From contig NZ_AOMA01000080.1 in assembly GCF_000337895.1 (NCBI RefSeq), positions 1 through 41,014 of the forward strand: DNA of 41,014 bases, in the 5' to 3' direction. Shown here piece by piece: positions 1 through 41,014 of this stretch. How positions within the stretch are numbered: the stretch's first letter is position 1; every line of letters starts with the position of its first letter. Origin of the DNA: Halobiforma nitratireducens JCM 10879. Lineage in GTDB: Archaea; Halobacteriota; Halobacteria; Halobacteriales; Natrialbaceae. The notes under the pieces are model-generated. The model had not been told where the DNA came from. It did not search any database and saw nothing but the letters and a program-made list of their open reading frames with translations. The position numbers were made by a program, and so were the translations under genes.

Positions 1-90
1 CTTCTAGTCTAGTTAAAGTGACTATTTTAGACGCTAGTGACTACACCGCGATAGGTCGGAGCTAATTTCGAAAGCGTGCAACGGGCTATA

Positions 91-822
91 CTACTGAAAC
101 TCCGCCTCCGAGAGCACGTCGTTTAAGTCCTCACGGATTCGCTCGCCCATTTCGCGGTCTCGAGCGGTCGTCACGACGCGGTTCTCCTGGACGCTCGAGC
201 CGTCGCGGATGAGCATACGGACGTTACCGCCGTCGTCGGCGCGCGTGACCTTCGCACGGAGCCCGGATTGGGAACCCTTACCGCCGGCGTCGATGGGGCC
301 AGGAATGACCTTCTTGACGTGGGGGTGGCCGGCGACGGTCTGGATGGCTCGCATCCCGGTCCGGCCGCCGATCAGCGTCGAGTGGCTCCCGCTGATTTTC
401 TCCGCCGGTGGGGTTTCGACCACTTCCAGCGCGCGATTGCCCCGCCGGTCGCGGACCGCCTGGACGGCGTCCTCGTCGTCGACGCGGTAGAACGGGTGGT
501 GGACGTCTTCACGGACGGCGCGGATCACCGCGCGGCTCCCGCCGGCGTAGACCTCTTCCGGCCGTTTGCGCCGTATCTCGTCCCCGATCAGGCCCGCGAA
601 GTTCCGGAGTTCGATGACTTCACTCTCGCCGCCGTCTTCCGGGGTCGTCGTGATCGTCGTCTGTCCCAGCACGGGTTCCTCGCGATCCTCGTCGGCGAGC
701 ATCGTCAGCGTCGCCCGATCGCGTCCCGCCTCGAGGACCACCGCCTCCGTGTTGGCCTCCCGGCAGACGAGACAGAAGTCGCCGGGTTTCTCGAGCGGCG
801 ACGCACAGTGGCGACACTCCAT
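91..822 (-). CDS. DUF2103-type predicted metal-binding protein
   Basis: A 243-residue soluble protein. The N-terminus has two CxxC pairs (Cys3/Cys6 and Cys17/Cys20), which read as a small zinc ribbon. The C-terminal half, about residues 142-215, has the pattern I associate with archaeal DUF2103 proteins: a GSHSTLIGGRT stretch, then HPHVKKVIPG, then a GGKG segment and basic strands. DUF2103 has no established biochemical role, so I give none; nucleic-acid binding would fit a Zn ribbon plus a basic domain but is inference. The ATG start at 822 is supported by an AT-rich box at 841-850 about 25 bases upstream, which fits a leaderless transcript. It lies 78 bases beyond the end of surE on the same strand, so co-transcription with surE is also possible. 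Family assignment is from memory of motifs. Confidence 0.75.
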   Translation of the reverse strand: MECRHCASPLEKPGDFCLVCREANTEAVVLEAGRDRATLTMLADEDREEPVLGQTTITTTPEDGGESEVIELRNFAGLIGDEIRRKRPEEVYAGGSRAVIRAVREDVHHPFYRVDDEDAVQAVRDRRGNRALEVVETPPAEKISGSHSTLIGGRTGMRAIQTVAGHPHVKKVIPGPIDAGGKGSQSGLRAKVTRADDGGNVRMLIRDGSSVQENRVVTTARDREMGERIREDLNDVLSEAEFQ

Positions 823-840
823 ATCGGCGGTTGCCGCCGA

Positions 841-850
841 ACGTGTAAAA
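841..850 (-). promoter_or_regulatory. Putative TATA box of the DUF2103 gene
   Basis: Read on the minus strand the sequence is TTTTACACGT, about 25 bases before the ATG at 822. That is the usual archaeal spacing for a leaderless start. There is no experimental support. Confidence 0.4.
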
Positions 851-900
851 CCGGTCCGCTTTCGCTCGGCCCGGACGGGACGGTCGCCTCGCTCGCGCGG

Positions 901-1836
901 TCAGACGGGGACGATGTCCGCGAGTATCCGTTCGACCGGCTCCGTGTCGACGAGTTCGTACGGCGCGACCAGCGGCGAGATCGAGAGGTCGTCCTCGAGG
1001 AGGGCGTGGCGGTCGGTGTCCGATGGGTCGGGGATGTCCCGATTGGCCATCTGCTGCCAGAGGCGATTGGTCAGCCGGAATCGACCGTCCTGTATCGTCG
1101 CGTCCATCTCGTAGACTTCCGTCGGACGCGTGATCGCGAGGTTCTCGACCGGCCGATCCGGGCGGGGGACGTTGACGTTGAGGTAGTCGATCCGATCGAA
1201 GAGACCGGTTCCGGGCGCGCCGTCCACCAGCGAGGCGGTTATCTCGGCGGCGCGCTCGAAGTCGACGGGCTCGAGGTCGCCGTCGGACTCGAGGGTGTCC
1301 CCGGCGCGGTCGTAGCCAAGCGTGTCCATCGAGACTGCGATCGACGGCACGTCGAGGAACGCGGCCTCCATCGCGGCGCTGACCGTTCCCGACCGGGAGA
1401 GGACGTACGCGCCGAGGTTCGCACCGGCGTTGCAGCCGGAGACGAGTACGTCCGGCTGGGGGTCGATGGCGTTGACGCCGACGATAGCACAGTCACAGGG
1501 CGTCCCGTCGACCGCGTACCCCAGTTCGTGGTCGGCGTGTGGGACGGGGGAGGTGAACGAATCGTCCGGAATGTCGACGGCGAAGCCACCGCTGGCAGAC
1601 GAGGTGACGGTGGCGTCGTCGGCGTCGGATTCGGCCTCGAGTTCCGAATCCGACTCCATCTCCTCGTCTTCGCCGGTCCGACCGTACGTCAGCGCTCGCC
1701 CGACCGCGCTTCGATTGCGGTCCGGCGCGACGACGGTAACCGACCCGACCGCCGAGAGCGCGTCGTACAGGGCGCGAATCCCGGGCGCATCGATCCCGTC
1801 GTCGTTGGTCAACAGAATCTCCGGGGGTGAATCCAT
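901..1836 (-). CDS. surE: 5'/3'-nucleotidase SurE
   Basis: SurE is a metal-dependent nucleoside monophosphate phosphatase acting in the cytoplasm. The 311-residue product opens with ILLTNDDG (Asp11 and Asp12 bind the metal), then APDRNRSAVG around residues 37-46 (metal-binding Ser), and SGCNAGANLG with the metal-binding Asn, followed by the SGTVSAAMEA helix typical of the family. I start at the ATG at 1836 rather than the upstream ATG at 1953, because the NDDG motif begins 10 residues in, as in other SurE proteins, and an AT-rich box (1861-1869) lies about 27 bases upstream. The protein is longer than the usual 250-270 residues because of an Asp/Glu/Ser-rich insertion of about 30 residues (roughly 53-82) right after the metal-binding Ser loop. 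Divergent from the lipoprotein gene at 1980. Confidence 0.93.
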   Translation of the reverse strand: MDSPPEILLTNDDGIDAPGIRALYDALSAVGSVTVVAPDRNRSAVGRALTYGRTGEDEEMESDSELEAESDADDATVTSSASGGFAVDIPDDSFTSPVPHADHELGYAVDGTPCDCAIVGVNAIDPQPDVLVSGCNAGANLGAYVLSRSGTVSAAMEAAFLDVPSIAVSMDTLGYDRAGDTLESDGDLEPVDFERAAEITASLVDGAPGTGLFDRIDYLNVNVPRPDRPVENLAITRPTEVYEMDATIQDGRFRLTNRLWQQMANRDIPDPSDTDRHALLEDDLSISPLVAPYELVDTEPVERILADIVPV

Positions 1837-1860
1837 ATACGGCTCGTTTGCGACCCCGAT

Positions 1861-1869
1861 GGATATGCG
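1861..1869 (-). promoter_or_regulatory. Putative TATA box of surE
   Basis: The minus strand reads CGCATATCC about 27 bases upstream of the chosen ATG at 1836. It supports that start over the longer N-terminus. Confidence 0.4.
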
Positions 1870-1979
1870 TATCCGTCCGCCCTGGAAGCGTTTCGAGACA
1901 GAATCAGGGCCGTCTTCGTGACCTCTTCCTGTCACGTCGTCCCGAACGCTCAAGACTCGTCCTCGACAATACGGGATAG

Positions 1980-2372
1980 ATGCACCGTCGTGCGTTCCTC
2001 CCGCTCGTCGTCGGCTCGCTTACCGTCGGTGCCGGCTGCCTCGAGTTCCTCGACGAGGAGGAAGAGATCACCGATCCGGGCGACGTCGAGATCGTCTGGG
2101 ACGACCTCGTCCGGGACGATCCTGGAACCGAAGACGAACGGGTCACGATCTGGGGGGTCGTCAGGAACGTCGGCGACAGAACGCTGAGTTACGTCGAGGT
2201 CAGAGCGACGTTTTTCGACGCGGAAAGCGAGGAACTCGAGAGCGTCATCCAGAACGTCGACCAGGACGTAAGCACCGGGGAGGAGTGGGCGTTCGAGGTC
2301 GAGTACCCACACTTCGGGGAGCGAGCCGCCGCAGTCGATCGGTACGAACTCGAGCCCGCGACGGGCGTGTGA
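1980..2372 (+). CDS. Small Tat lipoprotein with FxLYD-like domain
   Basis: A 130-residue exported protein. The N-terminus MHRRAFLPLVVGSLTVGAGC has a twin arginine, a hydrophobic stretch and a lipobox ending at Cys20, so Tat export and lipid anchoring outside the cytoplasmic membrane are predicted. The rest is one beta-rich domain: WGVVRNVGDRTLSYVEVRATFFDAES matches the FxLYD pattern (a strand of 'new connection between residues' type, followed by V-x-V-x-A-x-F-F-D), as in many archaeal and bacterial surface lipoproteins. The ligand is unknown. It is transcribed divergently from surE with 143 bases between the starts. A similar domain occurs in the lipoprotein at 29483-30205. Confidence 0.8.
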   Translation: MHRRAFLPLVVGSLTVGAGCLEFLDEEEEITDPGDVEIVWDDLVRDDPGTEDERVTIWGVVRNVGDRTLSYVEVRATFFDAESEELESVIQNVDQDVSTGEEWAFEVEYPHFGERAAAVDRYELEPATGV

Positions 2373-2520
2373 GCGTGACTGTGACCGTTGCGGGCGGCGG
2401 GAGGACCCGCGCCGGCAGGGTGGACCTCGTGCGAACCGGCCAGCCGGAAGGGAACGCGGACGACGGAGCGAGTGGGTGGGGCGGGACCGAAGCGGAGCCG
2501 GACGAGGACACCCACACCAC

Positions 2521-4029
2521 ATGACCGACCACGACGAAGGCGTCTCGACGCTGGCGAAACAAGGCAGTATCACGTTCGTCGGGAACGTGGTCAACGGCGT
2601 TCTGGGCTTTGCCATCGTCATGCTGATGACCCGGTTCGTCAGTCCGTCCGTGTACGGCCTGTTCGTCCTTGCAACGTCGGTTATCCTCTTCATGCAGGTG
2701 TTCGCCAATCTCGGGCTACCGCTCGCGATCGATTACTTCGTCCCGCAGTACCTCGACGCCGGCGAACACGGCAAGGCCAAGGGCGTGATCGTCCAGGTCA
2801 CCGCGACGGTCCTGATTACGTCCTCGCTGGTCGCGTTCGCGCTCGCGGCCAGTGCGTCGGTCGTCGGGAACTTCTTCCAGGAGCCCGCGATGGAGGTCGC
2901 GTTACTGTTCCTGTCGGTAACGATTCCGATGCTGGCGATCTACAACGTCCTTCTGACGTCTTACTACAGCATCAAGAAGCTACAGTACAGGGTCGTCATG
3001 CGCGACCTCGTGCGGCCGATCGTCCGGTTTAGCGTCACCGCGGGTCTCCTGTTGGTCGGGTACGGGCTGCTCGGGCTGATCGCCGGCTACGTCGTCGGTC
3101 TGTTCGCCGCGATCACCGTCGGTGCCGCCATCTTCACCTACAAGGCCTGGGACCTCCTGACCGCGAGACTCGAGCTCGTCTCCCCCAAACCGCTCGTCAC
3201 CTACTCGCTCCCGCTGGCGATGACTAGCGTCGTCTTCGTCCTGATGGGCCACGTCGACTACTTCGTGCTTGGCTTTTTCCTTGCGTCCGACGACGTCGGA
3301 ATCTATCGGGTCGGCTACATGCTCGGCTCGGGGCTGATGATCATCTTCAACTCGCTGTCGCCGGTGTTCAAGCCGTTGATCGCCGAGACCCGCGAGGACG
3401 TCGAACTCGTCCAGGCACGGTTCCGGACGATGGCCCGCTGGATCGTCGGGATCACGCTCCCGATCGCGATCGTCGTCTCGCTCGGTGCCAGCTCCTACCT
3501 GGCCGTTCTCTACACGCCCCAGTACGCCGAGGCGAGCGCCGTGGTCGCACTGCTGGCCCTTGCCTTCCTCTTTAACGTCACCTTCGGCGGCCCCGACGGC
3601 TCGCTGCTGCAAGGACTCGGTTACTCGCGGATCGTCTTCGCGAACACCCTCGTCCTCTTCGGCGCGAACTTCCTCGTCTCGATGGCGCTGGTTCCGGTCC
3701 TCGGCATCGAGGGGGCCGCCGTCGGCTCCGCGACTGCCCTCTTTCTCGTCGGCACGCTCACGCTGGCCGAGATATACTATCTCGACGGCATCCACCCCTT
3801 CACCCGCGACTTCGCCAAGATCGTCGCCGCCGGCGTCCCCGCAGCGATCGCCGGCGCGCCGATCGTCCTCTTTCTCGAGTCCGATCTCCTCGTCGTCGTC
3901 GCGCTCCCGGTGGTCGTCGTCGGCACCTACCTGCTCGTGTTGGTCGGAAGCGACGCGTTCACCGAGGAGGACGCACGGATGGTCGGCGAGTTCAGCCCGC
4001 GACTCGAGCGGTGGTTGCCGGTGGGGTAG
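2521..4029 (+). CDS. MOP-superfamily polysaccharide flippase (Wzx/AglR-like)
   Basis: A 502-residue membrane protein with 12-14 predicted hydrophobic helices. It belongs to the RfbX/Wzx type of the MOP superfamily, which flips lipid-linked oligosaccharides across the cytoplasmic membrane. Visible family features are the amphipathic start GSITFVGNVVNGVLGFAIV, the MTRFVSPSVYGLF segment (the Y-G-x-F/L signature of these flippases) after helix 1, and a central YSLPLAMTSV. The start at ATG 2521 is preferred over the in-frame upstream codon at 2476, which adds only a low-complexity leader. In haloarchaea such proteins serve N-glycosylation (AglR) or exopolysaccharide export, but no glycosyltransferase lies next to it here, so the substrate cannot be named. 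The neighbour on the far side is a MATE exporter, a related fold in opposite orientation. Confidence 0.87.
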   Translation: MTDHDEGVSTLAKQGSITFVGNVVNGVLGFAIVMLMTRFVSPSVYGLFVLATSVILFMQVFANLGLPLAIDYFVPQYLDAGEHGKAKGVIVQVTATVLITSSLVAFALAASASVVGNFFQEPAMEVALLFLSVTIPMLAIYNVLLTSYYSIKKLQYRVVMRDLVRPIVRFSVTAGLLLVGYGLLGLIAGYVVGLFAAITVGAAIFTYKAWDLLTARLELVSPKPLVTYSLPLAMTSVVFVLMGHVDYFVLGFFLASDDVGIYRVGYMLGSGLMIIFNSLSPVFKPLIAETREDVELVQARFRTMARWIVGITLPIAIVVSLGASSYLAVLYTPQYAEASAVVALLALAFLFNVTFGGPDGSLLQGLGYSRIVFANTLVLFGANFLVSMALVPVLGIEGAAVGSATALFLVGTLTLAEIYYLDGIHPFTRDFAKIVAAGVPAAIAGAPIVLFLESDLLVVVALPVVVVGTYLLVLVGSDAFTEEDARMVGEFSPRLERWLPVG

Positions 4030-4109
4030 TCATCTATCGGTTCACACTCAGTTCCGGTGCGACCGTTTCGGGCCACGGTTACACCGGGGCATCGGTACGA
4101 TAACCCGTC

Positions 4110-5669
4110 TCACTCGTCGGCGGGAACGTCCGGACGCCCGGTCGCCTCGTCGTCGGTTTCGACGTCGGTGGCTTCGCCCTCGCCCTCGTCCTCGTCCTCA
4201 TCGATGACCTGCTCGCGCCAGGTCCCCAGCCGGAACCAGGCGACGGCGACGACGAACGAGGCGACCATCCCGAACGAGTAGGCCCACCATATCCCCTCGA
4301 TACCGAGGTCGATCCCTGGCACCGTCGGAATCGTCACGCCGACCAGTGGGATCGTCACCGTCGTAAACGCGAGCGCCAGCGCCACCGGGACCCGGAAGAT
4401 CCACCGCGAGAGGAAGGAAAGCACCATCGCCTCTCGCGTATTGCCGGCACCGCGGAACGCACCCTGGATGACCATCACGCCCGCGAACAGCGCCCAGAAC
4501 GGCCCCATGATCCGCAGGAAGACGACCCCCTCGGCGATCACCTCGGGATCGGCGACGAAGACGCGCATCGCCTGTGCGGGGAAGGCAAAGAGCAGCGCCG
4601 CGACACCGAAGATCAGCGCCATCGTTCCCGCGGTCGCCGTCCGCGTCACTGCTGCGGCGCGGTCGGGCGTCTTCGCGCCGAGGTTCTGCCCGACGCCGGT
4701 CGCGGTCGCGTTGCCGACGGCCCCTGCGACCGACCACGTCACGGACATGTACCGGACGCCGATCCCGTAGGCCGCCGTCGGGGCAGCGCCGAACCGGGCG
4801 ACGAAGCCGGCCATCGCGACCGAGGCGAAGCTGCGGGCCCAGCCGTCGATCGTCGACGGATAGCCGATGTCGATCAGTTTGCGCTGGATGTCGAGGTTCG
4901 GCGTCAGGTCCCGTGGTCGGAGTCGCACGCCGAACCGGCCGTCGAGCAGGACGTAGACGCCCGCTGCGGCCGCGATCGCCCTCGAGATGAACGTCGCGAC
5001 GGCTGCACCGCGGGTCCCCATCTCGGGGAACGGCCCCCACCCGAGGATGAAAAACGGGTCGATGACGACGTTGATCCCGGCGGAGATGAGCACGAGCCAC
5101 ATCGCGGTTTTCGTGTCGCCAGCCCCCTGCAGCGAGGCCCGAAACGCGAAAAAGAGGAACGTGAGTGGCAAGGCGAGAAAGATTACTTCGATGTACGCAA
5201 GCGCCTCGACGAACACCTGATCGCGCGCGCCGATCAGCCACAGCAGCGGCCGACGGAAGTAGAGCCCGAGTGCCGCAAGCACCGACGAGACGGCGAGCGT
5301 GAGCAACACGGTCTGGGCGACGACCCTGTCTGCCATCCGGTCGTCGTCGGCCCCGACGTACTGGGAGACCAGCGCGATCGTCGCCGCGGTGACCCCCATC
5401 GCCGTCGAGACGAACATCCACGAGAGCGGAAACATCAGCGACACGGCGGCGACGGCGTCGCTACCCACCCGACCGACCCAGAACATATCCGCGAGATTGT
5501 AGAACGTCTGGAGCAAATTCCCCAGAACTAGCGGCCAGGCCAGGTGGAGTAGCTTCGACGGGATCGGCCCCGTCGTCATATCGACCCGTTTGCGGTCGGG
5601 TTCCGCACCCGCGTCCGCATCGGAGTCCGAGTTCGGGGCTGGGTTCGAGTTCGAGTCCGGATCGCCCAC
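4110..5669 (-). CDS. MATE family efflux transporter
   Basis: A sodium- or proton-coupled multidrug/metabolite antiporter of the DinF/NorM type with 12 hydrophobic segments. The first helix region, IPSKLLHLAWPLVLGNLLQTFYNLADMFWVG, matches the MATE consensus closely, and the second half repeats the topology (MGPFWALFAGVMVIQGAFRGAGNT). The start is uncertain. ATG at 5579 would cut into the conserved D-x-T-x-G-x-I lead-in that precedes helix 1 in this family, so I take the GTG at 5669, which adds an acidic Asp/Ser/Asn-rich leader (519 residues in all); a TTTTCAC box lies about 33 bases upstream of it. The substrate is unknown. The C-terminus ends in an Asp/Glu-rich tail, common in haloarchaeal membrane proteins. 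It is divergent from the serine hydrolase gene and convergent with the flippase gene. Confidence 0.85.
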   Translation of the reverse strand: MGDPDSNSNPAPNSDSDADAGAEPDRKRVDMTTGPIPSKLLHLAWPLVLGNLLQTFYNLADMFWVGRVGSDAVAAVSLMFPLSWMFVSTAMGVTAATIALVSQYVGADDDRMADRVVAQTVLLTLAVSSVLAALGLYFRRPLLWLIGARDQVFVEALAYIEVIFLALPLTFLFFAFRASLQGAGDTKTAMWLVLISAGINVVIDPFFILGWGPFPEMGTRGAAVATFISRAIAAAAGVYVLLDGRFGVRLRPRDLTPNLDIQRKLIDIGYPSTIDGWARSFASVAMAGFVARFGAAPTAAYGIGVRYMSVTWSVAGAVGNATATGVGQNLGAKTPDRAAAVTRTATAGTMALIFGVAALLFAFPAQAMRVFVADPEVIAEGVVFLRIMGPFWALFAGVMVIQGAFRGAGNTREAMVLSFLSRWIFRVPVALALAFTTVTIPLVGVTIPTVPGIDLGIEGIWWAYSFGMVASFVVAVAWFRLGTWREQVIDEDEDEGEGEATDVETDDEATGRPDVPADE

Positions 5670-5811
5670 GCGTACCAGATAGTGGCTCGCTCGGACGGGT
5701 GAAAAGGGCTCGCCTCCCGTAACGGGTTGCCGGCTTCGACTGGGGCGGGAGAGTCGGCTGATGGTGTGGGATTTCTCAACATTCATGTGGTCCGAGTCTG
5801 AGTGGCCCACC

Positions 5812-7227
5812 ATGTCCGAGACGCTCGAGTCCGAGACGATCGATCGGATCGACTCGTTGCTTCGCGACCGACTCCGGAAAGACGACGTTCCGGGTCTGAG
5901 CCTCGCGGTCACCGACGGCGAAGCGACGATCTACGCTCGCGGCTACGGCTCGCGGGAGCTCGCGTCGAACGATCCTGCGACGCCCGAGACAGTCTACGGC
6001 ATCGGCTCCGTCTCGAAATCCGTCGCCGCGCTCGCGGTCGCCCAACTGGTCGACGATGGTGCCCTCTCCTACGACGATCCCGTCGTCGACCACCTCGAGA
6101 TCGACGTGCCCGACGACGTAACCCTGCATCACTTGCTCAGCCACACCTCCGGCTACCCGTCGCTGGCGGTCAGCGAGGCGTTGATCGCCCGCCAGCTCGA
6201 GGTCGGCGAGGCCGGCGTCCCGCTTGGCTCGCTCGAGGACGTTCGTGCCCACGTCGAGGGCGCTCGCGACGAGATCGCGGGCGAGCCGGGCGAGCGCTGG
6301 CTGTACTGCAACACCGGCTACACGCTGGTCGGGCTGGTGATCGAGGCGGTGACGGACCGTCCGTACACGGAGTATGTCACCGACGAAATCCTCGAGCCGC
6401 TCGCGATGACGCGTTCGACCTACGACGGCGACGTCTTCGAGTCGTTCGAGGATCGGATGACGCCGTACTTTCCGGCACAGGAGGGTGCCGACGAAGGCGG
6501 GGACGGGAACGGAGACGAAAGCGAGACCCCCGACCTCGAGCCCGCCGCGCTCCCGATTCGCGAACAGAGCGCGGCTGCAGGGGGGTTGCTCGCGCCGGTG
6601 ACGGACCTCGCCAAGTACGTTCGTCTCCACCTCAACGAGGGCGTCGCCGTCGACGGAGACGAACGGCGACTGGTCGGCGCTGACTCGCTCGAGGCCTGCT
6701 ACGGCGAGTACGCCGAGACGCCCGCCGGCCCGTACGGCTACGGCTGGCGGACGCGAGACGTGTGCGGTCACGAGCTGATCGGCCACAGCGGTTCGATCGC
6801 GGTCTCGACGGCCTACGCCGGCTTCTCGCCGGAGGAAGACGTCGGCATCACCCTACTGGCCAACGCCGCACCCGGCTACGCCCTCGCGGAACTCGGGAAA
6901 GGGGTCTTCGCAGCGCTGGTCGGAGAGGAGCCGCGCGAGCTTCCGTTCTTCGCACGAAAACGACGCCTCGAGGAGTTCGCGGGCGAATACGAGACCTACC
7001 GCGGGATCAAGGAGGGCGAGGTCCGAATCGAGGGTGGGACCCTTCGGCTCCGCGTCGGCGGCCCGATCGAGGACGGTGCCTGGACGCCGCTCGTTCCGGC
7101 GGACCTCGAGGCCGGGGAGTTTTACGCCGTGACGCCGGCTGGGAACCGCCAGCCGGTTACGTTCGAGCGCGACGCGGATGGGACCCTGAGTCTCTTCATC
7201 GACCGGTGGCGACTCCACCAGCGGTAG
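5812..7227 (+). CDS. Serine hydrolase, class C beta-lactamase family
   Basis: A 471-residue serine hydrolase of the AmpC/PBP4* fold. The catalytic SxxK is GSVSK (Ser66-Lys69). The second motif is YCN (Tyr165-Asn167) and the third is HSG (about 325-327) in place of KTG, as in esterases and D-aminopeptidases of this family. A C-terminal beta-rich domain follows from about residue 380 (FAGEYETYRG...). There is no signal peptide, so it is probably cytoplasmic. Archaea lack peptidoglycan, so an esterase or peptidase role is more likely than cell-wall or beta-lactam hydrolysis; the substrate is unknown. I chose ATG 5812 over in-frame ATGs at 5761 and 5785 because the ordinary domain start follows it directly and the AT-rich stretch near 5770 would put transcription start just before it. 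An acidic insertion lies at about residues 225-243. Confidence 0.88.
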   Translation: MSETLESETIDRIDSLLRDRLRKDDVPGLSLAVTDGEATIYARGYGSRELASNDPATPETVYGIGSVSKSVAALAVAQLVDDGALSYDDPVVDHLEIDVPDDVTLHHLLSHTSGYPSLAVSEALIARQLEVGEAGVPLGSLEDVRAHVEGARDEIAGEPGERWLYCNTGYTLVGLVIEAVTDRPYTEYVTDEILEPLAMTRSTYDGDVFESFEDRMTPYFPAQEGADEGGDGNGDESETPDLEPAALPIREQSAAAGGLLAPVTDLAKYVRLHLNEGVAVDGDERRLVGADSLEACYGEYAETPAGPYGYGWRTRDVCGHELIGHSGSIAVSTAYAGFSPEEDVGITLLANAAPGYALAELGKGVFAALVGEEPRELPFFARKRRLEEFAGEYETYRGIKEGEVRIEGGTLRLRVGGPIEDGAWTPLVPADLEAGEFYAVTPAGNRQPVTFERDADGTLSLFIDRWRLHQR

Positions 7228-7300
7228 CGGCCGGCTGCACACGTAAAGTTATGCCTCACATGTTCGTGTTATCTCTTCATACCGGCCAAAAAGTTGAATT

Positions 7301-7327
7301 ACCTATCAAACAGCGTGGCTGATAGGT
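7301..7327. promoter_or_regulatory. Perfect inverted repeat over the kinase start region
   Basis: ACCTATCA at 7301-7308 and its exact reverse complement TGATAGGT at 7320-7327 are separated by 11 bases. The right arm ends five bases before the ATG at 7332 of the large kinase. The length and spacing suit a dimeric DNA-binding regulator, or a small hairpin in the transcript. No regulator is identified. Confidence 0.45.
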
Positions 7328-7331
7328 GACG

Positions 7332-10331
7332 ATGGGACGGGAGCCTCGAGACGCACCTGTTTCTCGAGACGACGGGCTGGACGACCGGGTGCGCGTGTTC
7401 GTCCTCGCGAGTGACCGGGATCGCGGACTGACGGTCGCGGAGCAACTCGAGCGAAGCGACGAGTCGCTCGTGGCGACCGTCGACGCGACTGTCGACGGGG
7501 CAGCGACCGGCTGGCTCGACGTGTGTGAGGGCAACGACGACGACGACGACGACGATGATGCCGACGATGGCGACGACGGCGGGGACAAGAGAGACCACGG
7601 TGACGAGATCACGGCCGATTGCCTGCTCTACACCGAGGCACGACTAGCTGCATCCGCCGGTTCGAAGCTGGCCCGGACGGTCGAGTCGATCCGCGACCGA
7701 CGACCCGACCTCCCGATCGTCTGTCTCGGCGACGGGAGCCTCGTCGACCCCGAGGCGGCGCTCGAGGCTGGCGTCACGGATTACGTACTGGGAGCAGTTC
7801 GGGAGGAGGGACTAGACCGGAGCCGCGAAGCAGTTCTCGCCCGCCGACTCCGGAACTGCGGCGAGCGGTATCGATCGCGACGAGCAGCGGCCGAGTACCG
7901 CTCTCTCTTCGAGCGGCTGCCCGACGCCGTCGTCGTTCACGACGCGAACGGGCACCTCATCCGGGCGAACCCGGAAGCAGCCGAGTTGCTCGGCTACGGC
8001 TGTCCGGAACAACTGGCGGAGAAACGCGTCACGGACATCGAAGTCGGCCTGGACTCGGCGACGCTCGAGTCGGTGCTGTGTGACCTCACGCCAGGGGAAA
8101 CGACTACCGTCGACGGTCGGAACAGACGCGCCGACGGAACGGAGTTTCCCGTGCAGGTGAGCGTTCGCCGCGACGAGACGGACGACGATCGGTTCGTCGC
8201 AGTCGTTCGCGACGTATCGGCGCTCGCAAAACGAGAACAGGAACTCGAGCGGAGCCTGGACCTCCTCGAACAGACCGAGGTGATCGCGGATGCCGGCGGC
8301 TGGGAACTCGACTGTCTGACCGGTGACCTCCGATGGACCGAGGGTACCAGACGGATCTACGGGGTCGGAGACGAGTACGAACCGACTCTCGAGACGGTGC
8401 TTGATTTCTATCACCCGGAGGATCGACCGCGAATCGCGTCGGCGGTCCACGAGGCGATCGCGGACGGGAGCACGTTCGACGAGACGGGTCGCATCGTCGC
8501 GGCCGACGGATCGACGCGGCGGATACGGGCCCGTGGCGAGCCCCGCTGTGAGGACGGCGAGACGGTCCGGCTTTACGGCGCGGTCTGGGACGGAACCGAA
8601 CAGCACAGACAGCGCCGCGAGATTCGCGCCAGTAACGCGAAACTGGAGGCGCTCGCGGCGGCGTTTCCCGACATCGCACTCCTGATCGGCGAAGACGGAC
8701 GATACCTCGAGGTGTACGCCGGTGAGGAGTCCGAGTCGCTGCTGGTCGACAGCCCCGACGCGCTCGTCGGTGGAGTCCTCGAGGAACTGCTCCCGGAACG
8801 GCAAGCCTCGACGCTCCGGGACGCCGTCGACCGGGCCATCGAATCGGACGCGATACAGACGGTCGAATACCGGCTCGAGGTCCCGGCGGGCGAACGCTGG
8901 TTCGAAGGCCGGGTCGCACCCGTCGACAACCGTATCGACGGCTCGCGAGCGGTCGTGTTGGTCGCCCGTGACGTAACCGAGCACAAGGAGACGGCCGCCG
9001 AACTCCGCCAGCGGGAAGCCCATCTCGAGCAGGCTCAGGCCCTCGGCAACATCGGTAGCTGGTACAAGGACCTCGAGGAGGATCGGATCTACTGGTCCGA
9101 CGAAGTCGACGAGATTTTCGCCGTCGACAGCGACTCCGAGCACAGTCGGTACCAAAAAGAGCGAACGGAAGGGACGATCGACCACGAGACGTTCCTGCAG
9201 TACATTCATCCCGAAGACGAAGCGTACGTCGAGCGAAAGTGGAACGCCGCAAAACGGGGGGAGCCGTACGACATCGAACACCGGATCGTCACCGCCGACG
9301 GCGAGACGAAGTGGGTCAGACAGAAGGCCGAACTCACGTTCGACGACGGCGATCCGGTCAGCGCCGTCGGCGTCGTACAGGACGTAACCGAGCGAAAGGC
9401 CTACGAACGGCAACTCGAGTCCCAGAACGAGCGTCTCGAGGTCTTCAACCGAGTCATCCGCCACGACCTGCGGAACCGTCTGAACGTAATCGAGGGGTAC
9501 GCGTCGATGCTCGAACGGAAGAGCGACGACGAGGGGAAATCGTTCGCCCGTCGCATCCAGGTCGCGGCGGAGGAACTGCGATCGGTCGGCGAGGAACTCC
9601 ACCGGGCAAACAGCGTCGTCACCGGCTCGGCGGCTGATCGCCGCGCGGTCGAACTGATGGACGTCCTCGAGAGCGCGGTGGCGTCGCTTCGTGATCGGTT
9701 CTCCGGATTCGAGTGTTCGGTGTCCGGGCCGTCGGCGTCCGCGCCCGTTCGAGGGGCCGAGCGACTGGAGATCGCGCTGGAACACGTCCTCGAGAACGCG
9801 ATCGAACACAACGACGCGGCCCACCCACGGATCGAAGTCGACGCGTCGACGACCGAGGGCGGCGTCGACGACGGGATCGAGTTGACGATCGCCGACAACG
9901 GGCCGGGGATTCCAGCGGCCGAACGGGAGATCCTCACGGGCCAGCGCGAGCGGTCACAACTCGAGCACGCGAGCGGTCTCGGTCTCTGGATCGCCACCTG
10001 GATGGTCTCGAGTCTCGACGGCGAGATCGATCTCGAGAACGGGACTGTCGGCGGTAACGGCGACGGAGAAGACGACGGTTCCGGCACCGTCGTCCGCCTT
10101 CGGTTGCCGCGGGCGGACCCCGACGCGGTTTCGAACGGCGGGGCGATACCGACGACGGCAACGGGAGCCCCCGCGAGCTCGGACGGCGAGCCAAAAGAGC
10201 ACGAGGAGGATGGACCCGAAACGAGTGGTTCCGACGACGGCGACGGCGACGACGACGATCCGACAGCCTCCGGACCTTCGCCTTCGTCCACGCCGACCGA
10301 TCGGTCAGCCGGTCCGTCGTGGGACGGGTAA
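7332..10331 (+). CDS. Multi-PAS sensor histidine kinase with pseudo-receiver
   Basis: A 999-residue cytoplasmic sensor kinase with no obvious membrane helix. Order: a receiver-like domain at about 15-165, four PAS domains starting near residues 188, 320, 437 and 570, an H-box FNRVIRHDLRN with the predicted phospho-acceptor His near 709, and an ATPase domain at about 815-925 (N-box LENAIEH, G1 box DNGPGIP, G2 box GLGLW). An acidic, low-complexity tail follows. The receiver-like part reads DCLLYTEA where a phospho-accepting Asp would be expected, so it is probably a pseudo-receiver, and it carries a long Asp run encoded by GAC repeats at about 7539-7560. The H-box HDLRN type is common in haloarchaea. 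No receiver gene is adjacent, so the partner and signal are unknown. GTG at 7326 is an alternative start two codons earlier. Confidence 0.9.
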   Translation: MGREPRDAPVSRDDGLDDRVRVFVLASDRDRGLTVAEQLERSDESLVATVDATVDGAATGWLDVCEGNDDDDDDDDADDGDDGGDKRDHGDEITADCLLYTEARLAASAGSKLARTVESIRDRRPDLPIVCLGDGSLVDPEAALEAGVTDYVLGAVREEGLDRSREAVLARRLRNCGERYRSRRAAAEYRSLFERLPDAVVVHDANGHLIRANPEAAELLGYGCPEQLAEKRVTDIEVGLDSATLESVLCDLTPGETTTVDGRNRRADGTEFPVQVSVRRDETDDDRFVAVVRDVSALAKREQELERSLDLLEQTEVIADAGGWELDCLTGDLRWTEGTRRIYGVGDEYEPTLETVLDFYHPEDRPRIASAVHEAIADGSTFDETGRIVAADGSTRRIRARGEPRCEDGETVRLYGAVWDGTEQHRQRREIRASNAKLEALAAAFPDIALLIGEDGRYLEVYAGEESESLLVDSPDALVGGVLEELLPERQASTLRDAVDRAIESDAIQTVEYRLEVPAGERWFEGRVAPVDNRIDGSRAVVLVARDVTEHKETAAELRQREAHLEQAQALGNIGSWYKDLEEDRIYWSDEVDEIFAVDSDSEHSRYQKERTEGTIDHETFLQYIHPEDEAYVERKWNAAKRGEPYDIEHRIVTADGETKWVRQKAELTFDDGDPVSAVGVVQDVTERKAYERQLESQNERLEVFNRVIRHDLRNRLNVIEGYASMLERKSDDEGKSFARRIQVAAEELRSVGEELHRANSVVTGSAADRRAVELMDVLESAVASLRDRFSGFECSVSGPSASAPVRGAERLEIALEHVLENAIEHNDAAHPRIEVDASTTEGGVDDGIELTIADNGPGIPAAEREILTGQRERSQLEHASGLGLWIATWMVSSLDGEIDLENGTVGGNGDGEDDGSGTVVRLRLPRADPDAVSNGGAIPTTATGAPASSDGEPKEHEEDGPETSGSDDGDGDDDDPTASGPSPSSTPTDRSAGPSWDG

Positions 10332-10539
10332 GTCCGGACCGTGAGCCTCGATACCGTCCGCGAGCCGCGCTCGCTTCCCCCGGACCGCCGATGCTCTGTC
10401 GGGCGCGCAGCGCACGCACGCCCGTGCTGTCTGTCGGTTTGGCTGCGAAAGGGTTATCAGATGCTCCGTCGTACCGGCCGACGATGAACGTCACGCCTCG
10501 CCCGCGCGAGCCGGCTCCCCGCCCAGGGGGTGGTCCGCG

Positions 10540-13023
10540 GTGGAACTGATCATCACCGAGAAGGACAACGCCGCGAGACGGATCGCCGACATCCTTTCCG
10601 GCGGCACGTACGACTCGAGCCGGGAGAACGGCGTCAACGTCTACGAGTGGGGCGGGAAACGTTGTGTGGGGCTGTCCGGTCACGTCGTCGGCGTCGACTT
10701 CCCGCCCGAGTATTCCGACTGGCGGGACGTCGAACCGGTCGAGTTGATCGACGCGGACGTCGAAAAAACCGCGACGAAGGAGAACATCGTCGCGACGCTG
10801 CGGATTCTCGCCCGCAAGGCAAACACAGTGACGATCGCGACTGACTACGACCGCGAGGGCGAACTCATCGGCAAGGAAGCCTACGAGATCGTCCGAGAGG
10901 TCAACGAAACGGTCCCGATCCGTCGTGTCCGGTTCTCCTCGATCACCGAAAACGAGGTGACAGACGCGTTCGAGAACCCCGACGACATCGACTTCGATCT
11001 CGCGGCCGCTGGCGAGGCTCGCCAGATCATCGACCTGATCTGGGGTGCCGCGCTCACCCGCTTTCTCTCGCTGTCGGCCGGCCAACTCGGCGACGACTTC
11101 ATCTCCGTCGGTCGGGTCCAGTCACCGACGCTAAAGTTGATCGTCGACCGCAAACGCGAGATTCAGGCGTTCGATCCCGAGGAGTACTGGGAGCTCTTTG
11201 CCGACCTGCAAAAAGACGACACGAGCTTCGAGGCCCAGTACTTCTACCGCGACGAGGACGACAACGAAGCCGAACGCGTCTGGGAGGAGGCGACCGCCGA
11301 GGAAGTCCACGACACGCTCTCGAGTCGTGACGCTGCCACCGTCGTCGACGTCAACCGCCGCACGCGGACGGACGCGCCGCCGGCCCCGTTTAACACCACC
11401 CAGTTCATCCGTGCGGCCGGAGCCCTGGGCTACTCTGCACAGCGTGCGATGTCGATCGCCGAGGACCTCTACACTGCCGGCTACATCACCTACCCGCGGA
11501 CGGACAACACCGTCTACCCGGACGACCTCGAACCCGAGGAGCTGCTCGACGAGTTCGTCGGTCACTCGACGCTTGGCGACAGCGCCGAGCAACTGCTCGA
11601 GGCCGACGCGCTCGAGCCGACCAGGGGCGACGAGGAGACGACCGACCACCCCCCAATTCATCCGACGGGCGAGATTCCCTCGCGGGGCGGCGACGTGAAC
11701 GACGACGAGTGGGAAATCTACGAACTCGTCGTCCGGCGGTTCTACGCCACCGTCGCAGAGGCCGCCGTCTGGGAACACCTCAAGGTCGTCGCCGAGGTCG
11801 ACGACTGCCGCCTGAAGGCAAACGGCAAGCGGCTGGTCGAACCCGGCTACCACGACGTCTACCCGTACTTCAGCACGGCCGAGAACTACGTCCCTGACGT
11901 CGACGAGGGGGAGAGGCTGGGGCTGACCGACGTCGAACTCGAGGCGAAAGAGACCCAGCCACCCCGCCGGTACGGCCAGTCGCGGCTCATCGAGACCATG
12001 GAGGATCAGGGGCTGGGAACCAAGTCGACGAGACACAACACGCTCGAGAAACTGTACGACCGGGGGTACATCGAGAGCGATCCGCCACGGCCGACGAAAC
12101 TCGCGATGGCGGTCATCGACGCTGCCGAGAACTACGCCGACCGGGTCGTCAGCGAGGAGATGACCGCACAGCTCGAGGCCGACATGGACGCCATCGCCTC
12201 CGGCGAGGCGACCCTCGCGGACGTCACCGACGAGTCCCGCGAGATGTTAGAGGAAATATTCGCGAATCTCGCGGATTCCCGCGAGGAGATCGGCGACCAC
12301 CTCCGGAAGTCGCTCAAGGACGACAAACGGCTCGGGCCGTGTCCCGAGTGTGGTGAGGACCTCCTCGTACGGAGCAGCCGCCACGGCTCGTACTTCGTCG
12401 GCTGTGACGGCTACCCCGACTGCGAGTTTACGCTGCCGCTGCCCTCGACTGGCAAGCCGCTGATCCTCGACCAGGAGTGTGAGGACCACGACCTCAACGA
12501 GGTGAAGATGCTCGCCGGCCGGCAGACGTTCGTCCACGGCTGTCCGCTCTGTAAGTCCGAAGACGCAGGTGAGGGCCCGGTTCTCGGCGACTGTCCCGAC
12601 TGCGGGGACGACCACGACGGCGACCTCGCCGTCAAAACCCTCCAGAGCGGCTCGCGGCTCGTCGGCTGTACGCGATATCCGGACTGTGACTACTCCTTGC
12701 CACTGCCACGCCGCGGCGAGATCGAGGTCACCGACGAGCGCTGCGAGGAACACGGCCTCCCCGAACTCGTCGTCCACAGCGGCGACGACCCGTGGGAGCT
12801 TGGGTGTCCGATCTGTAACTACCAGGAGTTTCAGGCCCGCGAGTCGGAGACCGGCTCCGACCTCGAGGCGCTGGACGGCGTCGGTGCGAAAACTGTCGAG
12901 AAGCTGTCCGACGCGGGCATCGAGAGCATCGACGACCTGACCGACGCCGATCCGGAAGCGGTCGCGGAAGACGTCGACGGCGTCTCGGCCGACCGAATTC
13001 GTACCTGGCAGGCCGAGGCCTGA
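10540..13023 (+). CDS. topA: DNA topoisomerase I (type IA)
   Basis: It relaxes negatively supercoiled DNA through a 5'-phosphotyrosyl intermediate. The 827-residue protein has the Toprim domain at the N-terminus (LIITEKDNAARRIA; TDYDREGELIG with the acidic metal ligands), then the type IA core including SVGRVQSPTL and the active-site segment GYITYPRTDN with Tyr318. The C-terminal part has four Cys-pair units from about residue 601 onward, two reading CPECGEDLL and CPDCGDDHD, each followed by a GC-x-YPDC half. The protein ends in a helix-hairpin-helix (LDGVGAKTVEKLSDAGI). The start is GTG at 10540: the conserved first strand begins at once, and a GGGGGTGG stretch lies just upstream. It converges on the thioredoxin-like gene at 13120, with a strong hairpin between them. 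Confidence 0.95.
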   Translation: MELIITEKDNAARRIADILSGGTYDSSRENGVNVYEWGGKRCVGLSGHVVGVDFPPEYSDWRDVEPVELIDADVEKTATKENIVATLRILARKANTVTIATDYDREGELIGKEAYEIVREVNETVPIRRVRFSSITENEVTDAFENPDDIDFDLAAAGEARQIIDLIWGAALTRFLSLSAGQLGDDFISVGRVQSPTLKLIVDRKREIQAFDPEEYWELFADLQKDDTSFEAQYFYRDEDDNEAERVWEEATAEEVHDTLSSRDAATVVDVNRRTRTDAPPAPFNTTQFIRAAGALGYSAQRAMSIAEDLYTAGYITYPRTDNTVYPDDLEPEELLDEFVGHSTLGDSAEQLLEADALEPTRGDEETTDHPPIHPTGEIPSRGGDVNDDEWEIYELVVRRFYATVAEAAVWEHLKVVAEVDDCRLKANGKRLVEPGYHDVYPYFSTAENYVPDVDEGERLGLTDVELEAKETQPPRRYGQSRLIETMEDQGLGTKSTRHNTLEKLYDRGYIESDPPRPTKLAMAVIDAAENYADRVVSEEMTAQLEADMDAIASGEATLADVTDESREMLEEIFANLADSREEIGDHLRKSLKDDKRLGPCPECGEDLLVRSSRHGSYFVGCDGYPDCEFTLPLPSTGKPLILDQECEDHDLNEVKMLAGRQTFVHGCPLCKSEDAGEGPVLGDCPDCGDDHDGDLAVKTLQSGSRLVGCTRYPDCDYSLPLPRRGEIEVTDERCEEHGLPELVVHSGDDPWELGCPICNYQEFQARESETGSDLEALDGVGAKTVEKLSDAGIESIDDLTDADPEAVAEDVDGVSADRIRTWQAEA

Positions 13024-13038
13024 TCCGGCTGGCGAGTC

Positions 13039-13108
13039 GTACTGTTTACTGTAGTCACGTACCGCCGATCGCCGGAACGAAGGTCGACGATCGGCAGTAA
13101 ACAGGTAC
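13039..13108. terminator. Bidirectional hairpin between topA and a convergent gene
   Basis: CTGTTTACTG at 13042-13051 pairs with CAGTAAACAG at 13095-13104, and GCCGATCG at 13064-13071 pairs with CGATCGGC at 13088-13095. Together they form a long stem with one side bulge in the 96 bases between two convergent genes. The position suggests a shared terminator or processing site. There is no long T tract. Confidence 0.45.
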
Positions 13109-13119
13109 AGCAATCCGTA

Positions 13120-13833
13120 TCAGGCGTCGTTTTCGCCCTCGCGTTCGCCATTCCGCTCGAGGTCGCGTTCCGATTCGTTCTTATCGTCGGACTCGTGTTC
13201 GTTTCCGTCGGTAGCTTCGTCTTCCCCGCGGTCCGGACCGATCGTTTCGTCCTTGAGGTGCTCCTCGAAGATCGACTCGAGACGACGAACGTACCTGTCG
13301 CTCTCGAGGACCCGATCCGTCCGCCAGTGGTTCTCTCCGTCGGCGTCGATGACGAGGAGTACCGTGCCGGCGACGCGGTACCGGGTCGCGAGTCGACCCG
13401 CCGGATCGAAACCGAGCGACCAGTTCCCCTCGTGCTCGCGCCACCACTCCCGGAGGTCGGGTTCGGGTGTTGGCGGAAAGAGCGAGACGAACGTCACGGC
13501 GTCGCCGTACTCGCTTGTGAGCCGTTCGTGGGCGTCGGCCAGGGGCGACAGCATCCGTTCACATTGGGTGCACGTGACCGAAAAGAACGTCACGACGGTG
13601 ATCCCGTCGTTCGGGACGGGGAGCGTTCCCGACTCGCTTCCCTGTGCGTCGATCGTCTCCACTTCGATCGGTTCGTCCCCGGCAATCGATGTCCCGTCGG
13701 CGTTCGGTTCCGACGCAGTGTCGGACCCGGATCGGGGGCCGTCCGCCGCTGGCAGGCCACGTCGGAGAACGGCGACCGCCCCGCCCAACGCACTCAGACT
13801 CGCGATGCCTGCCACGAGTTCGCGACGGTTCAC
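13120..13833 (-). CDS. Tat-exported thioredoxin-like (TlpA/redoxin) protein 1
   Basis: A 237-residue protein. Its N-terminus MNRRELVAGIASLSALGGAVAVL is a Tat-type signal without a lipobox Cys, so it is likely secreted or N-terminally anchored. The thioredoxin-fold domain spans about residues 55-190, with a redox motif CTQC (Cys88-Cys91) after strand TVVTFFSV, as in TlpA/ResA-type thiol-disulfide proteins. Where the family has cis-Pro, this protein reads VAGTVLLVID, so that proline appears lost. The C-terminal 40 residues are charged and low in complexity. It starts with GTG at 13833, and an AT-rich box at about 13856-13865 (minus strand CGTATTTTCC) is 27 bases upstream, so it may have its own promoter besides read-through from paralogue 2. 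Redox partners are unknown. Confidence 0.85.
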   Translation of the reverse strand: MNRRELVAGIASLSALGGAVAVLRRGLPAADGPRSGSDTASEPNADGTSIAGDEPIEVETIDAQGSESGTLPVPNDGITVVTFFSVTCTQCERMLSPLADAHERLTSEYGDAVTFVSLFPPTPEPDLREWWREHEGNWSLGFDPAGRLATRYRVAGTVLLVIDADGENHWRTDRVLESDRYVRRLESIFEEHLKDETIGPDRGEDEATDGNEHESDDKNESERDLERNGEREGENDA

Positions 13834-13908
13834 GGTCGACAGTCGTCGGGACGGGGAAAATACGTACGGGTTCGCTCCTCGAAAGCGGCGGTCGCGAAGC
13901 GAGGACAG

Positions 13909-14526
13909 TCAGTCGTCGTCCGTCTCCACGGGTTCCTCGAGCACCGACTCGACGCGGTCGACGATCCGCTCGGTCTCGAGTTCGCCCTCGTCTCGCCAGC
14001 GAACGTCGCCGTCGGCGTCGATGGCGAGGAGAACGGGGTGGCGGGTGACGCCGTACTCTCGCCCGAGCGTTCCGTCGCCGTCGTAGGCGAGGGTCCAGTC
14101 CCCGTCGTGTTCGGCCCACCAGTCCCGCAGTTGTTCCTCGGTCTGGTGGGACGCGACCGAGACGACAGTGACGGCGTCGCCGTGGTCGTCGGCGAGTTGC
14201 GCCTGTGCCTCGACCAGGTTCGGCATCAGTGACCGACACCGGTGACAGACCGCCGAGAAGAACACGACCAGAGAGACGCCGTCGGTCGGGATCGTGACCG
14301 CCCCGGCGTCGCTGCCGGGCGCGTCGATCGTCTCGAGCGTGACGGCTCCGTCGCTCGCGTCGTCGCCCTCGTCGTCGCCCTCGCCGTCGTCGTCGTTGTG
14401 CTCGTCACTGTCAGATCGGTCGGAACCGTCGTTGCCGAGCACGGTCGACCGCACTCGCCACGCGACCGCACCGCCGCCGAGAACGCCGACACTCGCGAGT
14501 CCAGCGACGAGTTCGCGACGGTTCAC
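13909..14526 (-). CDS. Tat-exported thioredoxin-like (TlpA/redoxin) protein 2
   Basis: A 205-residue paralogue of its neighbours, with the same MNRRELVAG Tat start, no lipobox Cys, and an acidic spacer of about 30 residues (31-60) before the domain. The redox motif is CHRC (Cys94-Cys97) and the cis-Pro loop is intact (VTRHPVLLAID). A DWWAEHDGDWTLAYD segment is shared with both paralogues and looks like a family-specific insertion. The start is GTG at 14526, because a clear Shine-Dalgarno GGAGGTG sits 6 bases upstream and the RR motif follows directly; the longer form starting at 14604 would bury the signal peptide. The gene precedes paralogue 1 by 75 bases on the same strand, so the two probably form an operon. 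It likely acts on thiols of exported proteins. Confidence 0.87.
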   Translation of the reverse strand: MNRRELVAGLASVGVLGGGAVAWRVRSTVLGNDGSDRSDSDEHNDDDGEGDDEGDDASDGAVTLETIDAPGSDAGAVTIPTDGVSLVVFFSAVCHRCRSLMPNLVEAQAQLADDHGDAVTVVSVASHQTEEQLRDWWAEHDGDWTLAYDGDGTLGREYGVTRHPVLLAIDADGDVRWRDEGELETERIVDRVESVLEEPVETDDD

Positions 14527-14532
14527 GACCGA

Positions 14533-14539
14533 CACCTCC
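14533..14539 (-). promoter_or_regulatory. Shine-Dalgarno site deciding the GTG start of protein 2
   Basis: The minus strand reads GGAGGTG six bases before the GTG at 14526. It fixes this start and shows that the transcript has a leader, unlike most genes in the window. Confidence 0.6.
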
Positions 14540-14768
14540 GAAGGCGGAGCGGATCGAACGTCTGCAGCGGAGACCGAACGCGCATACGTGATACAGTGTT
14601 CCAAGGAAAAAAGACCCTCCGGTGGGTGGTACTGTCGGACCCAGGCAAGACGAACCTGATCGTGGATTCGGAGCCGTCGCCACCGGTGACGACTCCAGCA
14701 GCAGGATCGGCTTCACGTCGTTCTGTCTAGCAGTACGAAGCATCGTCGGCCCGATCGTGCCGAGTCGT

Positions 14769-14815
14769 CCACAGCCACAGCCACAGCCACAGCCACAGCC
14801 ACAGCCACAGCCACA
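14769..14815. repeat. Hexamer tandem repeat (CCACAG)7
   Basis: Seven perfect copies of CCACAG occupy 14769-14810, with a partial eighth copy to 14815. It lies about 50 bases upstream of the methyltransferase start, in noncoding DNA. The copy number may vary between strains. Confidence 0.9.
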
Positions 14816-14867
14816 TTCACGGGAACCGGCACGAACCTACAAGATCGGCCAGTCCGTCCAGTCGACC

Positions 14868-15503
14868 GTGACCGACGATCGAGCACGGTGGAACGAGAAG
14901 TACGCCGACCCAGCGTTCGAACTGCCGGACGAGCCGATTCCCGAACTCGAGCGCCGGATCGAGACGCTGCCCGATGGTCGCGCGCTCGATGTCGCGACGG
15001 GCACGGGACGCAACGCGATCTTCCTCGCCGAGCACGGCTACGCGGTCGACGCGCTCGACGTTGCCGACGCGGCCCTCGAGCGGGCTCGCCGGCGTGCAAA
15101 CGAGCGCGATGTCGACGTAAACTGGGTGCGGGCGGACCTAGAGGAATACCCGCTCGAGGATCGAGCGGAGTACGACATCGTCACGGTCAGTTTCTTCACC
15201 GCTCTCGAGCACCTGCCGGCGCTGAAAGCGGCGCTCGCGCCAGGGGGTGTCCTGGTGTACGAACATCACCTCCGTTCGAGCGATCCCATCGACATGGGTC
15301 CCTCGAGCGACACACACCGGTTCCGATCGAACGACCTCCTGCGGGCGTGTCTGGACCTGACGATCCTCCACTACGAGGAGCGACGCCGGCCCGAGTCAAT
15401 GGGGATGGGTGCCGTCGCGACAGTGGTCGCGCGAAACTCCAGTGGGGGAGCACAGTCGTATCCGCTGCTTGGCGACCGGGACGACGAGCCAGGAAGCGAC
15501 TAG
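14868..15503 (+). CDS. Class I SAM-dependent methyltransferase (TehB-like)
   Basis: A 211-residue soluble enzyme. The SAM-binding motif I is ALDVATGTGRNAIFLAEHGY, followed by the acidic end of strand 2 (VDALDVADAAL), motif II region VNWVRADLEEYPL, and YDIVTVSFF. The start pattern RARWNEKY and the overall length resemble TehB/thiopurine-type methyltransferases acting on small molecules such as tellurite or thiols; the true substrate cannot be read from the sequence. GTG at 14868 is chosen because R-x-R-W-N/D-x-K/R-Y near the N-terminus is where this family normally begins; upstream is repeat DNA. It sits on the opposite strand between the second and third thioredoxin-like genes, an association that could mean shared stress function, but that is inference. 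Confidence 0.85.
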   Translation: MTDDRARWNEKYADPAFELPDEPIPELERRIETLPDGRALDVATGTGRNAIFLAEHGYAVDALDVADAALERARRRANERDVDVNWVRADLEEYPLEDRAEYDIVTVSFFTALEHLPALKAALAPGGVLVYEHHLRSSDPIDMGPSSDTHRFRSNDLLRACLDLTILHYEERRRPESMGMGAVATVVARNSSGGAQSYPLLGDRDDEPGSD

Positions 15504-15567
15504 CGGATGACCCGACACAGATCACGGGACCACCGATCACACAGCTCGAGCCGATGGAACCGCTTCC

Positions 15568-16191
15568 TTACGCGTTGCCGTCGCCAGACGACTCGTCGTC
15601 GAACACGTCCCTGATTGCAAAGGCGATCGTCGAAGCTGACGTACTCCCCCGATGTCGCCACCGAACGTCGCCCTCGCCGTCGAGCACGACGAGCATCGGG
15701 AACCCCGGCACGTCGTAGTGATCGTTGAGGTGTCCGCCCTCGTCGATTCCGACCGACCAGTCGCCGTCGTGTTCCTCCCACCAGTCGGCGAGTTCGGTCG
15801 CCGAGGGACTGAGCCCCCGCGTATCGTCGGTCACCGAGAGAAACGCGACGGTCCCGTTCGGGCCGACTTCGTGGTCGTCCTCGAGTCGGTTTCGTGCATC
15901 GCCGATCGTCTCGAGCAAGCGTTCGCTCGTCGGACACTCCGTCCGGGTGAAATTGACGAGCGTGACCCGCCTCTCTTGTGGAACCGTCACCGTCCCTGCG
16001 TCGCTGCCGGGCGCGTCGACGGTCGTGATCTCGAACGGCGGAACGGCCCCAGCGGCGTCGGTGGCTGTTCGTGTGCCGTCGCCCTCGTCGGTCGTGTCGG
16101 TATCGGACCCGTTACCATCGGTTCCGCCCTCGAGACACCCGGTGACGGCGATGGCACCGCCAGTCGTCGCGAGGAGTTCGCGTCGGTTCAT
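15568..16191 (-). CDS. Tat lipoprotein, thioredoxin-like protein 3 with CxxS
   Basis: A 207-residue paralogue of the two genes at 13120-14526. The N-terminus MNRRELLATTGGAIAVTGC has the twin arginine and, unlike its paralogues, a lipobox ending in Cys19, so it should be lipid-anchored. The thioredoxin-like domain keeps VTLVNFTRTEC, but the redox motif is CPTS (Cys86 to Ser89), so the second cysteine is replaced by serine. The cis-Pro is present (VPGFPMLVVLD). A single-cysteine site would allow mixed-disulfide or glutaredoxin-like monothiol chemistry, not full dithiol exchange; a binding role is also possible. The start is ATG at 16191 with a GGAGG sequence about 10 bases upstream; the ORF extends to 16293 but that adds a non-signal leader. 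It converges with the methyltransferase gene, 64 bases apart. Confidence 0.85.
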   Translation of the reverse strand: MNRRELLATTGGAIAVTGCLEGGTDGNGSDTDTTDEGDGTRTATDAAGAVPPFEITTVDAPGSDAGTVTVPQERRVTLVNFTRTECPTSERLLETIGDARNRLEDDHEVGPNGTVAFLSVTDDTRGLSPSATELADWWEEHDGDWSVGIDEGGHLNDHYDVPGFPMLVVLDGEGDVRWRHRGSTSASTIAFAIRDVFDDESSGDGNA

Positions 16192-16309
16192 ACCATCCCC
16201 GCCTCCGGAGTCGACGAATGCGTCGTCACAGCTCTGTCCGAAACGAACGCTCGGACGGTAAAGAAGTACTGGGACCGACGAGAACGGCCTCAAGCGGTGC
16301 TCCCATGAC

Positions 16310-16320
16310 CGGATATATCA
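16310..16320 (+). promoter_or_regulatory. Putative TATA box of the second kinase gene
   Basis: GGATATATCA lies about 28 bases before the GTG at 16343, the expected spacing for a leaderless archaeal promoter. Confidence 0.5.
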
Positions 16321-16342
16321 GTATCGAAGCCATAACCGGTTC

Positions 16343-17884
16343 GTGACAGAGACGCCTGGAACGAGTACCGTGGACGAATCACCGGATATTCCGGATTTTC
16401 CGTTCGACGAAAGCGGTTTCTTTCGCCAACTAGTGGCGAATACGTCCGAAGGACTCCTGACGATCGACGAAGAGAGCACGATCGTGTTCGCGAACGAAGC
16501 GATCGAGGACATCCTCGGCTATACCCCGGCCGAGCTAGTCGGCACCTCGAAGATGCAACTCATCCCCGAGCGGCTCCGTTCGGCTCACGCGGCCGGTCTC
16601 GAAAAGTACGTTCGAACGGGAGAGAAACACATCGACTGGGACGGGATCGAGCTGCCCGCGTTGCACAAAGCGGGACACGAAGTACCGGTACTGGTCAGTC
16701 TCCGGGAACACCGATACGACGATCGGCGGCTCTTCACCGGTCTGTTCCGGGATATCTCCGAGCGGAAATCCCGACGGCGACGTTTCGAGGCCGTCTTCAA
16801 CAACACCTATCAGTTCACTGGACTCGCCGAACCCGACGGGACCCTGATCGAAGCCAACGAAACGGCGCTGTCGTTCGGCGGCATCGACCGTGAGGATGTG
16901 GTCGGGCAGTCACTCTGGGACGCCCCCTGGTTCGATCTGAACGACGAGACGAGACGGACGGTCCGGACCGGCGTCGAACGAGCCGCGGAGGGTGAGTTCG
17001 TCAGAGACGAGCTCCGCATTCAGGGTGACGAACGCGTCGCGATCATCGACTTTTCCCTGCGGCCGATCACGGACGACGACGGCGGCGTACAGTTGTTGAT
17101 CCCGGAAGGGCGGGACATCACGAATCTCAAGATGCGCGAGCGGCACCTGCAGGTCCTCCACCGGCTGCTCCGGCACAACCTTCGTAACGACCTCAACGTC
17201 ATCAACGGCTTTGCAGAGACGCTCGTCGCCGAACTCGAGTCCCTGGATCGAGACGACGGTCTCGACGAGCGGTTCGTCGAGTACGCCGCCGAGATCGAGG
17301 AGACGACCGGCGATTTGATCGAGATGAACGAACGGGCGAAGCAGCTCGCCGACGCGACGATCGGTACCGACACGCCGCTTGCTCCCGTCCCCCTCGCGGC
17401 CGTCGTCGACGAGGTCGTCGCTGCTCTCGAAGACCGATACCCCGAGAGTGAACTCACTGTCTGTGTCGGAACGCCGTCCGGAACTCCTCCCTCGCCGGCG
17501 GTCGTTGGGTCCGGAACGTTCGAGCCCCAGGTTACCGCCGACGAACGGCTCGAGACCGTCTTCGAGGAGGTCGTCGAGAACGCCGTCGTTCACGCCGCCG
17601 AGCCGGAGCCGTCGGTCGAGATACGACTTTACCCGGCGGGCGAGTACGCCGCCGTCCGCGTCACGGATACCGGACCGGGAATCCCCGAATCCGAACGCGT
17701 CGGCGTCTTCGACGACGGGTCCGCGACGCAGATCGATCACGGAACGGGGCTCGGACTCTGGTTGGCCGGGTTGATCGTCGACGACTACGGCGGCCACCTG
17801 GGATACGAGCGCCACGAGAACGGGAGCCACGTAACGGTCTACGTTCCACGGGACGGTTGGTCGCCGGCCGGGAGTAGTGCGTAG
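16343..17884 (+). CDS. PAS-domain sensor histidine kinase
   Basis: A 513-residue cytoplasmic kinase. PAS1 is at about residues 28-140 (FRQLVANTSEGLLTIDEEST..., ending GLFRDISERK) and PAS2 at about 150-265 (FEAVFNNTYQFTGLAEPDG). The H-box is LHRLLRHNLRNDLN, with the phospho-acceptor His near residue 277. The ATPase domain has N-box VVENAVVHA, G1 DTGPGIP and G2 GTGLGLW at about 406-500. PAS1 closely resembles PAS domains of oxygen- or redox-sensing kinases in having an MQLIPERLRSAH segment, but no heme or flavin ligand can be assigned. GTG at 16343 is chosen from the upstream TATA box. No response regulator is adjacent, which is normal for haloarchaeal orphan kinases. It is divergent from the thioredoxin-like lipoprotein gene, 151 bases apart. 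Confidence 0.9.
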   Translation: MTETPGTSTVDESPDIPDFPFDESGFFRQLVANTSEGLLTIDEESTIVFANEAIEDILGYTPAELVGTSKMQLIPERLRSAHAAGLEKYVRTGEKHIDWDGIELPALHKAGHEVPVLVSLREHRYDDRRLFTGLFRDISERKSRRRRFEAVFNNTYQFTGLAEPDGTLIEANETALSFGGIDREDVVGQSLWDAPWFDLNDETRRTVRTGVERAAEGEFVRDELRIQGDERVAIIDFSLRPITDDDGGVQLLIPEGRDITNLKMRERHLQVLHRLLRHNLRNDLNVINGFAETLVAELESLDRDDGLDERFVEYAAEIEETTGDLIEMNERAKQLADATIGTDTPLAPVPLAAVVDEVVAALEDRYPESELTVCVGTPSGTPPSPAVVGSGTFEPQVTADERLETVFEEVVENAVVHAAEPEPSVEIRLYPAGEYAAVRVTDTGPGIPESERVGVFDDGSATQIDHGTGLGLWLAGLIVDDYGGHLGYERHENGSHVTVYVPRDGWSPAGSSA

Positions 17885-17926
17885 CGCCTAACGCGACCCC
17901 ACGTCGTGGTCGATCCGATCACTACG

Positions 17927-17933
17927 CTTTTCA
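17927..17933 (+). promoter_or_regulatory. Putative TATA box of the LysE-family gene
   Basis: CTTTTCA within CGCTTTTCACG lies about 29 bases before the GTG at 17959. The site is short and the match modest. Confidence 0.35.
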
Positions 17934-17958
17934 CGACCGGCCGCCCACTCGAGAGCGA

Positions 17959-18633
17959 GTGACGCTGGTGACGATTCTCGCCGGCGCGGTGTTCGGGATC
18001 GCCCTCGCTGCGCCGCCGGGTCCGATGAACGCGATCATCGCCGAGGAGAGCGTCGTCAGGGGGTGGTGGCCAGGCTTCTGGGCCGGCCTCGGGGCGATGC
18101 TCGCCGATGTCCTCTTTTTCGCGCTGACGCTGCTCGGCGTCGTCGCCGTGATCGATCAGTACCCGACGGTCCGTCCCGTACTCTACTTCGCCGGCGGAGT
18201 CTTGATGCTGTATTTCGCCGCTGGAGCGATCGCCGAGGCACGGGAAGCGACCTCGTTTACCGACGGCGGACGGGCCGACTCGATGGGGTTCCGGAAGACG
18301 TTCGCCCTGTCGCTGACCAACCCCTATCAGATCGGCTTCTGGCTCACCGTCGGCGTCGGCCTGCTCGAGCCCGGTACGCTCGACGTGTTCGCCCACGTAC
18401 CGGCGGTCGGGGACGGGCTCGCGGGCTCGCTGGTGGTCGAGACGGGGTCCCCGGCGCTCGTCCTCGGTTTCTTCGCCGGCATCGCGGTCTGGATCGTCGT
18501 GTATCCGGCGGCGCTCGTCTCGGCGGGCCGTCGGGTGGACGCTCTCGCGCCCGTCATCGCGGCGCTGAGCGCCGCCGTGCTGGCCGGGTTCGGGCTGCTC
18601 TTTCTCGCGATGGGTGTGGTCGGTGTTCTGTGA
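17959..18633 (+). CDS. LysE family amino-acid exporter
   Basis: A 224-residue integral membrane protein with six hydrophobic segments. LysE/RhtB proteins export amino acids or related small metabolites. The N-terminal signature FGIALAAPPGPMNAIIAEESVVRGWWPGFWAGLGAMLAD corresponds to the family's conserved G-x-x-x-x-P-G-P block, and TNPYQIGFWLTVG to the conserved N-P-x-x-x-x-F/W block in the second half. The start is GTG at 17959, directly before helix 1, with a plausible TATA box upstream. The substrate cannot be assigned. It is convergent with the small membrane protein gene at 18686, only 52 bases away. Confidence 0.9.
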   Translation: MTLVTILAGAVFGIALAAPPGPMNAIIAEESVVRGWWPGFWAGLGAMLADVLFFALTLLGVVAVIDQYPTVRPVLYFAGGVLMLYFAAGAIAEAREATSFTDGGRADSMGFRKTFALSLTNPYQIGFWLTVGVGLLEPGTLDVFAHVPAVGDGLAGSLVVETGSPALVLGFFAGIAVWIVVYPAALVSAGRRVDALAPVIAALSAAVLAGFGLLFLAMGVVGVL

Positions 18634-18685
18634 TCGTGTCACGCGTTCGTACTCGATCTCCCGGACGCGTAACGCCGTCGAGAAA

Positions 18686-19054
18686 CTACTCGAGAGTTCG
18701 ACGATCCCGAGCACGGGAACGGGAACGAGCACGGGCACGGGAACGGAGACCGACGGTCCCGGCCACAACCCCGCCGTAGGCACAGCCGTCCCCCGAACAC
18801 TCCGCCAGTCGGTCACGCTGGGCGACGCAGACGCCCGCCAGCAGGGACGTGAGGACGAGAAACGCGTAATCGAGTGGCGAACGCGGTACCATTCGATCGA
18901 ACAGCGAGGTCGGGACGAGCCCGGTGACGACACCCGTAACGAGGAAAACGCCACCTGCGACCACCGTGCTTTTCGCGAGCGCCGATCGACGTCGTTGCAC
19001 GCTCGAGGGGTCGTCCCTGGCGGGGAACCCATCCCGGAAAGCGATGTCCAGCAC
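18686..19054 (-). CDS. Small membrane protein, C-terminus probably lost
   Basis: A 122-residue product that I do not recognise by name. Two clear hydrophobic helices are visible (about residues 29-52 and 62-80), then a Cys-containing loop (ECSGDGCAYGG) and the beginning of a third helix. There the sequence turns abruptly into LRSRARARSRSRARDRR, which is encoded by hexamer-like repeats (ACGGGA/ACGGGC type, plus strand about 18715-18746). A third and fourth helix would be expected after the glycine-rich stretch, so the gene looks truncated or overwritten by repeat expansion or a frameshift. No continuation of the helix is obvious in the other frames. The gene could still make a short product; function unknown. 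Confidence 0.5.
   Translation of the reverse strand: MLDIAFRDGFPARDDPSSVQRRRSALAKSTVVAGGVFLVTGVVTGLVPTSLFDRMVPRSPLDYAFLVLTSLLAGVCVAQRDRLAECSGDGCAYGGVVAGTVGLRSRARARSRSRARDRRTLE
18715..18746. repeat. Imperfect hexamer repeat in a coding region
   Basis: Five or so tandem copies of a GGGAAC/GAGCAC/GGGCAC-like hexamer. They encode the Arg-Ala/Arg-Ser tail of the small membrane protein on the minus strand. Confidence 0.6.
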
Positions 19055-19112
19055 CCGCTTTCGGTGCCCTCCTCCCGCGCCTAACGACGCGGGTATGCGC
19101 TCGTACTATGTA

Positions 19113-19655
19113 TCAGCACTCGAGGGTTTCGAACGGCCCCTCGACGAGGTCGTCGTCACCCGTCTGTGCGTCGTCTCCCTCGAGGGCCGGCTCTTCGTCG
19201 AGTCCGGGAGCGTCGAGTTCGAAGACCGGCAGCCGGAACTCGAAGCCGGTCACGGCGGCGAACGCTTCGAGCGGGTTCCGAAGAGCAGTGAGGTCGTCAC
19301 CGACGTACTCGGCACCGGCGGCGACTTCGACGGTGGCTGCGTCCTCGGCAGTCCCGACGAGTTCGGCACCGAACGACGTCCCGGAGTCCGTAAACGGTCC
19401 CAAATGGAGCCGGACCCAGATGTGTGCCGCGTCGGTCGAGCCGATCGTAAACAGAGAGCCGCCCGCTCCGAAACAGCCCTGGGCGGTCGTCCCCGGCGGC
19501 TCGTCGACGGTCGCAGCGGCGTCGCTCCGGTCGCCGTCAGCGCCGATAGGGCCGCCGGCCGCGCCTGCTGCGACCGGTACGGCCAGCGCCCCGACTGCAC
19601 AGAGCGTGACGACGATGACGACAAACGGGATCGTCGAACGACGGTCGCGACGCAT
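19113..19655 (-). CDS. Uncharacterised haloarchaeal secreted protein
   Basis: A 180-residue protein. The N-terminus MRRDRRSTIPFVVIVVTLCAVGALAVPVAAGAAGG is a Sec-type signal peptide or anchor. The mature part starts with TTAQGCFGAGGSLFTIG and contains beta-strand patterns (AAHIWVRLHLGPF, TVEVAAGAEYVG, FEFRLPVFELD) and two cysteines, one near the new N-terminus and one as the last residue, which could form a disulfide. I recall similar short secreted proteins in other haloarchaea but no function. ATG at 19655 is chosen because the signal peptide begins there and a TCTTATTG box (19678-19685, minus strand) sits about 27 bases upstream; the longer ORF adds a spurious leader. It is 58 bases upstream of the small membrane protein gene on the same strand. 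Confidence 0.7.
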   Translation of the reverse strand: MRRDRRSTIPFVVIVVTLCAVGALAVPVAAGAAGGPIGADGDRSDAAATVDEPPGTTAQGCFGAGGSLFTIGSTDAAHIWVRLHLGPFTDSGTSFGAELVGTAEDAATVEVAAGAEYVGDDLTALRNPLEAFAAVTGFEFRLPVFELDAPGLDEEPALEGDDAQTGDDDLVEGPFETLEC

Positions 19656-19971
19656 CGGGCGTGTATCGGTTGCCCGACAATAAGAAGACACCGGCCGGCT
19701 CTCACGGCACGGTACCGCAAGGAAAGAAGCGAACCGAGAACGAGGTCCTGCTCGTTCGGATTCGAGTCGAACCGGGCGATAAGGTGGATCGGGGCTCGAA
19801 GGTGCGAGTCCGGGGAGGACACTTGCCCGTGGGGTCGACGACGGACGACGGGTTGGGGGGACAGGGGTGTCCGTGCTTCCCACGTCCGCTCTCCTCGTGG
19901 CTGCTGGCTGCTGGCTACTGGCTACTCGCTACTGACAACCGACCTCGAGTGCTCGAGGCCGAGCCGACTCG
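19656..19971. other. 316-base intergenic region
   Basis: It holds the putative TATA box for the secreted-protein gene (minus strand, 19678-19685) and, near the other end, the heptamer repeat tract at 19899-19933. I see no gene or RNA motif in the rest. Confidence 0.5.
19899..19933. repeat. Heptamer repeat tract (GGCTGCT/GGCTACT)
   Basis: Five consecutive 7-base units: two GGCTGCT, two GGCTACT and one CGCTACT. It is noncoding and ends 38 bases from the 3' end of the HD-domain gene. The unit length is not a multiple of three. Confidence 0.85.
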
Positions 19972-20646
19972 TCAATCACCGAGGCCTGCGATTTCGTCCT
20001 CGAGCCACTCCTTGAACCACTTCACGCGCTTGAGTCGCTGGTGGGCGATGCTCTCGGCCGTATCGCTTTCGACGCGTGAGGCCGCGTCGTAGCCCCGCTC
20101 GAGAACGCGGTCGACCATCTCGTCGGCGTCCATGTGTGTGCGGGCCTCGTACCCCATCCGCAACAGCATGAGCGCGGTGCCGTTCGCCCCGATCTTGTCG
20201 AGCAGATCGGCCTCGATGAGACACTGTGTCTCGAGCGCGAGGTCGTCTAAGTCACCCTGATAGGAGTGGTGTTCGACGGCACGACACACCTGTTTGATGA
20301 ACGATTCGGGGTAGTCCGCGCGTGACTCGAGGTACTCGCGAGCGACGCGAGCGCCGGCTTCGGCGTGGAGTTCCTGATCGGTCTCGAGTTTCGCGACGTC
20401 GTGAAAGAGCGCGGCCACGCGAGTCACGTCCACGTCTGCCCCCTCCTCGCGGGCGATCTCCTCCGCGAGATCGACCACGTTGAGGATGTGGTTGTGCCGG
20501 TACTCGGCGGAGTGCCATGGGTACCAGCGCATGCGGCCACCCTCCTCTTCTTTCTCGACGCTCGCTGCGAGGTAGTCGAAGACGAACGTCTTCATCTCCT
20601 CGAACTCGGCGTCGGACACCCTGGTTTCTTTTATTTCGACGCCCAC
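19972..20646 (-). CDS. HD-domain metal-dependent phosphohydrolase
   Basis: A 224-residue soluble protein of the HD superfamily. The first metal-binding His lies in YRHNHILNVV (about residues 50-58), followed by the paired ALFHDVAKLE (His82-Asp83) and later histidines in AVEHHSY. Such proteins hydrolyse phosphate esters, often nucleotides; the family alone does not name the substrate. I choose the GTG at 20646 because a GGAGG Shine-Dalgarno lies 8 bases upstream (minus strand, plus-strand 20655-20659) and the conserved region begins soon after. The longer ORF back to 21078 overlaps the divergent mutase gene and is not credible. The neighbour on the other side starts divergently at 20860. Confidence 0.85.
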   Translation of the reverse strand: MGVEIKETRVSDAEFEEMKTFVFDYLAASVEKEEEGGRMRWYPWHSAEYRHNHILNVVDLAEEIAREEGADVDVTRVAALFHDVAKLETDQELHAEAGARVAREYLESRADYPESFIKQVCRAVEHHSYQGDLDDLALETQCLIEADLLDKIGANGTALMLLRMGYEARTHMDADEMVDRVLERGYDAASRVESDTAESIAHQRLKRVKWFKEWLEDEIAGLGD

Positions 20647-20654
20647 GAGAGATC

Positions 20655-20659
20655 CCTCC
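20655..20659 (-). promoter_or_regulatory. Shine-Dalgarno site deciding the HD-gene GTG start
   Basis: GGAGG on the minus strand, 8 bases before the GTG at 20646. It is one of the few clear ribosome-binding sites at a lone gene here. Confidence 0.55.
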
Positions 20660-20823
20660 GCAGTAGACGAACGATAGTCATTGACAGAATGTTCGGTAGT
20701 TTCGCTCTTTAGCCTTTGGTTCGGGGTATTGGCTGTCGGTATGAGAGTCAGTCGTCGAAGGAGGTCGGTCGTCGACTCCGGCGGTTCGACGCGAATTCGG
20801 TTGCTCAACGTGCACCAACTTCC

Positions 20824-20829
20824 GTTAAA
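20824..20829 (+). promoter_or_regulatory. Putative TATA box of the mutase B12-subunit gene
   Basis: GTTAAA lies about 33 bases before the ATG at 20860, which would give a very short leader. Confidence 0.35.
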
Positions 20830-20859
20830 GTCAAACATCCGGCCCGGGAACGTGGGGGT

Positions 20860-21276
20860 ATGAGTAGCGAACAGGAAGGCGAGTCGATCCGGTGTCTCGT
20901 CGCCAAGGTCGGTCTCGACGGTCACGACCGCGGTGCACACGTCATCTCGCGTGCGTTCCGTGACGCCGGATTCGAAGTCATCTACTCGGGACTCCACAAG
21001 GCTCCCGACGACATCGTGCAGGCCGCCGTTCAGGAGGACGTCGACGTCCTCGGGATTTCCATTCTCTCGGGTGCACACAACACCCTCGTTCCGAAGATCA
21101 TCGACGGGTTAGAGGAGTACGACGCCGCCGACGACACGCTCGTCCTCGTCGGCGGGGTCATCCCCGAGGAAGACCGACCGGAACTGAAAGACGAGGGTGT
21201 CGCGGCCATCTTCGGCCCCGGTACGTCGATCGAGGAGACGATCGAGTTCGTCCGCGACAACGCACCCGAGCGATGA
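20860..21276 (+). CDS. Methylmalonyl-CoA mutase, B12-binding subunit
   Basis: A 138-residue protein that is almost entirely the cobalamin-binding Rossmann domain of methylmalonyl-CoA mutase, which interconverts (R)-methylmalonyl-CoA and succinyl-CoA. The B12 motif is complete: VGLDGHDRGAHVIS (the D-x-H-x-x-G lower-ligand motif, with His as the cobalt ligand), then SILSGAHNTLVP (S-x-L) and VLVGGVIPEEDRPEL (G-G). The catalytic TIM-barrel subunit is not in this window, so it must be encoded elsewhere, as is common in archaea, where the two are separate polypeptides. The stop overlaps the meaB start by four bases (ATGA), showing translational coupling. ATG at 20860 is chosen because the domain begins at once. 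Confidence 0.93.
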   Translation: MSSEQEGESIRCLVAKVGLDGHDRGAHVISRAFRDAGFEVIYSGLHKAPDDIVQAAVQEDVDVLGISILSGAHNTLVPKIIDGLEEYDAADDTLVLVGGVIPEEDRPELKDEGVAAIFGPGTSIEETIEFVRDNAPER

Positions 21277-22367
21277 CCGGCGACGACGAACGGCTGCTCG
21301 AGGACCTGCTCGAGGGGAAACACCGGGCGCTGGCGCGGGTTATCTCGAAGATCGAGGACCGGTCGCCGGGCTACCGGGATCTCGTCTCGAAGCTGTACGC
21401 CCACACCGGCGAAGCCGACGTCATCGGGATCACCGGCTCGCCAGGTGCGGGGAAATCGACGCTGGTCGACAAACTCGCCGAGACCTATCGCGAGCGCGGC
21501 GAGACGGTCGGCATCATCGCGATCGATCCCTCCTCGCCGTTTTCGGGCGGAGCGGTTCTCGGCGACCGCATCCGGATGGGATCGACCATCGGGGACATGG
21601 ACGTGTTCGTCCGTTCGATGAGCGCCCGCGGGACACTGGGTGGGCTCTCGACGGCGACCGCAGACGCCGTCAAGGCGATGGACGCCTTCGGCAAGGACAA
21701 GATCATCATCGAGACCGTTGGTGCCGGACAAAACGAGATCGACATCGTCCGGACGGCCGACACCGTCGCGGTGCTCGTCCCGCCGGGATCGGGTGACGAC
21801 GTCCAGACGCTGAAAGCCGGCATCCTCGAGATCGGCGACGTGTTCGTCGTCAACAAAGCCGACCGCGACGGTGCCGACCGGACGGTCCAGGAGCTCCGGG
21901 ATATGGTCGCGATGGACGCCGGAGACAGCGTCAGTATGTCCGGCGGCCACCACGGTGCCGACTCCATGGCAATGCTGGAAGACCACCCGGACGACGAGGC
22001 ACACGCCGACTGGGACGGCGGCGATACCGACGCTGGCGACACCGACGACTGGGTCCCGCCGATCGTCGAGACCGTCGCCACCCGTGCCGTCGGCGTCGAG
22101 GAGTTCATCGACGAGCTGGAGAACCACCAGACGTACCTCGTCGACTCCGGCACCCGTGCGGAGATGGCCCGAAAGCGCTACGCCGAGGAGATCCGCACCC
22201 TCTTGCGCGAGGACGTCCACGGCCTCCTCGAGGACGAACTCGAGCGTGCCGGCGGCGTCGACGACCTCGCCGAGGCAGTTCGCAACGGCGAGACCGACCC
22301 CTACACGATCGCCGACGAGTTGCTCGATCCGGTCGAAGCGTCTCTCGCGGAGCTCGAGCGGGACTGA
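21273..22367 (+). CDS. meaB: Methylmalonyl-CoA mutase-associated GTPase MeaB
   Basis: MeaB (ArgK family) is a G-protein chaperone that gates cobalamin loading and protects the mutase. The 364-residue protein has Walker A GSPGAGKS (residues 55-62), a switch region with DPSSPFSGGAVLGDR, and the guanine-specificity motif NKAD (194-197). The C-terminal helical dimerisation arm ends in a charged LEDELERAGG region. A His/Asp-rich insertion at about 216-259 (GGHHGAD... DDEAHADWDGGD) separates the G domain from the arm; it is longer than I expect for bacterial MeaB. The gene overlaps the mutase B12 subunit by four bases, so both are made together. This is strong evidence that the gene pair is for mutase maintenance. 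Confidence 0.94.
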   Translation: MTGDDERLLEDLLEGKHRALARVISKIEDRSPGYRDLVSKLYAHTGEADVIGITGSPGAGKSTLVDKLAETYRERGETVGIIAIDPSSPFSGGAVLGDRIRMGSTIGDMDVFVRSMSARGTLGGLSTATADAVKAMDAFGKDKIIIETVGAGQNEIDIVRTADTVAVLVPPGSGDDVQTLKAGILEIGDVFVVNKADRDGADRTVQELRDMVAMDAGDSVSMSGGHHGADSMAMLEDHPDDEAHADWDGGDTDAGDTDDWVPPIVETVATRAVGVEEFIDELENHQTYLVDSGTRAEMARKRYAEEIRTLLREDVHGLLEDELERAGGVDDLAEAVRNGETDPYTIADELLDPVEASLAELERD

Positions 22368-22465
22368 CGGCGAGCTCGAGGTCGATATCGATATCGTCTC
22401 ACCGTCGTCGGGACCGTTTCGACCACGACGAGGGCACGGTTCCCACGTGCCGAATGACAACCGCA

Positions 22466-22474
22466 ATTCTAAGA
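22466..22474 (+). promoter_or_regulatory. Putative TATA box of the alpha/beta hydrolase gene
   Basis: ATTCTAAGA lies about 28 bases upstream of the ATG at 22498, the usual leaderless spacing. Confidence 0.4.
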
Positions 22475-22497
22475 GCGTGCTTGCCTAACTGGTACGT

Positions 22498-23454
22498 ATG
22501 AAAGCCCGAACAGTCCTCGCTGGGGCCGTCGGTGCCGTCGGCACCGCCGTCCTCGGGAACCGGTTGCTCACCAACCGCGCTGGCGACCTCGAGAACCCGC
22601 TGCCCGGTGTCGAACGAACTTACCGCTGGCGGGGGATCGAGACGACCTACACCGTCGCCGGCGATCCGAACGACCCCGAGATGCTGCTGTGTCACGGGAT
22701 TTACACCGGTGCGAGCAGTCACGAGTTCGAACCCGTCGTCGAACGGCTCGCCGAAGACTACCGCGTCGTCGCAGTCGACCTCCCCGGCTTCGGACGGTCG
22801 GAGCGGCCGCCGTTGGTCTACTCGCCGACGCTGTACGCCGAGTTCCTGCGGGACTTCGCGGCCGACCAACTCGAGCGCCCGATCGTCGTCGCGTCCTCGC
22901 TAACCGGCGCGTTCGCGACCGATGCGGCCGACGAAACCGAGTTCGACCAGCTCGTGTTGGTCTGTCCGACCGACGAAACCGCGCCCGAGCGGCCGTGGCT
23001 GCGAACCCTCCTCCGGTCGCCGATCGTCGGAACGACGGTCTACAACGTGATCGCCAGCAAGCCGTCGATCAAGCGCTTCTACGGTCGGGACGGCTACTAC
23101 GATCCCGACCGGATCGACGAAGACCAGATCGCCCACGCCTGGAACAGCGCCCACCAGCCCGGCGCGCGGTACGCGCCGGCGTCGTTCGCAGCAGGAACCC
23201 TCGACCCCGACTTCGATCTGGCGACCGAGTTGGCAGCCCTCGAGACGCCGACGACGCTGGTCTGGGGGCGGGATGCCAAGCTCGTTCCCCTACGGGAGGG
23301 CCGGGACCTCGCCGAGGCGGCGGACCTGGACCTCGTCGTCATCGACTACGCGACGCAGTTGCCACACGCCGAACACCCGACGAAGTTCGTCGAGTACCTG
23401 ACCGCAGAACTGTTACACGCCGGGGCGGACCCCGACGCAGATTTCGAGGAGTGA
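22498..23454 (+). CDS. Alpha/beta-hydrolase fold protein
   Basis: A 318-residue protein with an N-terminal hydrophobic stretch (TVLAGAVGAVGTAVLG), possibly a membrane anchor. The fold is shown by LLCHGIYTGASS (oxyanion loop), VVAVDLPGFGRSERPP, the nucleophile elbow VVASSLTGAFA, the acidic strand end LVWGRDAKLVP and the final His in YATQLPHAEHP. The elbow is unusual: instead of G-x-S-x-G it reads A-S-S-L-T, but the serine is in the right place. Substrate and reaction are unknown; an esterase, lipase or haloalkane-dehalogenase-like activity would all fit. It follows meaB by 130 bases and has its own TATA box, so it need not belong to the mutase operon. Confidence 0.85.
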   Translation: MKARTVLAGAVGAVGTAVLGNRLLTNRAGDLENPLPGVERTYRWRGIETTYTVAGDPNDPEMLLCHGIYTGASSHEFEPVVERLAEDYRVVAVDLPGFGRSERPPLVYSPTLYAEFLRDFAADQLERPIVVASSLTGAFATDAADETEFDQLVLVCPTDETAPERPWLRTLLRSPIVGTTVYNVIASKPSIKRFYGRDGYYDPDRIDEDQIAHAWNSAHQPGARYAPASFAAGTLDPDFDLATELAALETPTTLVWGRDAKLVPLREGRDLAEAADLDLVVIDYATQLPHAEHPTKFVEYLTAELLHAGADPDADFEE

Positions 23455-23516
23455 CGGCCGTCCCCGAACCCGGGGCGTGACTCGAGATCGGGGCCGGTAC
23501 GGGACGAACCGTCGGG

Positions 23517-23912
23517 CTACGTAGGCCGGAACGAAACCACTCGCTCGTCCGTCGTTTCGGAGACCGTCACGTCGATTTCGACCTCGAGTCCGTTCCCGAC
23601 CGTCTCGGGATCGATGCCGACGACCTGACCGGTAATCCGGACGGGACCGAAGTCCGCGATCGCCGTCGCGTAGGGCGCGTCGTCCTCGAAGGCCGGCGTC
23701 GGGACGTGCGTGACGGTAAACGTCGCTATTTCGCCCGTTTCCGGCACGGGCTGTTGCTCGAGGTCGGTCGCGCCACACTCCGGACAGACCCGTCGTGGCG
23801 GCAGGGAGCCGTGACCGTCGGGACACTCGAAGTAGTACGCCTCGCCGTCCTCGGCGGCGTCTAACCAGTCGTCGAAGCCGGCGTCCTGAACGTCGTCTTT
23901 GGCGTCGCTCAT
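23517..23912 (-). CDS. DUF35 OB-fold, zinc-ribbon partner of a thiolase
   Basis: A 131-residue protein. The N-terminal helix leads into a rubredoxin-like zinc ribbon with Cys30, His34, Cys43 and Cys46 (YYFECPDGHG then RVCPECG), followed by an OB-fold (IATFTVTHVPTPAF, ITGQVVGIDP). DUF35 proteins bridge acyl-CoA enzymes; in archaea a DUF35 subunit holds thiolase and HMG-CoA synthase together and shares the CoA-binding site. The start ATG overlaps the end of the thiolase gene by four bases (minus strand ATGA), so the two are coupled. No HMG-CoA synthase gene is present in the window, so this pair may serve a different acyl-CoA reaction. Confidence 0.92.
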   Translation of the reverse strand: MSDAKDDVQDAGFDDWLDAAEDGEAYYFECPDGHGSLPPRRVCPECGATDLEQQPVPETGEIATFTVTHVPTPAFEDDAPYATAIADFGPVRITGQVVGIDPETVGNGLEVEIDVTVSETTDERVVSFRPT

Positions 23913-25081
23913 GGCTGGGCCACCTCCTCGAGGACGTGAACCGTCGCACTGGCGACCGTTCCACCCGCGTTGTGTGCGACGCCGGTCGTCGCGTCGGGGA
24001 CGTGCGTGCTGTTGGGGTGGTCACCAGCCAACAGTTTCGTAACTTCGGCGATCTGGGAGACGCCCGTCGCGCCGACGGGATGGCCTTTCGCCTTCAGACC
24101 TCCGGAGAGGTTGACCGGCGTTTCGCCGTCGGCGGTCGTCCGGTCGTCGCGAGCCGCCGAAATCCCCTCGCCGACCTGTTCGATATCGAGCGCCTCGAGT
24201 GCGAGGACTTCCGCGATGGTAAAGCAGTCGTGGACCTCCGCGAGGTCGACATCGGTCGCGGAGACGCCGGCATCGGCGTAGGCCTCCTCGCCGGCTTCGC
24301 GGGCAGCCGGCGAGCGCGCGAGGTGGTCCCGGTCGTGCAGCGCCATCCGGTCGCCGCCCTGACCGGTGCCGGTGATCGCGACCGGAGCCTCGAGGTCTCG
24401 TTTCTCGGCGTACGCCTCACTGGTCAGGACGACTGCGGCTGCTCCGTCCGAGATCGGACAGGAGTCGTACAGGCCAAGCGGCGAGGAGACCTGCGGGGCC
24501 TCGAGGACGTCTTCGACCTCGATCGCACTCTGGTACTGGGCCTTCTCGTTGGTCAGTGCGTTCTCGTGGTTCTTGACCGCGATGTGAGCGAGGTCCTCGT
24601 GTTCCCCGCCGAACTCCTCGAAGTAGGCCTTGGCCATCAGCGCGTAGGCTCCGGGGAACGTCATCCCCGCACGGACCTCCCAGAGGTCGTCGGCGGCGAT
24701 GGCGAGCGCCTCGGTCGCGCCCGCAGTGCCGAGGTTTGTCATCCGCTCGGCACCGCCGACCACGACGACATCGGTTTCGCCGTTCCGGAGACGGACGACG
24801 GCGTCGCGGATCGCCGCACCGCTCGAGGCGCAGGCGGCCTCGTAACGGGTGGCCGGGACCTGGATGCCGGCAGCTTCCGCCATCAGGGGTCCCTGGTGGC
24901 CCTGGTGTTCGGAGAGTTCGCCCATGAAATTCCCGTAAAAAAGCGCGTCGACGTCCTCGCGTGGAACGCCGCTGTCCTCGAACGCCGCGACGGTGGCCTC
25001 GGCGAACAGGTCACGACTCGTCCGCTCTGGGGTGTTCCCGAACGGGGTCAACCCCGTCCCAGCAACACGCACGTTACTCAT
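23909..25081 (-). CDS. SCP2-type thiolase (acetyl-CoA acyltransferase family)
   Basis: A 390-residue thiolase. The nucleophilic Cys84 lies in EAACASSG, the HDCF motif in AEVHDCFTIAE (His284, Cys286), the catalytic His334 in GLKAKGHPVGATG, and the C-terminal GVAHNAGG loop near 368-374. This layout, with HDCF and no C-terminal CGG, is that of the SCP2/archaeal thiolase branch. Direction could be acetoacetyl-CoA formation or degradative thiolysis; archaeal members coupled with DUF35 usually supply mevalonate synthesis, but without HMG-CoA synthase nearby I do not choose. The start is ATG at 25081, with a TATA-like AGTATTAAC (minus strand, 25105-25113) about 28 bases upstream. It is the first gene of the two-gene operon with the DUF35 gene. 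Confidence 0.93.
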   Translation of the reverse strand: MSNVRVAGTGLTPFGNTPERTSRDLFAEATVAAFEDSGVPREDVDALFYGNFMGELSEHQGHQGPLMAEAAGIQVPATRYEAACASSGAAIRDAVVRLRNGETDVVVVGGAERMTNLGTAGATEALAIAADDLWEVRAGMTFPGAYALMAKAYFEEFGGEHEDLAHIAVKNHENALTNEKAQYQSAIEVEDVLEAPQVSSPLGLYDSCPISDGAAAVVLTSEAYAEKRDLEAPVAITGTGQGGDRMALHDRDHLARSPAAREAGEEAYADAGVSATDVDLAEVHDCFTIAEVLALEALDIEQVGEGISAARDDRTTADGETPVNLSGGLKAKGHPVGATGVSQIAEVTKLLAGDHPNSTHVPDATTGVAHNAGGTVASATVHVLEEVAQP

Positions 25082-25104
25082 ACACGTCCGTTACGAGTGC
25101 AACC

Positions 25105-25113
25105 GTTAATACT
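25105..25113 (-). promoter_or_regulatory. Putative TATA box of the thiolase operon
   Basis: AGTATTAAC on the minus strand, centred about 28 bases before the ATG at 25081. Confidence 0.5.
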
Positions 25114-25284
25114 CCGTGGTTGGGATGGAAACCCGAGTCCAGCCGACCCGCCAGCCCGCCAATCCCCACTCCTGTCCCTATCGGACGACGGTTATCGCCA
25201 CCTGACGGCGACTCTCGGTTCAACGTTGTCGAGTGGAGTTCCCGTTCTCGAAGAGTCGCTCGGGAATCGAAGCGTCTCGTGATC

Positions 25285-25305
25285 CCGAAAATCTCCGATT
25301 TTCGG
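25285..25305. repeat. Perfect 9-bp hairpin in a repeat-like intergenic stretch
   Basis: CCGAAAATC and GATTTTCGG flank TCC. It is embedded in a segment rich in short reiterated CG motifs that resembles noncoding repeat elements I recall from other haloarchaeal intergenic regions. It lies between divergent genes, so it is not a terminator of either. Confidence 0.6.
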
Positions 25306-25462
25306 ACGACGTCGCAACGAGCAAAGCGAGCGAGTAGCGTTGACGAGAGCGGAACTCTCGTTCGCACAGCAGACCGATTCACGTTCTGAGGACGCAGTAG
25401 GGCGGGGAAGAAACGACAACTGACTGACCGACGCGGCCACGGATATCGACGCCGTGGGCTGC

Positions 25463-25480
25463 CATTAGATATTACTAATG
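25463..25480. promoter_or_regulatory. CATTAG-N6-CTAATG dyad upstream of the M42 gene
   Basis: A perfect 6-bp inverted repeat with a 6-base AT-rich spacer, about 40 bases upstream of the TATA box at 25517-25523. It would suit an activator or operator site. Confidence 0.35.
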
Positions 25481-25516
25481 CCTCTTATCAGGGCCGCTGT
25501 GGGGAATTTCCACGCG

Positions 25517-25523
25517 TTTATAT
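25517..25523 (+). promoter_or_regulatory. TATA box of the M42 aminopeptidase gene
   Basis: TTTATAT, centred about 27 bases before the ATG at 25547. It is one of the clearest TATA boxes in the window and implies a leaderless transcript. Confidence 0.6.
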
Positions 25524-25546
25524 GAGAACCATCCGCACGTCCAGGT

Positions 25547-26623
25547 ATGGCAAGCGAGACTCCGTTCGATTTCGAGTTGCTTCGCGACCTCACCGAAACC
25601 AGCGGCGTCCCCGGCTACGAGGATCGGGTACGGGAACTCGTCGTCGCCGAACTCGAGGAGTCGGTCGACCACGTCCGAACCGACGCGATGGGCAACGTCG
25701 TCGGCACCCTGGAGGGTGACGGCGAGACGGACTTCTCCGTCGGCGTCGCAGCGCACATGGACGAGATCGGGTTCATGGTCCGCCACGTCGAGGGTGAGGA
25801 AGACGAGTACGGCTTCCTCGAACTCGAGCCTCTGGGCGGGTGGGACGCCCGCGTGCTCAAGGCCCAGCGCGTGACGGTCCACACCGACGACGGCGACCTG
25901 CCGGGAGTCATCGGCTCGCCCCCACCCCACACGCTCGACGAGGCGGAGCGCGAGAAGACGCCGGCAGTCGAGGACGTCTTCGTCGACGTGGGCATCCCCT
26001 ATGAGGAACTCGAGGAGCGCGTTGCCCCTGGCGACCTCGTGACGATGGATCAGACCACCGAACGCGTCGGCGAGACGGTCACCGGCAAGGCCCTGGACGA
26101 TCGCGTCTGTCTGTTCGCCATGCTCGAGACAGCTCGCCGGATCGAGGACCCCGACGCGACGATTCACTTCTGTGCGACGGTCCAGGAGGAGGTCGGCCTA
26201 CGCGGCGCGAAGGCGCTGGGTGTCGACGTCGATCCGGACCTCGCCATCGCACTGGACGTCACCGTCGCCAACGACGTGCCCGGCTTCGACGAGGGCGAGC
26301 ACGTCACCCGGCTCGGGGACGGTGCAGCGATCAAACTCAAAGACTCGAGCGTACTCACGAGCCCGAAAGTCCACAAGCGTCTACAGTCGGTCGCCGACGA
26401 AGAAGGGATCGAACAGCAACTCGAGATTCTCCCCGCTGGAGGGACCGACACGGCCGGCTTCCAGAACACGGCAGGTGCAAAGCCCGTCGGCGCGATTTCG
26501 ATTCCGACGCGGTACCTCCACACCGTCACCGAAACGGCCAACGTCGACGACGTGGCGGCGGCGATCGACCTGCTCGAGGCGTTCCTCGTGAGCGAGGACG
26601 GGAGCCACGACTACTCGCTGTAA
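25547..26623 (+). CDS. M42 family metallopeptidase (TET-type aminopeptidase)
   Basis: A 358-residue dizinc or dicobalt aminopeptidase, family M42. Family members assemble into 12-subunit tetrahedral (TET) particles that degrade short peptides in the cytoplasm, downstream of the proteasome. The metal ligands can be traced: His70 and Asp72 in VAAHMDEIGFM, an Asp in GKALDDRV (184/185), the catalytic Glu pair in VQEEVGLRGA (214-215), Asp237 in ALDVTV, and His325 in TRYLHTVTE. The N-terminus LLRDLTETSGVPGYEDRVRE is the standard M42 opening. Downstream genes have their own promoters, so it is probably monocistronic. Confidence 0.93.
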   Translation: MASETPFDFELLRDLTETSGVPGYEDRVRELVVAELEESVDHVRTDAMGNVVGTLEGDGETDFSVGVAAHMDEIGFMVRHVEGEEDEYGFLELEPLGGWDARVLKAQRVTVHTDDGDLPGVIGSPPPHTLDEAEREKTPAVEDVFVDVGIPYEELEERVAPGDLVTMDQTTERVGETVTGKALDDRVCLFAMLETARRIEDPDATIHFCATVQEEVGLRGAKALGVDVDPDLAIALDVTVANDVPGFDEGEHVTRLGDGAAIKLKDSSVLTSPKVHKRLQSVADEEGIEQQLEILPAGGTDTAGFQNTAGAKPVGAISIPTRYLHTVTETANVDDVAAAIDLLEAFLVSEDGSHDYSL

Positions 26624-26714
26624 CCGCCGATACACGCGTTCGATGGGTCACCGACGCGATCGACGCCAGTTGGTCCGGCGGAGGATGGACCTGATCGTCT
26701 CGGTCGACCTATAC

Positions 26715-26721
26715 TTTTATA
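26715..26721 (+). promoter_or_regulatory. Putative TATA box of the cupredoxin lipoprotein gene
   Basis: TTTTATA lies about 34 bases before the ATG at 26752, suggesting a leader of only a few bases. Confidence 0.5.
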
Positions 26722-26751
26722 CGAGTCGAGTCCTGACGGAAAGGTAACTAG

Positions 26752-27936
26752 ATGAATCGACGTCATCTTCTGACTGCCAGTGGTCTCACGCTCGCGGGAC
26801 TCGCCGGCTGTCTCGACGACGCTGCTCCCGACCCGACCGCTGATCGTGAGGGGAGCGACACGAGCGAGAGCGCCGAGGGGAGCCAGGACCAAGCCGAAGA
26901 CCAACGAGAGGATACTGGAGACGACAGCGACGATCACGACGTTCCGACCGCTGCCCGAGAAACCGGCGAAGCTACGCTCGACGCGCTCGCCCGCGGAGAG
27001 CCGGCGGTGGCTGCTTCGTATGCCCCATTCGACGGAGCCGGCCCGTACGAACGGATCTGGGTACCCGACGCCGTCCGCGCGATCGACTTCGCCGGCGAGG
27101 CCGACGACGAGACCGACACGCCGGATGTCTTCGACGACGGAACCGTCGAGACCGAACGGCGACTCGAGTACGATCTCGAACTCGAAGCTGCCGACCATCG
27201 ATACGAGCGGCGTGTCGGAGTGACCGCAGTCGAGATCGACGGCGAGTGGTACGCGTGGTACCGGGAACCGCCGTCACAGCCGTTCCGTCCGCCAGCCGAC
27301 GCCGCAGTCGACGTGGACAGAACGGACCGTAAAACGGTCGAAATCACGCTCCTCGACAGAAGCGAGGCGATGACAGTGTTCGTCGTTCCGGCCGAGCACG
27401 AAGGCACGGATGGCGATAGCGACGAACGCGAACCGTACGCACTCGAGGAAATCGGCGAAGCACGTACGCTCTCGACCGAAAACGAAGACGTCGCCGGCGG
27501 AACGTACGAAATCCGGGCCGCGGTTCGTGACCCCTCCGAGCAAGGAGCCAACACGCTCCAGACGGTCTCGATCGTCGATTTCGCGGCCTGGACGGACGTC
27601 ACCGAGATCACGCTCGAGGCTCAGACCTCCGGCTGGGTCGGGAGCAAACCCGACCACATCGCCGCTGAGACGAATCCGCCCCTCGTCCTCGAGGAAGGCC
27701 GGGAGTATACCATTACTGTCGAAAACGGCGACGGTTCCGTACATAATTTCCAGCTCGGGGACGAGAGCGAAGCGGTCGTCGACGACTACGCGACCGATCT
27801 CATCGAAGACGACGACGGAACGCGGGAGCTCACCGTTACGGCAACGGAGGAATTAGCCGAGTACGTCTGTGCACCACACCGGATCACCATGCGCGGCGAC
27901 GTGGTGGTCGTCGACTCACTCGACGACGACGGCTGA
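26752..27936 (+). CDS. Tat lipoprotein with C-terminal cupredoxin domain
   Basis: A 394-residue exported protein. MNRRHLLTASGLTLAGLAGC has a twin arginine and a lipobox (Cys20), then a long acidic Asp/Ser/Glu linker (about 25-65). A first unknown domain spans roughly 65-175 and contains KTVEITLLDRSEAMTVFVVP-like strands after it. The C-terminal domain (about 290-390) is a type I copper fold: ITVENGDGSVHNFQLG gives the first ligand (His330), and YVCAPHRITMRG gives Cys373, His376 and Met380, a C-x2-H-x3-M loop. It could carry electrons outside the membrane like halocyanin, but the fused N-terminal region is unlike ordinary halocyanins. The partner is unknown. Confidence 0.85.
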   Translation: MNRRHLLTASGLTLAGLAGCLDDAAPDPTADREGSDTSESAEGSQDQAEDQREDTGDDSDDHDVPTAARETGEATLDALARGEPAVAASYAPFDGAGPYERIWVPDAVRAIDFAGEADDETDTPDVFDDGTVETERRLEYDLELEAADHRYERRVGVTAVEIDGEWYAWYREPPSQPFRPPADAAVDVDRTDRKTVEITLLDRSEAMTVFVVPAEHEGTDGDSDEREPYALEEIGEARTLSTENEDVAGGTYEIRAAVRDPSEQGANTLQTVSIVDFAAWTDVTEITLEAQTSGWVGSKPDHIAAETNPPLVLEEGREYTITVENGDGSVHNFQLGDESEAVVDDYATDLIEDDDGTRELTVTATEELAEYVCAPHRITMRGDVVVVDSLDDDG

Positions 27937-27977
27937 GACGGCCGGCCTCGCGTCCCCCTGGAACTGCCCTGTGCGGG

Positions 27978-28532
27978 CTAGGGCATCTCGTGGATCGTCA
28001 GCTCGACGTCACGGGGCGTCTCTCTGCCTTCGATGTCCGCCACGAGACGCTCGACGACTGTTTCGGCCTCCCGCAGGAGCCGCGGTTCGACTTTGTCGAC
28101 GACCCGATCCAGCGAGACGAACCGGGGGAGGGAGATAGCGTTTTTGTTCGCGGAGTACGGGTCGTAGCTCGCCTCGAAGTAGATTCGACTCGCCGTTTCG
28201 CTGTCGCCGTCACCGTCCCCGCCGTCCGGGACGGCCTCGGGCTCGGGTTCGATCCGCCACTCCCCGTGGGCGTCGAGGTCGTTGACCAACTGCCACTGGA
28301 GGGACTCGGGCGGGGAGACGTTCGTCACCCGCGAGCGGGCGGTGTAGCTGAGTTTCCACCAGGCAAACCGCAGGTCGTAGACCGAGCCGGCGTCCCCGTC
28401 GCCGTTTACACTGACGTCTTTCAGGTGTTCGGTGTAGCGGGGGTACTCGGTAAACGACCGCACGTACGGAAAGGCCTCCTCGGGGGGACGGTAGGCGACG
28501 GTACTGAGGAGAATTCGATCCACACCGGCCAT
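27978..28532 (-). CDS. SRPBCC (START-like) family protein
   Basis: A 184-residue protein. SRPBCC folds bind hydrophobic ligands in a deep cavity and include polyketide cyclases and coenzyme Q-binding COQ10-like proteins. The start ILLSTVAYRPPEEAFPYVRSFTEYPRYTEHLKDVSV is the typical beta1-helix-beta pattern with the P-x-E/F-x-x-V segment and W/Y-P, and the later SLQWQLVNDLDAHGEWRIEP matches the mid-sheet strands. The C-terminal helix ends the fold. The ligand is unknown. It is convergent with the cupredoxin lipoprotein gene (41 bases) and divergent from the FAD protein gene. Confidence 0.82.
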   Translation of the reverse strand: MAGVDRILLSTVAYRPPEEAFPYVRSFTEYPRYTEHLKDVSVNGDGDAGSVYDLRFAWWKLSYTARSRVTNVSPPESLQWQLVNDLDAHGEWRIEPEPEAVPDGGDGDGDSETASRIYFEASYDPYSANKNAISLPRFVSLDRVVDKVEPRLLREAETVVERLVADIEGRETPRDVELTIHEMP

Positions 28533-28630
28533 ACGTTCGGTTCCAAAGTAAGCGTTTCTCCCTCGCTATCACGTTCCGGCGTTTGCCGTCCGGTTCGAGC
28601 CGACTGCTCCGACGAAGAGAGGAGACGGCA

Positions 28631-28638
28631 GGTTCTAT
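28631..28638 (+). promoter_or_regulatory. Putative TATA box of the FAD oxidoreductase gene
   Basis: TTCTATAC lies about 29 bases before the ATG at 28663. Confidence 0.45.
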
Positions 28639-28662
28639 ACTCGGGCGCGCGAACGGCCGTCC

Positions 28663-29409
28663 ATGCGAGACGTCTGTATCGTCGGCGGGGGCGTCGCCGG
28701 CCTCGCCGCATCCATCTTCACCGCCCGCGCGGGCCTGGAGACGCTCGTCGTCGATGGAGGCGAGTCCATCCTCGCGCGCAACGCCAGCCTCGAGAACTAC
28801 CCGGGCTTTCCCGACGGAGTCGACGCCCGCCGGTATCTGCAACTCGCCCGCAAACAGGCGAGAAACGCGGGTGCGACGTTCGAACTCGGACGGGTCGAAC
28901 GAGTCGAACCGGTCGAGGAGACCGCTCCCGAGGACGGATTCGTCCTCGAGACGGACGGTGGCGAGCCGCTCGAGGCGAGCCACGTGATCGCGGCTTCCTG
29001 GCCCGACAGCGAGTACCTGACTCCGCTAGACGTGGGGCGACGACAGCGCGGGAGTAAACACTTCCTCGAGGTCGACGACGGCGGTCGGACCGCGGTCGAC
29101 GGTGTCTACGCTGCCGGTCGGATCGCCGGCGAACCCCACCAGACGATCGTCGCGGCCGGCCACGGCGCGAAAGTCGGCCTCGCGGTCATCCACGACTCGG
29201 ATGCTAACTTCTATCACGACTGGGTTACGCCCGAGGGCTACTTCACCGACCGCGGTCGCGATGTCCCGCCCGGCTGCGAGGAGATCGACGACGAGGACCG
29301 GCGAGCACGGGACGCCAGGGCTCGCGAAACGATGCGCCAGGCGTTCGAGGAACCGCTCGAGCAACGGCCGACGATGCATCCAAGCGTCGCGGACTCGAGC
29401 GACGAGTGA
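28663..29409 (+). CDS. Minimal thioredoxin-reductase-like FAD protein
   Basis: A 248-residue FAD-binding protein. The FAD dinucleotide motif is VCIVGGGVAGLAASIFTARAG, followed by LVVDGGES, and the closing FAD motif VDGVYAAGRIAGEPHQTIVAAGHGAKVG. These are as in thioredoxin reductases, but the CxxC redox pair and the whole NADPH-binding insert (normally about 110-240) are absent, which explains the length of 248 against about 310 for thioredoxin reductase. NYPGFPDGVDARRYLQLARKQ is the usual FAD-side pattern. The C-terminus has a charged extension. It may be an electron-transfer or oxygen-dependent oxidase-like protein, but no substrate can be named. Confidence 0.85.
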   Translation: MRDVCIVGGGVAGLAASIFTARAGLETLVVDGGESILARNASLENYPGFPDGVDARRYLQLARKQARNAGATFELGRVERVEPVEETAPEDGFVLETDGGEPLEASHVIAASWPDSEYLTPLDVGRRQRGSKHFLEVDDGGRTAVDGVYAAGRIAGEPHQTIVAAGHGAKVGLAVIHDSDANFYHDWVTPEGYFTDRGRDVPPGCEEIDDEDRRARDARARETMRQAFEEPLEQRPTMHPSVADSSDE

Positions 29410-29482
29410 GTGGCCGGCTCGTCGTGACCACGGCCGGTCCTCCATCCGTAACGTTTGTCACCGGTTGTCACCTTCGTCGAGT

Positions 29483-30205
29483 ATGGAGAGACGGAGGTTC
29501 CTGTTAACGGCCGCCGGGAGCGTTGCGGTTGGCACCGCGGGCTGTTCTTCGAACGGCGACGCGAGCGAAGACGGCGGAATCGGTGCCCTGCCGAGCGACC
29601 GCGACGCTGATGTCGAACTCGTCGACGCCGAATCGATGACTGCGCCGCCACGGAGCGGAACGGCGGCGACCCCGTGGCACCGGGTCGACGTCGAGAACCG
29701 AAGCGATGTCCCTCACGGCCGGCTCGAGATCGGTGTTCGCTTTCTCTCGGAAAACGGCGACGTACTGGGCACGACTGAACGCGTCGTGGCGTTGCTCCCG
29801 GGAGAGACGACGCTGCGGTGTTACTTCGAGGGAGAAGTCGACGTGGACGACCTCGAGACGGCCGAAGCCGAGATCCACGACGCGAACGCCCAGGTGACGA
29901 GTTCGCCAGTCGACGGCGTCACGATCCGGAATGCAGACCTGTCGGCTGGCGGTGATGTCGTCAACGTGGCTGGCGAACTCGAGGTCGACGACTCCGGGCC
30001 GGCGGCCGATGCCGAGCGACTCGTCGTCGTCGCGCCGATCTACGACGAGGACGGGACGTTTCGCGGAACCGGCTCCGACGTCCTCTTCGGGCCGGCGGCG
30101 GGCGAGACGGTCGGGTTCGGTGCCAGTTCGGACGGGTTTCGAGCACCCGAGGACGCCGCACCCCTGGAGGCGTACGAACTGCACGTACTCGACGACTACA
30201 CGTAA
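29483..30205 (+). CDS. Tat lipoprotein with FxLYD-like domains
   Basis: A 240-residue exported protein. MERRRFLLTAAGSVAVGTAGC holds the twin arginine and lipobox (Cys21). Two similar beta-rich segments follow: WHRVDVENRSDVPHGRLEIGVRFLSENGDVLGT (about 65-98) and VNVAGELEVDDSGPAADAERLVVVAPIYDEDGTFRGT (about 155-190), each with the alternating pattern of FxLYD/Ig-like domains. It resembles the small lipoprotein at 1980 but is two-domain. The start is ATG at 29483; the ORF opens far upstream but that part has no signal. The function is unknown. It follows the FAD gene by 73 bases on the same strand, so they may share a transcript. Confidence 0.8.
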   Translation: MERRRFLLTAAGSVAVGTAGCSSNGDASEDGGIGALPSDRDADVELVDAESMTAPPRSGTAATPWHRVDVENRSDVPHGRLEIGVRFLSENGDVLGTTERVVALLPGETTLRCYFEGEVDVDDLETAEAEIHDANAQVTSSPVDGVTIRNADLSAGGDVVNVAGELEVDDSGPAADAERLVVVAPIYDEDGTFRGTGSDVLFGPAAGETVGFGASSDGFRAPEDAAPLEAYELHVLDDYT

Positions 30206-30246
30206 CTGCTTCTCCCGCTCGAACCGCGACGACGCCCCGCTACGCT

Positions 30247-30254
30247 TAACATAC
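30247..30254 (+). promoter_or_regulatory. Putative TATA box of coaBC
   Basis: TTAACATA lies about 27 bases before the ATG at 30277. Confidence 0.45.
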
Positions 30255-30276
30255 CCCGAGTGAGAATTCGAGACGA

Positions 30277-31551
30277 ATGCTCGAGGGAGTCAACGTCGCA
30301 CTCGGGGTGACGGGTTCGATCGCGGCCGTCAAGACGGTCGAACTCGCCCACGAACTGCGACGCCGTGGTGCCGAGGTCCGTGCCGTGATGACCGACAGTG
30401 CCCGAGGCATCGTCCACCCGTGGGCTGTCGAGTTCGCGACCGACGACGATGTCGTCACCGAGATCACCGGCAGCGTCGAGCACGTCGAACTCTGTGGCCG
30501 GGACGGATGGGCCGACGTCTTCCTGATCGCCCCGGCGACGGCAAACACCGTCGGCAAGATCGCCGGTGCGGTCGACGATACGCCCGTGACGACGTGTGCG
30601 ACGACGGCACTGGGAGCCGACACGCCGGTCGTGATCGCCCCCGCGATGCACGAGCCGATGTACGACCATCCGGGCGTCCTCGAGGCGATCGACACCGTCG
30701 CCGCGTGGGGCGTCGACTTCGTCGACCCGCGAATCGAGGAAGGAAAGGCGAAGATCGCGACTGAGGAAGCGATCTGCTGTGCCGTCGCTCGTGCGGCCGG
30801 AGACGGTGCGCTCGAGGGCGAGCACGTCGTCGTCACCAGCGGTGCGACGGCCGAGGCTATTGATCCCGTGCGGGTACTCACGAACCGCGCTTCCGGGCGG
30901 ATGGGCCGTGCCGTGGCGCGGGCCTGTTACGTCCGCGGTGCCGACGTGACGCTCGTCCACGGTGTCGTCGGCCCACAGTCGCTCGAGCGGGCGACCGAGG
31001 GTGCCGATCCTGTTCCCTACGCCGACGTTCGTCAGGTCGAACGTGCAGCCGAGATGCTCGAGACGACGCGGAGCGTCTGTCTCGGTGACGAAGCAGAACG
31101 AGGAGATGACGGAAGAGACGGGAACGAAGACAGCGGTATCGACGAAAGTCGAGCCGACGTGCTCGTCTCCGCGGCTGCCATCGGCGATTACACGGTCGAG
31201 CGCAGTGAGGAGAAAATCCGCTCGGGGCAGGACCTCTGTCTCGACCTCGAGTCGACGCCGAAACTGATCGACGAGGTTCGGGCCACGAGGCCGGATATCC
31301 CGATCGTCGGATTCAAAGCCGAGACTTCCGGTGACGAGAGCGAAATGATCACACAGGCCCGCGAGACGCTGGAGAGAGCCGGGTTGGCCTTCGTCGTCGC
31401 CAACGACGCGAGTGTCATGGGTTCGGACCGAACGAAGGCGCTATTCGTCCACGAGGAGGATGCAGCCCGTTACGAAGGGCCGAAGTCGGGGCTCGCCGAC
31501 GAGATCGCCGACTCCATTGCTGCCGTGGTCGGGACACTGTCGTCAGCCTGA
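30277..31551 (+). CDS. coaBC: Bifunctional CoaBC (coenzyme A biosynthesis)
   Basis: It joins cysteine to 4'-phosphopantothenate (CoaB) and decarboxylates the product (CoaC) to 4'-phosphopantetheine. The 424-residue fusion starts with the FMN-binding CoaC half: VTGSIAAVKTVELAHEL, the catalytic His in GSVEHVELCG, and IAPATANTVGKIA (a variant of the PASANT motif), with the substrate clamp GKAKIA. The CoaB half begins near residue 184 with VVVTSGATAEAIDPVRVLTNRASGRMG, and has SAAIGDYTVERSEEKIRSG with the family's conserved Lys. Between them the CoaB half has an acidic insertion of about 25 residues (GDEAERGDDGRDGNEDSGIDESRA). The first gene of its transcript as judged by the TATA box. Confidence 0.95.
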   Translation: MLEGVNVALGVTGSIAAVKTVELAHELRRRGAEVRAVMTDSARGIVHPWAVEFATDDDVVTEITGSVEHVELCGRDGWADVFLIAPATANTVGKIAGAVDDTPVTTCATTALGADTPVVIAPAMHEPMYDHPGVLEAIDTVAAWGVDFVDPRIEEGKAKIATEEAICCAVARAAGDGALEGEHVVVTSGATAEAIDPVRVLTNRASGRMGRAVARACYVRGADVTLVHGVVGPQSLERATEGADPVPYADVRQVERAAEMLETTRSVCLGDEAERGDDGRDGNEDSGIDESRADVLVSAAAIGDYTVERSEEKIRSGQDLCLDLESTPKLIDEVRATRPDIPIVGFKAETSGDESEMITQARETLERAGLAFVVANDASVMGSDRTKALFVHEEDAARYEGPKSGLADEIADSIAAVVGTLSSA

Positions 31552-31567
31552 ACGGTGCAGGCGGGGT

Positions 31568-31575
31568 ATTATATA
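31568..31575 (+). promoter_or_regulatory. TATA box upstream of the DUF7344-type gene
   Basis: TTATATAG is a good archaeal TATA box. Transcription would start near 31595-31600, about 55 bases before the GTG used by the main gene. Confidence 0.5.
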
Positions 31576-31598
31576 GGAGGGGTTCCTGCCACGAATTA

Positions 31599-31649
31599 AT
31601 GCGTGAACGGGTGGAATCGGGGGCAGTCCCGATCGACGTCGAGAGGTGA
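31599..31649 (+). CDS. Possible 16-residue upstream ORF
   Basis: An ATG at 31599 lies where transcription should begin from the TATA box at 31568-31575, and opens 16 codons (MRERVESGAVPIDVER) closed by TGA. It is in the same frame as the following gene and ends three bases before its GTG codons. It could be a leaderless regulatory uORF, or a decayed N-terminus of the gene itself. Only sequence context supports it. Confidence 0.3.
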   Translation: MRERVESGAVPIDVER

Positions 31650-31652
31650 TCC

Positions 31653-32399
31653 GTGGTGGCACAAAAGCAGCGCAACAACGGCGGAGAAGGAAACGATAGC
31701 GACGATGACCGGGTGGGAAACGGCACTGACGCCGAGACCGACGACTCGGAGGGTGATTCGGAGGCCGAATCAGAATCAGAATCCGAATCCGAATCGGCAC
31801 CGACAGGAGAAAACGGCGAGGAGTCGACCGCCGCCGAGGAGGATGGCCGGACTCTCGAGCTCGCCAAGGGAGAGGTCTTCGAAGTGTTGCGAAACCAGCG
31901 GCGTCGGTACGTGCTCCACTATCTGAAACGTGACGATCGACCGGTCGAACTCGGCGATCTCGCACAGCAGATCGCTGCCTGGGAGTACGAGACGACCCTC
32001 GAGGGCGTCACACCCGAACAACGAAAACGGGTCTATACGACGCTACAGCAGACTCACCTTCCCAAGATGGACGAAGCGGGTATCCTCACGTTCGACTCGG
32101 ATCGCGGCGTCATCGAAGCGACCGATCGGACTCGAGACATCAGCGTCTACCTCGAGATCGTTCCGGGGCGGGAGTTCGCCTGGCGTGAACTGTACCTTTC
32201 GCTTGGGGCGATAAGCTGTGCGCTGGTCGCTGCGCTCTGGGTCGGTATCTACCCGTTGACGATCCTCTCGCCGTTGACCTGGGCCGGAGTTATCGCCGTC
32301 ACGTTTACCGCGACGGCCGTCGCGCACATCTACCACGAACGCCACATGCGTCTCGGACACGGCGATCAACCGCCGGAGTTGAGCTACGGGAACGAGTAG
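31653..32399 (+). CDS. DUF7344-type winged-helix membrane protein
   Basis: A 248-residue protein. The first 65 residues are a low-complexity acidic segment (Asp/Glu/Ser, encoded in part by GAATCx repeats). A winged-helix domain follows at about 70-165: EVFEVLRNQRRRYVLHYLKRDDRPVELGDLAQQIAAWE is the pattern of the haloarchaeal DUF7344 family, a DNA-binding-type fold. Two hydrophobic segments in the C-terminal part (AISCALVAALWVGIYPLTIL and TWAGVIAVTFTATAVAHIY) suggest it is membrane-anchored. So it may be a membrane-tethered regulator; the target is unknown. GTG starts at 31653 or 31656 are equally possible; no start is possible further upstream in frame because of a TGA stop at 31647. Confidence 0.8.
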   Translation: MVAQKQRNNGGEGNDSDDDRVGNGTDAETDDSEGDSEAESESESESESAPTGENGEESTAAEEDGRTLELAKGEVFEVLRNQRRRYVLHYLKRDDRPVELGDLAQQIAAWEYETTLEGVTPEQRKRVYTTLQQTHLPKMDEAGILTFDSDRGVIEATDRTRDISVYLEIVPGREFAWRELYLSLGAISCALVAALWVGIYPLTILSPLTWAGVIAVTFTATAVAHIYHERHMRLGHGDQPPELSYGNE

Positions 32400-32608
32400 T
32401 CGTCGGACCCGACCGGAACTCGACGAAGAGCAGTCTCCGACCGGGTTCAGTGCTCTCTCACGTTTTCGGAGGCAGTGATGGACGAACGGAGCGACGGGCG
32501 ATTGCGTCGGTCGCCAAGCACTGGGAGTGGGCCTTTCCGACTCGTGACCTGGCTCGAGAGGCGGTCACGAGTGTCGGGTTCGAACGCCGACCAGCGCGGC
32601 GTATCGTC

Positions 32609-32616
32609 AACTTTTA
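32609..32616 (+). promoter_or_regulatory. Putative TATA box of the phosphoribosyltransferase gene
   Basis: CTTTTACT region about 28 bases before the ATG at 32641, leaderless spacing. Confidence 0.45.
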
Positions 32617-32640
32617 CTCCGATACCGACCGACCGACGAC

Positions 32641-33207
32641 ATGGATCAACTAGAACAGTCGCTCCTCGACGCGCCGATCATCGAGAAAGACGGCTACCAC
32701 TACTTCGTTCACCCGATCAGCGACGGGCTGCCGAAGCTCGATCCGGGACTTCTCCGGGAGATCGTCATCGGCATCATCCGCAAGGCGGAACTCGAGGACG
32801 TCGACCGAATCGTCACTCCCGCGGCGATGGGAATCCACATCTCGACGGCCGTCTCGCTGATGACGGACATTCCCCTGACCGTGATCCGAAAGCGCGAGTA
32901 CGGGCTCGAACACGAGGTCGCGATCTCCCAGCAGACCGGCTACTCCGAGAACGAGATGTACATCAACGACGTTCGCGAGGGAGAACGAGTGCTCGTCCTC
33001 GACGACGTGCTGTCGACCGGTGGAACGCTCGCGTCCGTCCTCACCGCACTCGACGAGATCGGCGCTGAAGTCGTCGATACCGTCGCAGTCATCAAGAAAG
33101 TCGGCGGCGAGAACAAAGTCGACGACGCCGGCTACGACGTCAAGACGCTGATCAACGTCGATGTCGTCGACGGCGAAGTCGTCATCGTCGACGAAACTGG
33201 AGACTGA
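32641..33207 (+). CDS. hpt: Hypoxanthine/guanine phosphoribosyltransferase
   Basis: It salvages purine bases with PRPP to give IMP or GMP. The 188-residue protein matches the archaeal-type HGPRT: N-terminal [28 protein letters not shown], a base-binding region with [15 protein letters not shown], and the PRPP motif [30 protein letters not shown] has the conserved Lys-Lys segment near the base pocket. The length is what I expect for this subfamily. It might act on adenine or xanthine too; the exact base specificity cannot be read. The leaderless promoter at 32609-32616 supports the ATG start. Confidence 0.92.
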
Positions 33208-33569
33208 CATCGACACCGAACCGCCGAGAACACGGGTGGTCTCACTCGAGAACGTCCAGATCGGAACGCAGGCGGAAGACCCTCGATAGGGCCCGACGAA
33301 CGTCGGTTTCACGATCCTGCCCGGGCGGACGACGCCGCCACGACGAACCGGTGCCGATACCCGGTGGGACGGGACCGCCGATGGCGCTACATGATATTAA
33401 ACTCGTTGGTCAGGTCTGGCTCACAGTCGGGACTTTTGTACAGTATCACACTAGAACGTGAGAAAACGGGGGTGCTGTTTGTGAAATTCGGGCGCTGAGG
33501 AAAACATAGCTACCGGAACGAAGGAGAAAAACAATACATCTATAAGGAAGCATTCCACATCAGAGAACC
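33208..33569. other. 362-base intergenic region before the ABC operon
   Basis: It is markedly more AT-rich over its last 180 bases than the neighbouring genes. It ends in the TATA box CTATAA at 33539-33545, about 27 bases before the ATG at 33570, and an AGGAGAAAAACAATAC stretch just before it. Imperfect dyads exist (for example TCAC...GTGA at about 33446-33461) but none is strong. I see no gene. Confidence 0.5.
33539..33545 (+). promoter_or_regulatory. TATA box of the dipeptide ABC operon
   Basis: TCTATAA, centred about 27 bases before the ATG at 33570. Leaderless spacing; it should drive all five transporter genes. Confidence 0.55.
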
Positions 33570-35510
33570 ATGGTGCAGAAACACAATCAGTCGGGACGTA
33601 ATGTCAACCGACGTCAAGTCCTGCAGGGGGTAGGCGGTGCTGGGGTTATCGCAGTCGCCGGCTGCCTCGGTAACGGAAACGGAGACGGCGACGCTCCGTT
33701 CGAGGTCCAGCTGGAAGTCAACGCGGACAACGACGACCGCGTCCAGATGGTCGAGCTGATCGCCGAGTCGATGGAACAGACCGGCTACTTCGACACGTCG
33801 ATCGAGACCTACGAGTGGAACACGTACGTTGGGCGCGTTCTCGACACCGAATACGCCGAGAACGGTCACATCGCTGCTATCGGCCTCTCCGGGACGTTCA
33901 ACCCCGAGAGCTTCGCCGACGCGCTTCACCAGTCGGACAACCACGGACAGTGTTGTAACCTCCAGGGTATCAGCGACGACGAACTCGACGATCTGCTCGA
34001 GGGTGCCCGGTTCGACATGGACGTCGTGGAAGACTCGGAGCTCCGTGCCGAGCGCTACGACGAGATCTGGCAGCACCTCGCCGAGAACCGGTACAGTTCG
34101 ATCACGCACTTCGACCTCCTCGCGCCCGTCATCAGCGCGGACCTGCACGGCTACAGCACGTATCCGTTCACCGAGGGGCTGTTCGACTACGGGCTGTACG
34201 CTCCCCAGGACGAACAGGTTTCCTGGCTCGATCGCGACGAAGGGTCCCATCCGGACGATACGGACCTCGGCGATCTCGAGGAGGGCGGCATGCTCACGAT
34301 CGGAGCCGGTGCGAACGTCGACTCCTTCGACGTGCCGTACAGCAACGACACGACCTCGACGATGGCCCAGGAGTTCATCTTCGAACAGCTCGTGACCTCC
34401 GACGCCGACGGCAACCTCTACCCGTGGCTCGCCGAGGACTACGAGCTCGTCGAGATGCAAGACATCGAGCGGGAGGACTACGAGGACTACATGATCTCGG
34501 TCGACGCCGACGAAGACGGCGTCCTCGGTACCGACGAGCAGGTCATCATCCAACACCCCGATGACAATCCGTTCACGGACGACGAAGTCCGCGTCCTCAC
34601 CCCCGACGAAGCGGCCGACGCCGTCGACGACGGGACCTTCGGGATGCAGTTCCAGTACGAGCTCCGCGAAGGCGTCGAGTTCCACAACGGCGAGGAACTC
34701 TCCGCAGAGCACGTCGTCGCGACCTACGAGCGCTACGAAAACTCCGACCTGTCGGCCCAGACGTTCGACTCCGTACTGCACGCGGAGGAAGTCGACGAGT
34801 ACACCGTCAACCTCTATGCGCAGGTTCCCGACGCCGAAGCCGAGCGCGAACTCCCCGGCGTCTACATCCACTCGCTGGAACAGGCCGACCTCGAGGGCGG
34901 CGACATGGACCCGCGACAGGGGAACGATCCGGTCGGTACCGGTCCGTACGAGTTCGATGAGTTCGTAGACGAGCAGTACGCCGAGTACACCAAGTTCGAC
35001 GACTACTGGGTCGAGCAACAGGGCGTCGACTCGATCGACTGGTACGACGGGCCTGCGGAGTTCCCCGACGGTCCCGTCGTCGAGGAGATCGAGTTCGAGA
35101 TCATCCCGGACGACGCGACCCGCTCCGGTGCGCTCCAGAACGAGGAGATCGACGCTACGTTCGGTCTCGCCTCCGGGACCCTCGACGAATTCGATCAGTC
35201 CGACGAGTTCCTCGTCGAGGCCGTCGAGGCCGGCAGCTACGACTACATCCAGTACCCCGTCAACGTCGAACCGTGGGACGACTCGCGTCTCCGCGAGGCA
35301 GTCAACCACCTCGTTCCCCGGGAACAGATCACCGAGAACGTCTTCAACGGCTGGGCTGTTCCCGCCTGGACGGACGTTCCGGCACTCGCCGAAGAGCTCG
35401 GGACGGTAGATCCCGACGCACTCGAGGAACAGATTCGACCGTACAACGAGTACGACCCTGAACGCGCCGAAGAACTGCTCGAAGAAGTGGTCGACGACTA
35501 CGATCTGTAA
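33570..35510 (+). CDS. Circularly permuted family-5 substrate-binding lipoprotein
   Basis: The periplasm-equivalent binding protein of the importer, 646 residues. NRRQVLQG...VAGC gives a Tat signal with lipobox Cys32. Residues 43-210 align with the C-terminal lobe of SBP_bac_5 proteins such as DppA: IETYEWNTYVGRV, then AAIGLSGTFNPESFADALHQ, CCNLQGISDDELDDLLEGAR, and a final HGYSTYPF. After an Asp-rich linker (about 220-238), residues 240-640 match what is normally the N-terminal part: MLTIGAGANVDSFDV..., EFIFEQLVTSDADGNLYPWLAEDYEL, LREGVEFHNGEELSAEHVV, NDPVGTGPYEF, and the end DPERAEELLEEV. In DppA that last motif directly precedes the segment which here comes first. So the domain order is circularly permuted. 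Ligand unknown; peptides or other small molecules are typical. Confidence 0.9.
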   Translation: MVQKHNQSGRNVNRRQVLQGVGGAGVIAVAGCLGNGNGDGDAPFEVQLEVNADNDDRVQMVELIAESMEQTGYFDTSIETYEWNTYVGRVLDTEYAENGHIAAIGLSGTFNPESFADALHQSDNHGQCCNLQGISDDELDDLLEGARFDMDVVEDSELRAERYDEIWQHLAENRYSSITHFDLLAPVISADLHGYSTYPFTEGLFDYGLYAPQDEQVSWLDRDEGSHPDDTDLGDLEEGGMLTIGAGANVDSFDVPYSNDTTSTMAQEFIFEQLVTSDADGNLYPWLAEDYELVEMQDIEREDYEDYMISVDADEDGVLGTDEQVIIQHPDDNPFTDDEVRVLTPDEAADAVDDGTFGMQFQYELREGVEFHNGEELSAEHVVATYERYENSDLSAQTFDSVLHAEEVDEYTVNLYAQVPDAEAERELPGVYIHSLEQADLEGGDMDPRQGNDPVGTGPYEFDEFVDEQYAEYTKFDDYWVEQQGVDSIDWYDGPAEFPDGPVVEEIEFEIIPDDATRSGALQNEEIDATFGLASGTLDEFDQSDEFLVEAVEAGSYDYIQYPVNVEPWDDSRLREAVNHLVPREQITENVFNGWAVPAWTDVPALAEELGTVDPDALEEQIRPYNEYDPERAEELLEEVVDDYDL

Positions 35511-35556
35511 GGGGAACTGGTCGTAGCCGTCCGAATCACTCCGCGGTTTAGTGGAT

Positions 35557-35566
35557 ATGTATACAT
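35557..35566. promoter_or_regulatory. Palindrome ATGTATACAT before the first permease gene
   Basis: A perfect 10-base palindrome ending one base before the permease ATG at 35568. It could influence translation or carry a secondary promoter; its function is open. Confidence 0.3.
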
Positions 35567-35567
35567 C

Positions 35568-36524
35568 ATGAGCTTACGACGTTTCATACTGAAACGATTC
35601 ATATCGATAATTCCGATACTGTTCGGTGTATCGGTCATCACGTTCGCGCTCGTTCACCTGACACCTGGCGATCCGATCGACCAGATGGTCGGGTTGAATC
35701 CCGACATGAGCCCGAGCGAGGAGGCACAGCTCCGGGCACGATACGGGCTTGACGGGCCGATCTGGCACCAGTACATGACCTGGATGGAAAACGTCCTGAC
35801 CGGCGACTTCGGAGAGGTCATCAGCTCCGGGCGAGATGTCTCCGAAGTCATCATGACCCGCCTTCCCGAGACTATCGCACTCGGGCTTTTCGGCTGGGTG
35901 TTCGGGCTGATAATCGCGATCCCGACCGGTATCTACGCGGCGGTCAACAAAGACCAGCTGGGCGACACCGTCAGTCGGTTCCTGGCGCTCTCGGGTATCT
36001 CGATCCCGAACTTCTGGCTCGGTCTGATGTTGATCCTGATCGGGTCGATGTGGCTCGGCTGGTGGCCGGTGCTGGCACCGTCCCGGCTACCGCTGTACCA
36101 TCCCGAGATGCTGTGGTACCTAGTTCTTCCCGGGATCACGATCGGGACCGCGTCGGCGGCAGCGATGATGCGTGTCATGCGGACGTCGATGGCCGAAGAA
36201 CTGAACAAAGAGTACGTAACTGCGGCCAGGGCGAAGGGACTTCCCGAACGACAGGTCGTGCTCAAGCACGTGCTTCGCAACTCCCTGATTTCGGTCGTCA
36301 CGCTGGCCGCGACGCTGACCGCGAGTATCATCTCCGGGTCCGTCGTCGTCGAATTCGTCTTCAACTGGCCCGGATTGGGGATGGAACTGGTTAATGCGAT
36401 CGAGCAGCGTGAGATCAACCTCATCATGGCGATCACGCTGTTTGTCGGTGTCATCATCATCATCGCGAATCTCGTAGCGGACATCCTGTACGCAGCACTC
36501 GATCCGAGAATCAGATATGACTAG
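35568..36524 (+). CDS. ABC importer permease, DppB-type
   Basis: A 318-residue integral membrane protein of the oligopeptide/dipeptide importer, with six hydrophobic helices. It opens with RRFILKRFISIIPILFGVSVITFALVHLTPGDP, the standard DppB/OppB start, and contains the EAA loop YVTAARAKGLPERQVVLKHVLRN that docks onto the ATPases, followed by the last helices and ADILYAALDPRIRYD. It is 57 bases after the binding-protein gene and overlaps the next permease by eight bases (ATG before TAG). The helices VFNWPGLGMELVNAI match the family's conserved loop. It pairs with the DppC-type subunit. Confidence 0.95.
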   Translation: MSLRRFILKRFISIIPILFGVSVITFALVHLTPGDPIDQMVGLNPDMSPSEEAQLRARYGLDGPIWHQYMTWMENVLTGDFGEVISSGRDVSEVIMTRLPETIALGLFGWVFGLIIAIPTGIYAAVNKDQLGDTVSRFLALSGISIPNFWLGLMLILIGSMWLGWWPVLAPSRLPLYHPEMLWYLVLPGITIGTASAAAMMRVMRTSMAEELNKEYVTAARAKGLPERQVVLKHVLRNSLISVVTLAATLTASIISGSVVVEFVFNWPGLGMELVNAIEQREINLIMAITLFVGVIIIIANLVADILYAALDPRIRYD

Positions 36525-37566
36525 GAAGATATCGGCGGAACGGGGACGAATACAGATTACCGGGTTCGACCCGGAACAGGTCGAACAGCGAGAACCGCTT
36601 TCGGACTGGACCGAAGACTCGGGCGGCGAAACAGAGAGCCGATGGCAACGCGGCTGGCATCGGTTCAAGCGCAACAGAACCGCCCTCATCGGTCTCACCG
36701 TCGTCGCGTTACTGTCGCTACTGGCGATTTTCTCGCGACCGATCTCGGTGATGGGGGTCCCGATCCAGCCGTTCTCGCTTGCACCATACGACCCGACGGA
36801 GATTCTCTATCTCCAGGACCCGACGGTCGGCGTCTACGATCCGCCGTCCATGCAGAACCTGATGGGAACGGACGGCTCCGGCCGTGACCTGTTCTCGCGC
36901 ATTCTGTACGGCGGCCGATACAGCATCTCCATCGGCTTCGTCGTCGTCGCGATCACGGCGGCCTTCGGAACGATCTACGGTGCGATCTCGGGCTACTACG
37001 GGGGTTGGATCGACGAGATCATGATGCGTTTCGTCGACACGATCTTCGCGTTCCCGTTCCTTGTCATGGCGCTTATCATCGTCGCGATGCTCGGCGGTGG
37101 CTACTGGCAGCTCGTGCTCGCGTTCTCGCTTGTCGGCTGGGCGAGTTACGCTCGACTTATCCGTGGCGAGGTGCTGAAGATCAAAGAGAACGAGTACGTT
37201 ATGGCTGCGAAAGCCCTCGGTGCACGTGACAAGTCCGTGATCTTCAGACACATCGTCCCCAACGCGATGCCGCCGCTGCTGGTCGTCGCGTCGCTGAACA
37301 TCGGGACGGTCGTCATCGGCGTCGCCGCGCTCGGATTCCTCGGGCTCGGCATGCCGCCGGGCACGGCGGAGTGGGGTACCATGCTCGACCAGACCCGTGA
37401 AACCCTCATCCAGGGGCCTGACGGCGCGATCCCCTGGTGGGCGACCGTCTTCCCGGGTCTCGCCATCTTCATGTTCGTGATGGCGATGAACATGATCGGT
37501 GACGGCATCAACGACGCGCTCGACGCCCAGGAGACCGGCGCTGGCCAACAGGGAGGTGGTGCCTGA
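36517..37566 (+). CDS. ABC importer permease, DppC-type
   Basis: The second permease, 349 residues. A cytoplasmic acidic N-terminus of about 45 residues precedes the family start WHRFKRNRTALIGLTVVALLSLLAIF. Next come LMGTDGSGRDLFSRILYGGRYSISIGF, which is the standard DppC/OppC block, the EAA loop YVMAAKALGARDKSVIFRHIVPNAMP, and GFLGLGMPPGTAEWGTMLDQTRE. Six helices are visible. The start overlaps the end of the DppB-type gene by eight bases and the stop overlaps the next ATG by one base (TGATG), so translation is coupled along the operon. Confidence 0.95.
   Translation: MTRKISAERGRIQITGFDPEQVEQREPLSDWTEDSGGETESRWQRGWHRFKRNRTALIGLTVVALLSLLAIFSRPISVMGVPIQPFSLAPYDPTEILYLQDPTVGVYDPPSMQNLMGTDGSGRDLFSRILYGGRYSISIGFVVVAITAAFGTIYGAISGYYGGWIDEIMMRFVDTIFAFPFLVMALIIVAMLGGGYWQLVLAFSLVGWASYARLIRGEVLKIKENEYVMAAKALGARDKSVIFRHIVPNAMPPLLVVASLNIGTVVIGVAALGFLGLGMPPGTAEWGTMLDQTRETLIQGPDGAIPWWATVFPGLAIFMFVMAMNMIGDGINDALDAQETGAGQQGGGA
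37552..37558 (+). promoter_or_regulatory. Shine-Dalgarno site before the first ATPase gene
   Basis: GGAGGTG lies 7 bases before the ATG at 37566, inside the end of the preceding permease gene. Confidence 0.6.
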
Positions 37567-38690
37567 TGTCCCTGCTCGAGGTCAACGATCTGACGGTCAA
37601 GTTCTACACGAAAGAGGGGGTCGTCACTGCGGTCGACGACCTCTCGTATCAGATCGAGCGCGGCGAGAAGTTCGGTGTCGTCGGCGAATCCGGCGCTGGC
37701 AAAAGCGTCACTGCGCTCTCGCTGATGCGGCTCATCGAGAGCCCCGGACAGATCGAGAGCGGCGAGATCCTGTTCAAGGGCGAGGATCTCCTGGAGATGA
37801 GCGAAGAGGAGCTCCGGACGATCCGGGGCAACGAGATCGCGATGATCTTCCAGGACGCCCAGACCGCACTCAATCCGGTCTACACCGTCGGAGAGCAGAT
37901 CTCCGAGGCGATCAGACATCACCTCGATTACAGCGACAAGGAAGCGAGAGAACGGACGATCCAGTTGCTCGACCGGGTCGGTATTCCGGAAGCGGAAACG
38001 CGGTACGACGATTACCCCCACGAGTTCTCCGGGGGGATGCAACAGCGAGCGGTCATCGCGATGGCGCTATCGTGTGACCCCGACCTGCTGCTCTGTGACG
38101 AGCCGACGACGGCACTGGACGTCACGATCGAAGCTCAGATTCTAGACGAGATCGAACAGCTCGCCGACGAGTTCGACACCTCAATCCAGCTCATCACCCA
38201 CGACCTCGGGGTCGTGGCGGAAGTGTGTGACCGAGTGATGGTCATGTACGCGGGCGCGCCGGTCGAGAAAGCTCCGGTCGAGGAGCTCTACTACGATCCC
38301 AAACATCCCTACACCGTCGGATTGATGAGTTCGATCCCGCGTATCGGGGACGAACGGGAACGGCTACAGACGATCCCCGGAACGATGCCAGACCTCGTCG
38401 AGTTGCCGTCGGGTTGTAGCTTCCATCCACGGTGTCCGTACGCCGAAGAATCGTGTACCCGAACGGAGCCCAAGCTCGTCGACCCCGACACTGGACAGCT
38501 CGAAGAGGGGGTGGAGTCGACCACCGACCACGTCGCCGCCTGCCACGAGTACACGGGTAAGCTTCGAGAGGGGCTCGATTACTCGGTGGAAATTCGCGAC
38601 GCCGCGGCCGGTGACGTCGAAGCAACGGTAGCGAACGCGAACTCGCCTGCGAGTGGGCAGTCACGAATGGACGGTGATACCGATGACTGA
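37566..38690 (+). CDS. ABC importer ATPase, DppD-type
   Basis: A 374-residue nucleotide-binding subunit. Walker A is GESGAGKS (about residues 39-46), the Q-loop lies in IAMIFQDAQTALNPV, the signature is EFSGGMQQRA, Walker B is LLLCDEPTTALD, and the H-loop His is in LITHDLGVVAEV. A C-terminal oligopeptide-type region has CSFHPRCPYAEESC, the cysteine cluster that holds an iron-sulfur cluster or zinc in some OppD proteins. The length is longer than the usual 330 residues because of a low-complexity tail ending at the overlap with the next gene. The start ATG overlaps the permease stop by one base and has a Shine-Dalgarno sequence. Confidence 0.95.
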   Translation: MSLLEVNDLTVKFYTKEGVVTAVDDLSYQIERGEKFGVVGESGAGKSVTALSLMRLIESPGQIESGEILFKGEDLLEMSEEELRTIRGNEIAMIFQDAQTALNPVYTVGEQISEAIRHHLDYSDKEARERTIQLLDRVGIPEAETRYDDYPHEFSGGMQQRAVIAMALSCDPDLLLCDEPTTALDVTIEAQILDEIEQLADEFDTSIQLITHDLGVVAEVCDRVMVMYAGAPVEKAPVEELYYDPKHPYTVGLMSSIPRIGDERERLQTIPGTMPDLVELPSGCSFHPRCPYAEESCTRTEPKLVDPDTGQLEEGVESTTDHVAACHEYTGKLREGLDYSVEIRDAAAGDVEATVANANSPASGQSRMDGDTDD

Positions 38691-40101
38691 GCCAAACGAG
38701 ACGCCGTTGTTGCGCGCAGAGGAACTTCAGAAGTACTACGACAGCAGTAGCGGCGTCATCGACAGCATTCTCGGTCGCACGCAGTGGGTCAAAGCCGTCG
38801 ACGGCGTCGACCTCGAGCTGTACGAAGGCGAAACCCTCGGTGTCGTCGGGGAGAGTGGCTGTGGAAAGAGTACGCTCGGACAGACTCTGCTTCGACTGAT
38901 CGAGCCGACCGATGGGTCGGTCTACTACCAGGAAGCCGTCGAAAACATCGACGGACCGGGCGAGCCGGAACGACAGGAGGTCGACCTGACCGATGTCTCG
39001 GACAGCCGACTTCGAGACCTGCGAACGGACCTGCAGTACATCTTCCAGGACCCGTTCTCGAGTCTGAACCCGCGACTGACCGTCGGCGACATCATCGGCG
39101 AGCCACTCGACATTCACGGCATCGCCGAGGGTGAAGAACGGACCGAGCGCATCTACGACCTGCTGGAGACCGTCGGACTGAACGCGAGCCACGCACACCG
39201 CTATCCCCACGAGTTCTCCGGCGGACAGCGCCAGCGGATCGGTATCGCCCGTGCGCTCGCGGTTGACCCCGAGATCATCATCTGTGACGAGCCGGTCAGC
39301 GCACTGGACGTCAGTGTCCAGGCTCAGATCCTCAACCTACTCGAGGACCTCCAAGAGGAGTTCGGCCTGTCGTACATCTTCATCGCTCACGACCTGAGCG
39401 TGGTCGAGCACATCTCCGACCGGATCGCGGTGATGTACCTCGGCGAGTTCGCCGAAATCGGTACCACCGAGGAGATATTCTCGCCGCCGTACCATCCGTA
39501 TACGGAGGCGCTGCTCTCGGCGATTCCGGAACCCGACCCGCTGTGGGAAGGCGACCAGATCCTCCTGCCGGGAACCGTCCCGTCGCCGCTCGACCCGCCG
39601 TCGGGCTGTCGATTCCACACACGGTGTCCGAAGATCATCCAGCCCGAGGAGTACGACCTCGAGCAGGAAGTCTGGCGCTCGGTCGTCGACTTCAAGCTCC
39701 GGCTCGCCGAGGCAGAGAACGTCGAGTCGGTGACGGACATCTCCGAGGAAGGTGGAGATACCGAACGGGTCGATCCGACGGCGGTCTCCGGGACGGAGTT
39801 CGACGACCTGGTGCGTTCCGAGTTCGACCTCCCGGAGAACGTCGGGGATCGCGAGGCGGAACTCGTTCTCTCCCAGACGATCGACGAACTCCACGCCGGC
39901 AACATCGAGGACGCCCGCAAGCAGATGAACTCGGCGTTCGAATCCCCGTGCGAACAGTTCAACCCGGACCGCATCCCGACGGGGGACACTCACCGGATCT
40001 CGTGTCTGTTGTACGACGAGGAGTTCGAACACCAGCGCGAGCGGTATTCGGGAGCGGGTGACGACAGCGACGCGACCGGAAGCGCGATCGCGGACGACTA
40101 A
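38683..40101 (+). CDS. ABC importer ATPase, DppF-type, with C-terminal extension
   Basis: A 472-residue nucleotide-binding subunit. It has Walker [10 protein letters not shown]-loop [14 protein letters not shown], signature EFSGGQRQR, Walker [13 protein letters not shown], and H-loop [11 protein letters not shown]. The oligopeptide-type C-terminal cap has [11 protein letters not shown] (about residues 307-317). Beyond it an extension of roughly 150 residues is added, Asp/Glu-rich at first and then with a helical part ([20 protein letters not shown]) and two cysteines ([16 protein letters not shown]). Typical DppF is about 330 residues. ATG at 38683 overlaps the preceding gene by eight bases; the ORF starts earlier, at 38653, but the domain starts here. 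A hairpin and T tract follow the stop. Confidence 0.93.
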
Positions 40102-40143
40102 CGACGTAGTCGTCGACCGGCTTCGCTCGATTTCCGTTTTTCC
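40093..40143 (+). terminator. Hairpin and T-rich terminator of the ABC operon
   Basis: GACGACTA at 40093-40100 pairs perfectly with TAGTCGTC at 40107-40114, overlapping the stop codon at 40099. A T-rich stretch (TTTCCGTTTTTCCC) follows at 40131-40144. The arrangement suggests transcription ends here. Confidence 0.5.
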
Positions 40144-40236
40144 CTTTCGACGGGAAGACGCTACGTCAGAGCACTCGAGCGGTACGAATCGGACCCGATC
40201 CGAACGTTTTAGTTTTCACCGTCCCTGCTATCACCA

Positions 40237-40788
40237 GTGCGTCGGATATACGACTCGGGAGCGCTTCGCCGGGACGACGAACCGTTCACTCCCAGCGAAA
40301 AAGACAAATCCTACAAGATCCAGGCGATGCGGTCGGTAAATTCGACCGCATGGAGCCGACGGGTTCTCCCGCAGGGACTCAGACACCGCGCGGTGTCGGT
40401 GACGGTTTCGACTCCGCGAGACGAGTTCGCCCTCGGGGAGCCGATTCGGTTCAAGGTGACGTTACGGAATCCGCTTCCGACCCCGGTCGCGATTTCGACG
40501 AACTCGCCGCTGTTGTGGTCGTGGACGGTCGATGGCTTCGCCGAAGCCTCGAAGGTACCGGTCCACGACCCGCCGGACGAAGAAGGCGAACTGGTCCTCG
40601 ATCGTGGCGAACGAAAGGAAGTGCGGAAGCGCTGGGACCAACTCGTTCGGGTCTCCGAAACGGAGTGGGAGCAAGTCGATCCCGGAGAACACACGATCGG
40701 TGCGGAGATCAACGTCGACGAGCCCGAGGAAAAAGGGCTCACCGGTAAAACGACCGTCCGCATCCTTCCCGAGGAGAACGCGGACTGA
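40237..40788 (+). CDS. Haloarchaeal BsuPI-like Ig-fold protein
   Basis: A 183-residue protein, probably cytoplasmic as it has no signal peptide. The N-terminal 45 residues are basic and polar. A single beta-sandwich domain follows: VSVTVSTPRDEFALGEPIRFKVTLRNPLPTPVAIS, then SPLLWSWTVDGFAEAS, LDRGERKEVRKRWDQL and PGEHTIGAEINV. This order (a W-x-W strand, a basic R-x-R-W, then a G-x-Y/H-T-x-x-A strand) resembles BsuPI, the intracellular proteinase inhibitor domain, but I judge it only related. I recall similar conserved haloarchaeal proteins, with no known function. GTG at 40237 is used as the start. The gene stands apart from the operon by 135 bases. Confidence 0.75.
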   Translation: MRRIYDSGALRRDDEPFTPSEKDKSYKIQAMRSVNSTAWSRRVLPQGLRHRAVSVTVSTPRDEFALGEPIRFKVTLRNPLPTPVAISTNSPLLWSWTVDGFAEASKVPVHDPPDEEGELVLDRGERKEVRKRWDQLVRVSETEWEQVDPGEHTIGAEINVDEPEEKGLTGKTTVRILPEENAD

Positions 40789-41014
40789 CCGCAGGACGGT
40801 ACTGTCGCGACGCGGTGGAAACGACGAGAGGCATCGTCCCCGTTCGTCTGCTCGGGTGACGAACGACAAACGGCGAGTCCTTTCGACCCCCGAAAACCGG
40901 TCTTTTCGACGTCGGGTACGGTGCGCCCATCCGTTCTAGTTTAGCAGAGTGTAGCGCCGTCTGACTAGATATCGTTGTGACTACCAGTCAGAGAAATCCG
41001 GTGGATAGTGTGAC

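Follow-up and report, generated by a model that had tools for sequence, protein, structure and literature searches.

A circularly permuted SBP_bac_5 protein, predicted to be lipid-anchored, encoded beside dpp-type transporter genes in a haloarchaeon

Gene content and predicted architecture

We analyzed a stretch of 41,014 nucleotides from a haloarchaeal genome, here called the window, in which a 646-aa open reading frame at 33570-35510 on the forward strand is predicted from its sequence to encode a twin-arginine lipoprotein with the SBP_bac_5 (PF00496) order swapped. The preliminary description placed the start at 33696, which corresponds only to residue 43, whereas the open reading frame begins at 33570. 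In the following, N-part and C-part denote the segments that begin and end normal SBP_bac_5 proteins.

32641..33207, + strand: hpt, archaeal hypoxanthine/guanine phosphoribosyltransferase (NCBIfam HPT_Archaea, 245.6 bits, cut-off 200; synteny)
33570..33662, + strand: Tat-type signal peptide (NRRQVLQG ... VAGC), residues 1-31 (sequence; weak match to Pfam TAT_signal, E 0.2, below the cut-off)
33663..33695, + strand: lipobox Cys32 and a 10-residue Gly/Asn/Asp tether, residues 32-42 (sequence)
33696..34235, + strand: C-part, here placed first, residues 43-222 (Pfam, PDB, ortholog comparison)
34236..34274, + strand: joint between the old C-terminus and the old N-terminus, residues 223-235, consisting of the old tail, a few new residues and the old N-terminal extension (comparison with canonical orthologs)
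34275..35507, + strand: N-part, here placed last, residues 236-646, with the new C-terminus ELLEEVVDDYDL (Pfam, PDB, ortholog comparison)
35568..36524, + strand: dppB-type permease, directly downstream of the SBP gene (NCBIfam resemblance; synteny)
36517..37566, + strand: dppC-type permease (NCBIfam resemblance)
37566..38690, + strand: dppD-type ATPase (NCBIfam resemblance)
38653..40101, + strand: dppF-type ATPase (NCBIfam resemblance)

The twin-arginine signal and the lipobox were recognized in the sequence without a predictor; in the accessible text of one study, most haloarchaeal lipoproteins are predicted to be Tat substrates (PMC2945643). A lipobox-like motif precedes the C-part in all 33 permuted proteins of the window's ortholog group. 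The median distance from the cysteine to the first domain is 11 aa in these proteins, as compared to 33 aa in the 12 of the 21 canonical proteins of the group where it could be measured, but no functional conclusion can be drawn from this difference because the proteins share ancestry and some of the old extension now belongs to the new joint.

The four dpp genes are named by resemblance only, since none of them reaches the curated equivalog cut-offs listed. In all 54 distinct loci of the window's group, of which 33 are permuted and 21 canonical, the SBP match is followed by a dppB gene in the same orientation and no more than 139 bases away. Leaving aside the window's own locus, an upstream hpt gene was recovered in at least 15 of the 33 permuted loci and in at least 8 of the 21 canonical loci; these counts are lower bounds because the sequence retrieved around many loci is short. 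Permuted and canonical orthologs thus occupy the same kind of locus, and the order change most likely happened in place. Also, hpt adjoins this dpp operon in several haloarchaeal families. The gene at 32641-33207 scores higher against the broader adenine phosphoribosyltransferase subfamily model (289.9). As a neighbor, hpt hints at a purine-containing substrate, but this is only a lead and the substrate remains unidentified.

Homology of the two parts and orthologs in canonical order

The match to the Pfam SBP_bac_5 profile scored 186 bits against a curated cut-off of 32.4. Residues 358-639 correspond to profile positions 16-275 and residues 35-95, matched when the N-terminal fragment was scanned apart, to positions 280-339. 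Profile segment 280-339 hence precedes 16-275, which is the inverted order that the preliminary description expected such a comparison to reveal. Nine NCBIfam models also match the protein, all of them best in the N-part.

In phmmer searches against the PDB, the N-part aligned to positions of about 15-340 and the first block to about 349-507 of family-5 substrate-binding proteins (from the alignments of three chains). For HbpA (3m8u), residues 357-640 correspond to 61-340 of the chain and residues 44-200 to 350-497. For AppA (1xoc), residues 233-290, 348-601 and 34-200 correspond to 15-72, 69-310 and 349-507. The C-part alone scored weakly (best E 0.097). A profile built from 12 permuted C-parts gave 14 PDB matches at E<=1, of which 13 lie in the C-terminal part of SBP chains, the best being 1xoc (361-508, E 0.0056) and DppA (364-501, E 0.012); the remaining match is malcavernin (E 0.69). 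Taken alone, the E-values of the C-part are weak evidence, but a chance match is ruled out by a single canonical ortholog that aligns to both blocks.

Such orthologs in normal order provide the best proof of the permutation. The Halocatena salina protein WP_247995043.1 aligns to the N-part with 65% identity over 414 aa and to the C-part with 57% over 180 aa, and it matches the Pfam profile in a single stretch in the normal order. Its gene is located on a complete plasmid with permease and ATPase genes downstream, and hpt is absent upstream. When 292 genomes of the class were searched with the window's protein, 28 collinear full-span matches were obtained, including the window itself; below these, close relatives were split into an N-part match and, a few bases further on, a C-part match, which is the canonical order. 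Two genes of opposite order, one permuted (L030) and the other canonical (L055), are both located in an hpt-SBP-dppB locus; their products share 74% identity in the N-part (406 aa), 73% in the C-part (183 aa) and 87% across 23 aa of the signal peptide.

Translations show that permuted and canonical proteins share not only the two parts and the signal peptide but even the joints. In the canonical form, ELIGEVIDDTGIET is followed by PIEVRLEVN, and the permuted chain was opened near the boundary between the two; in the permuted form, the canonical C-terminal tail (WLDREE) joins the end of the canonical N-terminal extension (DxDLxDLxEGG). The swap of the lobes claimed in the preliminary description is thus borne out by Pfam, the PDB and canonical orthologs matching both parts, and the joint at residues 223-235 falls where the old termini had been placed, at about 211-239. 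The linker was mistaken for a new Asp-rich insert: it is mostly old sequence, derived from the C-terminal tail (WLDRDE) and the N-terminal extension (DTDLGDLEEGG). Judging from these alignments, the protein is a permuted relative of SBP_bac_5, homologous in both parts, and not a standard member.

Distribution and number of order changes

The window's draft genome contains five permuted SBP_bac_5 genes (that of the window, L005, L008, L009 and L010) as well as four canonical ones (L001, L002, L003 and L007) and one with only an N-part in a 417-aa frame (L004). The relatives were searched for their order, as had been proposed; among 116 genomes searched within the class, a full-span permuted SBP was found in at least 84. 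Full-span denotes a match from position 35 or earlier to position 531 or later of a 545-position profile built from 24 permuted sequences, that of the window included. Among 246 genomes of the phylum, at least four full-span cases were located outside the class, and the C-part precedes the N-part in all four (L299-L302, from G453, G387, G395 and G433). The first of these carries a C-terminal PGF-CTERM motif (19.6 bits, cut-off 18.8), so the tether may sit at its new C-terminus. By profiles, 5 of the 145 loci from four motif scans contained SBP_bac_5, and scans of viral contigs with the A1 alignment and with L021 led nowhere.

Before the trees were inferred, we dropped copies (L025, L028, L051), genes that were already represented (L011-L013, L023), sequences without a C-part match (L004, L112) or with a partial one (L107), and a locus with another cut (L022). 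Canonical C-halves, which had been misplaced in alignment A3, were left out of A4. The N-part tree of 105 sequences (60 permuted, 45 canonical), obtained with a quick method, implies six order changes, four of which are forced by supported branches. The 39-sequence tree of both parts (N+C) implies four changes, all forced, and rejects a single permuted clade (p=1.6e-8), and a 37-sequence tree that includes the out-of-class cases implies five, three of them forced. For the window's own group, the N+C tree (33 permuted, 21 canonical) contains two forced changes and rejects one permuted clade (p=0.0019). With the 33 permuted and 10 canonical sequences, one clade is likewise rejected by the N-part alone (p=0.021) and by the C-part alone (p=0.0106). 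In the shorter dppB-only tree a single permuted clade was not rejected (p=0.148; four changes, one forced). L030 and L055 are sisters in the N+C (100/100), N (100/99) and C (98/94) trees, and their dppB genes also pair (91/84).

The trees of the SBP parts show that the chain order has changed more than once in the family, and they place the window's own group inside a canonical clade. The preliminary description suspected a conserved haloarchaeal subfamily; the permuted form is indeed widespread, but it is distributed over several permuted groups rather than one. A permuted gene, L083:1297-3027 (G003), groups with the canonical L007, L109 and L110 (100/100) and possibly represents a separate event.

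Repeated gains need not be the only explanation in the window's group. The permutation could have occurred once in the ancestor of the group, with canonical genes such as L052-L055 being later reversions, a scenario that we consider rather unlikely. It would account for the C-part tree, in which four canonical sequences lie within an otherwise permuted group of 26 (94/88), for the F-P at the canonical junctions of L052 and L055, which is found at many permuted C-part starts, and for the fact that, in 170 genomes from the family of L055, its nearest relative by identity is permuted. When the best concatenated tree is given a canonical root, however, a gain-only model with two gains fits as well as the free model, in which the loss rate is estimated near zero, as judged on this tree without bootstrap replicates. 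The C-part tree thus leans to reversions and the best N+C tree to gains alone, and the direction of change remains open.

Related architectures were found elsewhere. In a Chloroflexi MAG, L022:414-2087 (DRBO01000135.1), recovered as a distant match, encodes a lipoprotein with a signal that looks Sec-like by eye, in which the chain opens within the N-part and continues through the C-part to the old N-terminus (Pfam 63-365, then 3-55). The gene is followed by dppB-, dppC- and dppD-like genes, and three further SBPs in the same genome match Pfam in the normal order. Matches covering most of L022 were obtained in 26 of 201 genomes, its own included, with one starting at residue 76, and the order was confirmed in all 10 loci checked (L022 itself and the L124-L132 group). 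Chloroflexota carry a second permutation with a different cut. In a single-contig haloarchaeal genome (G011), L298:1114-5859 encodes a fused double SBP_bac_5 of the order N-C-N-C in one open frame of 1582 aa, within which the true start lies. It is placed on a long branch next to an old permuted clade (69/59). It shows that a tandem state is viable but not that it is ancestral, since its place in the tree is unsure.

Interpretation, structure and precedents

We conclude with high confidence that the gene encodes the lipid-anchored receptor of the adjacent DppBCDF-type ABC importer, in which the SBP_bac_5 chain is circularly permuted; the fold and the transport function are inferred. A far less credible reading is a fusion of two domains, the first block being duplicated or borrowed and the second a truncated SBP without substrate binding of the SBP type. 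The weak scores of the C-part alone against Pfam and the PDB are in line with such a fusion, but both blocks align to one canonical ortholog at similar identity, as noted for H. salina and for L030 and L055, and the N-only and C-only trees agree on the latter pair. The preliminary description would have been refuted by a first block that is an unrelated domain or a duplicate of the end. The former is excluded by the matches of the C-part profile to the C-terminal ends of SBPs and by the H. salina alignment, and the latter was rejected as no second C-part was seen in the 240 bases after the stop in any of the 21 permuted loci translated. An assembly chimera or pseudogene, with the order arising from joined contigs or decay, can practically be discarded even though the window's genome is a draft of 205 contigs and 85% completeness, because the same order recurs across 33 distinct orthologs from independent genomes, of which many are given as 99% complete and some are named isolates, and because the permuted orthologs have open frames, conserved residues and the same neighbors.

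The permuted receptor was also modeled with AlphaFold. An alignment of eight sequences gave a pLDDT of 40.9, and one of 16, including N-halves from five viral-contig SBPs, a pLDDT of 63.2 and a pTM of 0.61, with most of residues 46-197 of the model below 50. The 50 matches listed by Foldseek for this second model are all SBPs (for peptides, nickel, opines, sialic acid and haem or glutathione), among them 5u4o (E 1.6e-13), AppA, DppA and NikA, with 369-484 alignment columns and TM-scores by query of 0.34-0.41; some of them we take to belong to family 5, the others being assigned by their label. A closed circle is not demonstrated, since Foldseek aligns in chain order and the C-part is poorly resolved in the model. 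Both termini of DppA and OppA are located in domain I. It is plausible, but not shown, that the proximity of the old termini still lets the protein fold, as the preliminary description suggested.

Most likely, the protein works as an ordinary DppBCDF receptor that is tethered from another point of the fold. About 13 residues join the old C- and N-termini, and the chain is opened at the boundary between the N-part and the C-part (Pfam about 275-287), so that the anchor leads into the C-part rather than into the old N-terminus; the fold and the Venus-flytrap binding cycle would be kept. The fixed cut may correspond to a tolerant surface loop, and Tat export of the folded protein may ease permutation. 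The permutations may have arisen when a gene was duplicated in tandem and the copies fused, after which the first N-part and the last C-part were lost. In the model of permutation by duplication (reviewed in PMC3320104), a fused tandem intermediate is expected, and this corresponds to the N-C-N-C order of L298; the tandem thus exists in haloarchaea, but none was seen on the lineage of the window. A C-part remnant, suggested by a relative's match that reads past a stop, was not confirmed: none was seen by eye within 240 bases after the stop, in three frames, in 21 of 21 permuted loci, so that duplication, if it was the route, left no visible trace at these loci.

The protein resembles canonical SBP_bac_5 or cluster C proteins (DppA, AppA, OppA, NikA) in having both parts, a lipoprotein signal, the dppB-C-D-F gene order and its nearest sequence and fold matches in the PDB, but differs in the C-part preceding the N-part and in the attachment of the anchor to the C-part. 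The permuted Chloroflexota proteins are likewise circular permutants, L022 being a lipoprotein encoded with dpp genes, but are cut within the N-part. No published naturally permuted SBP_bac_5 was found in the open-licence literature, subscription papers and preprints not being covered. The nearest natural SBP precedent found is Tp0684 (MglB-2) of Treponema pallidum, described as "Type Ic / Cluster Bc", which in the accessible sections of the report is a naturally permuted, tethered ABC-importer receptor that binds ligand, and tethering is also raised there as a possible reason for permutation (PMC4990184). It belongs to another SBP cluster (type I/B, glucose) and has another cut, and those sections are concerned with clades of permuted homologs rather than with changes of order between close orthologs. 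The best sequence and fold matches of the window's protein are family-5 SBPs, and it is not a type I/cluster B sugar-binding protein. A study of composite haloarchaeal genes (PMC5992828) contains nothing on permutation, SBP or peptide.

We regard the protein as a genuine circular permutant within a known family; it appears to be functional, the function being inferred. As far as we searched, the frequency of the permutation, the repeated order change at one cut and the close canonical partners are new. A broader proposal, which we can neither favor nor disfavor, is that the order of archaeal SBP_bac_5 proteins is labile: the same permutation at one cut would have arisen repeatedly, and perhaps been reversed, by in-place rearrangement within conserved operons, favored by low-complexity Asp/Gly/Asn linkers and folded export, with the anchor shifted from lobe I to lobe III. 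To our knowledge, natural circular permutations are mostly recognized between distant relatives. Here, permuted and unpermuted orthologs are 73-74% identical with the same neighbors, a fused tandem protein occurs in the same archaeal order and a second cut in another phylum, so that how natural permutation comes about, and what follows from it, can be tested directly in a very large receptor family. When haloarchaeal SBPs are annotated with profiles, permuted proteins are silently split or truncated. A further SBP_bac_5 match, at G004:C5:175976-177574, has its C-part match before its N-part match and contains an in-frame TAA, and it is possibly a decayed permuted gene.
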